A stretch of DNA of 64,000 nucleotides, taken from Thermoleptolyngbya sichuanensis A183. GTDB taxonomy: Bacteria > Cyanobacteriota > Cyanobacteriia > Elainellales > Elainellaceae. The notes below the pieces were generated by a model. That model was not told the origin of the DNA. It ran no database searches and saw nothing but the letters and a program-made list of their open reading frames with translations. A program made the translations under genes and the position numbers. The stretch lies in contig NZ_CP053661.1 of assembly GCF_013177315.1 (NCBI RefSeq), positions 930,001 to 994,000 on the forward strand, in the 5' to 3' direction. Of the stretch, positions 1 to 64,000 are shown piece after piece. Positions within the stretch are counted from its first letter, which is position 1. Each line of letters begins with the position of its first letter.

Positions 1-1016
1 GCGATCGCCTCCTGCACCTGCGCTTGCAGCCGATCTAGTTCCTTTAGGTAAATCTCGGCTTTGGCCGGGTGGCGATTCCAGTCAATTTGCTCCGGCGGCA
101 GATGCAGATGCAAGAAGCAAACGGGATGGCGATCGCGCGGCAGCGTCCGGCGAAACGCGCCCAGGATCGTCTGCTCCAGTTCTGGAAGCTGAACGACCCG
201 CCCATTCACTGCCACCTTTACCCAATCTGGGCGGCGGCGATGGCAGCGGTCGGGTAGACCAATCAGGAATGTGGAGCGCGGGGGATGGGGCGTGCTGGCA
301 TCCTCACCACTCCCATCCGCCCTCAACCCAACTCCCAACTCAACCTCCACCAAATCCCCCGGCTGCACGTCCCGCAGGATTTGGGGCAGGATCTGTCTCG
401 CCGTCTGGCTGGCCCACAGGCTAAACCAGGGGCGATCGCCCTGCTGAACCACCCACGTCACCTGCGGATGGCCCAGCGCCAGATGATAGACCACCTGCTG
501 GATGGCGCGGAGTTGTTGGGTCATCGGCGGCAATCCCTCGCGGCGGGGCAGCCAGTTGCCAAACAGGTGCGAAACCGTGACCACCGTGCCAGGGGCGATC
601 GCCACCGTGGTTTCCAAGACGGGGTTGCCCTGGCAGTCGTAGCGCACCCACCAGCCTTCCGTCGAGCCTGCTAGACGGCTGCCAATTTCCAGATCGGCTA
701 ATTGCGCCAAACTATGCAGCGCCTCGCCCCGAAAGCCCAGACTGCGGATGTTCCACAAGTCTTCGCTAGCGTGAATTTTGCTGGTGCTGTGGGGCGCGGC
801 TGCTCGGCGCAAATCGGTATGGCTCATGCCGCTGCCATTGTCCGCCACGCGCAGCGACCACCGCTCGGGCCATACGGCAATGCTGACGTGAGTTGCGCCC
901 GCGTCCAGCGCGTTTTCCGCCAGCTCTCGCACCACCGCCCCCAGCGAGTCGATCACCTCGCCCGCTGCAATGAGATTGACGACTGCTTCTGAAAGGGGCT
1001 GGATGGATTGCGTCAT
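1..1016 (-). CDS. mutL: DNA mismatch repair protein MutL, N-terminal part
   Basis: The gene starts at the ATG at 1016 and runs off the left edge, leaving about 338 N-terminal residues. The translation carries the GHKL ATPase signatures of MutL in order: IAAGEVI near residue 16, ELAENALDAGA, VADNGSGM, STSKI and FRGEAL, then the transducer-like end with NRHPAKAEIYL. MutL couples MutS mismatch recognition to strand processing through ATP-driven dimerisation. The usual ELVENS is ELAENA here, a mild change. The C-terminal dimerisation/endonuclease part lies outside the window, so completeness cannot be judged. Confidence 0.95.
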   Translation of the reverse strand, partial: MTQSIQPLSEAVVNLIAAGEVIDSLGAVVRELAENALDAGATHVSIAVWPERWSLRVADNGSGMSHTDLRRAAAPHSTSKIHASEDLWNIRSLGFRGEALHSLAQLADLEIGSRLAGSTEGWWVRYDCQGNPVLETTVAIAPGTVVTVSHLFGNWLPRREGLPPMTQQLRAIQQVVYHLALGHPQVTWVVQQGDRPWFSLWASQTARQILPQILRDVQPGDLVEVELGVGLRADGSGEDASTPHPPRSTFLIGLPDRCHRRRPDWVKVAVNGRVVQLPELEQTILGAFRRTLPRDRHPVCFLHLHLPPEQIDWNRHPAKAEIYLKELDRLQAQVQEAI

Positions 1017-1134
1017 CCGGTTTGCTGGGTCAAGACAGAACCCCTAACATTTTGCCTAATTTTGCAATTTACGGGTTAACCTCGATCTTTCGATCCACCC
1101 TCCAAACGCGCCAATCCAAACTCGCCAATCGCTA

Positions 1135-1223
1135 GTGTCCTTAGTTTTTCGCCACTTCGATCTGGCGACCGCTATGGCTGCTCTTGATTGGTCATTTTGG
1201 GGGTGGCGAATAAATCGGGACAC
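1135..1223. mobile_element. 89-bp MITE-like element with TA target duplication
   Basis: The ends are imperfect inverted repeats of about 21 bp: the left begins GTGTCC and ends TTCGCCAC, and the right end read in reverse gives GTGTCCCGATTTATTCGCCAC with a few mismatches. A TA dinucleotide flanks each side (1133-1134 and 1224-1225), the target duplication of IS630/Tc1-mariner elements. It has no coding capacity. It lies in the gap between mutL and smpB. Assignment to an IS630-type parent is inferred from the TA duplication; no parent copy is in the window. Confidence 0.6.
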
Positions 1224-1243
1224 TAACCAAAATCGAAAATCAA

Positions 1244-1279
1244 CATTCCCACCTATCGCTTCATTCCCACCTATCGCTT
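1244..1279. repeat. 18-bp perfect tandem duplication over the smpB 3' end
   Basis: The unit CATTCCCACCTATCGCTT occurs twice back to back. The inner copy contains the smpB stop codon and last codons; the outer copy lies just downstream. Confidence 0.85.
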
Positions 1280-1735
1280 CATTGCCCGCTGCATCTCTCG
1301 CTTGGCTTGCTTCTGCTTCAGGTCTTCGCGCTTATCGTGCAGCTTTTTGCCGCGTGCCAGCGCCAGAGAAACTTTGACCCAGCCGCGCTTGAGGTACATT
1401 TTCAGCGGCACCAGGGTCAGGCCCTGCTGTTCGACTTTGCCAATCAGTTTGCGAATTTCCTGGCGGTGCATCAGCAGCTTGCGGGTGCGGCGGGGGTCGT
1501 GGTTGAAATATTGGCTGGCGGTGTCATGGGGTGAAATGTGGACATTGTGCAGCCATACTTCGCCGTTGCGGATGAGGGCGAAGCCGTCGCGCAGGTTGGC
1601 CTTGCCCGCCCGCACAGACTTGACCTCTGTGCCGACTAGCTCAATGCCGGCCTCAAAGGTTTCCAGAATCTCGTATTCAAACCGAGCTTGTCGGTTTTCT
1701 GCCACCACTTTGTAGCCGTCGCCGTTGTCTGCCAT
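1271..1735 (-). CDS. smpB: SsrA-binding protein SmpB
   Basis: SmpB binds tmRNA (SsrA) and places it in stalled ribosomes for trans-translation. The 154-residue protein shows the family core: NRQARFEYEILETFEAGIEL, GTEVKSVRAGKANLRDGF and HDPRRTRKLLMH, then the basic tail KKLHDKREDLKQKQAKRE that mimics the codon-anticodon stem. I chose the ATG at 1735 rather than an in-frame TTG at 1759 because the product then has the usual length. It lies 33 bases downstream of the YciI-like gene on the same strand, so co-transcription is likely. The final codons sit inside an 18-bp tandem duplication. Confidence 0.96.
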   Translation of the reverse strand: MADNGDGYKVVAENRQARFEYEILETFEAGIELVGTEVKSVRAGKANLRDGFALIRNGEVWLHNVHISPHDTASQYFNHDPRRTRKLLMHRQEIRKLIGKVEQQGLTLVPLKMYLKRGWVKVSLALARGKKLHDKREDLKQKQAKREMQRAMKR

Positions 1736-1768
1736 GCGCTCTCGCTCAAAATTACCCAACGCCTTGTG

Positions 1769-2035
1769 TTACTCGACCACGATTTTCCACTCGTGTAGCT
1801 CGTAGCTGACGCAGCCATTTTGCACTAGTGGGTCTTGCGCCACGATCGCCCTAGCTTCTTCCATCGAGTCTGCCTGAAACAGCAGCATTCCTCCGCCCCG
1901 CTCGGCCCAGTACCCGGTTTTAGCCTGATGCCCTTTGGCGATCAGGTCACGGACAAACTGCTTGTGGGCTGGCACAGATTGATCAAACGTTGCCTTGTCC
2001 ACAAGCCCTTTTTCGATCTTGACGAACCAGGGCAT
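1769..2035 (-). CDS. YciI-family (YCII-related) small protein
   Basis: An 88-residue protein of the dimeric ferredoxin-like alpha/beta fold seen in YciI. It begins MPWFVKIEKG, has a central helix with HKQFVRDLIAKGHQAKTG, the strand AERGGGMLLFQADSMEEA, and a late segment IVAQDPLVQNGCVSYELHEW. The order strand-helix-GG-strand-DPL matches the family. YciI proteins have been linked to small-molecule dehydration or dehalogenation chemistry, but most members, this one included, have no proven substrate. It is directly upstream of smpB. Confidence 0.8.
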   Translation of the reverse strand: MPWFVKIEKGLVDKATFDQSVPAHKQFVRDLIAKGHQAKTGYWAERGGGMLLFQADSMEEARAIVAQDPLVQNGCVSYELHEWKIVVE

Positions 2036-2226
2036 GGTGAAGCTGCAAAGAAACAGAGGAGACAGGACGGCAGGAGACAGAACAAAGCGCGATCGCCCTA
2101 TGGGGCAACCGTTTCGCCCAGCATTGGCTCAGGGACTTGCTGCTCCACGCCAGAATGTCGGCCAAATGAATCGACCGGACTTCCAGGATATCGCGATCGC
2201 CCACTATCTGGGGTTATGCGCTGGGC

Positions 2227-5200
2227 TTAAGAAAACGTAGAGAAGGGCGATCGCCCAGGGTTCACATCCTGCGACTGGGGCGACACCTCGACTGGGGGCA
2301 CTGGAGGCGGCTCTGGCTGCGTCAATTCTGTCCAGAGCGATCGCCCAATCAGCGCCAAGATCCATGCCAGCAGCGCCAGCAGCACCCCATACAGCAGATT
2401 GGTGGCGCGTGCGCCAGACGCTTCTGCCTGTTCCCCAGCCTCCGACTCATCGACTGTGGCCAGGGCTGGCGGATGGGGAGCGCTCGCGGGGTAGGCAAAG
2501 GTATCCTCTGGCGGGGGCGGCGCAGGCGGAATGCCGTAGTTCCAGCCTTCCTCAGCAGAACTGAGCGGCGAAACGGGCGGATTTGCAGAGGCAGCGACCT
2601 CGCTAGCCAGCCAATCCAATTCCTCGCGGTCGAGTTCTGGCGACTGGGGCACAGTGCCAAACGAAGTTCCCGGATAGGTGCTGGGATCTAGCAGGATGGT
2701 CGCTTCATCGTCGTCCTCCAGACCAAACGTGGTTTCGGGCAGCGGGTCTGGCTCGTTCTGCCAATCGGCTGCGGGTGCATCCAGGTCAAACTCGTCTGTT
2801 CCATCCAGCCCAAAGTCATCTCTGCCAGCCGCTTCTGCTTCAGAGGGCTGAAACTCTTTACTCCCCAAGCTTTCCAGCCCCAGCCCCAGGTTATCCATCT
2901 CGACGCCACCGGACTCATCCAGGTCATCAACTAGCAGTTCCGACGGCAGCGTTTCTTCGCCAGAAGGCATCAGTTCTGTGGGAGCCGTTTCGTCTTCGAG
3001 GGTGAACTCGTTGGCTGGGGCACTGTCGTAGATGTTGTCAAAGGCAATCTCATCAAACTCAACGCCAGAAAGGGGTACGTCGAGAAAGTCGGGCGCGTCT
3101 GGCTCATCGTCCCGAATTTCAGACGAGGGAATCTCGGTGGGCAGTTGCGAGAGGGGAATGTCTGAGGTTTCCTCAAAGGTTTCCTCAAACAAATCGTTAT
3201 CCAGCAGGCTGTCCGAGCCATCGGCAGGGTCAAGATCATTCACACTGTCCAAGCTGTCCAAGTTATCCAGGCTATCCAGGTTGTCCAAATTTTCCAGATC
3301 AAAGCCAACATCACCCGCAGCAGCAGGCGGAGAGGATTCTGGGGAGATGCTGTCTGCCACCGACTCAAAGTACAGGTCTTGGGCTTCTAGCTCTAGATCC
3401 TGCGCCAGTTCTAGGGACTCTGGGGCGATCGCCCGCGACCCCTCATCCTCCAACAGGCCCACCCCAGCAGCATCCAGCAGAGAGCCATTCAGCGTGACAT
3501 CAATGGCAAATTCGGGCGGTAGCTCACTCAGCCAGGGCGCAGAATCTCCCGCAGGCGCAAAAATCGGCGCAGCAGGAGACTCTGCAAAATCCGCCGGGAA
3601 GGGCGCAGGAGCAGACTCGCGCCCAAAGGTTTCGTCAAATTCGCTGGGTTCCGCCATCGGCAGCGCAGTCTCCCAGTCGCCACTGGTCAATTCGTCGGTA
3701 GCAAACTCGCTGTTGGCAAACTCATTGTCCAACTCTAGTGCGTCTGGTTCTGCCGCTGCCTCGAACGTTGGTTCCGCAGGCTCCGCCGGATCGGCAGTAA
3801 AGTCTGACAGGTTTTCTCCGGTCAAGTTGCCAAACTCCAGATCAGCATCCCAATCATCACCGCCTTCGGTCGTCACGGGTGGCAGTTGGATGTCATCCAG
3901 ATCCAGGTCGAGGGAGATTTCTTCGGCAACGTAGGGCGGTGGAGTTGGGGCTGGCTCGTCAAAGTCCGTAGAACTGCCGCCTTCGTCAAATGAGGATTCT
4001 GGTAGCAGGTCGTCAAACTGAGCTTCGGTTTCAAATCCAGCGGCGATCGCCCCCAAATCATCCTCCTGCCAACTGTTCGCGGCTGGCTCGCCCGTCGCGA
4101 ACAGTCCTGCAAAATCCCTTTCCAGATCACCAGAATCACCAGACACAGAGGATTCGCTGAATAGCTCTGAACCGCTCGCGTCAAAGTCAAAATCGGCATC
4201 GCTCAGCGAAGCATCGTCAAAGTTCGGGCTACCGAATTCTGTGCTGCCAAACTCGGGATTGCCAAACTCGGTATTGTCGAATTCTGTGCTACCGAGTCCC
4301 ATATCACCCAACCCTGCATCCTCCGGGGTTGATGGGGCTGAGTCCCCAAAGTCCAGGTTTTCCAGACCCGACAATGGCTCACTGGCGCTTGACGGGGTGC
4401 TGAGTTCGTCAAAGTCCGTCAGCGGGAAATCGACCTGTTCGGGAGTCAGATCGAAACTGCTGTCCAACGTCGAACTGGATGGCTCCAGATCGGGCAAGCC
4501 AAGGTCAAACTCGTCCGCGTTACTCAATGGCTCCATCAATGGCTCCATCGAAAAATCGGATGAGAAATCGGACGACAAATCGGCAGATAGGTCAAACTCG
4601 TCTGGTTCCAGCCCCATGCCAGGACGGGATTCTCCAGTCACCGCATCGGTTCCCAAAAACTCGTCGCCCAACTGCGCCAGATCCCCTTCGAGAGAACCGA
4701 GATCGCTGAGCATGTCATCGGGCCCGTCGAGCGACCAATCTTGTGTCGATTCCAATGCATTGAGATCCGAGAGCCGCGCATCGCCTGACGGTTCGTGCAT
4801 TTCTGCGTCGGCGGGTGTGCTAGTTTCAAAGGCGCTGTCGAAAGAACCCGTGCCCTGGTCAAATTCTGAAAAATCGCTGCCCAGATCTGGGGCAGGCAAG
4901 CTGCCTTCTAGTCCGTCCAGATCTTCCAGTCCGTCCAGTCCGCTTAGTTCCAGGTCGTTGTCTAGCCCCGCGCCAAGGCCGGTTTCTAGGGCATTATCTA
5001 GGTCATCAAAGGAGTCTAGCCCCAGATCGCCAGATTGCAAATCTGCCATCGGGTCGGGTTCTAGACCCGCACCCAAATCCAGATCTGCCAGCAGATCGTC
5101 GCCCAGATCGCCTGACAAGTCGCCTGAGATGGGATTTTCAGGGGCGATCGCCCCCAGCGAAAAATCCCCCGAAAAATCGTCGCCCAGAGCGGGCAAGTCG

Positions 5201-5724
5201 CCCGATGTGAACTCATCCTCAAAATCCAGCGGGGGGGGTTCCAACGACAAGCCCTCTGGCTCGAAGGTGAGATCCGGTGGCGGCGCAGTCAGTTCTGAGA
5301 GAATATCGCCGACGGGGTTGGGGGCGGGCGCAATGTCGTCTAGCCCGTCGAGGGAAATGCCTGCATCGTAGGGCGGGGCAGTAGGTTCTGATGGCTCCAA
5401 ATCACCCAACCCTAAATCGCCCAAATCGGTGACCTCGATTTGTAAGTCCTGCGTCCAGGCAGGTTCGGCCATGCCAAACTGCTGCCCGGCAATCTTGACC
5501 AACTGGATTGAGGACACACCCAGGTTGCTGATGCCGTTCTGCACAAACGCAGTAAGTACCTGGCGATTGGGCACCTGCTCTGCTTGCAGCGTGACATACA
5601 GGCAGGCTCCCTGGCGATCGACCGAGGCGGTCATGCCGCGCGGCTGTAGGGAGCGATTCATGAGCGTGGCGATCGCCTGTGGGTCACCTTGCTTCGCGAG
5701 TTCAAGCAGGTTCGTTTGTGCCAT
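2227..5724 (-). CDS. Giant acidic low-complexity protein with C-terminal membrane anchor
   Basis: A 1165-residue protein. Residues 1-95 look folded (MAQTNLLELAKQGDPQAIAT through FGMAEPAWTQDLQIEV), resembling an N-terminal module seen in other cyanobacterial proteins. Residues 100-1080 are very rich in Asp, Glu, Ser, Leu, Gly and Pro. Local repeats include alternating LDNLDSLDN units near residue 810 and FGNPEFGSTEFGSPNF units near residue 480. Near the C-terminus one hydrophobic helix (NLLYGVLLALLAWILALIGR) is followed by a short Pro-rich tail. The layout suggests a tail-anchored protein with a long disordered acidic region facing one compartment. I do not know its function. The upstream sequence GGATGAGAT gives a plausible ribosome site for the ATG at 5724. 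Confidence 0.8.
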   Translation of the reverse strand: MAQTNLLELAKQGDPQAIATLMNRSLQPRGMTASVDRQGACLYVTLQAEQVPNRQVLTAFVQNGISNLGVSSIQLVKIAGQQFGMAEPAWTQDLQIEVTDLGDLGLGDLEPSEPTAPPYDAGISLDGLDDIAPAPNPVGDILSELTAPPPDLTFEPEGLSLEPPPLDFEDEFTSGDLPALGDDFSGDFSLGAIAPENPISGDLSGDLGDDLLADLDLGAGLEPDPMADLQSGDLGLDSFDDLDNALETGLGAGLDNDLELSGLDGLEDLDGLEGSLPAPDLGSDFSEFDQGTGSFDSAFETSTPADAEMHEPSGDARLSDLNALESTQDWSLDGPDDMLSDLGSLEGDLAQLGDEFLGTDAVTGESRPGMGLEPDEFDLSADLSSDFSSDFSMEPLMEPLSNADEFDLGLPDLEPSSSTLDSSFDLTPEQVDFPLTDFDELSTPSSASEPLSGLENLDFGDSAPSTPEDAGLGDMGLGSTEFDNTEFGNPEFGSTEFGSPNFDDASLSDADFDFDASGSELFSESSVSGDSGDLERDFAGLFATGEPAANSWQEDDLGAIAAGFETEAQFDDLLPESSFDEGGSSTDFDEPAPTPPPYVAEEISLDLDLDDIQLPPVTTEGGDDWDADLEFGNLTGENLSDFTADPAEPAEPTFEAAAEPDALELDNEFANSEFATDELTSGDWETALPMAEPSEFDETFGRESAPAPFPADFAESPAAPIFAPAGDSAPWLSELPPEFAIDVTLNGSLLDAAGVGLLEDEGSRAIAPESLELAQDLELEAQDLYFESVADSISPESSPPAAAGDVGFDLENLDNLDSLDNLDSLDSVNDLDPADGSDSLLDNDLFEETFEETSDIPLSQLPTEIPSSEIRDDEPDAPDFLDVPLSGVEFDEIAFDNIYDSAPANEFTLEDETAPTELMPSGEETLPSELLVDDLDESGGVEMDNLGLGLESLGSKEFQPSEAEAAGRDDFGLDGTDEFDLDAPAADWQNEPDPLPETTFGLEDDDEATILLDPSTYPGTSFGTVPQSPELDREELDWLASEVAASANPPVSPLSSAEEGWNYGIPPAPPPPEDTFAYPASAPHPPALATVDESEAGEQAEASGARATNLLYGVLLALLAWILALIGRSLWTELTQPEPPPVPPVEVSPQSQDVNPGRSPFSTFS

Positions 5725-5989
5725 ATCTCATCCAGGTTGATCCGTCGCGTGATAACTTTTGCTCTACGATACTTGGAGATAGCCCAGCCGGATCGATTTT
5801 TTTATTGAACCCACTCTAGCCCACAGTCTAAAGTTGCTGCCTGCGATACCGTTTGGTGCCCTGGCTACCAGTAAATCTCTTAAGAAGTTCAAGGAATCTT
5901 AATTAATCGTTATACATACGCTGCTCTAAAACTGCCATTATCCGGCTCTTTACCTAGCTCGTCCACTCGCCCATCCACCTGCCAATCCC

Positions 5990-7579
5990 ATGAGCATCGG
6001 ATACCTTGCCTTCGTCCTCCACGCCCACCTGCCCTTTGTGCGCCACCCAGAGAGCGACTATGTACTCGAAGAAGAGTGGCTCTTTGAGGCGATTACGGAA
6101 ACGTATATCCCATTGCTCCAGGTATTTGAGGGGCTGAAGCGCGATGGCGTTGATTTTAAGCTGACGATGAGCATGACACCGCCGCTGGTGTCGATGTTGC
6201 GCGATCCGCTGCTGCAAGAGCGATACGACATCCACCTCGCCAAGCTCGAAGAACTGGCGGAGATGGAAATTGACCGCAATGCCCACACGGGCCACATGAA
6301 ATATCTGGCAGAACACTATGCTGCCGAGTTTAACAGCGTGCGCCAGGTGTGGGAGCGCTGCAATCATGACTTGGTGGGCGCGTTCAAGGGATTTCTGGAT
6401 TCCAACAACCTCGACATCATTACCTGCGGGGCAACCCACGGCTATCTGCCGCTGATGAAGATGTATCCGCAGGCGGTGTGGGCGCAAATTCAGGTGGCCT
6501 GCGAGAGCTATGAGGAGCATTTTGGGCGATCGCCCAACGGCATCTGGCTACCGGAATGCGCCTACTACGAAGGGGTCGAGCGGATGGTGGCGGATGCGGG
6601 TGTGCGCTACTTCATCACCGACGGCCACGGCATTCTCTACGCCCGTCCCCGCCCCCGCTTTGGCACTTACGCGCCGATTTTCACCGAAACAGGGGTCGCC
6701 GCCTTTGGGCGCGATCACGAATCGTCGCAGCAGGTCTGGTCATCCGAAGTGGGCTATCCCGGTGCGCCAGAATACCGCGAGTTCTACCGCGACCTGGGCT
6801 GGGATGCCGAATATGAATACATCAAGCCCTACATCATGCCCAACGGCCAGCGCAAAAACGTCGGCATCAAGTATCACAAAATTACCGGGCGCGGACTAGG
6901 GCTGAGCGACAAAGATCTCTACGACCCCTACTGGGCGCGAGAAAAAGCAGCAGAACACGCTGGCAACTTCGTCTATAACCGCGAACGCCAGGTCGAACAC
7001 CTGCACGGCATCATGCAGCGCCCGCCCATCATCGTGTCGCCCTACGATGCCGAGCTATTTGGTCACTGGTGGTATGAAGGGCCCTGGTTCCTGAACTATC
7101 TCTTCCGCAAGTCCTGGTTTGACCAACACACCTTCGAGATGACTCACCTCTCCGACTATCTCAAGGCGCACCCGACCCAGCAGGTCTGCCGCCCATCCCA
7201 GTCAAGCTGGGGCTTCAAAGGCTTCCATGAATATTGGCTGAACGACACCAACGCCTGGATTTATCCACATCTGCATAAAGCTGCGGAACGGATGATCGAC
7301 CTGGCCAAACGCGAACCTGCCGATGACCTGGAATGGCGGGCGCTGAACCAGGCAGCGCGGGAGCTGCTGCTGGCGCAATCGTCTGACTGGGCGTTCATCA
7401 TGCGGACGGGGACGATGGTGCCCTATGCGGTGCGTCGGACGCGATCGCACTTGATGCGGTTCAACAAGCTGCGCGAAGACATCCTAGCGGGCAAAATCGA
7501 CAGCGGCTGGCTGGAAAAAGTCGAGGCGATCGACAATATCTTCCCCAATGTGAACTATCGTGTCTACCGACCGCTCTAG
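5990..7579 (+). CDS. GH57 1,4-alpha-glucan branching enzyme-type protein
   Basis: The 529-residue protein is a glycoside hydrolase family 57 member of the branching-enzyme type with a DUF1957-like C-terminus. Conserved regions are visible: HAHLPFVRHPE near residue 11, GATHGYLPL near 146, GIWLPECAYYEG near 184 with the nucleophile Glu at about 189, and SPYDAELFGHWW near 350 with the acid/base Asp at about 352. This spacing matches archaeal GH57 branching enzymes. The enzyme makes alpha-1,6 branches in glycogen, although some family members act differently. It reads away from the acidic-protein gene across a 265-bp divergent gap. Confidence 0.9.
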   Translation: MSIGYLAFVLHAHLPFVRHPESDYVLEEEWLFEAITETYIPLLQVFEGLKRDGVDFKLTMSMTPPLVSMLRDPLLQERYDIHLAKLEELAEMEIDRNAHTGHMKYLAEHYAAEFNSVRQVWERCNHDLVGAFKGFLDSNNLDIITCGATHGYLPLMKMYPQAVWAQIQVACESYEEHFGRSPNGIWLPECAYYEGVERMVADAGVRYFITDGHGILYARPRPRFGTYAPIFTETGVAAFGRDHESSQQVWSSEVGYPGAPEYREFYRDLGWDAEYEYIKPYIMPNGQRKNVGIKYHKITGRGLGLSDKDLYDPYWAREKAAEHAGNFVYNRERQVEHLHGIMQRPPIIVSPYDAELFGHWWYEGPWFLNYLFRKSWFDQHTFEMTHLSDYLKAHPTQQVCRPSQSSWGFKGFHEYWLNDTNAWIYPHLHKAAERMIDLAKREPADDLEWRALNQAARELLLAQSSDWAFIMRTGTMVPYAVRRTRSHLMRFNKLREDILAGKIDSGWLEKVEAIDNIFPNVNYRVYRPL

Positions 7580-7593
7580 TCCACCCCCTCGCC

Positions 7594-7848
7594 ATGCAAA
7601 CGCTTCCGCCGACGCAGGATCAGCGAATCGTTCAATCGGGGCGCACTTGGGAGCAGTTCAAGCTGATCCAGGAAGGCTTTAGAAATGCACTGGGCGTTCG
7701 GCTGTTTTATTTTGATGGAACGATTGAGGTGCTTATGCCTGGGCGAGTTGACTCAGTGTGTTCTGATGGGTCAGACTTCCCGCTTGGATGCCGCCAGAGC
7801 GTTTCAGCAGGGCATCCGCCGCGCTTCGTTCTAACGAGCTTAGGATGA
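7594..7848 (+). pseudogene. Truncated Uma2-family (DUF820) endonuclease fragment
   Basis: The first 50 or so residues (TWEQFKLIQEGF, LFYFDGTIEVLMPG) are the N-terminal strand-turn region of the Uma2/DUF820 restriction-endonuclease-like fold, very common in cyanobacteria. After LMPG the sequence loses all family resemblance and ends at residue 84. The PD-(D/E)XK catalytic half (PDL...EVVSP...Y) is missing. It begins 14 bases after the GH57 stop. I call it a 3'-truncated remnant. Confidence 0.7.
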
Positions 7849-7911
7849 GCTTAGGATTAGCTTTGTTCCGCAAATTTGTCCTAGCTCAAGCAGCCAAATC
7901 AAGCAGCCAGA

Positions 7912-8217
7912 TCAAGCGGACAGTTGCAGCGTGCGGGAGGGCTGGCTGTCGGCGTGCAGCGCGGCAATCGGAGACAACAGCATATTCACGATTGCATCGC
8001 TCGACTCTAGCATGCCCTCTTGGGTAATGTGGCAGGTCTTCCACCAGTCGGCCTTGTGGCGGTGCAGCGCTGCCAGCATTTGGGAATAGCGGCCACCGCG
8101 CTCATCCACCACGCGGCACGACATCCGCAGATAGGACACGACTCTCAGTTGCAGAGGCACATCAGTCTGCTGAAGCTTTTGGCGGATAGTTTGCAATTTT
8201 GCGTCTAGGCGAGTCAT
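7912..8217 (-). CDS. Hypothetical 101-residue protein
   Basis: It begins MTRLDAKLQTIRQKLQQTDV, with a well-placed AGAGGA ribosome site ahead of the ATG at 8217. The protein looks mostly helical, with charged N-terminal helices and a central HRHKADWWKTCHITQEGM segment. No signal peptide or membrane span is seen. I do not recognise the family. It is convergent with the truncated Uma2 gene. The good start signal and absence of a competing frame support a real gene. Confidence 0.6.
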   Translation of the reverse strand: MTRLDAKLQTIRQKLQQTDVPLQLRVVSYLRMSCRVVDERGGRYSQMLAALHRHKADWWKTCHITQEGMLESSDAIVNMLLSPIAALHADSQPSRTLQLSA

Positions 8218-8595
8218 GGCAATGTCCTCTTGTTGATTGGAGTGGATTGGAGTTGACTTTGATAAGTTGAATTAGGCTGGGAGGTTGGCTGAAACTGGGA
8301 AATTCGGTCGAAAGCGGTATGCGTGTCTTGGAGCGATGATTCTTTTATAGGATTTTCCCTTGGAGACATCGATATGGAAAAGTTAGGGACTTTGAGGGGT
8401 TTACCGGGGGCGATCGCCCTGCTGGAATCGGAAAAGTTAAGGTCGCTGAATCAAACAAACCGCCGAGACGAAGCACGGGTTGTGCAACCTCTCAGCGGTT
8501 CGCATGGGTTCAGTTCAGAGATAGTGGGCGAGAGATAGTGGGCGATGGAATTCTGATGGAATTCTGGTGGGATTCTCATGGAATTCCCTAGGCAG
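8218..8595. other. Gene-free interval with degenerate tandem repeats
   Basis: No convincing gene. A 71-codon open frame at 8323 has no family resemblance and crosses repeats. At 8517-8544 a 14-bp unit AGAGATAGTGGGCG occurs twice. At 8545-8588 an 11-bp unit of the form ATGGAATTCTG occurs four times with drift. Confidence 0.5.
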
Positions 8596-8766
8596 TGTCT
8601 TAAAACTTTCTAGGTCGTTGATTGCCTTGAGTCGATCCCCCTAAATCCCCCTTATTAAGGGGGACCTCCGGAGTGGTTCGGCTCAGTTCCCCCCTTTTTT
8701 AAGGGGGGCTAGGGGGGATCGAATTTAAGGGGGGATAGAGGGGATCGAAGGATTTTAAAACATGCT
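8596..8766. mobile_element. 171-bp MITE-like element with 8-bp direct repeats
   Basis: The interval is bounded by the same 8 bases, CTAGGCAG, at 8588-8595 and 8767-8774, consistent with a target-site duplication. Inner ends are inverted: TGTCTTAAAA on the left and TTTTAAAACATG on the right. The body holds hairpins of the CCCCCTTATTAAGGGGG type plus further C-run/G-run palindromes, a pattern often seen in cyanobacterial intergenic DNA. It abuts the 3' end of the next gene, whose stop codon lies in the right direct repeat. Confidence 0.6.
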
Positions 8767-9108
8767 CTAGGCAGACGGGCGCACCTCGCGAGCCAGTTCC
8801 CGGTAGTCGGCCGGGTCGCCCCCGGCGGTGGGCAAGCGGTCATCCTCTGAAGAGATGTTCACCTCTTCCGGCTGAGCCACCTCATGCTGAGGGGCGACCT
8901 GCTTTGCTGCTTCCCTAGGGCTGAGCGTGCCCTGGCTCATGGCTTGTGCCGCTGCATAGTCTTTGTCCAAATCCAGGTTTTCTTCGGGCGACTTTTCTTC
9001 ACCTTCGGCGATCGCCGCCCTGGTTTCCCGCGCATCAAAGCTTTCGGTCTTGTCCGACACCGTGTTGGCGGGAACAATCGGTGTGGAATCGGTGGAATCG
9101 GTAGTCAT
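8767..9108 (-). CDS. Small acidic hypothetical protein
   Basis: A 113-residue acidic, hydrophilic protein starting MTTDSTDSTPIVPANTVSD, with ARETRAAIAEGEEKSPEENL, DLDKDYAAAQAMSQG and a conserved-looking end DPADYRELAREVRP. An upstream in-frame ATG (9123) would add five residues; the ATG at 9108 gives a cleaner N-terminus. No domain, signal or membrane segment is recognised; it is probably largely disordered. Small stress-related proteins of this style are common in cyanobacteria, but I assign no function. Confidence 0.65.
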   Translation of the reverse strand: MTTDSTDSTPIVPANTVSDKTESFDARETRAAIAEGEEKSPEENLDLDKDYAAAQAMSQGTLSPREAAKQVAPQHEVAQPEEVNISSEDDRLPTAGGDPADYRELAREVRPSA

Positions 9109-9280
9109 GATTAAACGCCTCATTTCGCAATGCTAGTACGCTATCAAGCCGCACTCAGCATCTCGAGTTTCCAGAGGCAGATTCCTGGCCTGTTTCTATG
9201 GGCAGAAAAATAGGCAGAAAATGAGCTTCTACAGGTGAAAAACTGGGCCCCCGACGTTCCTCATTCCCCCAGAATCCCAC

Positions 9281-9367
9281 AGGACTGACGCACTTGCGAT
9301 TAGCTCTTTGGGTTTTGAACACCTTCTCGCAGGCTACGCCCGCGAGAATTTATCAAACTTAAGTCCT
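9281..9367 (-). repeat. Dispersed 90-bp palindromic repeat, copy 1 (degenerate)
   Basis: The outer ends are AGGACTGACGCACTTGCGAT and AACTTAAGTCCT. Inside, TTCTCGCAGG and CCCGCGAGAA form the family hairpin. It lies 6 bases beyond the stop of the gene ending at 9374. It is in reverse orientation relative to the copies at 40-43 kb and is the most diverged copy. Confidence 0.75.
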
Positions 9368-9373
9368 GCCCAA

Positions 9374-10525
9374 TTAAGCCGCTTGCTCTGGCTGGAGGCT
9401 GCGCTTGAGGATAATCATGCGATCGCCCACCACAGGACTGCGAGCCAGCAGCGTACCGTCTGGTGCAACCAGTTCCAGCTTGGTGAAATCCAGCCTCGTT
9501 GCCCGTTTCAGCAACTCTGCCGCAAGTTTATCCTGGCTGGCGGGCGACAGGGCATACCAGCCATCGCCCAAGTTCACCCTCAGGCGGCCGCTGCGGAAGC
9601 TGGCTTGGATGGTCTGGATCAGGTTTTCGCTGTAGGCATCCGTGACGCTGGTAATCTCCTCCTGGATCGCTGCCACCAGGGGCTGATCGGGCAAGGCGGG
9701 ACGGGCAGGTGTGGCGGGTGTGGCGGGTGTGGGCAAGGGCGATGGCTGCGGCGGGGGCGTGGGCTGGGGCTTGGCAGTCGGACGAGACGGGCGCAGGCTG
9801 TCGTCTGGGCTGGGGGCAGGCGCGGGCGGCAGGTCATCGGGCACCACTTCAGGAATTGTGGTGATACGGGGGAGGGGCTGCTCGACGCGGCGACCATCTG
9901 CTGGCGCTTCGCTGATCAGGGGCGGTTCGGTAATGCGGGTTGGCTCCTGAGACGGCAGCAGGTTGGGCACGACGAAGACCAGGAGAGTAGCAATTCCGGC
10001 GATCGCCCCACTCAGCACCGAATCTGCCAGCGTGTCCCGAATCGACGCTGGCAGGATGGCTCGAATCTTTGGCAACGCATTGGCTGTCCACCAAGCCCAG
10101 CCCTTTTCCCAGTAGGGCTTTGCCACAGCCCAGACCTGCCGAGCGGCGGGCTGCACAGTCGCCCACACCTGCTGAACCGCCATCCACAGGCGGCGACCCA
10201 GCGATGGCGCAACCGGGACAGGCGGCGCACCTGGCTCTGTGCGGACGAGGGCACTGCTGTCGGCGGCGAGTTCTCCCGGTGGGCGATCGCCCAGGGTGGT
10301 CTGGGCCTGTCTGGGCGGTGCTTCCAGGGCAGCAATCCATCCCTCTAACAGCCGCACATTCGCCCGCAGCAGCCCAATCAACAGCCGCTTGCCCAGCCCC
10401 ACGTATTCCGTCTGCAAATCTTGCAGCGAGGGCGGCCCATAGCCGGGTACGTTCGTGGGGGGTCTCTCTGGCGGTTCCGGCGGGTTATTGGGCGAGTTGG
10501 ACGGTGGGGGCGGCTCCTGAGTCAT
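9374..10525 (-). CDS. Pro-rich single-pass membrane protein, hypothetical
   Basis: Reading from the ATG at 10525 (MTQEPPPPSNSPNNPPEPPE) gives 383 residues; an open frame extends 62 codons further upstream but lacks coding character. Order: a Pro-rich N-terminus; an amphipathic part GLGKRLLIGLLRANVRLLEGW; a Trp-rich stretch; one transmembrane helix near residue 190 (GAIAGIATLLVFVVPNLL); a Pro-rich linker; and a C-terminal folded part (LVAAIQEEITSVTDAYSENL, VNLGDGWYALSPASQDKLAA). The architecture is typical of uncharacterised cyanobacterial envelope proteins. Function unknown. Confidence 0.75.
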   Translation of the reverse strand: MTQEPPPPSNSPNNPPEPPERPPTNVPGYGPPSLQDLQTEYVGLGKRLLIGLLRANVRLLEGWIAALEAPPRQAQTTLGDRPPGELAADSSALVRTEPGAPPVPVAPSLGRRLWMAVQQVWATVQPAARQVWAVAKPYWEKGWAWWTANALPKIRAILPASIRDTLADSVLSGAIAGIATLLVFVVPNLLPSQEPTRITEPPLISEAPADGRRVEQPLPRITTIPEVVPDDLPPAPAPSPDDSLRPSRPTAKPQPTPPPQPSPLPTPATPATPARPALPDQPLVAAIQEEITSVTDAYSENLIQTIQASFRSGRLRVNLGDGWYALSPASQDKLAAELLKRATRLDFTKLELVAPDGTLLARSPVVGDRMIILKRSLQPEQAA

Positions 10526-10785
10526 GGCGCTGGGCGTAACCTTTGCAATGGGTTCACGGCGTTGGGCGTAGCGGTGGGTTGTGGGCAGTTTCGCAGTCCA
10601 CCGGGCAGGTGACACGGCCGCAAGGAAACGCGATAGAGTTTTACAGGCGGCGTGCGCGATCCCAGAAGACACTATACCGCCTGGGCGAACGGCAACCTGG
10701 CAGATCACCAAAGAACTTCACGGATTCACGCTGTTTTCCCGTGTATCTCTCTGTGTACTTTTTCTGTACGTCCTGGAGATCAATC

Positions 10786-11313
10786 ATGAGGCGATCGCTC
10801 CCCATGCTGCTGGGTTTTGCGCTAGGTTTTCCGTTGATTCCGATGCTGATCGCGGGCTGTGCCCCGTCGCTGGCGGGGGCCCCCGTTCCCGTCGATCAGG
10901 TGGTCAGCCAACTGCGTCCCCAAACGCCAATTCCGATTTTTCTGCCGGACACAGTGCCGGGGATGGAGGAGGTGTATGTCCACGCCTATGGCGACGAAGA
11001 CAGCTACGGCGTAGATTTTGACTATGTAGCCGACTGCAACGGTGCGACGGCCTGTAGCTATGGCGGAACTTGGGCGCAACGCTATGAGGGCACGATGACT
11101 CCGGCGGAGATCCTCGGCATTTCGGAAACGGTGGAAGCCGTGGCCCTGACCAACGGCGTGGGCGGGCAATATGCCAACACCTGCGGAGCCTATTGCGTGG
11201 CGACGGTGATGTGGCAGGCAGATGGTATTCTCTACGGCGTGAGCATCAAAAACGGCGAAAAAGAGGCGACCATTGCGCTGGCTAACGGGGCGATCGCCGC
11301 GGGACCTCGATAA
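10786..11313 (+). CDS. Putative lipoprotein, hypothetical
   Basis: The 175-residue product starts MRRSLPMLLGFALGF and has a lipoprotein signal: basic n-region, hydrophobic core and lipobox LIAGC near residue 26. The mature part has four further Cys (VADCNGATACSYGG and ANTCGAYCVATV), which could form disulfides outside the cytoplasm. A GGAG motif lies about 10 bases before the ATG at 10786. The open frame extends upstream to 10543, but the signal peptide fixes the start. It is divergent from the Pro-rich membrane protein. I do not recognise a named family. Confidence 0.8.
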   Translation: MRRSLPMLLGFALGFPLIPMLIAGCAPSLAGAPVPVDQVVSQLRPQTPIPIFLPDTVPGMEEVYVHAYGDEDSYGVDFDYVADCNGATACSYGGTWAQRYEGTMTPAEILGISETVEAVALTNGVGGQYANTCGAYCVATVMWQADGILYGVSIKNGEKEATIALANGAIAAGPR

Positions 11314-11435
11314 CCCCAATTCGGGCTACTGCGCCAGACGAAACCTCTCCATCTTCACCCTCTACCGTCAACCTCCACCGCCAAGCTCCACTGCCACCTT
11401 ATAATCGCCAACCTCAACCTCGGAGTTTCTGAATC

Positions 11436-12227
11436 ATGGGCGTGACCACCCAACAGCTCAGCCGATTCAAACGCGACGGTCGCCCGATTGTGGTGCTGAC
11501 GGCGTGGGATTTTCTGATGGCGCAAGTGTTGGATCGAGCAGGCGTGGACGTGATTTTGGTGGGCGATTCGCTGGCGATGGTGGCGCTGGGCCACGAAACC
11601 ACGCTGCCGCTGACGCTGGAGGACATGCTGCACCACACGAAGGCAGTGCGGCGCGGCGTAAAAAATGCGCTGGTGGTCTGCGATTTGCCGTTTATGACCT
11701 ATCAGGAGAGCGTGGCGCAGGCCATGCACTCGGCCGGGCGAGTGCTAAAGGAAACTGGAGCGCAGGCTGTGAAGCTAGAAGGCGGCCATCCCGCCATGCT
11801 AGAGACGGTAGAACGGCTGACGCAGGCAGGCATTCCCGTGATGGCCCATGTGGGGCTAACGCCGCAGTCGGTGCATCAGTTTGGCGGTTTTCGCAAGCAG
11901 GGCACGACGGCAGAGGCGGCTGAGCGAATTTTGCAGGAGGCGATCGCCCTAGAATCGGCCGGCGCGTTTTCCATCGTGCTGGAGCATATCCCGGCTGACC
12001 TGGGGCTGCAAATTTCCCAAAAGCTGACCATCCCCACCATCGGCATCGGCGCAGGCCCCCACTGCGACGGCCAGGTCCTCGTCACGCCCGACCTGCTGGG
12101 CCTGTCAGAATGGCAGCCCCCCTTCGCCAAACCCTACACCAACCTGCGGGATATCATTACCCAGGCCGTGCAGACCTACGCGGCGGAGGTGCGAGAGCAG
12201 CGGTTTGGGGATTCCCCCGGCGCATAA
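11436..12227 (+). CDS. panB: 3-methyl-2-oxobutanoate hydroxymethyltransferase
   Basis: PanB transfers a hydroxymethyl group from 5,10-methylene-THF to alpha-ketoisovalerate, giving ketopantoate, the first committed step of pantothenate/CoA synthesis. The 263 residues show the TIM-barrel signatures [72 protein letters not shown] and [20 protein letters not shown]. It is the family's normal length. The 3' end, including the TAA, falls at the start of a 17-bp tandem repeat. Confidence 0.97.
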
Positions 12228-12280
12228 AGTTCGCTAGGGTATAAAGTTCGCCAGAGCATAGCGCTCGCCAGAGCATAAAG
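12224..12280. repeat. 17-bp degenerate tandem repeat over the panB stop
   Basis: Three units starting at 12224, 12241 and 12258 plus six bases of a fourth; the first is ATAAAGTTCGCTAGGGT. The first unit contains the panB TAA. Confidence 0.75.
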
Positions 12281-12381
12281 ATTTTTCTAGTTTCATTACA
12301 GCCAGGGTTGCGATTTGCCGAATCTGTGCCGAAGGATCGCAGAATGAGGGGAAAGCGCAACACAGACTTCAACACAAACTC

Positions 12382-12471
12382 AGGACTTACGCCCTTGCGA
12401 TAAGCTCTTTGGGTTTTGGACGATTTCTCGCGGGCGCAGTCTGCGAGAAATCGTCCAACTGCGTAAGTCCT
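12382..12471 (-). repeat. Dispersed 90-bp palindromic repeat, copy 2
   Basis: Outer ends AGGACTTACGC and GCGTAAGTCCT; inner arms GGACGATTTCTCGCGGG and CTGCGAGAAATCGTCC. It is in the same orientation as copy 1 and opposite to the other four copies. It lies just upstream of the gene at 12502 and could shape its 5' region. Confidence 0.9.
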
Positions 12472-12501
12472 CAAACTATCAACATCAAACTATAGAAACT
12501 T

Positions 12502-12957
12502 ATGATCATTGCAGCCACAGCGCCCGATTTGGGGGCCGAAGATTATCTGGTGGTGGGTCTAGCGACCTGTTTTCTGAAGGCAGATGGGGAGGTGCATACG
12601 GTAACGATTGCGGAGCCGATTCCCTCGGCCGCGCTGGAGGCGATCGCCCGTGGCATTCCCACTTCCTACACCCAGGCCGTGGCGACGACGCTGGGGGCAG
12701 TGCTATCGGGCGAGGAACCGCAACTCCCTGCGGGCTTTCCGGCAGACACGCAGTTTTGTGATGAGTTTGCCGCGAGGGCGATCGCCGCAGCCCGCACCTA
12801 CAAGGTTCGTCCCGTAGCCAAGTCGCTGATTCCCCTGGGCACGGTTCGCACTGATTTCAACCATTCCACCGAGCGCAAGCGCGTGCTAAATTCTGACCGC
12901 CTGGTCAAGCCCGAAGACAACGTAAAGCAGCACGCCTACACGCATCAGGTGCTTTAG
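12502..12957 (+). CDS. Conserved-looking hypothetical protein, 151 aa
   Basis: It begins MIIAATAPDLGAEDYLVVGL. It has a hydrophobic alpha/beta-like first half (VVGLATCFLKADGEVHTVTI, EPIPSAALEAIARGIPTSYT) and a basic, polar end (NHSTERKRVLNSDRLVKPED). No signal peptide or membrane span. Length, codon use and an internal HIP1 site match real genes of this genome. I recognise no family name. A dispersed palindromic repeat ends about 30 bases upstream. Confidence 0.7.
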   Translation: MIIAATAPDLGAEDYLVVGLATCFLKADGEVHTVTIAEPIPSAALEAIARGIPTSYTQAVATTLGAVLSGEEPQLPAGFPADTQFCDEFAARAIAAARTYKVRPVAKSLIPLGTVRTDFNHSTERKRVLNSDRLVKPEDNVKQHAYTHQVL

Positions 12958-13062
12958 GAATTGCGGCGCTGGCCGTTCCAAAGAAATCGGTGGCTCCCAT
13001 TAATTTTCCCAAGCGGATTTGCCAGGGAAATTGCTGGAAGCGCGCCGAAGCTTGACGGGCGA

Positions 13063-13118
13063 TCCAAAATCGCGAGTCCAAAATCGCAAGTCCAAAATCG
13101 CAAATCCAAAATCGAGAA
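13063..13118. repeat. 14-bp tandem repeat, four units
   Basis: Four units of the form TCCAAAATCGCGAG start at 13063, 13077, 13091 and 13105 with one to three changes each. Related strings (GATTTTGGATTTGCGATTTT type) occur near 20630 and 49070. The array lies 6 bases beyond the stop of the debranching-type gene. Confidence 0.8.
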
Positions 13119-13124
13119 TCAACC

Positions 13125-15395
13125 CTACGCCTCGATGACCACGCGCAGGTTGCCGCGCTTTTTCACCACACGGCAGGCCGTGGCGCTGCCCACCCGCTCA
13201 AATTCCAGATCCAGCAGCGTTTGACCAATCCGCAGGTTGTGCAGCGACAGGCGGTGCATCGTGTCGGGCAGGGCCGGATCGAGAATTCGCAGGCAGTTGT
13301 TGGGCGCGTCGGGCACCAAGTTCGCCATCGTCAGCAAAAGCTGGAAGATGGAACCCGTGGCCCAGGCCTGGGGCGAACAGGCAACGGGGTACTGCACGGG
13401 GCTGTTGTCTGCGGTGCGCTCATAGCCGCAAAAGAGTTCGGGTGGGCGCTGGTAGGGCTGGCGAAGGGTCATGTCGAAAATGCCCTGGGTGACTTCGAGA
13501 GCCTGGTCAATGAGTCCGAGCGATCGCAGCCCCAGCACGGTCATGCTGTTGTCGTGGGGCCAGACGGAGCCGATGTGATAGCCCATTGGGTTGTAGGCAG
13601 GCGACAGGCTGCTGAGGGTGCGGATGCCCCAGCCGTTAAACATGTCGGGTGCTTGCAGTCGCTCGGCCACGCTCAGGGCTTTGTCTTGGTCGAGAATGCC
13701 CAAATTCAGGCAATGGCCGGGGTTGGAGGTGATGCTATCGACTGGGTTGCCCTCGCCGTCTAGCGCCAGGGCACAAAAGTCTAAGTCATTCATCCAAAAG
13801 TCGCGGTTAAACCGTCGCTTGAGGTCTTGCGCTTCTTCCAGCCAGCGATCGGCCAGGTCGATGCGCTTTTTCAGGCGGGCGATTTCTGCCAGTCGCACCT
13901 TTGCGGCATAGACGTAGGCCTGCACTTCGCAGAGGGCGATCGCCCCTTCGGCCAGTTCGCCCCGGCGGTTCACAATGCAGTTGCCAGAGTCTTTCCAGCC
14001 CTGGTTTTGCAGCCCGCGAGAGGAGCGCCGCGCATAGGCCAGATAGCCCGTCTCCTTGAGGTTTTCGTCAATCCACTCCATTGCCGCCAGCGCGTTGGGC
14101 CAGAGTCGCTCTAGGGTTTCTTGGTCATGGGCCCAGGCGTAGTATTCGGCGTAGAGCATGAGCCACAGCGGCGTTGCGTCTACTGTACCGTAGTAGGGCG
14201 TGTGGGGAATTTCCTGGCAGCGGGCCATTTCGCCCAGGCGCAGCTCGTGCAAAATTTTTCCGGGCTGCTCGTCGCGCCAGTCGTCGTGCTGCTTGCCTTG
14301 ATAGTAGGCCAGGATGCTGAGGGTGTCGCGGGCAATGGTGGGGTCAAGAATCAGCGTTTGCGAGGCGGCAATGATGGAGTCGCGCCCAAACAGCGTCGAA
14401 AACCAGGGTACACCTGCCGACAGCACCTTGCCCTTGCCGAAGGTCTGCCGCAAAAGGTACACATCCCGCTGCGCCCGCTCAATGATCTGGTTGATGGCCT
14501 TGTTGTCGCAGCGAATGCGCGTCACCTGCTCGCCCCACTGGGTCTGCTCCAGCAGTTCCGCTGCTTTGGCCTGCATCAGCGTCATGGGCGTGTTGACGGC
14601 GGAGGGCGATCGCCCATTCAGCAGCGGTTGCAGCCGATAGCCCAGGGTCAGTGTTTCGTGTGGCTCCAGCGATACTTGCCACAGGGCGGTATAGCCTTTG
14701 AGGAAGTTTGGCGGCTGGTGCAAGAACTGGATGCGCGATTCTATCAAGCCGCCATCTAGGCCCTGATAGGCCAGAGTTATTTCTGGGGATAGTAATTGGG
14801 GCAGCGGCTCCGTTGCGTCGTCCGTTGCAGCTTCTATCACATCCAGCCGATGATCCTGCGCCACCTGAGGCACTAGTCGCAGGCGCTGTCCTCGGCGATC
14901 GCGCTGAAAGCCACGAATCTCAAACAAGTCCAGAAAATCGGCATCGAAGCTGAGGCTCAGTTCAAACTGCACAGGTTCGGTGCTGAAGTTTGTCAGGCTG
15001 ATTTCTTCAAACAACCCGCCGTTTAGCACTAGTTCCCGCTGGATGCCGATGGTTTCCGGCGGAATGGTGTCTAGCTGGGGGTTGGCGCACAGCACCGACA
15101 GGACGAATCCCTTGTCGGCGTTGCTGCTGAGGAGGACGGGCGATCGCCCCTCAATCTGCAACTCTAGGCGATTCAAAAAGCGCGTATCCTGACAAAACAG
15201 CCCCAAACTGCCGATGGAGTCTCCCTCCAAGCAGGCTGAAATATTGCCCAGCGTGTCGGTAATCAAAAACAGGTCGTCATCTTTGAGCGTCAGTGTCGGC
15301 TGCGGGCGTTCGCTAATGACGCAAGGCCACTCTGGCTGCGGCAGTTGATCCGCAGGCAAAAATTTCCGTCCATCCAGTTCCACAAAGTCAGGCAT
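13125..15395 (-). CDS. Amylo-alpha-1,6-glucosidase / glycogen debranching-type enzyme
   Basis: The 756-residue protein has the two-part layout of bacterial debranching-type glucosidases. An N-terminal beta-rich domain spans about residues 25-260 (DDDLFLITDTLGNISACLEG, GLFCQDTRFLNRLELQI). A C-terminal (alpha/alpha)6 barrel spans about 290-740 with the landmarks GVPWFSTLFGRDSIIAASQ, HELRLGEMA, PYYGTVDATPLWLMLY, RGLQNQGWKDSGNCI, NGWGIRTLSS and GSVWPHDNSMTVLGL. Such enzymes are annotated as amylo-alpha-1,6-glucosidases; some relatives act on other glycosides, so the substrate is inferred. The GH57 branching enzyme about 6 kb away fits a glycogen role but is not in the same operon. Confidence 0.88.
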   Translation of the reverse strand: MPDFVELDGRKFLPADQLPQPEWPCVISERPQPTLTLKDDDLFLITDTLGNISACLEGDSIGSLGLFCQDTRFLNRLELQIEGRSPVLLSSNADKGFVLSVLCANPQLDTIPPETIGIQRELVLNGGLFEEISLTNFSTEPVQFELSLSFDADFLDLFEIRGFQRDRRGQRLRLVPQVAQDHRLDVIEAATDDATEPLPQLLSPEITLAYQGLDGGLIESRIQFLHQPPNFLKGYTALWQVSLEPHETLTLGYRLQPLLNGRSPSAVNTPMTLMQAKAAELLEQTQWGEQVTRIRCDNKAINQIIERAQRDVYLLRQTFGKGKVLSAGVPWFSTLFGRDSIIAASQTLILDPTIARDTLSILAYYQGKQHDDWRDEQPGKILHELRLGEMARCQEIPHTPYYGTVDATPLWLMLYAEYYAWAHDQETLERLWPNALAAMEWIDENLKETGYLAYARRSSRGLQNQGWKDSGNCIVNRRGELAEGAIALCEVQAYVYAAKVRLAEIARLKKRIDLADRWLEEAQDLKRRFNRDFWMNDLDFCALALDGEGNPVDSITSNPGHCLNLGILDQDKALSVAERLQAPDMFNGWGIRTLSSLSPAYNPMGYHIGSVWPHDNSMTVLGLRSLGLIDQALEVTQGIFDMTLRQPYQRPPELFCGYERTADNSPVQYPVACSPQAWATGSIFQLLLTMANLVPDAPNNCLRILDPALPDTMHRLSLHNLRIGQTLLDLEFERVGSATACRVVKKRGNLRVVIEA

Positions 15396-15567
15396 CGCGC
15401 TGGGTTGAACTCAACGGTGAAAGAACATTCGTAAAAACGCTCCCGGTTAAGTTCGATTTTAGTCGCAGCGCCGACCGGAAGTCGTCTGCCAATCCGAAGA
15501 TCTGCTCACTCGTATCACTCGTAGGGGCGATCGCCTATTGGTACGTACGCCTCTGGGCGATCGCCCC

Positions 15568-15652
15568 CAAGCCACCTTTCTGGGCAAGCCACCTTTCTGG
15601 GCAAGCCAACTTTTTGAGCAAGCCAACTTTTCGAGCAAGCCAACTTTTCGGG
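15568..15652. repeat. 17-bp tandem repeat, five units
   Basis: Five consecutive 17-bp units of the form CAAGCCACCTTTCTGGG start at 15568, 15585, 15602, 15619 and 15636; the first two are identical and the rest drift together. The array ends 6 bases before the aroF stop. Confidence 0.9.
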
Positions 15653-15658
15653 TCGCCC

Positions 15659-16720
15659 CTAGGCCAGAACAGGCACAGGATTGGCTTCCCAGCGATTGAC
15701 CGCATTGCCAATGATCGATAGCTCCTGCATCAGTCGGTCAAAGCGCTCCGGCGTGAGCGATTGCGGGCCATCGGACAGCGCCTTCGATGGGTTAGGGTGA
15801 ACCTCAATCATCAGGGAGTCCGTTCCGGCGGCGATCGCAGCCATTGCCATCGAGGGCACATATTCCGACTTGCCCGTGCCGTGGCTGGGGTCGATCATGA
15901 TGGGCAGGTGAGTGAGCGATCGCAGCACCGGAATGACCGCCAGATCGAGGGTGTTGCGGGCGTACTGATTGTCGAAGGTGCGGATGCCGCGCTCGCAGAG
16001 GATGACGTTGGGATTGCCCGCCGCCAGAATATACTCTGCCGCCATCAGCCACTCGTCAATCGTGGCAGACATGCCCCGCTTCAGCAGCACGGGCTTGTCC
16101 TGAGCGCCCACCTTCTTGAGCAGCGAGAAGTTCTGCATGTTGCGTGCGCCGACCTGCACAATGTCGGTCACTTCGCAGATTTTTTCCAGATCTGCGGCAT
16201 CCATGACTTCGGTGATAATGCCCAGCCCGGTCGCATCTTTGGCCGCTTGCAGCAGTTCCAGTGCGCTTTCGCCGTGCCCCTGAAAAGCATAGGGCGAGGT
16301 CCGCGGCTTAAACGCGCCACCCCGCAGAAACTTTGCGCCCGCAGCTTTCACGCGACGAGCCGTTTCCACAATCATGGTTTCGTTTTCAACAGAGCAGGGG
16401 CCTGCCACCACAACCAACGGCGCAAAAGCGCTGAAGGTCACTGGGCCATTGGGCGTGGGCACGACGACTTCGCTGGGTTCACCGTGGCGATATTCCTTGC
16501 TGACGCGCTTGTAGGGCTTTTCGACCCGCAGCACTTGCTCGATCCAGGGACTCAGGTCTTGGAGTTGGAGTGCGTCCATCTCGGCGGTTTCGCCCACCAG
16601 ACCCACCACGGTTTTGTGTTTGCCGACAATTTTTTCCGGTGTCAGGCCCATCTCGCGAAACTCGGCACTCAGGCGGTCGATTTCTTCGGCGGGCGCTTCG
16701 GGCTTCATCACCACAATCAT
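15659..16720 (-). CDS. aroF: 3-deoxy-7-phosphoheptulonate (DAHP) synthase, type I-beta
   Basis: This enzyme condenses PEP and erythrose-4-phosphate, opening the shikimate pathway. The 353 residues have an N-terminal ferredoxin-like regulatory segment ([20 protein letters not shown] to about residue 75) and a TIM barrel with [66 protein letters not shown] and [13 protein letters not shown]. The N-terminal extension is typical of the Thermotoga/Bacillus-like subgroup. Length is normal. A 17-bp tandem array sits just past the stop. Confidence 0.96.
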
Positions 16721-16990
16721 GGGAAAATCCTGCTTACTTTGAATGATTCAAGAAAGGTTAAAAGTCCTGCGGCTCTGGGGTTTAGTCAGAGCGTTTGGAT
16801 TGCGTTTAGATCCAGGGCTGGGTAACGTCCGTAGAGCAGACATCGCCCAAAAACATGACTAGTTTAGAGTATTCAATGCTACGGAAACGGCAGACTGGCA
16901 GGTTAACTTCAGTTAAGAGTTCTAAACGCCGCACGCCAAAATCCAAAGGTCTAATGCTGGGCTAACGCTAGCGCTTATTTTAGGCAGCCC

Positions 16991-17024
16991 AAAAGACAAA
17001 AACCACCCTCCGGTCGGGTGGTTT
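16991..17024 (-). terminator. Rho-independent terminator of the ruvA-rpsO-PAM68 group
   Basis: A perfect 8-bp stem (AACCACCC / GGGTGGTT, 17001-17023, 7-base loop) is followed on the minus strand by TTTGTCTTTT. It lies 15 bases beyond the stop of the PAM68-like gene. Confidence 0.85.
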
Positions 17025-17038
17025 CTGCGATGAGGCGT

Positions 17039-17629
17039 TTAGGACTGAGGGCGCTGCGATCGCCATGCCGCAATGGTGCGTCCTAGGTTGGTGCGAAACT
17101 CCGACGCACCCAACAAGCTGCCCGGTTCATCTTCCCAGGAAGCCGAAAACAGCCCATAGCTCAGCCCAAGTACGCCCAGCCCAAAAAAGCCCAAGCTCAC
17201 CAGCAGTACGGCGGAGGTGGGCAAGTCCAGAAGGTGCTGGCTCACGATGTAGTAGCTGACGACGAAGGTGGCGATCGCCAAAAACGACGGCACACCACAG
17301 AAAATCGCCATGCGCCTGGCCATTCGCTTGCTCACTGCATCAGGAATCGCCATCGATGCGCGGGTTGCCGCAGCGTTCTTGGCGGAATTGCCAGACGCAC
17401 CCCCCGACGCTCCTGCTTTTGGAGGCGTTGCCTTGGGGGTTGCCTTAGCGGCCGATTTCGAGGCAGATTTAGGCGCTTTCTTCGGTTCCGCTCCCGGCTC
17501 TGGCTTTTTACCAGCATCGGTGGATGCTTCGGATTTTTTCAGGCGCTTTTTCGGCTCGAACGGCAAGGCCTTACGAGTCGAAGCATCTGAGCTGGAAGAA
17601 TCAGAACTGGGCGGAGTAGAAGATGCCAT
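17039..17629 (-). CDS. PAM68-family photosystem II assembly protein
   Basis: The 196-residue product starts MASSTPPSSDSSSSD at 17629; an open frame 12 codons longer is less likely. Residues 1-105 are a basic Ser/Ala/Lys/Pro-rich disordered region with LPFEPKKRLKK. The end is the conserved membrane part: MARRMAIFCGVPSFLAIATF, YYIVSQHLLDLP and AVLLVSLGFFGLGVLGLSYG, then FSASWEDEPGSLLG, the family hallmark. PAM68 helps insert and assemble PSII core proteins such as CP47 in the thylakoid membrane. It lies 90 bases after rpsO on the same strand; linkage of PAM68 with the S15 gene is, to my knowledge, recurrent in cyanobacteria and suits its reported contact with translating ribosomes. Confidence 0.92.
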   Translation of the reverse strand: MASSTPPSSDSSSSDASTRKALPFEPKKRLKKSEASTDAGKKPEPGAEPKKAPKSASKSAAKATPKATPPKAGASGGASGNSAKNAAATRASMAIPDAVSKRMARRMAIFCGVPSFLAIATFVVSYYIVSQHLLDLPTSAVLLVSLGFFGLGVLGLSYGLFSASWEDEPGSLLGASEFRTNLGRTIAAWRSQRPQS

Positions 17630-17719
17630 AAAGAAAACCTGTCCTAACCGCAAGGGGTCAGCCACGCCATCTGGGCCGGCGAATCGATTCGCAAGATCTT
17701 AAGCTTTAGCCGCGAAACC

Positions 17720-17989
17720 CTAGCCGCGAATGCCCAGCTTGCCGATCAGAGCGCGATAGCGATCTTGATCGTGCTTTTGGATGTAGGCCAGCAGGCGCTT
17801 GCGCTGACCGATCATTTTCAGGAGACCCCGACGAGAAGCGTGGTCTTTCTTGTTCTCTTTGAGGTGGGCGCTGAGGCGGTTGATGCGCTCGGTCAGCATC
17901 GCCACCTGAACATCTGCCGATCCGGTGTCGGTTTCGTGGATTTGGTAATCAGAGATAATCTGCTGCTTGCGCTCTTGCAGGAGTGCCAT
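17720..17989 (-). CDS. rpsO: 30S ribosomal protein S15
   Basis: The 89-residue protein matches S15 along its length: [60 protein letters not shown] and [21 protein letters not shown]15 is a primary 16S rRNA binding protein of the small-subunit platform. It lies between ruvA and the PAM68 gene. A perfect 8-bp inverted repeat lies just upstream. Confidence 0.98.
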
Positions 17990-18011
17990 TGGGGTTGTCC
18001 GGTGAGTATCA

Positions 18012-18030
18012 ATACAATCAACGATTGTAT
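18012..18030. promoter_or_regulatory. Inverted repeat upstream of rpsO
   Basis: ATACAATC-AAC-GATTGTAT is a perfect 8-bp inverted repeat with a 3-base spacer, 23 bases before the rpsO ATG and 17 bases after the ruvA stop. It could be an operator or a leader hairpin (S15 is often autoregulated through its leader), or part of a promoter. Role inferred. Confidence 0.4.
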
Positions 18031-18046
18031 CACAGGGCTTAGGGGT

Positions 18047-18673
18047 CTATTGGCTCAGCCAGGCGATCGCCTCTCGAATCCACTGCTCTGCGTCGGCATT
18101 TTTCGCCAGCGCCGTCTTTTTCCCAACTGCCCGCAATGCCTGCATAATTTCGCCGCTGGAATAGCCCAACGCCAGCAGCGTTAGTTCCACATCTTCTTGC
18201 ACGCTGCCCACAGGCGCGGCATCTGGGGTTGTGGACAGTCCTGATTGGGTGCGCCAGTCTGCCAGCTTGGTCTTTAGCTCTAGCGCCAACCGTTCCGCCG
18301 TTTTTGCCCCCACCCCTGGCGTGCGCGACAGCATCCGCGTGTTGCCCGACACAATTGCCTGCACCAGGTCTTGCAGCCCCATGCCGTCCAGCAGCGCCAT
18401 TCCCAACTGCGGCCCCACGCCGCTGACGCTGATTAACTGCCGAAACAGATCTCGCTCCGCCAGTGACTCAAACCCGTACAGCACAATTTGATCTTCCTTC
18501 ACTTGCTGATGGGTAAACACCTGCACCACTTCGCCCATACCCGGCAGCGATTGCAGCATTCGCGGCGTGATTTGCAGGTCATAGCCCACCTGATTCACGT
18601 CTAGGGTCAAGATGACGCGATTGCTTGGAAGTTTTTGCACAGCGGCGATCGCGCCTTTTAGGTAGCTAATCAT
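18047..18673 (-). CDS. ruvA: Holliday junction helicase subunit RuvA
   Basis: RuvA binds four-way junctions and loads the RuvB motor. The 208 residues contain the N-terminal OB domain (MISYLKGAIAAVQKLPSNRV, QVGYDLQITPRML), the tandem helix-hairpin-helix motifs (SVSGVGPQLGMALL and RTPGVGAKTAERLALELK) and the C-terminal domain III (DVELTLLALGYSSGEIMQAL). Length is normal. ruvC lies in the same window at 48.5 kb but is not linked. Confidence 0.97.
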   Translation of the reverse strand: MISYLKGAIAAVQKLPSNRVILTLDVNQVGYDLQITPRMLQSLPGMGEVVQVFTHQQVKEDQIVLYGFESLAERDLFRQLISVSGVGPQLGMALLDGMGLQDLVQAIVSGNTRMLSRTPGVGAKTAERLALELKTKLADWRTQSGLSTTPDAAPVGSVQEDVELTLLALGYSSGEIMQALRAVGKKTALAKNADAEQWIREAIAWLSQ

Positions 18674-18970
18674 GGGGGAAATGGCGGGAAGAAGAGGGAA
18701 GAGGGAAGGCTTGGGAGATGCCTAAGGTCACCTCGATTAATCGCCTTATATTAATTGCCTTATTGAGAATTTTGGGAGCCTAAAACCCTTATTTTCTCGT
18801 GGCCATTCTCAAGAGTATCTGAATTTTTCGAGGTGCCCCTAAGAATTTCCGTTTTTCGTTCTTCGTTTTTCGTTTTTCGTTCTTCGTTCTTCTCCCTTCC
18901 CTCTTCCCTTCTATCCCCCTGCGATACACTTTAGGAAAACTTCCCAAAACCTTCCTAAGATACCCTCACC

Positions 18971-20311
18971 ATGCCGATTCTCGTCAGCGATCTTGCTAAC
19001 CAGGTTCAAGAGTCTGCCCATCGCCTGGGAATTCAGAAATACGACATCTACGGCGCGTCGGTCGATGAAACTAGCGTCCAGGTGGATCAGGGCGAACCCA
19101 AGCAGGTGAAAGCGTCCCAGCGATCGAGCGTGACGGTGCGCGTGTGGAACCATGAGGGTACGCTGGGCATCACTTCGACGACCGACGTTGACCCGACGGG
19201 ACTAGAACTGGCGCTGAAGACGGCCTACGATGCTAGCTTTTTTGGCATGAAGGAAAACGTGCCCGACTTTAGCCCAGAGGCTATGGCTCCCCTGGCCGGG
19301 CAAGAAGAGGATCGCGTTTCGCCTGCGTCGGTGTCTGACTTGATTGCGGCGCTGATTGCAGCCGAGAAGGAACTGTTGGCGGCTCATCCGGCGATCGCCT
19401 CTGTGCCCTATAACGGTCTGTCGCAGCGGGACATGGAACGGTTTTATCTGAACAGCGATGGCGCAGTGCGGCGGCAGGGGCAATCAGTTGCGTCGATCTA
19501 CCTCTACAGCAAGACGGAGCAGGAAGGCAAAAAGCCCCGCAGTGCTGGGTCTTTTGAGGTGAGCCGGGGGCTGGAGCAGTTGGATATCCAGAAGTGCATT
19601 CGGGAAACGGCGGAGAAGACGATCAGCCACCTGGATTACGAAAAGATTCCCACTGGAAAGTACCGGGTCGTGCTGTCGCCCGATGCCTTTTTGAGCCTGA
19701 TTGGGGCATTTTCTAATCTGTTTAACGCGCAGAATATTCTCGATCGGCAGAGCTTGTCTACGCCAGAGTCGCTGGGGAGTGCGATCGCCTCTCCGTTGCT
19801 CTCGCTGTATGACGACGCGCTGCATCCAGAAAATATTGGCGGCGAACTGTTTGATGGCGAAGGCACGCCCACGCGCCGCGTCTCGCTAATTGACCAGGGC
19901 GTGTTGACTAGCTTTTTGCACAGCGCAGGCACGGCCAAACGGCTCAACGCCCAGCCGACGGGCCACGCCAACATGGGCGCAAAGGTGACGGTTGGCAGCC
20001 ATTTTTACCACGTCCTGCCAGGGGTTGCCGACTCTGCTTTCGACCTCAGCACGGCTGATAATGTTGTATTCATCGATGACCTGCACGCGCTCCATGCCGG
20101 GGTGCAGGCGCTCCAGGGTTCCTTCTCGCTGCCGTTCGATGGCTGGTTGATTCGCGATGGTCAGCGCACCAGCATTGAATCCGCCACGGTCGCGGGCGAT
20201 TTTCGCCAACTCCTCAAGTCCATCATCCACATCGAGCCAGAACTGGAACGGGTCGGCGCTGGACTCAGCCCCCGCGTGTGGATTGAGGAACTGTCGATTA
20301 CAGGTGAATAG
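18971..20311 (+). CDS. pmbA: TldE/PmbA metalloprotease-like subunit
   Basis: A 446-residue member of the TldD/PmbA family. Visible features: the N-terminal segment IQKYDIYGASVDETSVQVDQG, RSSVTVRVWNHEGTLGI, the Asp-rich FSNLFNAQNILDRQSLSTPE region, HPENIGGELFDGEGTPTRRV and FLHSAGTAKRL. PmbA/TldE lacks the metal-binding HExxxH found in TldD and pairs with TldD, which supplies catalysis in peptide maturation and CcdA turnover. I see no HExxxH here, so TldE is the better label. No tldD is in the window. Confidence 0.92.
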   Translation: MPILVSDLANQVQESAHRLGIQKYDIYGASVDETSVQVDQGEPKQVKASQRSSVTVRVWNHEGTLGITSTTDVDPTGLELALKTAYDASFFGMKENVPDFSPEAMAPLAGQEEDRVSPASVSDLIAALIAAEKELLAAHPAIASVPYNGLSQRDMERFYLNSDGAVRRQGQSVASIYLYSKTEQEGKKPRSAGSFEVSRGLEQLDIQKCIRETAEKTISHLDYEKIPTGKYRVVLSPDAFLSLIGAFSNLFNAQNILDRQSLSTPESLGSAIASPLLSLYDDALHPENIGGELFDGEGTPTRRVSLIDQGVLTSFLHSAGTAKRLNAQPTGHANMGAKVTVGSHFYHVLPGVADSAFDLSTADNVVFIDDLHALHAGVQALQGSFSLPFDGWLIRDGQRTSIESATVAGDFRQLLKSIIHIEPELERVGAGLSPRVWIEELSITGE

Positions 20312-20760
20312 GGTGTCGGGAGTCTCTACTCACTCTCCTTGTCACCCCCGATTCCAAATCGATTCCGAATCTCTGACAGAATCTCTGACATTTACCCTCT
20401 GATTCTGGGGAATCTCGCTCATTTGCGTCAGACCTGGATAATATTGAGAGCAACTGCTGTGGGATGCGGAAACTGCGTCATGCGGAGTCATCGCGCAGCA
20501 TTCTGGTCTTTTTGACCCAATGCGGGGAACGTAGCCCGGTCTAGGCTGAGGGTGTAGAAGCATCGGGTCTGCACTAGAGCTTGGGCTGGGCGTTGATGCT
20601 GGATAGCGGGTTGTGTCTCGTGTCGATCCTCGATTTTGGATTTGCGATTTTAGCTTACCAGTCAAGGGGCGGCGGGACTTCCGGCAATGTCACCCATAGC
20701 GCCCCTTGAGAGGATCGACATTGGGCAGGATTTTGGGCAGTGTGAGTGAGGAGCGAAACA
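20312..20760. other. Gene-free interval
   Basis: No convincing gene on either strand. Two adjacent nearly identical words (AATCTCTGACAG, AATCTCTGACAT) at about 20369-20393 and a GATTTTGGATTTGCGATTTT string near 20632 are the only structure seen. The next gene's ribosome site, GAGGAG, lies about 8 bases before its ATG at 20761. Confidence 0.4.
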
Positions 20761-21672
20761 ATGAATGGTTGGGTTGCGTGGGGTCTTTCCCTGCTCTTGC
20801 CCGTAGGAAGCATAGCTGTCGTGGGTGGTGATTGTCTTCTGGGTTTTGGAAGGGCGATCGCCCAGCCTGCACCAGTCATCGATTCGCCAGAGTTTTCGGA
20901 ATCGTCCTCCATAGGGCGGCCACCCGGGCCCTACGTGCTTCAGCTTTCGGACGTGGCAACTGAATTCCCGCTATCCCTGGAGCAGGTGCGGTTTGAACCA
21001 GGGCCGCTGACGGACTCGGTGCAGGGCCAGCGGCGGGCCGCGCGGCCCTATCGACCCGATCAGCCGCCCTATCTCAACGGCGAGCCATCCCATCTGGTCT
21101 ATCAATTTCAAGTGCCCAGCCCAGCAGCGGGAATCGCAGTGCCGCCGGGGACGCTCAAGATTTACTCCGTCAGCGGGCTGCGGGCGATGTACGTGGGCTA
21201 TCGCCAAGAGCTACAGGCGATGAACCGGGTGATTAACGGACTGCGAACCATCTTGACCCAGCGCCCGTTCTACATCAATCGCCCAATCACCGTGCTGCCG
21301 CCTGTTTTGGGAGACGAAGTGCTGCGATCGCAGATGGAATATCTCCGCTTTGGGGAGGGTAGCGGGCTGCGCTTTGTCGGGGTCTACAAGTACGACGTTA
21401 GCCCCATTTTAAGCAACGAACTGGTCTATATCTTTCAGGGATTGACCACTGACGGGCGCTATTACGTGTCCTTTTCGCAGCCGCTGCTAACGTCCGTATT
21501 GCCTGCCACAGCACCGCTCACGGCAGATCAGTACGATGCGTTTGTGGCGGAGTATGAAACCTATCTGCGGCGGGTGGCTCAGCAGCTCAACTTGCAAGAC
21601 AGCAACGGCTTTTTCCCGAACCTGACGCTGCTGGATAATCTTGTGCGATCGCTCCGAATTCAGCCTCGGTAA
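20761..21672 (+). CDS. Secreted/envelope hypothetical protein
   Basis: The ATG at 20761 follows a good GAGGAG ribosome site, preferred over an in-frame GTG at 20746. The 303-residue product begins MNGWVAWGLSLLLPVGSIAV, with a probable Sec signal peptide cleaved near GRAIAQPAP at about residue 36. The mature protein has GPYVLQLSDVATEFPLSLEQ, YQFQVPSPAAGIAVPPGTLK and a C-terminal part VGVYKYDVSPILSNELVYIF, YYVSFSQPLL, DQYDAFVAEYETYLRRVAQQ. A periplasmic or outer-membrane-facing location is inferred. I do not recognise a named family. Confidence 0.75.
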   Translation: MNGWVAWGLSLLLPVGSIAVVGGDCLLGFGRAIAQPAPVIDSPEFSESSSIGRPPGPYVLQLSDVATEFPLSLEQVRFEPGPLTDSVQGQRRAARPYRPDQPPYLNGEPSHLVYQFQVPSPAAGIAVPPGTLKIYSVSGLRAMYVGYRQELQAMNRVINGLRTILTQRPFYINRPITVLPPVLGDEVLRSQMEYLRFGEGSGLRFVGVYKYDVSPILSNELVYIFQGLTTDGRYYVSFSQPLLTSVLPATAPLTADQYDAFVAEYETYLRRVAQQLNLQDSNGFFPNLTLLDNLVRSLRIQPR

Positions 21673-21891
21673 AATCACGCTTGCGATCGCCCCTTACACA
21701 TCTGCTGCATCAGCGTCCTGTTTTTGAATTCAGGCAAACCGGAGGCGGCTTCCGTACACTAGAAGTAGGTGAAAGTTAGCCCAAAAGGTTTGCAGGAAAT
21801 GGCATCTAGCCCCCTTCCTCAAAAGCCTGGCGGAACACTCACGTTACAATAGAGAACACCCTGAGCGGCTATTCAAGGATTTATTTTTAAC

Positions 21892-24579
21892 ATGCAGCCA
21901 ACCGATCCCGGTAAATTTACGGAAAAAGCGTGGGAAGCGATTGTGAAATCGCAGGACGTGGCCCGCAGCTACCGTCAACAAAATCTGGAAGTCGAGCATG
22001 TGGCGATCGCCCTGCTAGATCAGGAAGGCTTGGCAAATACCATTCTCGATAAGGCCGGCATGGAATCGGCCCGCCTGCGGCAGCAGCTAGACTCCTTCGC
22101 CGCCCGCCAGCCCAAGGTCAACACCAACGACCTCAGCCAGCTTTTCCTGGGGCGCGGCCTAGATACATTTTTGGACAGGGCCGAAGAGGCCCGCAAGGTG
22201 TTCCAGGATGACTACATCGCGGTCGAACATCTGGTTTTGGCGCTCTGCGAAGATGACCGCGTGGGTCGCCGCTTGTTCAAAGCTGCGGGCATTGAGGCCA
22301 AGCAGTTGGAAACCACCATCAAGAGCGTGCGCGGCAGCCAGCGCGTTACCAGCCAGTCGCCAGAGTCGCAATACAAGGCGCTAGAGAAGTACGGGCGCGA
22401 CCTGACGGAACTGGCCAAGGCGGGCAAACTCGACCCGGTGATCGGGCGCGATGAGGAAATCCGGCGCGTGGTGCAAGTCCTATCTCGACGTAGCAAAAAC
22501 AACCCCGTGCTGATCGGCGAACCGGGTGTGGGCAAAACGGCGATCGCCGAGGCCCTGGCCCAGCGCATCATCAACGGCGACGTACCCGAATCGCTCAAAA
22601 ACCGCCAGTTGATCAGCCTGGATATGGGTTCCCTGATCGCCGGAGCCAAGTATCGCGGCGAGTTTGAGGAGCGGCTGCGGGCCGTGCTGCGGGAAGTCAC
22701 CAATTCTGAAGGCCAGGTGGTGCTGTTTATCGATGAACTGCATACCGTCGTGGGCGCGGGTTCCTCCTCCGGCACGACGGATGCCAGCAACCTGCTGAAG
22801 CCCATGCTGGCCCGGGGGGAACTGCGCTGCATCGGCGCGACGACGCTGGATGAATACCGCAAGCACATTGAAAAAGATGCCGCTCTGGAACGCCGCTTCC
22901 AGCAGGTCTATATTGGTCAGCCAACCGTGGAAGATACGATCTCAATCCTGCGGGGGCTAAAGGAACGCTATCAGGTGCATCACAACGTTACCATTACCGA
23001 CTCGGCGCTGGTGGCGGCGGCGGTCTTGAGCGATCGCTACATTTCTGACCGCTTCTTGCCTGACAAAGCCATCGACCTAGTAGACGAAGCCGCCGCCAAG
23101 CTCAAGATGGAAATCACTTCCAAACCCGTCGAGCTAGAAACCATCGACCGCCGCGTCCGCCAGCTTGAGATGGAAAAGCTCTCGCTCGAAAGCGAAGGCG
23201 TGCGGCTAGGGGTCAACAGCGCCGCCTTTCGGCCTTCCAAAGACAAGCTAGAGCGCATCGCGGAGGAAATTACTCAACTCAAGCAAGAACAGCAGACCCT
23301 CACCGTTCAGTGGGAGTCGGAAAAGAAAATCCTGGAAACCATCAAAGCCCTGCGCGAAGAGGAGGAAAAGCTCCAGCGGCAAATCGAAAAAGCCGAGCGC
23401 GACTATGACCTCAACACCGCCGCTCAGCTTAAGTACGGACGGCTGGAAGCAGTGCATCGGGAGCTAGAAGAAAAAGAAGCCAGCCTGACGGAGGTGCATA
23501 CTGGCGCGGGCAAGGCTCTGCTGCGGCAGGAAGTGACCGATTCCGACATTGCCGAAATCGTCGCCAAGTGGACGGGCATCCCAGTCAACCGCCTGCTGGA
23601 AACCGAGCGGCAAAAGCTGCTAAATCTAGAATCCTTTTTGCATCAGCGGGTGATCGGGCAGCATGAGGCGGTGGCTGCTGTGGCTGCTGCGATTCGTCGC
23701 GCCCGCGCTGGGATGAAAGACCCCGGTCGTCCTATTGGCTCCTTTATGTTCTTGGGGCCCACAGGGGTCGGCAAAACGGAACTGGCCCGCGCCCTGGCCG
23801 AGTGTATGTTCGACTCGGAGGATGCGCTGGTGCGGCTGGATATGTCGGAATACATGGAGAAGCACTCTGTCTCGCGGTTGGTGGGTGCGCCGCCGGGGTA
23901 TGTCGGCTATGAAGAAGGCGGGCAACTGACCGAGGCGATTCGCCGCCGCCCCTATTCCGTCGTGCTGCTAGACGAAGTGGAAAAGGCGCATCCCGACGTG
24001 TTCAATATTCTGCTGCAAGTGCTGGACGATGGACGCATTACTGATTCTCAGGGGCGCACGGTGGATTTTCGCAATGCCATCGTGGTGATGACCAGCAACA
24101 TCGGCAGCGAGCATATCCTAGACGTGTCGGGCGACGATTCCAAGTATGAGGAGATGCGAAAGCGGGTGATGGACGCACTGCGAAACCACTTCCGCCCAGA
24201 GTTCCTCAACCGGGTAGACGACATCATCCTGTTCCACGCCCTCAGCCTCAAGGAACTGCGGCAGATTGTGGGCATCCAGCTTCAGCGCATCCATCGCCTG
24301 CTGGCAGAGCAAAAGCTGCGGATAGAGCTGACACCCGAAGCGCAAAACTACATTGCCGATGCCGGATTTGACCCGGTGTATGGCGCGCGGCCCCTGAAGC
24401 GGGCAATCCAGCGCGAGATTGAAAATCCGTTAGCGACGAAGCTGCTAGAGAATGCCTTTGCCGAAGGCGACATGATTTTGGTGAATGTGGGCGAACATGG
24501 GCTAGTGTTTAGCACCAAAACGGCTGCTCCCGCGCCGTCGCCTGTTGCGGTTTCGCAGCCCGTGGCAATTGATAGCTAA
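21892..24579 (+). CDS. clpB: ATP-dependent disaggregase ClpB
   Basis: ClpB is a hexameric AAA+ machine that extracts proteins from aggregates with DnaK. The 895-residue protein has the N domain ([20 protein letters not shown], about 1-145), AAA-1 with Walker [10 protein letters not shown] near 208 and Walker [14 protein letters not shown], a full coiled-coil middle domain at about 410-530 ([40 protein letters not shown]) that separates ClpB from ClpC, and AAA-2 with GPTGVGKTE near 621, [15 protein letters not shown] and [20 protein letters not shown]. There is no ClpP-docking loop of the ClpA/C type. Slightly longer than usual because of an Ala/Pro/Val-rich tail. Confidence 0.97.
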
Positions 24580-24619
24580 GCTAAATCGCTAGTTTCTCAC
24601 CTGGGAGCCTAAACGAATT

Positions 24620-25402
24620 ATGAGAGGAGAAGTACAGCTACGCCCCGATCGCCTTGCCGTTTTGATCGATGCGGATAATGTCAATGCCGACGTTGTAGAG
24701 CCGCTGTTCAAAGAGGTTTCTAAGTACGGTACTGCTTACATCAAACGGATCTACGGCGACTGGACAACCCCTCAACTCAAGCAATGGAAAGATAAGCTAT
24801 CTGAGTTTGCGATCCAGCCCGTGCAGCAGTTTCCCTATACTAAAGGTAAGAATGCAACAGATGCGGCGCTGATTATTGAAGCAATGGATCTCTTGTATAC
24901 ACAGAACTTTGATGGGTTTTGTATTGTTTCTAGCGATAGTGATTTTACGCCTCTGGCAAATCGAATTCGAGCATCAGGGCTGGTTGTTTATGGCTTTGGT
25001 GAACGCATGAAAACTCCAAGAGCCTTTGTTCAAGCTTGCGACAAGTTTACCTATATCGACATTCTGCAACAGACAGAAGCGCTAGCAGTTGCCGCAGTTG
25101 CCGAGACAAAAGAAAGTCCGTTACCAAAAGCGAATCAGGCTAAGAGTGGAGCGACAGTTAAGCTCCAACCCACGAATTTAGAAGAGGCGAAGAGCATTCT
25201 CCAAGAAGTGTATGAGGTTGCTGCGGAGGATGAGAGCTGGGTGGAGCTAGGCTTATTCGGCAACCGCCTAACGCAGCTTCATCCAGATTTTGATTCTCGT
25301 ACCTACGGCTGTAAGCAGCTTAAGCAGTTAGTTAAAGTTGTTGACATTTTTGATGTCCAGGAAACTCCAAATAAATCAGTACAGATTAAACTCAAGGCTT
25401 AA
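24620..25402 (+). CDS. NYN-domain RNase-like protein with C-terminal LOTUS/OST-HTH domain
   Basis: The 260-residue protein opens with a NYN (PIN-like) domain, residues about 10-150: RLAVLIDADNVNADVVEPLF, YIKRIYGDWTTPQLKQWKDK, KGKNATDAALIIEAMDLLYT and FCIVSSDSDFTPLANRIRAS. The acidic residues DAD, N-A-T-D and SDSD form the expected metal-dependent nuclease site. A linker follows, then a LOTUS/OST-HTH domain at about 185-258 (AKSILQEVYEVAAEDESWVE, FGNRLTQLHPDFDSRTYGCK). The pairing suggests an RNA-directed nuclease. It starts 40 bases after clpB. Base and codon use are visibly more AT-rich than neighbours and it contains no HIP1 site. Confidence 0.88.
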   Translation: MRGEVQLRPDRLAVLIDADNVNADVVEPLFKEVSKYGTAYIKRIYGDWTTPQLKQWKDKLSEFAIQPVQQFPYTKGKNATDAALIIEAMDLLYTQNFDGFCIVSSDSDFTPLANRIRASGLVVYGFGERMKTPRAFVQACDKFTYIDILQQTEALAVAAVAETKESPLPKANQAKSGATVKLQPTNLEEAKSILQEVYEVAAEDESWVELGLFGNRLTQLHPDFDSRTYGCKQLKQLVKVVDIFDVQETPNKSVQIKLKA

Positions 25403-25544
25403 ACTCAAAGTTATAAGACTTGTCCCAAATTTGCTGCGTTACCTACGGATATAGTGTGCGGGTACTATGGATTTCGTGACAAGTTCACTAATTAAGTTGA
25501 ATTTGGGATTGCGCTTAGCAGCGTTGAGCCATGAAATTTGATAT

Positions 25545-27299
25545 ATGAAAATTGCGATCGCCCAACTGAACCCCACTATCGGCGACCTGACGAGCAACGC
25601 CCGACAGATTCTGGATGCGGCGCAAACGGCGATCGCTCAGGGAGCGCGGCTGCTGCTGACGACGGAGCTTTCGCTGTGTGGCTATCCGCCCCGCGACCTG
25701 CTGATGCAGCCTAGCTTTTTGGCAACGATGGCAGCAACCCTGACGCAGTTGGCGCAAGACCTGCCTGGGGATCTGGCGGTGCTGGTGGGAACGGTGTTGC
25801 CTAACCCGGACGCGGTTCACGATGGCGAAAAGCCCTTGTTTAACACGACTGCGCTGCTGCTGGGCGGCACGGTGCAGCGCTACTTTCACAAGCGGCTGCT
25901 GCCCACCTACGACGTATTCGACGAAGACCGCTACTTTGAACCGGGCGAGGAGAGCAGCGCCTTCGAGCTAGACGGCGTGTGGATTGGGGTCACCATTTGC
26001 GAAGACCTGTGGAACGACGAGAGCTTTTGGGGCAAGCGTCACTACGAGGTGAACCCGATCGCCGAACTCACGCGCCAGGGCGTGGATCTGGTGCTGAACC
26101 TGTCGGCATCGCCCTACAGCGTCGGCAAGCAGCACCTGCGGGAAAACATGCTGCGCCACAGTGCCACTCGCTATGGCCAGCCAATTCTCTATGCCAATCA
26201 GGTCGGCGGCAACGATGACCTGCTGTTTGACGGATGCAGCTTTGGGCTAAATCGGGCAGGCGAGTTGGTTGTTCGAGCCAAGGCCTTTGAACGCGATCTG
26301 GTGTTTGCTGCATTTGACCCGGCGGTGGGTGAACTGATGCCCCTGCCCGATGCCGTTGCGCCCCTGCCCGACTGCGCGGAGGCGGAAATCTGGATGGCGC
26401 TGGTGATGGGGGTGCGCGACTACGTTCGCAAGTGCGGCTTTAGCAAAGCGGTGTTGGGACTGAGCGGCGGGATTGATTCGGCCCTGGTGGCGGCGATCGC
26501 CACGGCTGCCCTTGGCCCCGAAAACGTCCTCGGCGTGCTGATGCCCTCGCCCTACAGTTCCGACCACTCTGTCACCGACGCGCTGGAGCTGGCAAGAAAC
26601 CTAGGTATCCAGACCCAAACCATCCCCATTGCGCCCATCATGCAGGGCTTTGATCATGCCCTAGCAGACCTCTTCGCAGGCACCGAGTTTGGCATTGCCG
26701 AAGAAAACCTCCAGTCGCGCATTCGCGGCACGCTGCTGATGGCGATTTCCAACAAGTTTGGACATCTGCTGATCTCGACGGGCAACAAGTCGGAAATGGC
26801 GGTGGGCTACTGCACCCTCTACGGCGACATGAACGGCGGCCTGGGGGCGATCGCCGATGTACCCAAAACCCGGGTGTATGGCATCTGCCAGTGGCTTAAC
26901 CAGGAAAAACAGCCCTCCTTTAACTCCTCTCTCTGGTTAAAATCCACAAGGCGACCGGTGATCCCTCCCCACATCCTCAGCAAACCCCCCAGCGCTGAGC
27001 TAAAACCCGGCCAGGTCGATCAGGACTCGCTGCCGCCCTACGAGGTGTTAGACGATATTCTGGAGCGGTTTGTAGAGCGCTACGAAGCCCCGGAAGATAT
27101 CGTAGCAGCGGGTCACGACGCGGCCGTGGTGAACCAGGTGATTCGGCTGGTGATTTGCGCCGAGTTCAAGCGCAAGCAGGCCGCGCCAGGGCTAAAAATT
27201 ACCGATCGCGCCTTTGGCACGGGTTGGCGGATGCCGATCGCCAGCCGATGGCTGCCAACGGTGCAGCGACCCAGCGTTCCCGCAGCAACGGGCCGCTAG
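25545..27299 (+). CDS. nadE: Glutamine-dependent NAD+ synthetase
   Basis: NadE amidates deamido-NAD+ using ammonia from glutamine. The 584 residues combine an N-terminal nitrilase-fold glutaminase with its triad (TELSLCGYPPRDLL, HKRLLPTYDVFDE with Lys near 112, GVTICEDLW with Cys near 151) and a C-terminal synthetase with the PP-loop GLSGGIDSALVAAIA near 304, STGNKSEMAVGYCTLYGDMN and ITDRAFGTGWRMPIASRW. The tail is about 15 residues longer than I would expect. It is convergent with the broken permease gene, 29 bases apart. Confidence 0.96.
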   Translation: MKIAIAQLNPTIGDLTSNARQILDAAQTAIAQGARLLLTTELSLCGYPPRDLLMQPSFLATMAATLTQLAQDLPGDLAVLVGTVLPNPDAVHDGEKPLFNTTALLLGGTVQRYFHKRLLPTYDVFDEDRYFEPGEESSAFELDGVWIGVTICEDLWNDESFWGKRHYEVNPIAELTRQGVDLVLNLSASPYSVGKQHLRENMLRHSATRYGQPILYANQVGGNDDLLFDGCSFGLNRAGELVVRAKAFERDLVFAAFDPAVGELMPLPDAVAPLPDCAEAEIWMALVMGVRDYVRKCGFSKAVLGLSGGIDSALVAAIATAALGPENVLGVLMPSPYSSDHSVTDALELARNLGIQTQTIPIAPIMQGFDHALADLFAGTEFGIAEENLQSRIRGTLLMAISNKFGHLLISTGNKSEMAVGYCTLYGDMNGGLGAIADVPKTRVYGICQWLNQEKQPSFNSSLWLKSTRRPVIPPHILSKPPSAELKPGQVDQDSLPPYEVLDDILERFVERYEAPEDIVAAGHDAAVVNQVIRLVICAEFKRKQAAPGLKITDRAFGTGWRMPIASRWLPTVQRPSVPAATGR

Positions 27300-27328
27300 G
27301 GGCTGGGAGGTTAACCGCTTTTGCTGGA

Positions 27329-30300
27329 TCAGCTCGCTTTACTAACTGCTCCCCAATTGTCATCCGGCAGCTTGTCAATCAGCTTATGCAGCGGATCAAT
27401 GCCCGCCCGGATCGGTGGTTGATCCACCGTGATCGTCAGCGAACTTGCGCCATCGGAGAAGGGGTGCTTCTTCAGGTAAATCAGCTTGCCCTCGGCGTTG
27501 TAAACCCCGACATCAATCTCCTCCTGGTTCATGGAGGCGGGGGTTTCGTTGCCCACCTCGTCCGATCGCACCTTGGCGGTGTTGATGGTTAGGGTGACAT
27601 CAAACTTGCCATCGGCGCGGGGGCTGACGGTGGCGGCAGTCACCCGGTTGTCGTAGAGGGTGACGGTCTCGAACAGGTCGGTGATCAGGTATTGGTACTT
27701 TTCGGGGGTGACAGCCCGGAGGGCGGCGACCAGATCCGTAGCCGAGGGATAGGGCGGCACGTCCGCATACTGTTTCAGCAGGTTGGCTAGGGCACCATTC
27801 ACCACATCTTCACCCAGGTAGTCTTGCAGGGCAAACAGGGCTAAGGAGCCTTTTAGATAAGCCAAGTGCTGGGCCTCTGCCTCCACCAGGGGCACATCGG
27901 ATTTCGACCGATTCTGCAAGTAGCCATCCAGGTTGCGGCGCAGGGCAAACCCCAGTTTTTCGGGGCCATATTCTCAGCCATAGACCTGGTTGGCGGTGTA
28001 TTCCGGCAGGGCCTCCAGCAGAAATTTGGTACCAGGGGTATCGGATGGGATTAACTGCTGCCCCCACCACTGGTGGGCGGTTTCATGGGCGGCAATGCGG
28101 AAGGCCTCGTCTACGCTGGTGGGGTCGTTGTCGTCAAACTTGGCCAGATAACCAAAGCGTTCGCCCCGGGTGATGGTGGCCGGATAGCTGACGGCCTCAC
28201 CCACGTAGGGCACTTCCACTAGGCGCAGGGTTGTGTGGGGGAAGGGGCCGAAGTTTTGCGTGGCGTAGTCCAGGGTGTTTTTCATACCCCGCGCCATGCG
28301 TTCCAGGTTGCGATCGTGCCCTGGGTGGTAGTACAGCTCAAGCTGTACGTCCTGCCACTGATCCTTGAGCACCTCGTACCGCCCTGACAGGATGGGCACC
28401 ACCGGAAGAATGGGCTCTTGGCTCTGGTACTGGAAGTAGTGGCGGTTTCCCTCTACCCAGTCTCGCCGGAGTTCGCCGGAGGTAATGGCGATTTGGTCGG
28501 CGCTGGTGCTGAGGGTGGCGGAGAACTGGGCCAAGTCAGCATCCCCAGCCGGAGTTAGGGGGGTGTATTGGGTCTGTCTGGCGGCTTCGGCGGTTGGATC
28601 GAGGGGGGGCAGGCCTGCCTGTTCGCGCTTCTGCTCGTTCTTAAGCCGGGGCCGCTGGAAGAAGCCGACCATGGGCATAAAGTCAACGCTTCTGAAATTC
28701 AATCCATTCTCGAAATGGCTTGCGAAATTCTTAATGCCTGCTCTTGCCACCGCTGGGCCGGGCTTTTTCAGCAAGTCAAAGCTAACTTCGGCAGTAGCCC
28801 CCGGTTGTAGGGGAGCCGCCAGCGCAAACTCGTAGGCTTGCACCACGGGATGTTCCGCAGTGGCGGTGGCAGCGCTACCGTTGACCGTCAGTTGATTGAC
28901 CTGAATGTCTTTGGCCAGGTTCAGCAGAATGGTGTCAATGGGCTGCTGGGTCTTGTTTTCTAGGGTATAGGTACCCTTGACGGCAAAGCGGCCATCGGCC
29001 TCGGGGTATAGATCCCCCTGCCAATCCACAGCGGTGATCTTGGGCTGGGCATCGATTAGGCGACCGTAGGCTTGTTCGTAGGCAATCACCTGGGCTTCCA
29101 CTTGGGCGCGGCTGGGGGCCGGGTTGAGCAGGTGGGTGTTATAGAAAATCCAGCCACCCAGGAGAATCGCAGCTAGGGCACTGAGGCCCATGACGGTCTG
29201 CATGGGGCGGGTGAAGCGTTGGCGGGCAATGCGCCAGCGTTGTTTGGGTTGAGTATCCACGCCGCGCACCCAGAACAGGGCGGAAACACAAAGGAGCAGA
29301 AGGGCGATCGCCAACCAATAGCCCTGATACCAGCGGACTGGCTCCAGCATTCCGCCATAGCCACTAATCGGGCTGTAGTAGGCATCGGGTTTGTAGCCGT
29401 ACTGGAGCAACCGCGCCGACCGAAACAGCGCATCTCCCTGGGCAAACACAATCACCAGGGCGGCAGACAGCAGATAGCCCAGAAACTTCTGGTTCACCAG
29501 CACCTGAATCGTGATCGCCAGGATGCTGATCAACAGCAAATCCACCAGCACGAGGGTAAAGAACCCAATGGCGTAAACCCCCAGTTCGTAGTGGGTGTAT
29601 TGCTGTAGGGTTTGGGCCAGAAGTCCGCCGAGCGTCAGCAGCACCAGCACCAGGGCCAGAATCAGCACCAGGGCCAGGAGCTTACCCAGCACCACAGCCC
29701 AACTGCGCACGGGCAGCAGGTCGGTGAGGGGGTCTACCTTCACCTCCCGCTCCCGCCAGACCAGATCCCCGGCCAGGAAAATAATCAACAGCGGGGCCAG
29801 GAATTTCACCAGCAAGGATGCCATGTCCAAGATGAAGGCTGTGGCGGGCAGGGCAGGAGCACCAAAATTATCCCGAATAGACGTGCCGACTAGCACCATC
29901 AACACCAGCACGCTAATACTTAAAATCGCCAGCACCAGCGGATTCCAGATCAATCGCTTGAGTTCCATTTGGACGATGCGCCAGACATGGTTTGCCTGGG
30001 CACCGGGGCCGTAGTGGCGGTGAGCAGTGGGGAGGGTCGCCAATTCAGACCGGACGGGGACCGCCTCTGCTGGGCGTTCCTGCGGCGGGGTGGTTTTCCA
30101 AACCAGGAACCGCCGTTCTAGCCAGTCTAGGAATTGCTCCAGTCGGGGGCGGGCCGTGGCCATGCCTGCAAAGCTAAAGCGTCGCCAAATCCAGGCAAAA
30201 AAGGCTGCGCTCAGCCCCAGATAGATCAACCGCGACAGCCAGATGGCCGGGGCAAAGGGCACCGATAAGGTATTTTGCTCAATCTTGGTCCAAAACCGGA

Positions 30301-31204
30301 CAGCGTAGTCTACGGAGCCATTCCCAAAGGGATTCGCCAGAACATTGAAGAACGCATCCAAGTTAAGAACAGAGAAGATGAAGGCAACAACGCTGTAGGC
30401 AAAATACAGTCCGACAATGCTCAGGTAGCTGGTCAGGGTGCGGCGGGTAAGTAATCCCAGGGCAAAGCTAAACAGACCAAAAATCAGGATATTGGGAATG
30501 ACCAGATAGAGGTAGGGCTGGACATAGCTGAGGAGATTGAAGGGGCCGATGCGTTGAGGAGCCATCCAGGGCAAAATTGACCCCAGCCAAAGTCCTAACC
30601 CCAGCCCTGAAAACGTGATCAGGCTGATCAAAAAACTGGCGATCAGAGCTAATTTATGAAGCAAATCTTAAGAAGCCTGAAACTCTTGGCATGTGTGGCT
30701 TTGAGGTCATGTTTGCCCAGGAAAAGCGGTTTCTCGGAAATCCTTGATTAACAAGGCTTTCAGGCTCCTTTACAAATTAGCTCTCAGTCGCCCTGCCGCA
30801 AACTGCCACTCCTTCAGGGGCGAGGTAAACAGCAGCCCATCCATGTTGGCGGTGAAGTCCTTAGTGGCGCGATCGGCAAAGATGCCCGCTACCACAATTG
30901 CCAAAGGAATCCCGGCCAGAAAGCCCACGGTACTCATAATGGCCAGGGGGGCATTGGCGTAGGGAATCATCTCCCCCGGTCGGGTGGCAGTACCCGCGGC
31001 TTGCCTGAGCAATGGAAAGAACAGGACATCGCTGCCGTTGATATGCATCACCAGCGGTCCTAAAACCAAGAAAAAGCCAAAGCCCAGCAGCAAACTCCGG
31101 GTTCGCAGGCTGTCTTGCAGCTCAAACCGGACGATCTCCCAGACGGGTTGCCAGGGGGAAATGGGTGGATGGGTGGATGGGGTCGAGGATGATTGCGTAG
31201 CCAT
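27329..31204 (-). pseudogene. ABC-2 permease fused to M1-family aminopeptidase, disrupted
   Basis: The N-terminal piece (MATQSSSTPSTHPPISPWQP, from 31204) has membrane spans LLLGFGFFLVLGPLV and IMSTVGFLAGIPLAIVVAGI. It is interrupted by a 138-bp MITE at 30646-30783. Removing the MITE and one TCA duplication (141 bases) restores the frame with junction FAAGRLIASFLISL. Many more membrane spans follow, then an M1 peptidase domain with the zinc motif HETAHQWWGQ. A second lesion is an in-frame TGA at 27974-27976: ANQVYG-stop-EYGPEKLG; the same frame then runs 196 more codons from NRSKSDVPLVEAEAQHLAYL. The restored protein would have 1244 codons. Known relatives are permease/M1 fusions paired with an ABC ATPase. 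Two lesions indicate a pseudogene; readthrough of the TGA alone would not rescue it. Confidence 0.9.
30646..30783 (+). mobile_element. 138-bp MITE copy A, inserted in the permease gene
   Basis: Ends are GAGCTAATTTATGAAG and, in reverse, GAGCTAATTTGTAAAGG. The 3-bp target TCA is duplicated at 30643-30645 and 30784-30786. It is identical in sequence to the copy at 47016. It has no transposase. A TAA in its end truncates the permease reading frame. Confidence 0.95.
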
Positions 31205-31282
31205 GTTCGGAGAAAAAAGGATGTTCGTAGGGGAGCGATATCCCAGGGGCCTTTAAGGACTCTGGGATCTGGGGACATACGA

Positions 31283-31966
31283 TCAACTGCTACTACTGCT
31301 GGGCTGGGGCAGTTTGGGAATGAGCCAAGCCAGGAACTGATCTTGAGACCGGGTTTGTACCAAGACTTTCCCTGGCTCAGTGAGATCCACCACAAAGCCT
31401 TCGCCGCTGAAAAGAAAGCTTTTCATGCCGCCGACGGAGCGGGTTTTGAAGGGCATGGATTCGCTCAGGGCCACCAAGTGCCCCGTATCCAGGGTGAAGG
31501 ATTGTCCAGGGGCCAAGGTCATTTCGTGGATCGCCCCGTAGGAAGCCACCACCACCTGCCCCTGCCCCTCGGCCCGCAGCATAAATAACCCGCCCCCCGT
31601 GCCAAAGAAGGACTTGGAGCCGCCCCACGTGGTATCCAGGGTAATGCCCATATCCGAGGCCACGTAGGCCCCCGACTGGATCAGCATCGGCTCAGAAAGG
31701 GTCAGCACGTTCAAATCCCCCGGTAGAGAAGGGGCCACCCACACCTCGCCGCCCTGGGCTGGGGCGGTGTAGATGTTCTGAAAAAAGCTTTCTCCCCCCA
31801 AAAAAGACCGCTTTAGGGCTTGCATAAAGCCGCCGGTTTTGGTCTCTAGCGTTGTCCCGGTAGACATCCCCACCATCGATGCGGCTTCCACCCGCACCTG
31901 TTCGCCGCCTCGTAGCTGGAGGCGACCAAGGGTAAAGGCGGGCTGATACATCAATTCAACTTGCAT
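31283..31966 (-). CDS. AIM24/TIGR00266-family protein
   Basis: The 227-residue protein matches the AIM24-type beta-sandwich family: MQVELMYQPAFTLGRLQLRG, EAASMVGMSTGTTLETKTGG, RSFLGGESFFQNIYTAP, GGLFMLRAEGQGQVVVASYG and GHLVALSESMPFKTRSVGGM. It ends in a Ser run. The reading frame is intact. It lies between the ATPase and permease parts of a decaying export operon. AIM24-like proteins are often found with membrane systems but their biochemical role is unclear. Confidence 0.85.
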   Translation of the reverse strand: MQVELMYQPAFTLGRLQLRGGEQVRVEAASMVGMSTGTTLETKTGGFMQALKRSFLGGESFFQNIYTAPAQGGEVWVAPSLPGDLNVLTLSEPMLIQSGAYVASDMGITLDTTWGGSKSFFGTGGGLFMLRAEGQGQVVVASYGAIHEMTLAPGQSFTLDTGHLVALSESMPFKTRSVGGMKSFLFSGEGFVVDLTEPGKVLVQTRSQDQFLAWLIPKLPQPSSSSS

Positions 31967-32068
31967 GGTGAATCATTCCTAAGCTGAATGGGCGACTGCG
32001 ATCATGGCTGGATTATCGGAATCAGTAGAATAAGAAACATCAACGTCGATGCATGGAGCGCTTTGATC

Positions 32069-32647
32069 ATGGGTCAAGCTGTCTCATTCCCCTCCAGCTA
32101 TATGACCTTCGAGGACTATCTGGCTTACGACGACGGCACCGACACTCGCTATGAACTGGTGAATGGAGTGCTGGTGGAAATGCCGCCCGAAAGTGATGAA
32201 AATCTTGGGATTGCCAGAAAGTTGCTGTTGGAGTTGATCAAACATATACCGGCGGATCGTGTGGTCTGGGGGACTGAGATAGAAGTCACTGGCAAACGGG
32301 CAACTGGGCGGATTCCAGATTTGCTGGTTCATTCCGAAGAATCAAAAGCTGCTATTGCAGGCGCTCCTCGTGCTACTCTGACCCGCGATATGCCACCCCC
32401 AGCGCTGGTGATAGAAGTGGTCAGCCCTGGACAGGCCAACCGGGAACGGGACTACCGCTATAAACACACTGAGTATGCGGCGCGGGGCATTGCCGAATAC
32501 TGGATTGTGGACCCAGAAACGCGGCAGGTAACCCTCTGCCGCTGGGTCAGCGGTCAATACGAAGACCAGGTCTACAGCGGTGACGAAAGGATTGAGTCCA
32601 CGGTAGTGCCTGAATTTGGGTTAACCCCCGCCGAGATTTTTGCATAG
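32069..32647 (+). CDS. Uma2-family (DUF820) endonuclease-like protein
   Basis: From the ATG at 32069 (GGAG upstream; an upstream start at 31988 looks non-coding) the protein has 192 residues: [96 protein letters not shown]. The PD...EVVSP...Y pattern is the PD-(D/E)XK-like core of Uma2 proteins, an expanded cyanobacterial family of unproven function, often linked to mobile DNA. It sits on the opposite strand between the ATPase and the AIM24/permease genes, so it may be a later arrival. Confidence 0.9.
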
Positions 32648-32710
32648 CTCGCTTACTTTTATAGTCCGCTTACCAGTTGTGTCGGCTGAATGGATTCAGA
32701 CCCTGGGGAC

Positions 32711-33634
32711 TTAGGGGATGGCCCCGTTGCTAGACTGCAACGCCGGGATCTCCTTCATCACACAGAAGTAGACATCTTCTAGGTCTGGTTCGACCGCCTC
32801 AAACCCAGCACCAGGATCCGACTCGCTATAAATTCGGGCAATGATGTCGCCCATGAAAAAGCGGGTAGAGAGCACCCGGTACTTCTCTTCGTAGGTGGGT
32901 AGTTCATCCCGGCGCAGCTTAATGCGCCAGACCTTACCCGCCAGTTGTTGCATCAGGCCGATGGGTTGCCCGGTGAGGCGGATCTGGCCGGCAATCAGCA
33001 CCGCCATCTGGGGACAGAGTTCGCTTACATCTTCCACAATGTGGGTGGAGAGGATGATCGCTGCCCGTTCTGAGATTTCGCTGAGCAGGTTGAGAAAGCG
33101 CACCCGCTCGGCGGGGTCGAGGCCCGCAGTGGGTTCATCCACAATCACCAGGCGGGGGTCGCCTACCAGGGCCTGGGCAATGCCAAACCGCTGCCGCATA
33201 CCGCCCGAAAAACCGCTGACGGCGCGATCGCGGGCATCTTACAAATTCACCTGGTGCAGCAGGTGCTTCACCAATTCCTTCCGCTCCTTGCCGTTGGTGA
33301 TGCCCTTCAACGCGGCAAAATGATCCAACAGCTTCTCGGCAGACACGCCGGGATAGACGCCAAAGCTTTGGGGCAGATAGCCCAGTACCTGACGCACTTT
33401 CACCTTTTCTTCTAGGACGTTGATATCGCCCCACTGAATGGTGCCCTCGCTGGCTTCCTGGAGGGTGGCAATGGTACGCATTAGGCTGGATTTGCCGGCT
33501 CCATTGGGGCCTAGCAGGCCAAACATGCCCATTGGAATATCGAGATTGACTCCTTTCAGGGCTTTGTAACCGTTAGGATAGGTTTTTGTAAGGTTACGAA
33601 TTTGGATTGATTCACGCTCTAAGCTCGGAAACAT
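32711..33634 (-). pseudogene. ABC transporter ATP-binding protein with in-frame stop
   Basis: The N-terminal part has Walker A LLGPNGAGKSSLMRTIAT and Q-loop LGYLPQSFGVYPGVS and ends LLHQVNL at a TAA at 33239-33241. The same frame continues DARDRAVSGFSGGMRQRFGI (signature motif), LVIVDEPTAGLDPAERVRFL (Walker B/D-loop), STHIVEDVSELCPQMAVLIA and an ABC-2-type C-terminal domain. The whole frame is 308 codons, a normal length. A single codon change would restore the ORF, so base-call error is possible, but the partner permease is also broken twice, so decay is more likely. A MITE lies 56 bp upstream. Confidence 0.88.
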
Positions 33635-33689
33635 TTGCTGAAAAGCTAAACTCTCGATTTGCTAAAAGCTGTATTCCAATTTAATTTAA

Positions 33690-33827
33690 GAGCTAGTTTG
33701 TAAAGGAGCCTGAAAGCCTCGTTAATCAAGGATTTCCGAGAAACCGCTTTTCCTGGGCAAGCATGACCTCAAAGCCACACATGCCAAGAGTTTCAGGCTT
33801 CTTAAGATTTGCTTCACAAATTAGCTC
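33690..33827 (-). mobile_element. 138-bp MITE copy B, upstream of the ABC ATPase
   Basis: Same element as copy A in inverted orientation, with four base differences over 138. The target TAA is duplicated at 33687-33689 and 33828-33830. It separates the ATPase gene from upstream DNA and may have cut off its promoter. Confidence 0.95.
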
Positions 33828-33990
33828 TAAGTGAGAGCAAAAATAAGTAACTACAGGAAAACTTAAAGCCGAAACACTTAGGATGGTTCCGCAAAGCACT
33901 TTATATACTTTTGCCCATAGCCTAATCACCGGCATTGTGTATAGACGTGCATGTTGCTTTGCATCGGGAGTTTGAGATTGATCTTGCAAT

Positions 33991-34656
33991 ATGAATAAGT
34001 TATTGGTTTCGTTTTTAGGAGTTGTGGCAGGACTTGCCATAGGAGCGATCGCCGCGTTGTCTCTATCGATGCGGCAAGTTGCCCGCGTGCCAGATTGGTA
34101 CACGACCGAAGCGCCAACCGAAATATCAAGTTCTAGCCCAACTCTGCCCTCCTCGCAACTTCTCGAGAGGCTTGCCACTTCCAGCGCACCAGTCGAACTC
34201 AATAGCCAGCAGGTTAACCAACTGGTGGCGGAGGCGATCGCCCGATCTTCCGAAGGTCAGGCGCTATTGCAAAACGGCTTTAGCACCACTATCGAGGATG
34301 GGCAGATCAAAGGCGGCGTGGTGGTGAACCTGTCGGAACTGCCCACCGACGGCTTGACGGAGCAGGAGCGGGCGGCGCTAGATCGCGTGCTGGCCTTTGT
34401 TCCGGCGCTGGGGCGGCGCGGCGTGTATCTCGGCATCGAGGGCAACCCGACGGTGCGAAACGGCAAGCTGCAATTTGACGAAAACATGACCGTGAAAGTT
34501 GGCAACCTGAGCCTGCCCGCGTCAGTCGTGGCCAGCCAGCTTGGGCTATCGCTAACCGAGTTGGAAGCTCGGATTAATGCTGAACTCGAAGCGCGGGGGA
34601 TAGACCTGCGGGATGTGCGCGTGGAGGGCGATCGCCTAGTTATCAACAGTCAGTAA
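33991..34656 (+). CDS. Membrane-anchored hypothetical protein
   Basis: The 221-residue protein starts MNKLLVSFLGVVAGLAIGAI, one N-terminal transmembrane or uncleaved signal segment, followed by a Ser/Pro linker and a soluble domain: LNSQQVNQLVAEAIARSSEG, STTIEDGQIKGGVVVNLSEL, GRRGVYLGIEGNPTVRNGKL, SLPASVVASQLGLSLTELEA and GIDLRDVRVEGDRLVI. The soluble part looks like a lipid- or ligand-binding alpha/beta fold, but I cannot name the family. Normal HIP1-rich codon use resumes here. Confidence 0.75.
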   Translation: MNKLLVSFLGVVAGLAIGAIAALSLSMRQVARVPDWYTTEAPTEISSSSPTLPSSQLLERLATSSAPVELNSQQVNQLVAEAIARSSEGQALLQNGFSTTIEDGQIKGGVVVNLSELPTDGLTEQERAALDRVLAFVPALGRRGVYLGIEGNPTVRNGKLQFDENMTVKVGNLSLPASVVASQLGLSLTELEARINAELEARGIDLRDVRVEGDRLVINSQ

Positions 34657-34686
34657 CGTCTGTAAGGCTGAATCGGGAACGCTAGA

Positions 34687-34795
34687 GATTGTGTATGCAA
34701 AACTCAAGTGCACCGATAGCTTCGCCGCGATGTGATGAATACCGCCAGAAATACTGTATGATTGTGTATATGCAACTCAAGTGCACCGATAGCTT
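34687..34795. repeat. 36-bp direct repeat pair ahead of the NERD gene
   Basis: Copies at 34687-34722 and 34760-34795 share ACTCAAGTGCACCGATAGCT and flanks, with a two-base rearrangement in the TGTGTATGCAAA part. The second copy ends 13 bases before the next start codon. Confidence 0.8.
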
Positions 34796-34808
34796 GTAGA
34801 CAAAGTGT

Positions 34809-35540
34809 ATGGGACGAAAATCTCAAGCAGGATTACGAGCCGGACAAAACGTTCGTAAACTGGCGCTAAAGCGTCGAGTCAAGGCAATTTTTCTCTTTGT
34901 GATGGCAGGTTTGGCGATTGCCTCGACGATTAGCTTGCACCAGGTATCTCTTCAACTCTCGCAACTCACAACTGGAACAGCAACATCAAATCAATCCTCT
35001 CAATCTCTGCAATTTTCACTATATCTATCTGGTGGGGCGATTGCGCTTGGGGCTGCTTTTGGCGGGCTGTACTTGTGGAAGCGAGCAGGGCACGCCGATC
35101 AGGGTGCTCAGGCTGAAGAGGCGATTGCCAAACTGCTGAACCCTTTGATTGCTGAGGGCTGGCAGATTGAGTATGGCTTGTGGCTGGGCAAGGGACTGGG
35201 GGACGCTGATGTAGTTTGCCTTTCTCCGCGACAGCAGGCCTTCGTGATTGATGTGAAATCGCACCGAGGGACGGTCGTGACAGATGGTGTGCGGTTGCTG
35301 CGAGAATTTGGAGCAGAGAAAAAGCCGTTTGAGAAGGATTTTTTGCGACAGGTGAAGCTGCAAGCCGTCCAGGTAAAGTCGCAAAAGAACTGGTCATTCT
35401 TCGTGACCCCGATTCTGGCATTTTCTACGGCCAAGGTCGCGCTGCCGAGTGACGAGAAGATTGAGGGCGTGTATGTAGTCGAGGCTCAGCGGTTGGTCGA
35501 TTTGCTGCGATCGCTCGTAGCCCCCACCCCTCCAGAATAG
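34809..35540 (+). CDS. NERD-domain membrane protein
   Basis: The 243-residue protein has a basic N-terminus, two transmembrane segments ([18 protein letters not shown] near 28, [20 protein letters not shown] near 70) and a NERD (nuclease-related) domain at about 95-190: [40 protein letters not shown] and [17 protein letters not shown]. The GDADVV...VIDVKSH pattern gives the D...(E/D)xK residues of the restriction-like fold. NERD proteins are predicted nucleases of unclear role. A 36-bp direct repeat lies directly upstream. Confidence 0.85.
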
Positions 35541-35580
35541 CGCTGTAGAATCGAGGCATTCCTCCCCAAAGCGCCTTGCC

Positions 35581-36528
35581 ATGTCGCAGTTTCCAATCTT
35601 CTATTCCGACGTGTTTTTGCAGCATGACACGGGTTCCTACCATCCCGAAAACGCCGGACGGTTGCGGGCGGTGGTGGCGGCGCTGCGGCAGGTGCCTTGG
35701 GCCGATCGGCTCGATTGGCGATCGCCCACGCCTGTAGATGCTCAGGGCGATCGCCTGAGGGCAGCGCTCTACGCAGTGCATCCCCCCGACTATGTGGCGG
35801 CGGTGGAATATGTCGCTACCCACGGCGGCGGGCAGGTCGATCCGGATACGGTCGTGTCGCCGGACAGCTACGAGGCGGCGCTGCTGGCGGTGAGCGCATG
35901 GCTGGATGCAGTGGACACGGTGCTGCAAACGGGGCGGCCAGCCTTTGCCTTGGTGCGCCCGCCGGGACATCATGCGCTGCCCAGGCGGGGTATGGGGTTT
36001 TGCCTGTTTTCCAATGTGGCGATCGCCGCTCAGTATGCGCTCCGGCAGCCGGGGATAGAGCGCGTCGGCATCTTGGACTGGGACGTGCATCACGGCAACG
36101 GCACCGAGGCGATTGTGGAATCTGACCCGCGCATTGCGTTTTGCTCGCTGCACGAATATCCGCAGTATCCGGGCACGGGCGCGGCGGGCGATCGCGGCCC
36201 GCATGACACCGTGCGAAATTTTCCTATGCAGGCCGGCAGCACCTTAGCAGACTATGAGCCGCTGTTTGCGCGAGAAATTGTGCCCTTTTTCCAGGCGTTT
36301 CGCCCCGATCTGCTGCTGATCAGCGCAGGCTACGATGCAACCCGTGCCGACCCACTGGCGCGAATTTGCCTGAACCCTTCCGATTACGGGATTTTCACGC
36401 GCTATTGTCTGAAAATCACGCCGCACCTTGCCTTTGGGCTAGAGGGCGGCTATGACTACACCGCGCTGGCAGAGTCCGTTATTGCCACGATTGAACCCTG
36501 CCTGGAGCCTGCCAGCATCAGGAGTTAG
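35581..36528 (+). CDS. Histone deacetylase-family amidohydrolase (AcuC/acetylpolyamine type)
   Basis: The 315-residue protein has the arginase-deacetylase fold signatures: [34 protein letters not shown] with the His pair near 129-130, [38 protein letters not shown] with the zinc-binding DVH near 166, [16 protein letters not shown] and [17 protein letters not shown]. Bacterial members deacetylate acetylpolyamines, acetoin-related substrates or proteins; the substrate here is unknown. It begins 40 bases after the NERD gene. Confidence 0.92.
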
Positions 36529-36630
36529 CCCAAAAACCATCATTTGGATACACACGCCGCTGGGGTCTTTTTCCTATGATGTAAGACGGCTTAATCGGCC
36601 TGACCCCTGCTCCTGCATCCCGAACCCTTT

Positions 36631-38346
36631 ATGCTGCTTGAACCTGCCCTATCTAATGCCTCAGAACAGCCGGGAGATTCCCTGGTGATTCAGTCCAACG
36701 CAACGACGCTGCACCGCACGGTGCGTCCGGTGGGCGTGTATATGATGCGGGGGCTGGCGCTGCATGAGGGCAGGCTGCTGACGCTAGACGCAGTGCGGGG
36801 GTATCTGGTGGCGATCGCCCCCGACAGCGACAGCACGACGATTCTCAACTCCAAACACACCGAGCAATTTCTGGATGGCAGCGGACTGGCGATCGCCGGA
36901 GACACGCTCTGGTTCACGCGGGAAAACAGGGTCTATCGCTGCCCCCTCACGGATCTGTCCGGCGATACGCTCACTCCAGACGAGTTTGCAACGCTGCCCT
37001 ACCCGGCAGATGGCGTGGCGGTCTACGGCAGTGCGGTTTACGTCACTTGCCAGAAAGCGGGCGCAATTTTGATCTACGACGCAGAAACTCAGCGCGAGAT
37101 TACTCGCTTTGCCGCGCCTGGTGTGGGCATTGAAAATCTCACCTTTCGGGGGGAAGAACTGTGGCTGTGCGATCGCCTGGAGCGCACGGTCTACTGTATG
37201 GATCGGGCAACGGGCGAATTGCGATTCAGCCTGCTGACCCCCTTCGATAGCCCCAGCGGGCTGGCGTTTTATCCCGATCCCGCAACAGGCGACGAGGTGC
37301 TGTATGTCGTCTATTCCTTTGAGGAAGCCTACATTCGAGACGACCCCAATAATCCTGAACTGCCCTATGAGCTAACCTTCCGCGATCGCACCTTTCTCCA
37401 TCCGCTCTATTTCCGCTACGACCCGCAGCAGCACTACACGCTCTCCAACGGGTTTCTGGTAGAAATGATCTACGCAGAGGAGATTTCCCCACTGGATGCG
37501 GTGCAGCTAAACAGTCTAGAGTGGCGGATTGCTCTGCCTGCGGAAACGGCTCGCCAACGGCTGCGACAGGTGGAGCCGATCGGCATCCCGTTTACCGAAG
37601 AACTGCAAGACGGACAGCGGGTTGCAGTGTTCAAGTTTGACCAACTCCGGCCCCACGAAAGCCATATCTTTGGCTGGAAGGCGCTGCTGGAGGTGCGCGG
37701 CATCAAGTACCAGTTCACCTACGACGACGTAGAGAAAATCCCGCCGCTGTCGCTGGAGTTTCAGTCGCGCTATCTGGTCGATGACGACGATTTGGCAATG
37801 GATACGCCCGCGATCCGGGCCGCCGCCCGCGAGTCCATTGGCACAGAAACCAACCTGCTCCGCAAAATTCTGAAAATTCGCAACTACGTCTACGATCGCC
37901 TCTCCTACAGCATCAAGCCCCATATCGACACGCCAGATGTGGCGCTGGAGCGGGGCACGGGGTCTTGTGGGGAGTATGTCGGCATCTTGCTGGCGCTGGC
38001 TCGGCTGAATGGCATTGCCTGCCGCACCGTGGGCCGCTACAAGTGTCCACCCTACGCCGATCGCCAGCGGTATCCCCTGGAGCCGGAGTTTAACCACGTC
38101 TGGATTGAGTTTTACATTCCCGGTTTTGGCTGGCTGCCGATGGAGTCGAATGTGGACGATGTGGTGGACGGCGGCCCCTACCCCACGCGCTTTTTCATGG
38201 GTCTGCCCTGGTTCCATGCCGAAATGGCTAAGGGCATTTCGTTTGAAAACATCAAAACGCCAACCAGCGATGTGGACGTGTCCATTGGAGATTTGGCCAT
38301 CAACCATGTCCGGTTCACGATTTTGGAGGAGCTACCGCCGCTTTAG
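36631..38346 (+). CDS. Transglutaminase-like protease-fold protein with beta-propeller-like N-terminus
   Basis: The 571-residue protein has an N-terminal half (about 30-230) with repeating strands typical of a beta-propeller (GLALHEGRLLTLDAVRGYLV, LAIAGDTLWFTRENRVYRCP, VAVYGSAVYVTCQKAGAILI, LTFRGEELWLCDRLERTVYC). A linker domain follows, then a transglutaminase core at about 405-530 with the triad in order: GTGSCGEYVGILLALARLNG (Cys), FNHVWIEFYIPGFGWLP (His) and MESNVDD (Asp). No signal peptide is evident. In bacteria such cores usually act as peptidases or amidases. The fusion looks intact and expressed. Confidence 0.85.
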   Translation: MLLEPALSNASEQPGDSLVIQSNATTLHRTVRPVGVYMMRGLALHEGRLLTLDAVRGYLVAIAPDSDSTTILNSKHTEQFLDGSGLAIAGDTLWFTRENRVYRCPLTDLSGDTLTPDEFATLPYPADGVAVYGSAVYVTCQKAGAILIYDAETQREITRFAAPGVGIENLTFRGEELWLCDRLERTVYCMDRATGELRFSLLTPFDSPSGLAFYPDPATGDEVLYVVYSFEEAYIRDDPNNPELPYELTFRDRTFLHPLYFRYDPQQHYTLSNGFLVEMIYAEEISPLDAVQLNSLEWRIALPAETARQRLRQVEPIGIPFTEELQDGQRVAVFKFDQLRPHESHIFGWKALLEVRGIKYQFTYDDVEKIPPLSLEFQSRYLVDDDDLAMDTPAIRAAARESIGTETNLLRKILKIRNYVYDRLSYSIKPHIDTPDVALERGTGSCGEYVGILLALARLNGIACRTVGRYKCPPYADRQRYPLEPEFNHVWIEFYIPGFGWLPMESNVDDVVDGGPYPTRFFMGLPWFHAEMAKGISFENIKTPTSDVDVSIGDLAINHVRFTILEELPPL

Positions 38347-38353
38347 CCCCGCC

Positions 38354-40144
38354 TTACCGCTTGCCAAAATAGGTCTTGAACACTTCATGAGCTACGGGCA
38401 GCGCCGCCACGCCGCCGTAGCCGCCGTTTTCGATGACGACGGCGATTGCAATCTGCGGATCGCTCACCGGCCCATAGCCCACGTACATGGCGTTGGGCTT
38501 GCGACCAGGGCCGACTTCCGACGTGCCCGTTTTGCCTGCCGTCAGGGGGATGGAGCCATCGGCCAGGCGGCGAGCCGTGCCCTTTTGCACCGTGGCCACC
38601 AGTCCTTCCTGAATGGCTTTGATGGTTTCGGGTTTGAGGCCGGCTGACACGGGCTGCACGTCGGGGCGGTTGGTTTGGGAAGCGAGGAGATGGGGCTGGA
38701 CGCGCTTGCCGCCGTTGGCGATCGCCGCCGTCATCACCGCCAACTCCAGCGGGGTCGCCTGTACCAGCCCTTGGCCGATTGACATGCTAATCGTGTCGCC
38801 TAGATACCAGGGTTCGTTGTATAGCGCTTCTTTCTCATCGGGCGTGGGCATCATGCCAATGCTGGCCCCCTCCAGACCCAGGTGTGGCGTTTCGATGCCA
38901 ATGCCCAGCGCCTGGCCCCAGCGGGCGATCGCCTCTGGCCCCACCGACATGCCAACGCGAAAGAAAAAGGTGTTGCTGCTGTAGGCCAAGGCATCGCGGA
39001 AGCCGATCGCTCCAAACCCGCGACGGCTGCTTTCCCAAAACTGATGCCCGCCCACGCTGAGAAACGCCGACGTGCCCACCCGCGCCTGGGGCGAAAACTT
39101 GCCCGTCTCCATCCCCGCAGCCGCCGTCACAATCTTGAACGTGCTGCCCGGTGGATATCCCTGGAGGGCCCGATTGAGAAACGGCTGGTCGCCTTTTTGA
39201 AGCTGCTGCCACTCTGCTTCCGTTACGTTGCGGGTAAACATATTGGGGTCAAACGCCGGTGAACTCGCCAACGCCAGCACCTCACCCGTTTTCACATGCA
39301 GCACCACCGCTGCGCCGCGCCGCCCGCCCAGCGCCTTTTCTGCCGTTCGCTGCAATTCCAGATCCAGCGTCAACTGGACGGGTTCGCCGCTAATTGAAGG
39401 CTGTTCGCCCAGCAAGCGAGATTCCTGACCGCGTGCGTCCACTTCTATCAGCCGCCCGCCCCACTTGCCTTCTAGCTGCGCGTTGGCCAGCCGCTCGACC
39501 CCCATCTTGCCCACAATCATGCCGCTGGGATAATCGGGATTGCGGGCCATGTCCTCTTCAGTGGCTTCGCCGATGTAGCCCAGCACATGGGATGCAAGCG
39601 ACCCGTTGGGATACCGGCGGCTTGATCCGGTGAGAATTTCCACCCCTGGCCAGCGGGGCAACTGTTCGGCCACGGCCACAAACGTGGTTGGCGAAAGCTG
39701 ATTGCCAACGCGCACGGGCAGCAGAGAGGTATAGCCCGCCCTTTCCAGGCGACCAAGAATTTCCTTTGGGCTAACGCCAATCATCGGCGACAGGTGAACG
39801 GCAATTTCCTGCCATTCTCTGGGCGAGTGCTGCCGGGGCCAGAGGTAGACATAGCGGGAAATCTGGCTGGTGGCCAGGAGCTTGCCGTGGCGATCGCTCA
39901 CGGTTCCCCGGTCGGCCACTAGGGGAATGCGGCGCACCCGATTTTGCTCTGCCAGTTCCCGATTGTGGGCCCCTTCAAAGATTTGCAGTTCGGACAGGCG
40001 ATAGACAAACGCCCCCATAGCGCCTGTAATCAGCAGCATCAGCACGACAGCGCGATAGACCAGCGGATTTTGCCCACTCGTGGGGTGAACGAGAGACGTG
40101 CGGGCAGGAGATTGGCGATAGAAGGTGTAGGTCTTGCCAGCCAT
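38354..40144 (-). CDS. mrdA: Penicillin-binding protein 2 (peptidoglycan transpeptidase)
   Basis: The 596-residue class B PBP has one N-terminal transmembrane helix (AVVLMLLITGAMGAFVYRL), the dimerisation domain with ADRGTVSDRHGKLLATS and YPNGSLASHVLGYIGEAT, and the transpeptidase domain with active-site STFK near residue 334, SSNTFFF near 385 and KTGTSE near 537. PBP2 builds cylindrical wall with RodA in the elongasome. It is convergent with the transglutaminase-like gene, 7 bases apart. Confidence 0.94.
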   Translation of the reverse strand: MAGKTYTFYRQSPARTSLVHPTSGQNPLVYRAVVLMLLITGAMGAFVYRLSELQIFEGAHNRELAEQNRVRRIPLVADRGTVSDRHGKLLATSQISRYVYLWPRQHSPREWQEIAVHLSPMIGVSPKEILGRLERAGYTSLLPVRVGNQLSPTTFVAVAEQLPRWPGVEILTGSSRRYPNGSLASHVLGYIGEATEEDMARNPDYPSGMIVGKMGVERLANAQLEGKWGGRLIEVDARGQESRLLGEQPSISGEPVQLTLDLELQRTAEKALGGRRGAAVVLHVKTGEVLALASSPAFDPNMFTRNVTEAEWQQLQKGDQPFLNRALQGYPPGSTFKIVTAAAGMETGKFSPQARVGTSAFLSVGGHQFWESSRRGFGAIGFRDALAYSSNTFFFRVGMSVGPEAIARWGQALGIGIETPHLGLEGASIGMMPTPDEKEALYNEPWYLGDTISMSIGQGLVQATPLELAVMTAAIANGGKRVQPHLLASQTNRPDVQPVSAGLKPETIKAIQEGLVATVQKGTARRLADGSIPLTAGKTGTSEVGPGRKPNAMYVGYGPVSDPQIAIAVVIENGGYGGVAALPVAHEVFKTYFGKR

Positions 40145-40401
40145 AAAGCAGCTTGTCTACAGCAGGTTTCACGAACTAGGGCCGCATTCCCACCTTACCG
40201 AACTCCTTCCGCCTGAGGAAAGGGGTAAGGATGAACTGTTCATCGGGCCATAGCGGGTTTGATCAATTTCTGAATTAACCACTAAGGTAGTAATCTTTCT
40301 CGTTTCTACAGGACTTTTACAGGGCCCTCCGTGCAATTTTAGAGAAATTGCCACATTGCTGGCAGGTTGCCCCATTCAGGCTATTTTTAAACATTTCTGA
40401 C

Positions 40402-40491
40402 AGGACTTACGGAGTTGGACAATCTCTCGCGGGTGCAGCCCGCGAGAGATTGTCCGAAGTTCAGAGAAATTATCGCAAGTGCATCAATCCT
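40402..40491 (+). repeat. Dispersed 90-bp palindromic repeat, copy 3
   Basis: Left end AGGACTTACGGAGTTG, right end CAAGTGCATCAATCCT. Inner arms GGACAATCTCTCGCGGG and CCCGCGAGAGATTGTCC pair perfectly over 17 bp. Confidence 0.9.
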
Positions 40492-40607
40492 ATCTGAAAT
40501 TATTTCTTGAAATGTTTGGATGAACAGTTGCATCGGCAACAATGACTAGCGTTCTTGGGGCAATTCGTTGCTCTGTCCTCAAGTATTTTTCTATCCATGT
40601 CATAGGT

Positions 40608-40697
40608 AGAACCTGCGCAGTTGGAGGTTTTCTCGCAGTCCGCATCTACGAGAAGTCCTCCGAAATCCAGAAAACTGATCGCAGGTGTGTAGGTTCT
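40608..40697 (+). repeat. Dispersed 90-bp palindromic repeat, copy 4
   Basis: Left end AGAACCTGCGCAGTTG, right end CAGGTGTGTAGGTTCT. Here the outer end itself has changed on both sides together (AGAACC / GGTTCT instead of AGGACT / AGTCCT). Inner arms GGAGGTTTTCTCG and CGAGAAGTCCTCC. Confidence 0.88.
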
Positions 40698-40808
40698 GAT
40701 GGGGTTGCTTTGAGTTGCGTGGCACTTGAGCGCGTAGGATGCAGTCTAAGTCTATGATGAGGACGGCAAACGAGGACGGCACGCAGCGCAGGAGCAAGTA
40801 GGAAACCC

Positions 40809-41660
40809 ATGCAGAAGCTTTCGGACGATCAGCTTGCGGCAATTAATCGGCTGGTGGTGGACTGTGGCAGGCGATCGCTCGATCTGGCGGCAGGGTCGTT
40901 CAAGGTCTACGAAAAAGGGCTGGATGACTACGTGACCGACGTGGATCGGGCGCTGGATGCTCAGCTTGCGGGCGGGCTGACGGCGTTGTTTCCTGCTGAT
41001 GGGGTGATTTCCGAGGAAAACGCCGCCTCGCGTCGGCAATTCTCGCAGCAAGCTGGCCGCCTGTGGCTGGTCGATCCGCTGGATGGCACAGAAGACTTTA
41101 TCCACGGCAAGCCGCATTATTCCGTCATGGTGGGAGTGCTGGAGCAGGGACGGCCAACAGCGGGCTGGATCTATGCGCCTGTGTTTGATCAACTGTATTT
41201 TGGGGGTGAGGAACTGGGGCTATTTGGGCAGGCGGGCGCAGGGGAGGTGGTTCCGCTCATGCCGACCCAGCCAGAGCTGACGGGCGATCGCCTCCCAGTT
41301 CTAATCGGTACCAAAGATGCCCGTCGATACGGTGAATCCATTCTGCGCCATATTCCCCAGGCTCAGTTTGGCTTTATCGGCAGCTTTGGGCTAAAGGTGC
41401 TGGAGGTGATTCAGGGTCGCGCCGCACTCTATATTTACCTCAACCGCCGGGTCAAACTATGGGATACGGTCGGGCCGCTGGCATTGGCCCGGGCGGCCGG
41501 GCTGGTGTGTTGCGATCTGGACGGCAAACCCATCGGGTTTGATACAGCCGCCCTCGACCCCGACACGCTGACCCATCAGCAGCCGATTCTAGTGGGCTGG
41601 CCACCCTCTTTCGATCCGCTGCTGCCACTGCTGCAACGGGCGATCGCCGACGTGGACTGA
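40809..41660 (+). CDS. CysQ/inositol monophosphatase-family phosphatase
   Basis: The 283-residue protein has the lithium-sensitive phosphatase signatures: DYVTDVDRALDAQL near 38, ADGVISEENAASR near 73, LWLVDPLDGTEDFIHGKPHY near 92 with the metal-binding DPLDGTEDF, and LWDTVGPLALARAAGLVC near 218. Members dephosphorylate 3'-phosphoadenosine 5'-phosphate (CysQ), inositol-1-phosphate or fructose-1,6-bisphosphate. The compact form favours the CysQ-like group, but the substrate cannot be fixed from motifs. Confidence 0.88.
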   Translation: MQKLSDDQLAAINRLVVDCGRRSLDLAAGSFKVYEKGLDDYVTDVDRALDAQLAGGLTALFPADGVISEENAASRRQFSQQAGRLWLVDPLDGTEDFIHGKPHYSVMVGVLEQGRPTAGWIYAPVFDQLYFGGEELGLFGQAGAGEVVPLMPTQPELTGDRLPVLIGTKDARRYGESILRHIPQAQFGFIGSFGLKVLEVIQGRAALYIYLNRRVKLWDTVGPLALARAAGLVCCDLDGKPIGFDTAALDPDTLTHQQPILVGWPPSFDPLLPLLQRAIADVD

Positions 41661-41938
41661 TCGCCATAACAGCGCCATGACAATGCCAGGATAGCGCCAT
41701 GATACGCTAGACTTAACCATCTGGCTCTACTAATGACGTTCACCTGCACTTTTGAAAGGCTTTCAGACTCCGCAGGCGGCTGCTAATTTTGCTAGTCGCC
41801 TGGGTATTCTAACCTTGGCAAGTGGCTCCCCGTGCTTGACTACTATGCGTCTCGCCAGACTGTTTCTCTTCGCGCCAATAACTTTCGCGCAAAACAGCCC
41901 CTGGAGGGACTCTCGACTTCTTATCCAGGGCGTTCTTC

Positions 41939-42622
41939 ATGCAAACCACCGCCTTTAGTGAATTGTTCCCGCTCTTCAGTTCCGCCAGTCCAGAAACCCT
42001 GGAGTGGCTCTTATCGATTGCGGTTGAGCATGAGTATCCCGCTGGCCGCGCCGTGCTAATGGAAGATGCCTGGGGAAATGCGGTCTATTTCGTCGAGTCG
42101 GGTTGGGTAAAAGTGCGCCGTCACTCTGGCGAAGAAGTGGTCACGCTGGCGATTTTGGGGCGCGGTGATTTCTTTGGGGAGATGGCGATTTTGGACGAGT
42201 CTCCTCGCTCGACGGATGTGGTGGCGCTGTCGCCTGTAAAGCTGCTTAGCATTTCCGCCCAGCGCTTTATCCAGACGCTGTTCAAAGATTCGCAACTGCA
42301 TCACAAGATGCTGCAACTGATGGTGCGGCGCTTGCGACAGACCAATTTTCGCTTCCAGATTCAGCACCGCGCTCCGGCGATCAAGCTGGCTAATACGCTG
42401 GTGCTGCTGGGTGAAAACTACGGGAAGTCAACGCCCCACGGCACGGAGATTTTCAACGTGCCGATCAAAGACCTGGCAGATGTTACAGACATCAATCCAG
42501 ATGATGCAGCCAAGATCATGGAAAAACTGGACAGCAAGGGCTGGATCAAGATTGACGCGGCTGGGCAGACCATGCGCCTGCTGAATATGCGTCAACTGGC
42601 TCACCTGGCTGGCAAGATTTAG
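41939..42622 (+). CDS. CRP/FNR-family cyclic-nucleotide-binding transcription regulator
   Basis: The 227-residue protein has a cNMP-binding jelly roll at residues about 10-125 with ILGRGDFFGEMAILDESPRS. The Glu of GEM and Arg of PRS are the residues that hold the cAMP ribose-phosphate in E. coli CRP, so cAMP binding is plausible. A long dimer helix (LMVRRLRQTNFRFQIQHRAP) leads to a winged HTH at about 150-222 (IFNVPIKDLADVTDINPDDA AKIMEKLDS). The recognition region is less typical than CRP's. Regulon unknown. Confidence 0.9.
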   Translation: MQTTAFSELFPLFSSASPETLEWLLSIAVEHEYPAGRAVLMEDAWGNAVYFVESGWVKVRRHSGEEVVTLAILGRGDFFGEMAILDESPRSTDVVALSPVKLLSISAQRFIQTLFKDSQLHHKMLQLMVRRLRQTNFRFQIQHRAPAIKLANTLVLLGENYGKSTPHGTEIFNVPIKDLADVTDINPDDAAKIMEKLDSKGWIKIDAAGQTMRLLNMRQLAHLAGKI

Positions 42623-42703
42623 CGGCGTAGCGATGCTCCGGAGTTAAGTCTCAAGCTCCTCTGCCTTGCGCTGCTGCAATTTCAGACTAATAACTTCGGG
42701 TTT

Positions 42704-42792
42704 AGGACTTACGCAGTTGGAGGATTTCTCGCGGACGCAGCCTGCGAGAAATCCTCCAAGTCCAGAAAACTTATCACAAGTGCGTAAGTCTT
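42704..42792 (+). repeat. Dispersed 90-bp palindromic repeat, copy 5
   Basis: Ends AGGACTTACGCAGTTG and CAAGTGCGTAAGTCTT; inner arms GGAGGATTTCTCGCGGA and CTGCGAGAAATCCTCC. It lies 4 bases beyond the stop of the lipoprotein gene at 42797, between two converging genes. Confidence 0.92.
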
Positions 42793-42796
42793 GAGG

Positions 42797-43429
42797 TTAT
42801 TTCTGGGTTGGGGGTTGGGGGCTGGATTTGCCCTTGGGAGTCACGTAGTATTGCTTGGCCACGTAGTCAAAGAATTCATAGTATTGCGAGAACTGGTCGC
42901 TGGGCGATCGCCCCTGCCAGAAATACACCACGCCCTCTTCCGTCAGCGTCAGTGTCATCAGGCTGACGGTGCTGCCGATTTCTACGCGCAACTGTCCGCG
43001 CAATCCCTGGCGCGTCGTAAAGTTGGGCGCAGCTAGCACGCTCCGCCGCACCTGCTCAGACGAATCCCCCGGCGTAGACGAGATATGGCTCGCCCAGCCA
43101 AGAATTTCCACATCCGGGCTGTAGGGGTTGCGAAATCGCCGCCCATCCTGGCTGTCTGGCAGGGGCGCAGGCATCCAGTTGTCGGGATAGGGAAACTCAA
43201 ACCCGTAGTTGGGGTTCTGATAAATCTTCCAGGTTCGCCGTTCGCTAACCGCTGGCTGAGAACAACTGCTGACCAGTCCGACGCTCAGACTGAGCAACAG
43301 GCTGGCTGCCATTTGACGCGAAGACGACCCAGCCCTGGTTGCAGAAGGCTGAGGGCGATCGCCCCATCCCCGGTTGATGAATCGAGATGTAACGCCATTT
43401 GTAAACTTGTGTAACAATGCTGCCGTCAT
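42797..43429 (-). CDS. Putative lipoprotein with PsbP-like start of mature region
   Basis: I place the start at the ATG at 43429 because GGAAG lies 6 bases before it; the frame is open to another ATG at 43483. The product has a long N-terminus, then a hydrophobic segment MAASLLLSLSVGLVSSCSQP with lipobox VSSC. The mature part begins TWKIYQNPNYGFEFPYPDNW, which recalls the opening of PsbP-fold proteins, then PDVEILGWASHISSTPGD, RGQLRVEIGSTVSLMTLTLT and FSQYYEFFDYVAKQYYV. It could be a distant PsbP-fold lipoprotein or an unrelated thylakoid/periplasmic lipoprotein. Confidence 0.72.
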   Translation of the reverse strand: MTAALLHKFTNGVTSRFINRGWGDRPQPSATRAGSSSRQMAASLLLSLSVGLVSSCSQPAVSERRTWKIYQNPNYGFEFPYPDNWMPAPLPDSQDGRRFRNPYSPDVEILGWASHISSTPGDSSEQVRRSVLAAPNFTTRQGLRGQLRVEIGSTVSLMTLTLTEEGVVYFWQGRSPSDQFSQYYEFFDYVAKQYYVTPKGKSSPQPPTQK

Positions 43430-43481
43430 AGCGGTCTTCCGTCTTGACAGCACTTGAACCAAGCCTCTATTCTTAAACGAC

Positions 43482-43493
43482 ATACCCGGGTAT
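43482..43493. promoter_or_regulatory. Perfect 12-bp palindrome between divergent genes
   Basis: ATACCCGGGTAT lies 16 bases before the ATG of the RHH gene and about 52 bases before the favoured lipoprotein start. Ribbon-helix-helix proteins often bind short palindromes next to their own gene, so this is a candidate autoregulatory operator. Inferred from position only. Confidence 0.4.
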
Positions 43494-43509
43494 CAATCGC
43501 GAAATCAAT

Positions 43510-43893
43510 ATGCAAGACAAGAGTAAACTCACCCTGTATGTTCCACGAGAGCTTCACCGCAAGCTGAAAATCAAAGCAGCGGTAGATGACGAAGCGATGT
43601 CAAGCATTGTGGAACGTGCGATTGTCTTCTACCTGACTCATCCGCACGTCGTCGATGAAGTAGAAGCGTCTCTCGGATCTGTGTCTCATGGGCAGACTCA
43701 TCGAGTATACAACTGTCCTGGGTGTGAGAGTTCCTATGTGATCCGCGAGGGTGAGCTAGTTTCTTTGGCGAGTCACGCTGGAGTCGTGCAGGATGATGGC
43801 GAGTTAGTCGATCGCGTTTCTATGACTCCGTCTCCTGAGCCTGTTGCCGAAGGGTTTGATCGACCGGGTGAAGAGAGTTTGGTTCCTTGCTAG
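43510..43893 (+). CDS. Ribbon-helix-helix domain protein
   Basis: The 127-residue protein starts MQDKSKLTLYVPRELHRKLK and continues IKAAVDDEAMSSIVERAIVF, a CopG/MetJ-like RHH fold: basic strand for DNA contact, then two helices. The C-terminal half has YNCPGCESSYVIREGELVSL, with a CxxC pair that might bind metal or respond to redox, then an acidic disordered tail ending in Cys. It lies 202 bp before ycf46 on the same strand. Targets unknown. Confidence 0.8.
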   Translation: MQDKSKLTLYVPRELHRKLKIKAAVDDEAMSSIVERAIVFYLTHPHVVDEVEASLGSVSHGQTHRVYNCPGCESSYVIREGELVSLASHAGVVQDDGELVDRVSMTPSPEPVAEGFDRPGEESLVPC

Positions 43894-44095
43894 TTGGGTT
43901 GTATTGTCTGACGGGTTCGTAGGCGGTTGAAAATGGGCTTCGAGAGCAGTTTCTGGAAGCTTACAGGTTCGCATTCACTGGGGTCGGGCATCTATCAGGT
44001 CATTCAGGTTACATAGGGGCTGCTGATCTGCGGTTCGGCGATTGCATCACAATCGGTTTGCGGGTGTCCTCCACTGTCCATAGCAGGTTGACGAC

Positions 44096-45697
44096 ATGAG
44101 AGAAGAGCTAAACGTTTTAGTTCAAGCACAGTATCCTCTAATCTATCTCGTGACCTCTGAGGAAGAGCGGGCAGAGCAGACCATCGCGGCGATCGCCCAG
44201 ATGAAGCCCCTGCGAAGAGTCTTTGTCTGGACAGTTACCCACGGCATTGTGGAGTTTGGACAGCCGCGCAACATCACCCAGCACAATACCGTTTCTCCCG
44301 AAGCCGCAATCGAGTGGGTCATTCGCCAGCGAGAGCCAGGGATCTTTGTGTTTAAGGATCTGCACCCCTTCATCGACTCGCCTGCGGTAACCCGGTGGCT
44401 GAGAGATGCGATCGCCAGCTTCAAGGACACTCAGAAAACTATCCTGCTCATGTCCCCTGTTCAAAACATTCCGATTGAGCTGGAGAAAGAGGTCGCTGTT
44501 TTAGACTTCCCGCTCCCCGACATGGCAGAGCTGAACCAAGTCCTGACGCATCAGTTGGATCAGTCCCGCCCTGCTCGACGCATCACCACTGAAACCCGCG
44601 AGAAGCTGCTGAAGGCTGCTCTGGGACTCACACGCGACGAAGCGGAGAAGGTCTATCGCAAGGCCCAAGTTGCCGCTGGCAAGCTGACCGAATCCGAGGT
44701 GGAAGTCGTCCTCTCAGAGAAGAAGCAGCTCATCCGCCGCAACGGCATTCTGGAATATCTCGAAGAAGACAGCACCATTGACTCGGTGGGCGGTCTGGAA
44801 GAACTCAAGTCCTGGTTGCGCCAGCGCTCGAACGCCTTTACGGAGCGAGCGCGAGAGTATGGACTGCCTCAGCCCAAGGGGATGCTGATTTTGGGCGTAC
44901 CTGGTTGCGGTAAGTCGCTGATTGCCAAGACCACTTCTCGCCTGTGGGGACTGCCGCTGCTGCGTCTGGACATGGGTCGCGTTTATGACGGGTCTATGGT
45001 GGGGCGATCGGAGGCCAACCTGCGGAGTGCCCTAAAAACCGCCGAGTCTATCTCTCCCGCCATTCTGTTTATCGACGAGCTAGACAAGTCCTTTGCGGGG
45101 AGCGCGGGGTCTGCCGATTCCGACGGCGGCACCTCCAGCCGTATTTTTGGAACCTTCTTAACCTGGATGCAGGAGAAGACTTCGCCTGTGTTTGTGATGG
45201 CAACGGCCAACCGAGTCGATCGGCTACCGGGTGAGTTTCTTCGCAAGGGTCGCTTTGACGAAATCTTTTTCGTCGATTTGCCCACGGCTGAGGAACGTAA
45301 GGACATCTTCCGCATCCACCTCTCCAAGCGGCGAAACGACATCTCCCGGTTTGACTTGGAGCAGTTGGCCAAGATTTCTGAAACCGAAGCAAGTGTCTCG
45401 ATTACCGACCCCAATACGGGCGCGAGCCGTTCGGTCAACGTTGTGTGTGGATTCTCTGGTGCAGAGATTGAGCAGGCGGTCGTGGCTGCGATGTACGAAG
45501 CCTTTGCTCAAGATCGAGAGTTCACTCAACTGGATATTATTGCTGCCGTCAAATCGACGCTTCCGCTGTCGAAGACGATGGCTGAGCAGGTAGTCGCCCT
45601 GCGGGAATGGGCGAGGCAGCGCGCGCGACCTGCCGCCACTTCTATCGCTGAAGAGCGAAGCCGCGAAGAGGAGTATAAGCGGCTGGAGTGGAGCTAA
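44096..45697 (+). CDS. ycf46: Ycf46-family AAA+ ATPase
   Basis: The 533-residue protein matches plastid/cyanobacterial Ycf46. Its N-terminal domain (MREELNVLVQAQYPLIYLVT, FVFKDLHPFIDSPAVTRWLR) is followed by an AAA+ module with TIDSVGGLEELKSWLRQRSN, Walker A ILGVPGCGKSLIAKTTSRLW near 265, Walker B AILFIDELDKSFAGS and VMATANRVDRLPGEFLRKGR with arginine fingers. Work on a Synechocystis homologue has linked it to inorganic carbon use; the molecular target is unsettled. ycf35 follows 163 bp downstream. Confidence 0.93.
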   Translation: MREELNVLVQAQYPLIYLVTSEEERAEQTIAAIAQMKPLRRVFVWTVTHGIVEFGQPRNITQHNTVSPEAAIEWVIRQREPGIFVFKDLHPFIDSPAVTRWLRDAIASFKDTQKTILLMSPVQNIPIELEKEVAVLDFPLPDMAELNQVLTHQLDQSRPARRITTETREKLLKAALGLTRDEAEKVYRKAQVAAGKLTESEVEVVLSEKKQLIRRNGILEYLEEDSTIDSVGGLEELKSWLRQRSNAFTERAREYGLPQPKGMLILGVPGCGKSLIAKTTSRLWGLPLLRLDMGRVYDGSMVGRSEANLRSALKTAESISPAILFIDELDKSFAGSAGSADSDGGTSSRIFGTFLTWMQEKTSPVFVMATANRVDRLPGEFLRKGRFDEIFFVDLPTAEERKDIFRIHLSKRRNDISRFDLEQLAKISETEASVSITDPNTGASRSVNVVCGFSGAEIEQAVVAAMYEAFAQDREFTQLDIIAAVKSTLPLSKTMAEQVVALREWARQRARPAATSIAEERSREEEYKRLEWS

Positions 45698-45860
45698 ACG
45701 GGCTTTCTCTCCTGCTCCCAACAGGAGGAAAGGCTAGCACATTGCTAGCAGTCTAATCGCTATAGCCGCTTCTGTTTGCCCTCCAAAGGCTGAGCCGGGC
45801 GGTACCTACCTACCAAAAAACGTTGTCTCTCTCAGTTTTCCCTACAGGAGGAAATCCGAA

Positions 45861-46214
45861 ATGTCTCACTTTAGCACTCTGCGTACCAAAATCACCGATG
45901 CCGAAATCCTGAAGGCTTCTCTGCGGGATCTGGGCATCACGGTCAAGACCGAAGCTGATGTGCGCGGCTACAATGGTCAGCGCGTCCGCTCTGACATCGT
46001 TGCCGTTCTGGAAGGCGAGTATGATCTGGGCTGGTCTCGCAATGCCGATGGTTCCTTCGACCTGATCGCCGACCTCTGGGGCGTTGCCAAGAAGCACAAC
46101 CAGACCGAGCTGATCAATTCCATCAACCAGAAGTATGCCGTCAACAAGACGCTGGCAGAAGTGAAGCGCCCCGGTCTGCAAAACGCCAACGTGAAGCTGG
46201 TGGTGCAAAAGTAG
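45861..46214 (+). CDS. ycf35: Ycf35 / DUF1257 family protein
   Basis: The 117-residue protein begins MSHFSTLRTKITDAEILKAS and contains DLGITVKTEADVRGYNGQRV, RSDIVAVLEGEYDLGWSRNA, DGSFDLIADLWGVAKKHNQT and the end LAEVKRPGLQNANVKLVVQK, matching plastid Ycf35. A strong AGGAGG lies 9 bases before the ATG. Function unknown. A hairpin-T-run terminator follows 37 bases after the stop. Confidence 0.93.
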   Translation: MSHFSTLRTKITDAEILKASLRDLGITVKTEADVRGYNGQRVRSDIVAVLEGEYDLGWSRNADGSFDLIADLWGVAKKHNQTELINSINQKYAVNKTLAEVKRPGLQNANVKLVVQK

Positions 46215-46250
46215 TTTCTTCGAGCGTTCCCAATTGACGGGTTAACCTGG

Positions 46251-46271
46251 AACGGGTTAGCCCGTTTTTTT
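46251..46271 (+). terminator. Rho-independent terminator after ycf35
   Basis: The stem ACGGG / CCCGT with a TTAG loop is followed by seven T residues. A second ACGGGTTAACC segment just upstream may give an alternative hairpin. Confidence 0.75.
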
Positions 46272-46348
46272 GTCTTTGCGCTTTTTTGTTCACGCTGGGC
46301 GTATAGGGATTGCCCACGGGGGTCTATGCACAGTGGGCTACGCACAGC

Positions 46349-46580
46349 GGTCTATGCTTTGTATAGCTCTAGCGGCAGTCCGTCTGGGTCTTGGAAGAAG
46401 GCGAACGGTCTATGCTTCGTATAGCTCTAGCGGCAGTCCGTCTGGGTCTTGGAAGAAGGCGAACGGTCCATGCTTCGTATAGCTCTAGCGGCAGTCCGTC
46501 TGGGTCTTGAAAGAAGGCGAACGGTCTATGCTTCGTATAGCTCTAGCGGCAGTCCGTCTGGGTCTTGAAAGAAGGTGAAC
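46349..46580. repeat. 58-bp tandem repeat, four units, copied from the VOC gene 3' end
   Basis: Units start at 46349, 46407, 46465 and 46523, each 58 bp and nearly identical (one to three differences). The unit at 46523 is the functional 3' end of the VOC gene, encoding its last 18 residues and stop; the other three lie downstream of that stop. Because 58 is not a multiple of three, the copies fall in different frames. Confidence 0.97.
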
Positions 46581-46927
46581 CGCTTTTGGGTTAGCTCATC
46601 TACTCGGATCGGTTCGACGGAAATGCCTTGAGACTCCAGGTAAACAACGGAACGGTCGAGATCAGGGGTCGCGAAGGCTAGATGGCGCAGTCCGCAGGCC
46701 TCCGGGCGCGAGGGGCGAGGCGGCGGTGCAGGAAAGGAAAATAGCTCAATGCGATAGGCAGAAATTCCAGACTCAACGGGGAGCGCCAAATCCAGCTTGT
46801 AGGATTGCTTTGCCGTACGGTAGGTTTCTTGCAAAACCTGGAAGCCCAGAATCTCGGTGTAGAAGCGTTTCGAGCGCTCGTAATCGGAGCAGATCAGGGC
46901 GATGTGGTGAAAGCCGGAAAGTTGCAT
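46526..46927 (-). CDS. VOC-family protein, GloA2/YaeR-like
   Basis: The 133-residue protein closely follows E. coli YaeR (GloA2): HHIALICSDYERSKRFYTEI, LGFQVLQETYRTAKQSYKLD, IELFSFPAPPPRPSRPEACG, LRHLAFATPDLDRSVVYLES, RVDELTQKRFTFFQDPDGLP, LELYEA. The His and Glu positions of the vicinal oxygen chelate metal site are in place (HHIAL, IELF, LRHLAF, PLELYE). It belongs to the glyoxalase/dioxygenase superfamily; the substrate is uncertain. Its 3' 58 bp are repeated three more times downstream. Confidence 0.92.
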   Translation of the reverse strand: MQLSGFHHIALICSDYERSKRFYTEILGFQVLQETYRTAKQSYKLDLALPVESGISAYRIELFSFPAPPPRPSRPEACGLRHLAFATPDLDRSVVYLESQGISVEPIRVDELTQKRFTFFQDPDGLPLELYEA

Positions 46928-47015
46928 CGGGAGTTATACAGGGAGTTGGCTGTGTTAAGAGCTAATTTATAAAGAAAATCTAAATAGAGGCAAGCGAACC
47001 TGAGGGTGAACTTTA

Positions 47016-47153
47016 GAGCTAATTTATGAAGCAAATCTTAAGAAGCCTGAAACTCTTGGCATGTGTGGCTTTGAGGTCATGTTTGCCCAGGAAAAGCGGT
47101 TTCTCGGAAATCCTTGATTAACAAGGCTTTCAGGCTCCTTTACAAATTAGCTC
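47016..47153 (+). mobile_element. 138-bp MITE copy C, nested inside the IS
   Basis: Identical to copy A. The target TTA is duplicated at 47013-47015 and 47154-47156. It sits between the left end of the IS and the transposase start, so it may alter transposase expression. Its termini match those of the host IS. Confidence 0.95.
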
Positions 47154-47186
47154 TTAGTCTGAAAGAGATGCTTCTGAAGCCCGCCT

Positions 47187-48001
47187 ATGAGTCGCCTACC
47201 GGAAATCGCCAATCCCAAGCGCAAAGCCTATCCCAGTGATATGAGAGATGCAGAATGGAGCGTTTTGCAACCGCTGATACCTGCCGGTAAAGGCTTTGGT
47301 CGTCCCCGTGAAGTGGACTTTCGAGAAATCCTCAACGCAATCTTCTACGTGCAGCGTACTGGATGCCAGTGGGAAATGCTACCGCATGACCTTCCCCCGT
47401 ATACAACGGTGTACTTCTACTTTTGCAAATGGCATCGCAAGGGGATTTGGCAGCAGATGCACGACCAACGCCGAGCAGACCTGCGGCAGAAAATGGGCAG
47501 AACCATAGACTCCAGTGTGGCAATTGCTGATTCCCAATCGGTCAAGACCACCGAAAAAAGGGGGGCATCTACGGTTTCGACGGTGGCAAAAAGGTTAAGG
47601 GGCGTAAGCGCCACCTCGTTGTAGACTCCCAAGGGCTTTTAATTGGGGTATTAGTCACCGAAGCGAATGCCTCAGAACGGCTTGGAGCCGTGGTCACGCT
47701 CGATGAAGCCAGCGATAAACTCTCCCGGCTTGAGGTGGTGTGGGTAGACCAGGGGTATAGCGGCAAGAAGTTTGCCCATGCAGTCCAACAGGTCTGTGGG
47801 GAACCTGTCCGCGTAGAAGTCATCAAACGAACCTCCAAGTCGTTTGAAATTCTGCCTAAGCGCTGGATTGTGGAGCGAACTTTTGGCTGGTTGAATCGCT
47901 ATCGACGCTTGAGCAAAGACTACGAATTGTATTGCGAAATGAGTGAAGCCATGATCTACGGTGCCATGATTCAATTGATGCTCAAGCGCTTGGCAGCTTA
48001 G
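47187..48001 (+). CDS. IS5-family transposase, two frames joined by frameshift
   Basis: The first frame (MSRLPEIANPKRKAYPSDMR, DAEWSVLQPLIPAGKGFGRP, FYVQRTGCQWEMLPHDLPPY) carries the first catalytic Asp in IADSQSVKTTEK. At 47553-47564 there is an A6G6 run; switching to the -1 frame continues GGIYGFDGGKKVKGRKRHLV and the second part, with VVWVDQGYSGKKF (second Asp) and WIVERTFGWLNRYRRLSKDY (Glu). The fused product has a complete DDE set. IS427-type elements commonly make transposase by frameshifting, so this may be programmed rather than a mutation. Unshifted, the first frame ends at 47624. Confidence 0.9.
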
Positions 48002-48132
48002 CTACTTTATAAATCAGCTCTAAGGAGCTATATCCAAATTTTCAGGGATGCTGTAGGGTATTTTGAAGCATGAATCTTGAGAGCAAAGTTTTGAACCGAA
48101 TTTTGAGTGTTTTTGAGTCTTGCTGACGTTTT

Positions 48133-48188
48133 TTAGCTCAAGCTGATTAGCTCACGTTGTTTAGCTCACGTTGTTTAGCTCAAGCTGA
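48133..48188. repeat. Four 14-bp repeats in A-B-B-A order
   Basis: Units at 48133, 48147, 48161 and 48175: TTAGCTCAAGCTGA, TTAGCTCACGTTGT, TTAGCTCACGTTGT, TTAGCTCAAGCTGA. The array ends 13 bases before the next gene's ATG and overlaps its likely ribosome-site region. Confidence 0.85.
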
Positions 48189-48201
48189 TTTCAGGATAGC
48201 T

Positions 48202-48513
48202 ATGACAGAACGTATTCCCCGCTCCGTACATTACACCACGCTGAATCTGTTGAAGGTTTTGGCGGCAAAGGGTGATCCGGATGCGATCGCCGCTCTCCAG
48301 CGTTCCGACGAAGCCGACATTGAAATTGTAGATGACGACAGTGAAGGAGAAATCCTGATCCAGGTGCAGGACGAAAGTTCTACCTACCTGATTACTGAGC
48401 ATGGGGTCAGCAAGCTAGATAGCACGGGCGATTTGCTGGAGGCCTGGGGGATTGAGCCAGAGGGTTTGAACCATCTTCAGGATGAAGATCCGAATACGTC
48501 GGATGAAGCGTAG
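48202..48513 (+). CDS. Small acidic hypothetical protein
   Basis: From the ATG at 48202 (AGGA about 7 bases upstream) it encodes 103 residues: MTERIPRSVHYTTLNLLKVL, AAKGDPDAIAALQRSDEADI, EIVDDDSEGEILIQVQDESS and an acidic end. The first 35 residues look like two short helices; the LLKVLAAKGDPDAIAAL part recalls the start of the giant acidic protein at 5.7 kb (LLELAKQGDPQAIATL), so they may share a small helical module. No signal or membrane segment. Function unknown. Confidence 0.72.
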   Translation: MTERIPRSVHYTTLNLLKVLAAKGDPDAIAALQRSDEADIEIVDDDSEGEILIQVQDESSTYLITEHGVSKLDSTGDLLEAWGIEPEGLNHLQDEDPNTSDEA

Positions 48514-48552
48514 AGCCTGCTTAGGTTTAGAGCAAGAGTCTAGAGGCTGAAC

Positions 48553-49041
48553 TTACCGCTGGAACCAGGCGGCAAGGGCGATCGCCAGCGCATCGGCTGC
48601 GTCGTCTGGCTTGGGGATGGTCGCCAGTGATAGCTCACGGGCCACCGCCTCCTGCACCGCGAGTTTGTCAGCATTGCCATAGCCCGTGAGCGCTTGTTTG
48701 ACTTGGGCGGGCGTGAATTCCACCACAGGTAGCTTGTGCTGTGCGAGCACCAGCGCAATTACGCCCCGCGCCTGGGCAACCGCAATCGTATTGCCCATGC
48801 GATAGAAAAACAGCTTTTCTAGGGCAATCAGGTCGGGTTTGACCGTATTCAGCAGGTCATGCAGGTCGTCGAAGATGGTGCAAAGGCGATCGCCCATGTC
48901 GGTTCCCGCTGGGGTACGAATCACGCCAAAATCCAGCACCTCAACTCGATCGGCAGATCGGAGTCCGAAACCCGGCTCGCAGCGCAGCGCCCCAAAGCCG
49001 AGAGTTGCCAGGCCGGGGTCTAGCCCAAGGATGTGGGTCAT
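48553..49041 (-). CDS. ruvC: Holliday junction resolvase RuvC
   Basis: The 162-residue nuclease has the RNase H-like acidic site: first Asp in [19 protein letters not shown], Glu in [20 protein letters not shown], and the C-terminal pair in [36 protein letters not shown] and [20 protein letters not shown] are family hallmarks. RuvC cuts junctions processed by RuvAB. Length normal. Confidence 0.97.
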
Positions 49042-49144
49042 GCGGGGGATAGGGGGCGTGTTGATTTTGGATTTTAGATTTGCGATTTTGGATGGTTGGT
49101 CGGATTGTTAGTCCAAGGTTCTCTACAAGTTCTCTATGAGTGTC

Positions 49145-49192
49145 ACTAGCAGGAAGTTTCGCTAGCGGGAAGTTGCGCTAGCGGGCAACGGC
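49145..49192. repeat. 16-bp tandem repeat over the chlI stop
   Basis: Units at 49145 (ACTAGCAGGAAGTTTC), 49161 (GCTAGCGGGAAGTTGC) and 49177 (GCTAGCGGGCAACGGC). The third contains the chlI stop codon and last codons; the others lie downstream of the gene. Confidence 0.75.
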
Positions 49193-50287
49193 CGCGCCGT
49201 TTTGGATGGCTTCTTCCGATAGCCCAAAGACCTGCCCAAAGACCTTATCGACCTTGTAGCCCGAATCGATAGACTCTAGCGGGTCTTTTCGCAGGCGGTG
49301 GCGCAGACAGAGGCCGATGACGCGGCGAATGTCCTGTTCGGTGACTTCGGTGCGACCTTCAAAAGCGGCGATCGCCTTTGAGGCGCGGTTGGTCACGATG
49401 TCGCCCCGCAATCCATCCACATCTAGCTCGGCACACACCTGAGAGATTTTTACCTTTAGCTCTCGGTCAATGGTCACCGATGACAGCCGCGCTTGGGCAT
49501 CGGCGATTTGCTTTTGCAGTGCGTCTTGCTGGGCTTGATGCTTTGCCAAAAACGCCTTCGGATTTTGGTCAAACTCGGAGCGCTGCTCAACGATATCCAC
49601 CCGCAGCGAGGGATCTTTGACCGTGCGGATTTCTGCGTGCATTCCAAAGCGGTCGAGCAGTTGGGGCCGCAACTCGCCCTCTTCTGGGTTGCCCGACCCC
49701 ACCAGCACAAACCGGGCTGGGTGGCGAATCGAAATGCCCTCGCGCTCTACGGTGTTCCAGCCGGAAGCCGCTGAGTCCAGCAGCACGTCCACCAGGTGGT
49801 CGTCCAGCAGGTTTACTTCGTCTACGTATAAAATGCCACGATTCGCCTTAGCCAAAAGCCCTGGCTCGAAGGCTTTCACGCCTTCTGACAGCGCCTTTTC
49901 GATGTCGATAGTGCCGCAAACGCGATCCTCTGTTGCCCCCAGCGGCAAATCGACCATGATCACTTTGCGATGAGACACGGGCAAAGTTTCACCTGCGCTG
50001 AGCCGCCGCCGCACGTCGTCGCTCATCAAGTCGGGGTCGGTGGGGGAACTGCCGAAGGGGTCATCGGCAACGACCTCAATTTCGGGCAGCAGGTCGGCCA
50101 GGGCGCGAATGGTAGTGGTTTTGCCCGTGCCGCGATCGCCCATGATCATCACCCCGCCGATTTTGGGGTCGATCACGTTCAGCAGCAGGGCCAGCTTCAT
50201 TTCTTCTTGCCCCACGATCGCCGTGAAGGGAAACACTGCCCGTTGGGGCATGGCTTGTGTTGCAGAAGTCATTTCAGAAAAACTCAC
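49178..50287 (-). CDS. chlI: Magnesium chelatase ATPase subunit I
   Basis: ChlI is the AAA+ ring that, with ChlD and ChlH, inserts Mg2+ into protoporphyrin IX, the first committed chlorophyll step. The 369-residue protein shows [20 protein letters not shown], Walker [19 protein letters not shown], the ChlI insert [20 protein letters not shown], Walker [21 protein letters not shown], sensor-1 [20 protein letters not shown] and [20 protein letters not shown]. An alternative start five codons in is possible. Its stop lies in a 16-bp tandem repeat. Confidence 0.97.
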
Positions 50288-50407
50288 GGAACCCCCTAAC
50301 GGGTATTAACAGTAGTATTCTCCATTCTCTCACAGGCGGGGAAGGGAGACCCCAGAAGCGCTGCACGTTTTACTGGAGGGCTGAGCAAGGTGGAACGAAC
50401 CGATTGA

Positions 50408-51535
50408 CTATCGGGTCGGTGGATCTTCGGCGGACGAGATCTGCTGCTTGCGGTGGCGAGATCGGCGGAGTTCGCGCAGGGTTACGACGGCAATCGTCAA
50501 AACCGTGATTGGCAGCACAAACCAGAACATGGCCTGGCTAAAGAGCGGCAGGATGGCGTGCTGGGTGGAGCGGAGAATGAGATACAGCGTGTAGGCGGCA
50601 TAGTATCCGATAAAAACTGCGCCTTCCCAGCGGGTAATCAGGTTGCCTGTGAAAAAGATGGGTAGACAGGCGATCGCCACGGCCAGCATCACCAGCCCAT
50701 CGAAGCGCAGCACCGAATCAGACACGGCTAGACCCGCCGGAGAAACGGCTGCCGAAAGGCCCAGCACGGCAAGAATATTGAAAATATTGCTGCCGACCAC
50801 GTTGCCCACGGCAATGTCGCGTTCGCCCTTGAAGCTGGCGACGATGGAGGTAGCCAATTCTGGCAGAGACGTTCCCGCAGCCACAATCGTCAGGCCAATG
50901 ACCAGCTCGCTGACACCAATGGAGCGAGCAATAATAACCGAGCTATTCACCAGCCAGCGGGAACCCAAGACCAGCAGCACCAGCCCACCCACAATGTAAG
51001 CCAGGTTAATCAGCCAGACTAGGGCGGCTGGGCGATCGCCCGGCTCTCCTGCGCCATACTGCTCATATTCCTGCTGCACATCCAGGTTTTGCTCCTTGCG
51101 GCTCTGATAAATCAGAAACAGCGTGTAGGCGATCGCCCCAGCAAACAGCACCACGCCATCCGAGCGTCCAATTCGCCCATCCAGCCCAAACAGCAGCATC
51201 AGAAACGATACGCCAATCATGATCGGCACATCCAGCCGAATCAACTGCTGAGCGACCACCAGCGGAGCCACCAGCGCCGACATGCCCAAGATCAGCAGCA
51301 CGTTGAAAATATTGCTGCCGACCACGTTGCCCACTGCAATATCAGCCTGTCCTGCGTAGCTCGATAGGATACTGACCGCCATCTCTGGAGCGCTAGTCCC
51401 GTAGGCAACAATGGTTAGCCCAATGACGAGTGGCGAAATTCCGGCGATCGCCGCCAGTTTGGATGCGCCGCGAACCAGTATCTCCGCCCCAACCACCAGC
51501 AGGACGAGGCCTGCTATCAGCATTGCAATGACCAT
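50408..51535 (-). CDS. YrbG-like cation/Ca2+ exchanger (CaCA family)
   Basis: The 375-residue protein has about ten transmembrane helices and the two inverted alpha-repeats of the CaCA superfamily: GTSAPEMAVSILSSYAGQAD followed by IAVGNVVGSNIFNVLLILG, and GTSLPELATSIVASFKGERD followed by IAVGNVVGSNIFNILAVLG. The acidic residues in these repeats coordinate Ca2+ and Na+. A polar loop (RKEQNLDVQQEYEQYGAGEP) separates the halves. Exact ions cannot be set from sequence. Confidence 0.93.
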   Translation of the reverse strand: MVIAMLIAGLVLLVVGAEILVRGASKLAAIAGISPLVIGLTIVAYGTSAPEMAVSILSSYAGQADIAVGNVVGSNIFNVLLILGMSALVAPLVVAQQLIRLDVPIMIGVSFLMLLFGLDGRIGRSDGVVLFAGAIAYTLFLIYQSRKEQNLDVQQEYEQYGAGEPGDRPAALVWLINLAYIVGGLVLLVLGSRWLVNSSVIIARSIGVSELVIGLTIVAAGTSLPELATSIVASFKGERDIAVGNVVGSNIFNILAVLGLSAAVSPAGLAVSDSVLRFDGLVMLAVAIACLPIFFTGNLITRWEGAVFIGYYAAYTLYLILRSTQHAILPLFSQAMFWFVLPITVLTIAVVTLRELRRSRHRKQQISSAEDPPTR

Positions 51536-51671
51536 TCGTTTTCGTTAAGCCGGGAAAATTTTCAGAAACCTTTATTTTATCTCGGTATCTCTTTGTCCTT
51601 CGCAAGGGCAATCTGAAAGAAGACAGACTCAGGCAGGCGATACAACCCACAAAACCCAGGCTTTGACCCTG

Positions 51672-51741
51672 CATTGTGGGGTATCACATTGTGGGGCATC
51701 ACATTGCGGGGCATTACGGGGCATTACATTGTGGGGCATCT
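51672..51741. repeat. 15-bp tandem repeat upstream of a secreted-protein gene
   Basis: Units of the form CATTGTGGGGCATCA start at 51672, 51687 and 51702, then a 10-bp partial unit at 51717 and a full unit at 51727. The array ends 53 bases before the next start codon. Confidence 0.85.
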
Positions 51742-51794
51742 TTTGCCTGACCGAGCTTCAACGTTCACCTTTCCCCAAGCTTACTAAACCTATC

Positions 51795-52412
51795 ATGACG
51801 ATTCCTCCTCAGCAGGTTCATCCGACTCGGCCTCAGAGAATGACACCAGCTTCACGAATCAGGGCGATCGCCCTGGCTGCGGCTATTGGTGTATTTGGGG
51901 CAGTCGGCGCAACGGTCGGGGTACGTCCGGCGATCGCCTGTGAGTATGGCGCGTGGGTGGAACCCTCTAGAGAAACCCGGCGCTACGAAAACACGCAGCT
52001 TGGGGTGGCGTTTCAGATTCCTGCCAACTATCGCGCGATGGGGCGGCAGGGCGGCCAGGCCAGCATTATGAACCCCACAAACTATGACTACATCCAGTGC
52101 ATTACGCGATCAGGCTATGGAGAAGGCGGCTGGTTTGCGAGTGTGGAACTGAATGTGGATGGTGTTCCCACGGGCAGCCGGGGGCTAGAGCAAGCTATTC
52201 GAGCAAATCACACCTGGCTAGACTCGCAGATTCAACTGGTTCGTGAAGGCGACAAAGAATTTGCAGTCTATACCTACACAGACCATCACGACGAAATCGA
52301 AGTCGTCAACGTCGCTTTTTTCACCCCCGATCGGCGGCGGCTGGTAACGCTGAGTGGCCCAGAGAATGATCCGGTGTTTCAGCGGGCGATTGCCACTTTG
52401 GAATTGCGATAG
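51795..52412 (+). CDS. Exported hypothetical protein
   Basis: The ATG at 51795 is chosen because upstream codons lie in a tandem repeat. The 205-residue product starts MTIPPQQVHPTRPQRMTPAS and has a signal peptide (RIRAIALAAAIGVFGAVGAT VGVRPAIA) cleaved near ACEYG around residue 50. Mature features: YENTQLGVAFQIPANYRAMG, NPTNYDYIQCITRSGYGEGG, DKEFAVYTYTDHHDEIEVVN and TPDRRRLVTLSGPENDPVFQ. The layout resembles small periplasmic proteins with a PsbP/Mog1-like fold, but this is only a resemblance. Confidence 0.78.
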   Translation: MTIPPQQVHPTRPQRMTPASRIRAIALAAAIGVFGAVGATVGVRPAIACEYGAWVEPSRETRRYENTQLGVAFQIPANYRAMGRQGGQASIMNPTNYDYIQCITRSGYGEGGWFASVELNVDGVPTGSRGLEQAIRANHTWLDSQIQLVREGDKEFAVYTYTDHHDEIEVVNVAFFTPDRRRLVTLSGPENDPVFQRAIATLELR

Positions 52413-52450
52413 CCCTGCGATCGCGTAGGCATTTCCAGCAATAGCATGGC

Positions 52451-52843
52451 TCAGTCCGCCTGGGGCACGTTCTCCGGGCGAGCATCGTAGCGATCGCGGG
52501 CGGCGGCGATTTCGGGGTGATGCGTTTCGGCCCAGGCGATGAGCTGCTGCACGGGGACTAAGAGCGATCGCCCCAGTTCGCTCAGTTCATATTCCACACG
52601 CGGCGGCACCGAGGGATATACCCTGCGCGTAATGTAGCCGTCGCGCTCCAAATGTCGCAGGGTTTGGGTCAGCATCCGCTGCGACACATCGCCGATCGCC
52701 CGCTTGATGTCCATAAACCGCAGCTTGCCATCCGCCAGCGCACACAGGATCAGCAAGCTCCACTTGTCGCCAATGCGATCCAGCACATCGCGCACGGGGC
52801 AAGATTCCGCTTCCTGGGGCGTGGTCGCAGTTACCCGCAGCAT
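52451..52843 (-). CDS. HxlR-family transcription regulator
   Basis: The 130-residue winged-helix protein has the HxlR hallmarks: [20 protein letters not shown] with the N-terminal CPV cysteine, [40 protein letters not shown] and [20 protein letters not shown]. HxlR regulators often sense electrophiles, quinones or redox change through that cysteine and control a divergent oxidoreductase gene, which fits here: the next gene, 308 bp away and divergent, is a flavodoxin-fold quinone reductase-like gene. Confidence 0.92.
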
Positions 52844-53151
52844 ACTGACTTACCTCAAAGTGCTGTCTTGTTTCAGTCGGTATGTCTGTTATACGCTAAA
52901 ACTGAACTTGGTTACGAAATGAGACTAAGTATCGTCTGGTAATTAAATCTGGTTGGCATTTGGTTGGCCTCTGATTGGCATTTGGTTGGCAGGTTGTCTC
53001 ATTCCACCTGATCCATCCAGCCTGATTTATCCAAGCTGATTCATCCAACCCGATTCATACGCCATTTCTCAAAACTACTGAATCTCAAAACCACTGATCT
53101 CAAAACTACTGATCTCAAAACCACTGAACAGACATTTCAAAGGACGCAGTT
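52844..53151. promoter_or_regulatory. Divergent control region of hxlR-type regulator and flavoprotein
   Basis: No gene. Near 52950-52995 TTGGCATTTGGTTGGC occurs twice with slight change; CTGATTTATCCAAG / CTGATTCATCCAAC / CCGATTCATACG follow at about 53020-53060; and a four-unit repeat lies at 53067-53128. The regulator's binding site is likely here, but I cannot point to it. Confidence 0.45.
53067..53128. repeat. 15-16-bp tandem repeat, four units
   Basis: Units of the form TCTCAAAACTACTGA start at 53067, 53083, 53098 and 53113, alternating TACT and CACT. The array ends 23 bases before the flavoprotein ATG. Confidence 0.85.
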
Positions 53152-53733
53152 ATGCCGACAGTTGCAGTTGTCTATTTTTCGGGTACGGGCCATACGAAGC
53201 TCATGGCAGAAGCAGTGGCGGCAGGGGCAAGCCAGGTTCCTGGCACCGAGGTCAAGCTGCTGCAAATTACGGGTGAGCAAATCGTCAACGGCCGCTGGCA
53301 AGATCCGGGCATTTTGGAAGAGCTGAATCGCGCCGACGGCATCATCTTTGGGTCGCCGACCTACATGGGCGGCGTGGCGGCTCAGTTCAAGGCATTCGTG
53401 GATGCGGCCAGCGCCGTGTGGGCCCAGCAGGGCTGGAAGGACAAAATCGCGGGCGGCTTTACCCACTCTGGCTCTCCCAGCGGCGACAAGCAGGGCACGC
53501 TGCTCTACCTCGCCATCAACGCTTCCCAACACAGCATGGTCTGGGTTGGCAATTCGGAAATGGGCTACAACAACGAGGGCGTGAATCGGCTGGGGTCGTT
53601 CCTGGGCGTGATGGGCTTTACGGTGCCCGACTTTTCGGGGCAGACCCCAGCGACCCTCGATGAGGGCGATCGCCTCACGTCCGAGCGCTACGGCCGCCGC
53701 ATCGCCGAAGCCGTCCAGCGCTGGAAGCGTTAG
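53152..53733 (+). CDS. Flavodoxin-fold NAD(P)H:quinone oxidoreductase-like protein
   Basis: The 193-residue protein starts with the FMN-phosphate loop VAVVYFSGTGHTKLMAEAVA and has GIIFGSPTYMGGVAAQFKAF and GGFTHSGSPSGDKQGTLLYL, as in WrbA/NAD(P)H dehydrogenase (quinone) proteins. Such enzymes make two-electron reductions of quinones, avoiding semiquinone stress. The divergent HxlR regulator is its probable controller. cbiD begins only 9 bases after the stop, so the two may be co-transcribed by position rather than function. Confidence 0.9.
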   Translation: MPTVAVVYFSGTGHTKLMAEAVAAGASQVPGTEVKLLQITGEQIVNGRWQDPGILEELNRADGIIFGSPTYMGGVAAQFKAFVDAASAVWAQQGWKDKIAGGFTHSGSPSGDKQGTLLYLAINASQHSMVWVGNSEMGYNNEGVNRLGSFLGVMGFTVPDFSGQTPATLDEGDRLTSERYGRRIAEAVQRWKR

Positions 53734-53742
53734 CATTGGCGC

Positions 53743-54912
53743 ATGACCGCGCCGTTTCCTAAGCCCCCTTCTTCGCGGGCAGGCTATACTCTGCCCGTGT
53801 TTGCCTGTGCGGGGGCGATCGCCGCGCTGCGCCACCTGCACGACGACCCGCCCTCGCCCCAGAGCGTCACCCTCGACCTGATCACCCCCGCCCAGACCGC
53901 CGAAATTCCCATCGAGCAGGTGGCCCGCCTCGGCCCCACCACCGCCCTTGCCATCACCCGCAGCGACCCCGGCGACAATCTCGATCTAACCCGCAACACG
54001 CCGATCTGGAGCATCGTTGAGATCCAGCAGCGGGGATCAGGAGTCGGCAAGCAAGATTCTCCCCTCCCCGCCATCACCCTAGAGGGCGGCGAAGGACTCG
54101 GCCGCCAAGTCAACGCCGAGAATCAGCCCGCCATCTATGCCTACGCCCGCACCCTGCTGCTGGGCAATCTGGAGCCGCTGCTGCGGCCAGGGGAGGTCAT
54201 CGGCGTGACGATTGTGCTGCCGGAGGGGCGATCGCTCGCCACGCGCACCTCCAATGCTGCCTTTGGGGTCGTCGAGGGGCTATCGCTGCTGGGCACATCG
54301 GGCATTTCCCAGCCCCTCAGCGCACCGGGGCAACTGGAAGACTTTCGAGCGGCGCTGCGGCAAAAATCGGCGACCCATTCGGCGCTGGTGTTCTGCTTGG
54401 GGGAAAACGGGCTGGATCTAGCAAGCAAGCTGGGAATCGATCCCGGCTGCGTGGTGAAAACGGCAAACTGGCTGGGGCCGCTGCTGGTGGAGGCGGGAAT
54501 GCAGGGGGTAGAATCCATCCTGCTGTTTGGCTATCACGGCAAGCTGATGAAGCTGGCAGGCGGCATTTTCCACACGCACCACCACGTTGCCGACGGGCGG
54601 CAGGAAATTTTTGCGGCACACTGTGCGATCGCCGGCCTGCCCACAGCAGACGTGCAGCAGATCTTTGCCTGCGAAACGGCGGAGGCCGCGCTGAAGTATT
54701 TGCAAACCCTCGATGCGGACACCGGAAGCGACTGGGTGGGGCGTGTGTATGGGGCGATCGCCCAAACCATCGACCAGCGCTCATCGGTGTATATTCGCAC
54801 CCACTGCGATCGCCCGGTGCGGGTGGGGTCAATCCTGTTTGGGCGCGATCGCCAGATCATTGCGAAAAGCGAATTAGGGTCTGCAATTTTGTCCCAGGTT
54901 TTGTTAAGCTAG
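53743..54912 (+). CDS. cbiD: Cobalt-precorrin-5B C(1)-methyltransferase
   Basis: CbiD methylates C1 of cobalt-precorrin-5B in the early-cobalt route to cobalamin (pseudocobalamin in cyanobacteria). The 389 residues carry SSRAGYTLPVFACAGAIAAL, GEGLGRQVNAENQPAIYAYA, VIGVTIVLPEGRSLATRTSN, FGVVEGLSLLGTSGISQPLS, LLFGYHGKLMKLAGGIFHTH and HHHVADGRQEIFAAHCAIAG, typical of CbiD. The cbiD-guaA order is frequent in cyanobacteria as far as I recall. No cobalamin riboswitch is seen. Confidence 0.95.
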   Translation: MTAPFPKPPSSRAGYTLPVFACAGAIAALRHLHDDPPSPQSVTLDLITPAQTAEIPIEQVARLGPTTALAITRSDPGDNLDLTRNTPIWSIVEIQQRGSGVGKQDSPLPAITLEGGEGLGRQVNAENQPAIYAYARTLLLGNLEPLLRPGEVIGVTIVLPEGRSLATRTSNAAFGVVEGLSLLGTSGISQPLSAPGQLEDFRAALRQKSATHSALVFCLGENGLDLASKLGIDPGCVVKTANWLGPLLVEAGMQGVESILLFGYHGKLMKLAGGIFHTHHHVADGRQEIFAAHCAIAGLPTADVQQIFACETAEAALKYLQTLDADTGSDWVGRVYGAIAQTIDQRSSVYIRTHCDRPVRVGSILFGRDRQIIAKSELGSAILSQVLLS

Positions 54913-55203
54913 CTGAAATATTAAAGTCAACTTTTGTTTATCTCGATACATTCTCCCGTCGGATCGGTCGCGCTGTTTCGCCCGTCCAGCGGACTGGGTT
55001 CCAGGTAGGTGCTGGATAGAGGCGGCAACTGGCCCCAGGTTTTAAATGTCAAAATCCGACCTTCAGAATCTATTTATCTAAATTTTGGTTCGTCTGTGCG
55101 ACGATGCTGGGAATTCCCATCGCATTTCGCAGCGTTTACGGCTCATCTGGCAAACGGCTAATTTAGCCACTGATCTAGCCTAATGATTAAGCGCGATCGC
55201 AGG

Positions 55204-55338
55204 GTGCATCCCAACTTTCGTAACCCTCACCCTAAATCCCTCTCCCGCTTTGGGAGAGGGACTTCCGCTCCGGCTCCCCTTCTCCTGACCTGGGAGAAGG
55301 GGTTGGGGGATGAGGGCAGATTGAAAGTTGCACATCAC
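55204..55338. repeat. Hairpin-rich element of the CCCTCTCCC type, possibly MITE
   Basis: Ends GTGCATCCCAACTTTC and, in reverse, GTGATGTGCAACTTTC are imperfect inverted repeats. Inside lie the stems CCCTCTCCC / GGGAGAGGG and CCCCTTCTCC / GGAGAAGGGG, within the string ACCCTCACCCTAAATCCC that recurs across many bacterial genomes. No clear target duplication was found. Confidence 0.6.
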
Positions 55339-55400
55339 GTTAGACTTGTGTGCCTTTATTGCCAGCTTTGCCGCCTCAGAATCCCATACCCTTACGTTTT

Positions 55401-55456
55401 GAGTCCGGCAAGTTGAGTCTGGCGAATTGAGTCCGGCAAGCTGAGTCCGGCGAGAA
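55401..55456. repeat. 14-bp tandem repeat, four units
   Basis: Units at 55401, 55415, 55429 and 55443 of the form GAGTCCGGCAAGTT with one to four changes. Confidence 0.8.
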
Positions 55457-55568
55457 AAGCTGTTCGTTGACGTTTCGTGCTTCGCCCTGCGACTTTACTC
55501 CTCTTTATCCCACTGCTTTAGCCGTTTGGTATCTGCTTCCTACCCCTTCGTTTTCTCCAGGATCTACC

Positions 55569-57179
55569 GTGACTCCCCAAGTTGATTCCCTCTCCCCCAC
55601 CGCCGAACCGTCTGCCCATCTTACCCGCCAGATGATCGTCATTCTGGACTTTGGCTCCCAATACTCCGAGCTAATTGCCCGCCGCATTCGCGAAACCCAG
55701 GTTTATTCCGAGGTGCTGAGCTATCGCACCACCCCGGAGCAAATTCGGCAACTCAGCCCCAAAGGCATCATCCTGTCGGGCGGGCCCAGCTCGGTGTATG
55801 ACGAGCGGGCCCCCCACTGCGATCCCGAAATTTGGAACTTGGGCATCCCCATCCTGGGGGTGTGCTACGGGATGCAACTGATGGTGCAGCAGCTTGGCGG
55901 CAGCGTGGAGCGGGCTGAGTGCGGTGAGTACGGCAAAGCAGCGCTGTTTATCGATGATCCCACCGACCTGCTGACCAACGTAGAAGACGGCACGACCATG
56001 TGGATGAGCCACGGCGACTCGGTGACGGCAATGCCGGAAGGGTTTGAACTGCTGGCCCATACCGAAAACACGCCCTGTGCGGCGATCGCCCACCACGAGC
56101 GCAAACTCTACGGCGTACAGTTCCACCCCGAAGTCGTGCATTCCCTCGGCGGCCAGGCCCTGATCCGCAATTTCGTCTATCACATTTGCGAATGTCAGCC
56201 CACTTGGACAACGGCGGCCTTCGTCGAAGAAACCATTCGAGAAATTCGCGCCAAGGTGGGCGACAAGCGGGTGCTGCTGGCGCTGTCAGGCGGGGTCGAT
56301 TCCTCCACGCTGGCGTTTTTGCTGCATCGGGCGATCGGCGACCAGTTGACCTGCATGTTCATCGACCAGGGCTTCATGCGGAAATATGAGCCGGAGCGCC
56401 TGGTCAAGCTGTTTCAAGAGCAGTTCCACATTCCAGTGGAATACATCAATGCACGGGAGCGGTTTCTGGAACGCATTAAGGGCGTGACCGATCCTGAAGA
56501 AAAACGAAAGCGGATCGGTCACGAATTTATCCGCGTCTTTGAAGAAGAATCCAAGCGGCTCGGCCCCTTTGACTATCTGGCGCAGGGTACGCTCTATCCG
56601 GACGTAATCGAGTCGGCAGACACAAACGTAGACCCGCAAACGGGTGAGCGCGTCGCCGTAAAAATCAAGAGCCATCACAATGTCGGCGGCTTGCCCAAAG
56701 ACCTGCGGTTCAAGCTAGTGGAGCCGCTGCGGAAGCTGTTTAAGGACGAAGTGCGGAAGGTGGGCCGCTCCATTGGGCTGCCGGAAGAAATCGTCAACCG
56801 TCACCCGTTCCCTGGCCCCGGTCTGGCAATCCGCATCCTGGGCGAAGTCACGGCTGAGAAGCTGGATATTCTGCGGGATGCTGACCTGATCGTGCGCCAA
56901 GAGGTGAACCGCAGCGGCACCTACAGTATGTTCTGGCAGGCGTTTGCGGTGCTGCTGCCGATCCGTAGTGTGGGTGTCATGGGCGACCAGCGAACCTATG
57001 CCTACCCCATTGTGCTGCGGTTTGTTTCCAGTGAAGATGGCATGACGGCCGACTGGTCACGCGCTCCCTACGACCTGCTGGAAACCATTTCCAATCGCAT
57101 CGTCAACGAGGTGCGCGGCGTGAATCGGGTCGTGTATGATATTACCTCTAAGCCGCCTGGAACCATTGAGTGGGAATAG
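55569..57179 (+). CDS. guaA: GMP synthase (glutamine-hydrolysing)
   Basis: GuaA converts XMP to GMP. I place the start at the GTG at 55569 (preceded by AGGA), since the longer frame to 55467 adds residues unlike other GuaA proteins; the start [14 protein letters not shown] is a further candidate. The product has 536 residues: class I amidotransferase domain ([18 protein letters not shown] with Cys, [11 protein letters not shown] with His-Glu), PP-loop domain [20 protein letters not shown] near 240, [20 protein letters not shown], and the dimerisation domain [20 protein letters not shown] ending [10 protein letters not shown]. Confidence 0.97.
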
Positions 57180-57320
57180 GCCAGTCCTTGTGCTCTGCGT
57201 GCGAGGGTTTGGGGAAGCAAGCGAATCCTGCCGGATGGCTAGCTGGGTACGGCCAGGGTTGGGGTGTAGCTGAAGCGCTCAGGTAAGACGTTCAGGAACG
57301 TTTAGGCAGCGCTTTAACAC

Positions 57321-57377
57321 AGGAGGCGCTTCGATGCAGGAGGCGCTTCGATGCAGGAGGCGCTTCGATGCAGGAGG
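57321..57377. repeat. 17-bp tandem repeat, three units plus partial
   Basis: AGGAGGCGCTTCGATGC at 57321, 57338 and 57355 are identical; AGGAGG of a fourth follows. Confidence 0.92.
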
Positions 57378-57451
57378 AATAGACGCGCAGGACAAGGGCG
57401 ATCGCCCTCTGAGAGACTCTCCTGCGGCAATGCAACGCGGCATGGTTTGCG

Positions 57452-57518
57452 GACGCATGTTTGCCGACGCATATATTCGGTGACGCATATATCGGTGACG
57501 CATCTTTTTGTGACGCAT
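57452..57518. repeat. Five GACGCAT iteron-like repeats
   Basis: GACGCAT occurs at 57452, 57466, 57482, 57497 and 57512, spaced 14, 16, 15 and 15 bases, all in one orientation. They lie about 60 bases before the DnaA-box cluster. Confidence 0.75.
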
Positions 57519-57575
57519 CAAGACATAGCCAGCCATAGCGCCCTTGGCAATCCCTATTTTGAACAGAGGTACTAG

Positions 57576-57640
57576 TTTTCCACAAAAGCCTGTGGAAAAC
57601 CTATGTTTATCTGTGGAAAACTCCCCTTTTGTGTGGAAAA
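57576..57640. other. Cluster of four perfect DnaA boxes; candidate origin or DnaA-binding locus
   Basis: TTTTCCACA occurs on the plus strand at 57576-57584, and its complement TGTGGAAAA at 57591-57599, 57612-57620 and 57632-57640. The first two form an inverted pair with a 6-base spacer; the three minus-strand boxes are spaced 21 and 20 bases, about two helical turns. An AT-rich segment (GTTTACTTATATTTTTAAGA) follows within 15-20 bases. TTTTCCACA is the DnaA box form known in cyanobacteria. No dnaA or dnaN is in the window, so origin status is unproven. Confidence 0.7.
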
Positions 57641-57916
57641 AGGGGAGACTTTTGGTATGTTTACTTATATTTTTAAGATGGAAAAATTGTTCTGTAGGGG
57701 CGATCGCCCATCTTTTTCCCGCTTCTTTCCTCGCTTCTGCAACCAAGCTCTCCCTTAATTGCGACAGGATGGCCCACTGAATCCTGACCGACACAACTCC
57801 GACACAACCAGAGAACAGCGGTAGAGTGGAAGCAGTGCATCTGTCATCGGCTTCCAGTTTTGTCGTCCGGTTTATTCTGTATTCTCCCGGTTCATCCCGT
57901 TCCCTCTGTGCTGGCT

Positions 57917-60415
57917 ATGGATGCTGGAGCTTCCCCACAACCGAGTCCTTCTAATTTGGGCCAGCGGGCCATGGCGGTCGTGCTGGTCACAGACGCGGTG
58001 GGCTACAACTCGCGCATGGCCGACGACCCGGAGCATACCCTCAGCCTGATCCGGCGCGACTTGCAAAAAATGCGTCAGCTTTGTCAGCAGTTTGAAGGAA
58101 TCGTGCTGAAATCGCTGGAAGACGGGCTGGTGATGTACTTCGTCAGCACCGATCGAGCCGTAAACTGTGCTATCGAAATCCAGCGGTCAATGGCGCAGCT
58201 TTTGCAAGAACTGCCTGAAGACGACGTGCTAAGCCATCGCATCGGCATTCACCTGGGCGAGGTCGTCGTGCAGGCGAACGACGTGACCGGGCAGGCGGTG
58301 ACTGTGGCGACGCGGCTCCAGGAAGAAGCGGCTCCACGCGGCATCTGTATGTCGCAGTCGGTCTACGACTCTGTAAAATCGAGGATTTCCCTGAGCGCGT
58401 CCTATGTGGGGTCGCTGAAGCTCAAGAACCTGCAAGAAGCGATTCAGGCCTATCAGATTACGCCCGCTATTCCGGCCAACGTTACCCCCGGCGGCAGCCC
58501 CATCGAGGAATCGGAGCTAACCCTGGGCACGCTGATCAACAGCCGCTACCGAATTCAGCGGGTGCTGGGGCAGGGTGGCTTTGGGCGGACGTATCTTGCA
58601 TCTGATGAACACTGCTTTGGCGATGCCTGCGTGCTAAAGGAGTTTGTACCTGCCAGCCGCACAGAATATGTCGTGCAAAAGTCGCGGGAACTGTTTGAAC
58701 GCGAGGCGCGGGTGCTGTATCAGATTAATCACCCGCAGATTCCTCGGTTTTTGGCGTGGCTGACCGACCGGGGACGGCTGTTTCTGGTGCAGGAGTATAT
58801 TGACGGCAAGACCTACGGCCAGCTTTTGCAAGAGCGCCAGCGGCGAGGAGAGCCGCCCTTTTCGGAAGCGGAAATTGTGCAGTGGCTCTGTGATTTGCTG
58901 CCGGTGCTGGAGTATCTGCACGGCTTGAATATCCTGCACCGCGACATTTCTCCCGAAAATATCATGCTGCCCAAGGACCAGACCCATCCGGTGCTGATCG
59001 ACTTTGGGCTGGTCAAGCAGACCGTCAGTCAGATCCTCTCGGCAGCGGGTAGCAGTCCAGGCAGCGCTCAGGCTTCGGTGGTGGGCAAGTTTGGCTATTC
59101 TCCGCCAGAGCAAATTCGCATGGGGCAATGCTATCCGTGCAGCGACCTGTATGCGCTGGGGGTGAGTGCGGTGGTGCTGCTGACGGGGCAAGATCTGAGC
59201 GTGCTGATGGAGCATACGTCGCTGGAGTGGCGCTGGCGGGAGTATGCCCCTGTGAGCGATCGCCTCGTGCGGATTCTCGATCGGCTGCTGTCGGAAAAGC
59301 CGAAGGATCGCTACCAGACGGCGCGGGAGGTGCTGACCGATCTGCGGGCGCTGTCGCTGCCAGAGGTCAACGAAGACCGCCTGATCGAGGTGCAAATCGA
59401 TTTAGACCAGAGCAAGCGCCAGCGACAGGTGGATGAAATCGTGCAGTCGGCGTTTTTCCAAGACCTGATGCAAAACCTCGATCGGTTTCGGGGTGCGTTT
59501 GATTCGCTGGTGGCGGAGCCAGGAGAGTCGGCACAGCCATCGGCAGCCGCGCCCGTCGAGCGTCTTGACAGTTCGCTGCCAGAATTACCTCTAGAGTCAT
59601 CTCCCGATTCGCCGCCTGCGCCACAGGTGTTGTTCGGTATCTCTGCGATTCAGCCTGGTGTTGTAGAAGAGGCGGTTTGGAAAACGTCGTTTCCTTCGCT
59701 GGATGCCGAAGCAGAGGATTTTCCTGAATATGCGGTAGAGGAGTCGATCCCCCTGTCTCCGTCTGCGCCAGACGACGCTCGGTTTGACGACGATCGGTTG
59801 ACCGAGCCGCCCGCCGCAACGGAGTCGCCTTTTACCGAACCGCCGCCCGCCACACTCCAGCACACGATTGAAATGCCGCTGGCAGACACCAGCGTTCCCC
59901 CGCTCCAGCCTCGTGTGCCTGCGCTCTGGCTGGAGGCGTGCCGTCGGGAACTGGCGGAGTGTATTGGCCCGATGGCGAAACTGCTGCTGGACTCGGTGCT
60001 GGCCAAGCAAACGGGGCTATCGGCAGAGGCGCTGCTGGAGGCGATCGCCATGAGAATTCCCAATCCTGCCCAGGCAAGCCAGTTTCGCCGCCGTATGCAA
60101 AATCGGGCGATCGCCGCTCTGTTGGACGTTCCCGACCCCCCGCTGCCGCTCGTTTCGACGGACGAAGCCGTTCCCAACCCCCAGCGTCTGCCCCAGGAGC
60201 CTGCACTGGGCGCAGCGGTGGATGAGACATTTTTGACACAGTGCCGTCAGGCGCTCTCGGAAGCGATTGGCCCAATGGCAGGACTTGTCTTGCGGGATGT
60301 GGTGGCTCGACATCCAAACGTAGGCCCGGCAGAACTCGTGGAGGCGATCGCCACGAAAATCCCCAATCCCCAAGCGGCAGCAGCATTTCGGCAACGCCTG
60401 AAGCCTTTGATATAA
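57917..60415 (+). CDS. Cyclase-homology domain fused to Ser/Thr protein kinase
   Basis: From the ATG at 57917 (MDAGASPQPSPSNLGQRAMA) the protein has 832 residues. Residues about 15-180 are a class III cyclase homology domain: VVLVTDAVGYNSRM (first metal Asp), IVLKSLEDGLVMYF (Lys and second Asp), GIHLGEVVVQANDVTGQAVT and VATRLQEEAAPRGICMSQSV. The transition-state Asn expected before the ATRL motif is Thr. A protein kinase follows at about 215-490: GQGGFGRTYLAS, CVLKEFV, LHRDISPENIML, VLIDFGLVK and GYSPPEQIRMGQCYPCSDLY, all catalytic elements present. A Pro/Ser/acidic linker leads to two similar C-terminal repeats (RRELAECIGPMAKLLLDSVL...IPNPAQASQFRRRM and RQALSEAIGPMAGLVLRDVV...IPNPQAAAAFRQRL). 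It is cytoplasmic; targets unknown. Confidence 0.9.
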   Translation: MDAGASPQPSPSNLGQRAMAVVLVTDAVGYNSRMADDPEHTLSLIRRDLQKMRQLCQQFEGIVLKSLEDGLVMYFVSTDRAVNCAIEIQRSMAQLLQELPEDDVLSHRIGIHLGEVVVQANDVTGQAVTVATRLQEEAAPRGICMSQSVYDSVKSRISLSASYVGSLKLKNLQEAIQAYQITPAIPANVTPGGSPIEESELTLGTLINSRYRIQRVLGQGGFGRTYLASDEHCFGDACVLKEFVPASRTEYVVQKSRELFEREARVLYQINHPQIPRFLAWLTDRGRLFLVQEYIDGKTYGQLLQERQRRGEPPFSEAEIVQWLCDLLPVLEYLHGLNILHRDISPENIMLPKDQTHPVLIDFGLVKQTVSQILSAAGSSPGSAQASVVGKFGYSPPEQIRMGQCYPCSDLYALGVSAVVLLTGQDLSVLMEHTSLEWRWREYAPVSDRLVRILDRLLSEKPKDRYQTAREVLTDLRALSLPEVNEDRLIEVQIDLDQSKRQRQVDEIVQSAFFQDLMQNLDRFRGAFDSLVAEPGESAQPSAAAPVERLDSSLPELPLESSPDSPPAPQVLFGISAIQPGVVEEAVWKTSFPSLDAEAEDFPEYAVEESIPLSPSAPDDARFDDDRLTEPPAATESPFTEPPPATLQHTIEMPLADTSVPPLQPRVPALWLEACRRELAECIGPMAKLLLDSVLAKQTGLSAEALLEAIAMRIPNPAQASQFRRRMQNRAIAALLDVPDPPLPLVSTDEAVPNPQRLPQEPALGAAVDETFLTQCRQALSEAIGPMAGLVLRDVVARHPNVGPAELVEAIATKIPNPQAAAAFRQRLKPLI

Positions 60416-60441
60416 ACCCTTGATGTAACTTGATGTAAACA

Positions 60442-60672
60442 CTAGGGGCTATCGTTTTGTAAGTAAAGCTGGATAAACATCTCGGCCGCTGCTGGGTCAA
60501 TCTTTTGCAGCGCGTCGCGAATGTCCAGAATAGCGTCGCCTGCTGGGTCGGCCTGCTCGTTGATCCAGCGATGAATATTAGAGCGGGAAATGCCCATTTC
60601 TAAAGAAATTCTGTACTGCGTGATGCCATAGCTTTTGAGAACCTGCTTGAGCGCTAATCCCGCCTTACTCAT
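60442..60672 (-). CDS. Small Cro/C1-type HTH protein
   Basis: From the ATG at 60672 the product has 76 residues: MSKAGLALKQVLKSYGITQY, RISLEMGISRSNIHRWINEQ, ADPAGDAILDIRDALQKIDP and AAAEMFIQLYLQ. GITQYRISLEMGISRSNIHR is a clear XRE-type helix-turn-helix. The frame extends 28 codons upstream without coding character. A region with GATCC-atatct-GGATC dyad symmetry (about 60742-60757) lies upstream, between this gene and the divergent broken gene, and could be its operator. Confidence 0.82.
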   Translation of the reverse strand: MSKAGLALKQVLKSYGITQYRISLEMGISRSNIHRWINEQADPAGDAILDIRDALQKIDPAAAEMFIQLYLQNDSP

Positions 60673-60851
60673 GCGAATCGTGTCAGAAAAACATAACTGA
60701 TAGATCCTCTTGTGGAACGCTTCTGATATGATGTAATCGATCCATATCTGGATCAATTACTGTCCACACAAAAGCGAAGAGCCAATGCGCTGCAGCGACC
60801 AACTTCTCCGCACTGGCTCTTGGCTCCAATCTGCAATGGAGTAGTCTTATT

Positions 60852-61123
60852 ATGACCTATCAAGAACGGCTAAATTCCTGGCTAGTGGTGCACTTGCGTC
60901 CAGATTATCGCTGGGCGATCGCCGCTCGGTTTCATCGCCGCTCGGTTTCATCGCCGCTCAGATGCCGACGGCTATGCTCAGTTGTTGCGGCAAAGGAGTG
61001 TTGCGGCAAAGGAGTTCAGGAGCCTTGTTTTGGGTCGTCTTTGACTCCACAATTGGACAAACAGACCCATCCTCCAGCCCGCCAGCGCTCCGTCGCCTCA
61101 ATCCTGACTTGCTAAAACCCTAG
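60852..61123 (+). pseudogene. Small conserved gene frameshifted by two 16-bp tandem duplications
   Basis: The start MTYQERLNSWLVVHLRPDYR is that of a small cyanobacterial family (MTYQERLNPW type) that I recognise but cannot name. At 60920-60951 the 16-bp unit CGCCGCTCGGTTTCAT is present twice, and at 60984-61015 the unit GTTGCGGCAAAGGAGT is present twice. Removing one copy of each gives RRSDADGYAQLLRQRS then SGALFWVVFDSTIGQTDPSS, about 79-80 residues ending at the TAG at 61121-61123, with the VVFD motif of the family. With either or both duplications the frame is lost. Confidence 0.8.
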
Positions 61124-61148
61124 TTCTACAGACCGGGTTCCGCAAACC

Positions 61149-61565
61149 CTACGGCACAATCAGCACCGGACAGGGCGACAGGTTAATCACGCGGTTGGTC
61201 ACGCTGTCGGCGGCTCCCTCATCCGTCAGTCCCAGCCCCCGACAGCCCATGACGATCAGGTTTGCGCCAATTTCGTCGGCCACGTCGCAGATGGTAAAGG
61301 CGGGTTTGCCTGCCCGCTCCATCACCTGCGCGTCGAGGCCTTGCTCGGCAAACAGGGCTTTGGCATTTTTGAGCAATTCGGCGATCGCCTCTGGAGAAGT
61401 CATTTCCAAATCGGCGGCTGTGGGGACTTTTTCCTCATCTAGCGATTCCACGACCGACAAAATCACCAGACGGCTGCCGTAGGTTTTGACGACATTGGCC
61501 ACCACGTCGGCGGCTTCGCGAGACTCGCGGCTTTGATCGACCGGAAACAAAACGGTTTTAAACAT
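61149..61565 (-). CDS. Universal stress protein (UspA family)
   Basis: From the ATG at 61565, 138 residues: MFKTVLFPVDQSRESREAAD, VVANVVKTYGSRLVILSVVE, LLKNAKALFAEQGLDAQVME, ICDVADEIGANLIVMGCRGL and the ATP-binding end GLTDEGAADSVTNRVINLSP CPVLIVP. The usual G2xG9xGS loop is present in modified form (GCRGLGLTDEGAADS), so ATP binding is possible. Cytoplasmic stress-linked protein of unspecified role. Confidence 0.93.
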   Translation of the reverse strand: MFKTVLFPVDQSRESREAADVVANVVKTYGSRLVILSVVESLDEEKVPTAADLEMTSPEAIAELLKNAKALFAEQGLDAQVMERAGKPAFTICDVADEIGANLIVMGCRGLGLTDEGAADSVTNRVINLSPCPVLIVP

Positions 61566-61818
61566 GACACGCCTCACAGGGACGCAGAGTTCGGTAGAGT
61601 GATGGGTGGTGTGGAGAAACGTCAGCGGGCTGACAGAGCAAGGGCGATCGCCCCTATCAATGTTGCTCAGGCGGGTCTATAAGTAAAACCTATAGACTCC
61701 CGCAGCAGTGAAAAGTTTTTGTAGAGAAAGAGTTGCGCTCAGCCCCGTTCTGTTAGCAAGCCCTGACGTTTTACAATAGGCAATAGGTAAAAAGACTTAC
61801 TTGAGGGGGTATATAGCG

Positions 61819-63039
61819 GTGTCCAAAAAAACTCTAGCAAATTTGACTGCCGACGACCTACAGGGCAAGCGCGTCCTCGTGCGGGCTGACTTTAACGTAC
61901 CGCTCGACGACCAGGGCAACATTTCTGACGATACGCGCATCCGCGCCGCCCTGCCCACCATCAACGACCTGATTGGCAAGGGCGCAAAAGTCATCCTCAC
62001 CAGCCACTTCGGCCGTCCCAAGGGCGACGACTTTGCGGCCCGCGCTACGGACAAGAACCGCCTCACGCCCGTTGCCGCCCGCCTGTCGGAACTGCTGGGG
62101 CAAACCGTCGCCAAGCCGAGCGACTGCATTGGACCAGAGGTCGAAGCCGCCGTTGCCGCCATGCAGCCCGGCCAGGTGATTTTGCTAGAGAATGTCCGCT
62201 TTCACCCCGAAGAGGAAAAGAACGACCCCGAATTTGCCAAACAGCTTGCGTCGGTGGCGGATCTATATGTTAATGATGCCTTTGGCACGGCGCACCGGGC
62301 CCACGCCTCGACGGAAGGGGTGACCCACTATCTAAAGCCCTCCGTTGCGGGCTACCTGATCGAAAAAGAATTGCAATATCTGCAAAGTGCCATCGAAGAG
62401 CCGAAGCGTCCCCTAGCGGCGATCATCGGCGGCTCCAAGGTGTCGAGCAAAATCACCGTGATCGAGGCGTTGCTAGAAAAAGTAGACAAGCTGCTGATCG
62501 GTGGCGGCATGATCTTCACCTTCTACAAGGCCCGGGGGCTGAGCGTTGGTAAGTCGCTGGTGGAAGATGACTTTATCGAACTGGCGAAGTCGCTGGAAGC
62601 CAAGGCCAAAGAGAAGGGCGTGGCGCTGCTGCTGCCGACCGACGTGGTGGTGGCCGACAACTTCGCCCCCGATGCCAATGCCCAGACCGTCAGCGTAGAA
62701 GCCATTCCCGACGGCTGGATGGGGCTGGACATTGGCCCCGACTCGGTGAAGGTGTTTCAGGAGGCGCTGGCGGACTGCAAGACGGTGGTGTGGAACGGGC
62801 CGATGGGCGTGTTCGAGTTTGACAAGTTTGCAGCAGGGACGGAGGCGATCGCCCGCACCCTGGCCGACATCACCAAAACTGGCGCAACCACCATCATCGG
62901 CGGCGGCGACTCTGTGGCGGCGGTGGAAAAAGTGGGCGTGGCCGACCAGATGAGCCACATCTCCACAGGCGGCGGGGCCAGCCTGGAACTGCTGGAAGGC
63001 AAGGTGCTGCCAGGAATTGCGGCGCTTGACGAAGCTTAG
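61819..63039 (+). CDS. pgk: Phosphoglycerate kinase
   Basis: Pgk interconverts 1,3-bisphosphoglycerate and 3-phosphoglycerate in glycolysis and the Calvin cycle. I start at the GTG at 61819 ([20 protein letters not shown]) with GAGGGGG upstream; a TTG 18 bases earlier is possible. 406 residues: [91 protein letters not shown] and [20 protein letters not shown]. Normal length, all substrate and nucleotide motifs present. Confidence 0.97.
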
Positions 63040-63126
63040 GAGTGGGGGTTGGGGGTTTGGGTTGCAGGGGGATCGCTGCATCCTAAACCCCTATTTCAGA
63101 ACTCTGAATACCTTAGGGCTTACACA

Positions 63127-63216
63127 AGGGCTTACACAGTTGGGCAATTTCTCGTGGGCGCAGCCCGCGAGAAATTGCCCAAAATCCAGCTAGCTTATCG
63201 CAAGTGCATAAGCCCT
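63127..63216 (+). repeat. Dispersed 90-bp palindromic repeat, copy 6
   Basis: Ends AGGGCTTACACAGTTG and CAAGTGCATAAGCCCT; inner arms GGGCAATTTCTCGTGGG and CCCGCGAGAAATTGCCC. The outer end changed on both sides together (AGGGCT / AGCCCT). The first 12 bases are duplicated just upstream at 63114-63125. Confidence 0.92.
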
Positions 63217-63304
63217 GACCGAAACGTCCCGGCGAGTTGTGTTTGATGGAGGGCGATCGCCGGGATGTTGCTTAGGATGCAAGTGACTAGAAACGTTCGG
63301 GCAG

Positions 63305-64000
63305 CTAAACGCCGGCCAGCAGCGCCCCGCCCAGCCCTGCGTGGACTTCTTCCGGCGTAATTTTGCCGTCTTTGTTTTCGTCCAGCGCGTCGAACACCGC
63401 ATCAGTGCCCAGCCACTCTTCGCGGGTAATGAAGCCGTCACCGTCTAGATCGTAGGCTTTGAACAGATCCTCAGCGGCGTGGTTCACCAGCGCTCCGCCT
63501 TCGATTTGTGCCAGCCGCTTGGCCAGCAGGGCTTCCAGCGTTTCCAGCGCTTTGGTAAAGCCCTTGATGCCTTCGTCCAGCTTTTCCGAAGCCATGCGGT
63601 CTTCGGCGTGCATTTTGTCGAAGGTGGCTTTGTCGATGGTGATCTTTTCAATGTCCATCGCGGCGGCCTTGGCGGGGTCGAGCTTGCGGGGCAGGTCGCC
63701 TTCGGTAGATTGCAACTCCGCCAGCAGCGAGGGCGAAATCGTCAGCAGGTCGCAGCCCGCTAGTTCTGTGATCTCGCCAATGTTGCGGAAGCTCGCGCCC
63801 ATCACCTCAGTTGGGTAGCCAAACTTTTTGTAGTAGTTGTAAATCTTGGTGACGGAGAGAACGCCTGGATCTTCGGCGGGTGCGTAGTCCCGTCCGGTTT
63901 CCTTTTTGTACCAGTCGAGAATTCGGCCGACGAAGGGCGAAATCAGCGTCACGCCCGACTCAGCGCAGGCGATCGCCTGATGTAGCCCAAACAGCAGCGT
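63305..64000 (-). CDS. tal: Transaldolase with C-terminal EF-hand pair, 3' part
   Basis: The gene enters from the right edge; 231 C-terminal residues are present. The transaldolase barrel end is clear: [80 protein letters not shown] and [12 protein letters not shown], followed by the usual C-terminal helix. After it come two EF-hand loops, [12 protein letters not shown] (about 60 residues from the end) and [12 protein letters not shown], each with Asp/Asn/Glu at the calcium positions. Transaldolase with an EF-hand tail is a known cyanobacterial form. It suggests Ca2+ influence on the pentose phosphate pathway; not proven. Confidence 0.92.

Follow-up and report, generated by a model that had tools for sequence, protein, structure and literature searches.

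A conserved DnaA-box array downstream of guaA, outside the dnaN-linked origin candidate, in Thermoleptolyngbya sichuanensis A183

Is a tight cluster of DnaA boxes on the chromosome of Thermoleptolyngbya sichuanensis A183 the place where replication starts, or a site outside the origin at which DnaA would be held? The stretch of DNA analysed here, referred to as the window, comprises 64,000 nucleotides (positions 930001–994000 of a chromosome of 5,525,100 bp assembled as one contig), and the array of boxes is situated at ~987.6 kb. The original prediction described it as oriC or a DnaA-titrating site. Sequence conservation lends good support to the DnaA-binding or titrating half of this proposal, whereas the oriC half is contradicted by a stronger cluster elsewhere. 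Judged by its sequence, what lies here is an array of DnaA boxes that is conserved and separate from the oriC candidate at dnaN.

The array and its surroundings

Four perfect copies of TTTTCCACA lie within 65 bp, at 57576–57584 on the plus strand and at 57591–57599, 57612–57620 and 57632–57640 on the minus strand. As originally described, boxes 1 and 2 form an inverted pair, and the minus-strand boxes are about two helical turns apart, with steps of 21 and 20 bp. Each box matches the published cyanobacterial DnaA box in all nine letters, and this published box is reported to be bound by domain IV of DnaA in gel-shift experiments (PMC4674748). Chance had been considered an unlikely source of the cluster, and randomization of the window bears this out: 200 sequences from a first-order Markov model have a maximum of one exact box per 65-bp stretch. 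A search for three tandem boxes found the triple of the array as the only one in the genome. The features of the locus are listed below.

55635..57179, plus strand: guaA, encoding glutamine-hydrolysing GMP synthase and pointing at the array (NCBIfam PRK00074.1, 808 bits, residues 57–570 of the ORF at 55467–57179)
57452..57518, plus strand: five GACGCAT repeats, 14–16 bp apart, not conserved (motif count)
57575..57600, plus strand: 10-bp hairpin built from the inverted box pair, a by-product of the inverted boxes (hairpin search)
57576..57584, plus strand: fourth exact DnaA box, inverted relative to the triple (exact match)
57591..57640, minus strand: core of the array, three tandem exact DnaA boxes (exact match; conserved in relatives)
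57621..57647, plus strand: terminator-like 10-bp hairpin with the last box in its loop and 3' arm (hairpin search)
57860..60415, plus strand, start codon provisional: protein with an N-terminal guanylate-cyclase-like domain and then a Ser/Thr kinase domain (Pfam PF00211, PF00069)

Three features of the window are not shared by relatives, namely its hairpins, its AT-rich stretch and its GACGCAT repeats. The five repeats do precede the boxes, starting at 57452, 57466, 57482, 57497 and 57512, and the AT-rich stretch does follow them, at 57652–57693. Over the whole window GACGCAT occurs 11 times versus 9.5 expected, and it is the local five-fold array alone that stands out. The view of these repeats as iterons or as part of a conserved element was dropped, as five copies here compare with one in the same-genus locus L134. 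An AT-rich flank common to relatives was not seen among 71 triples, in which mean AT per 10-bp flank bin ranges from 0.50 to 0.64 with no clear peak. The hairpin at 57621–57647 is regarded as local because its arms differ in L134.

Both dnaN (413429–414568) and dnaA (3741162–3742493) are located away from the boxes, in agreement with the earlier description. The statement that the array occupies the longest gene-free region of the window is not correct, since the gap between guaA and the kinase gene is ~0.68 kb and five gaps are longer (740–2856 bp). The gap map is mechanical and uses ORFs of at least 150 aa; some of the five longer gaps contain shorter ORFs, and a 171-aa ORF, taken as spurious, fills the guaA–kinase gap in this map. 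Two other repeats were observed in the same region. Tandem 17-bp repeats of the AGGAGGCGCTTCGATGC type are present at 57321–57371, just past guaA, and the palindrome GGGCGATCGCCC occurs twice (57396–57407 and 57698–57709), 302 bp apart, bracketing the GACGCAT repeats and the boxes.

Conservation, spacing and gene setting

Loci containing guaA were fetched by protein similarity alone, without regard to boxes, and the best 80 of at least 579 relatives were compared. A strict array, defined as two or more exact minus-strand boxes with a spacing of 18–23 bp in the 1 kb that follows guaA, is present in 18 of these best 80 loci, with 0 of 36 in Nostocales and 18 of 44 in the others. The Nostocales were sorted from record titles, and in the guaA tree these 36 rows group as a single clade. 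Among the 26 non-Nostocales loci without a strict array, two end at a contig edge, and array-less loci with less than 600 bp after guaA (L038 and L052; L041, L053, L069 and L076 in Nostocales) are possible false negatives. On the guaA tree (81 rows, weak backbone) the trait undergoes 8 changes versus a shuffled mean of 17.9, and none of 500 shuffles is as low. L007, with two exact boxes 43 bp apart and one-mismatch boxes in phase, is counted as array-bearing in the tree and stands outside the strict 18 of 80.

The 44 non-Nostocales loci carry 56 exact minus-strand boxes within 800 bp after guaA versus 0.1 expected, whereas minus-strand near-boxes in the same loci are at chance level (9 versus 6.9 expected for one mismatch and 66 versus 63 for two). 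This excess of exact boxes over near-boxes is the pattern that selection on binding sites would be expected to leave. The plus strand of these loci has 5 exact boxes (0 in resamples) and 12 one-mismatch boxes versus 4.4 expected; as in the window, L062, L070, L079 and the same-genus L134, which are a subset only, have an exact box in inverted orientation at a distance of 15 bp. Three tandem boxes occur in 27 of 40 relatives and in 38 of 386 genomes of a phylum sample, with one reversed-control match. All 38 fall in the 186 genomes of the same class, and triples are near-absent in two families counted by hand (1 of 42 in f6, 0 of 57 in f19). The searches use the exact box and pass over degenerate arrays. 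The locus thus has what characterizes the broad class of DnaA-box clusters outside oriC, namely several boxes outside oriC that are kept by selection.

The spacing of the boxes is narrow. Tandem exact-box pairs in 36 family genomes from 21 genera show a step of 20–22 bp in 123 of 139 cases, with steps of 12–42 bp allowed (15 pairs at 20 bp, 68 at 21 bp and 40 at 22 bp). Every genome has at least one pair, some pairs overlap, many are from near relatives, and the reversed control gave one match. A pair at 19–23 bp is present in 143 of 194 genomes of a class sample, with 0 for the reversed control. Triples alone give 132 of 142 steps at 20–22 bp, which is not the main figure, since steps in that search were limited to 17–23 bp and some of the 71 triples are linked to dnaN. 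A phased pair is also present in the dnaN cluster of this genome (414976/414997, step 21), and 7 of 20 further family pair loci adjoin a dnaN-like gene, named by eye. The phasing may be a general arrangement of DnaA boxes, because phased pairs also occur beside dnaN.

Phased boxes were also observed at other kinds of site. A second phased exact pair outside oriC in this genome, at 1391510–1391540 (L004:6511–6541), lies 5' of a small DUF2811 gene (Pfam). This type of site recurs as pairs in L245, L246, L251 and L253 and as triples in L137, L143, L157 and L162, with a look-alike protein recognized by eye. Another recurrent family pair is located at pdxJ-like genes (L247, L248, L249 and L250; name judged from the protein sequence). 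Sixty-five stretches of viral-collection contigs (L255–L319) bear the same phased TTTTCCACA triple, and some of them, namely L285, L288, L299, L303, L311, L315 and L319, have 10–12 exact boxes, mostly at steps of 20–22 bp. The arrays on viral contigs are possibly DnaA-dependent phage origins or DnaA decoys.

Besides the window, guaA was named in 17 triple-bearing loci, in all 17 of which it points at the boxes and the boxes are on the opposite strand. The neighbor scan covered 64 rows of triple-bearing loci, including a few repeat readings. Spurious ORFs hid guaA from it in the window and in L139, which is the same place as L090, and at L090 another guaA pointing at the array was missed. The far neighbor varies between a ~200-aa protein (10 loci; no Pfam match for the one member scanned), a CDF transporter (8 loci; identity from one member scanned) and the kinase (the window and L134). 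When 52 triples are sorted by setting, 26 are between converging genes, 21 between tandem and 4 between diverging genes, and 1 is inside an ORF. Repeat readings of one place (L098, L112, L163), dnaN-linked loci (L138, L155) and loci from the same genus as a counted one (L099, L101) were removed before this count, which also leaves out five loci without an ORF of at least 150 aa within 900 bp on one side.

The gene setting bears on the possibility that DnaA serves at this site as a transcription factor or as a roadblock, controlling the downstream kinase/cyclase gene or read-through from guaA. The array is ~220 bp upstream of the co-directional kinase/cyclase gene in the window, so that a promoter role is possible in the genus of the window, and the phased pair 5' of the DUF2811 gene, seen in other genomes too, suggests that DnaA may use such pairs to regulate genes. 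The DnaA regulon of E. coli is reported to include nucleotide-synthesis genes (PMC11317965), and guaA is such a gene. In all 17 loci in which the scan named guaA, however, the array follows this gene and does not precede it, and triples lie most often between converging genes. A promoter role appears unlikely because the boxes are kept while the far neighbor changes, often at gene ends. The kinase/cyclase gene adjoins the array only in the window and in L134 among the loci compared, and a kinase-promoter element was rejected as the general role. Overall, control of transcription is an unlikely explanation of the array.

The dnaN-linked cluster and the origin

A search for other box clusters, which had been proposed as a check, goes against oriC at the array. 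Six exact boxes are present at 414820–415005, compared with four here. This cluster, the densest in the genome, is just upstream of dnaN (minus strand) and 573 kb from the array. Exact boxes number 73 genome-wide versus 35 for the reversed pattern. The boxes of the dnaN cluster are in both orientations, in contrast to the tandem boxes of the array, which are mostly on one strand. The dnaN cluster further has TAGTAGTAG near a box, in the form of the DnaA-trio motif described in PMC7561715. The pattern TAGTAG-N3..30-TGTGGAAAA is found on the chromosome only at 414798–414828 (one site with two overlapping readings), with 1 match for the reversed control. A run of at least three TAG/TAA triplets occurs in 7 of 9 dnaN-linked clusters compared with 1 of 59 other triples, and the array of the window is without such a run. 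The 9 clusters are those with at least two exact boxes, this genome included, and the stretches read for them are partly longer than those for the triples. The single other triple with a run, L116, adjoins dnaA.

Cyanobacterial origins are reported to be commonly upstream of dnaN (PMC4674748). The array is not the main box cluster of its chromosome, has neither dnaN nor dnaA adjacent to it and has no DnaA-trio by a box. It is probably not where chromosome replication starts, because the stronger six-box cluster with a DnaA-trio-like run sits beside dnaN; that cluster would be the active origin. The output of oriC finders on such genomes calls for caution, since a cluster of TTTTCCACA is not necessarily an origin.

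GC skew, from which a decision had been hoped, was rejected as the arbiter, as the 46 stretches available (~0.9 of 5.5 Mb, 16%) give no usable profile. The best two-arc fit has an R2 of 0.18, compared with a mean of 0.13 and a maximum of 0.29 in 30 permutations. With the start placed at the array the fit has an R2 of 0.07 and the wrong sign, versus 0.16 at dnaN, both within noise at 16% sampled. Most cyanobacterial genomes are reported to have an irregular GC skew (PMC7198777).

A second or former replication origin at the array is an improbable reading, although a DnaA-box cluster next to AT-rich DNA would suit it, some cyanobacteria are reported to use multiple origins (PMC7198777), and the GC skew sampled is compatible with it. 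The absence of a TAG/TAA run, the lack of a common AT-rich flank and the one-strand tandem boxes, unlike the mixed-strand dnaN cluster, argue against it, as does the poorer, wrong-sign skew fit within its noise. Other lineages may differ. The 1.7 kb surrounding the start of dnaN was read in 20 other genomes, and 13 of them have no exact box or just one in it, because of which dnaN cannot safely stand in for oriC in those genomes; triples in other families could belong to an origin, and in some lineages box arrays away from dnaN can be origins.

A possible role in DnaA control

DnaA would be expected to bind the array, because its boxes have exactly the sequence of those in the dnaN cluster and of the published consensus (PMC4674748). 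The same identity of nine letters makes it very improbable that a protein other than DnaA binds TTTTCCACA here. That the array is an RNA or terminator element or a set of chance repeats is extremely improbable: folding with DNA parameters is more favorable for the strand than for its shuffles (z −4.5), and there are two terminator-like hairpins versus 0.9 expected, but the spacers vary among relatives, many rows have same-strand boxes only so that no common hairpin is seen, Rfam gives just two matches, located elsewhere and far below gathering scores, and the Markov and guaA-locus counts exclude chance.

The reading we prefer, by a little over an even chance, is that the array is a DnaA-binding control site outside oriC, working like datA of E. 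coli. Several DnaA molecules would bind boxes that share one helix face, two turns apart and mostly on the same strand. The array would hold DnaA and perhaps shift its ATP state, leaving less for the real oriC at dnaN, and duplication of the array after initiation would double this DnaA sink. Titration and an effect on initiation are suggested by analogy with datA, with the clusters of Bacillus subtilis and Streptomyces, and with recent titration work in E. coli (PMC12371093). A search of this genome for YabA gave no match. Nothing above the cut-off was found for Hda, whose absence means little because just one of 14 control genomes gave a match to the model above this threshold.

The closest counterparts in E. 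coli are datA and DARS1/DARS2, which, as described in PMC4585315, are, like the array, non-coding box clusters outside oriC with a conserved place among relatives and spacers that are freer than the boxes. What the sequence shows here is a cluster of exact boxes outside the dnaN cluster; datA is defined by a cluster of high-affinity boxes outside oriC, with a functionally spaced IHF site between boxes, promotes DnaA-ATP hydrolysis and, when lost, gives over-initiation. The array differs from datA in that its boxes are mostly uniform and tandem at ~21 bp, it adjoins guaA and it belongs to a different phylum. A further difference is in position. E. coli datA and DARS are reported to keep their relative distance from oriC (PMC4585315), whereas the array–oriC distance is not constant, at ~4.4, 10.4, 21.9 and 35.5% of the genome in G133, G000, G284 and G344, respectively (worked out by hand). 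These four genomes, of which G000 is that of the window, are of different families; each has boxes clustered at dnaN, and in each the array and this cluster share a contig. An earlier compilation for 13 genomes (1.2–46%, 9 of 13 below 25%), drawn up for a fixed distance from dnaN, was set aside, dnaN being an unsafe proxy.

The box clusters of B. subtilis (DBCs) and the Streptomyces cluster are also outside oriC and are reported to restrain untimely initiation (PMC4585315, PMC5295017). A review describes the B. subtilis clusters as minor for initiation, though deletion of all six gave early initiation (PMC5295017). Unlike these systems, there is one main array here, with narrow phasing and deep guaA linkage. 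The cyanobacterial oriC upstream of dnaN has the same box TTTTCCACA and also a 21-bp pair. The dnaN cluster of this genome differs in its larger number of boxes in both orientations, its TAG-repeat DnaA-trio-like run and the adjacent dnaN, of all of which the array has just one inverted box. The double boxes of the E. coli DnaA regulon resemble the array in being paired on one strand. They are reported to be 2–3 bp apart (PMC11317965), whereas the gap in the array type is usually 11–13 bp, and a 12-bp step, the smallest allowed by the search, accounts for only 5 of 139 family pairs. The array belongs to a known class of elements, in which its phased form and its deep linkage to guaA are distinct. 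Our searches of open-access papers showed no account of an array of DnaA boxes outside oriC for cyanobacteria, or of one next to guaA.

Nostoc sp. PCC 7120 is reported to be DnaA-independent (PMC7198777). The absence of the array at guaA in Nostocales fits this report, and the array may mark DnaA-dependent replication, on one clade-level coincidence. A wider and rather doubtful proposal is that the array is an ancestral cyanobacterial locus of DnaA control, two-turn-phased and mostly on one strand, originally situated between guaA and a converging neighbor, which would help limit, in the manner of datA or DARS, how many of the many chromosome copies fire, and which would be missing at guaA in Nostocales because replication in that lineage has ceased to depend on DnaA.

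Work on Synechococcus elongatus (mBio 2019) refers to yet-unknown factors in restricting replication among chromosome copies (PMC6478999). The array is a concrete cis-acting candidate for limiting DnaA in polyploid cyanobacteria, and it could be deleted without touching a gene. It may help decide when copying begins in cyanobacteria.
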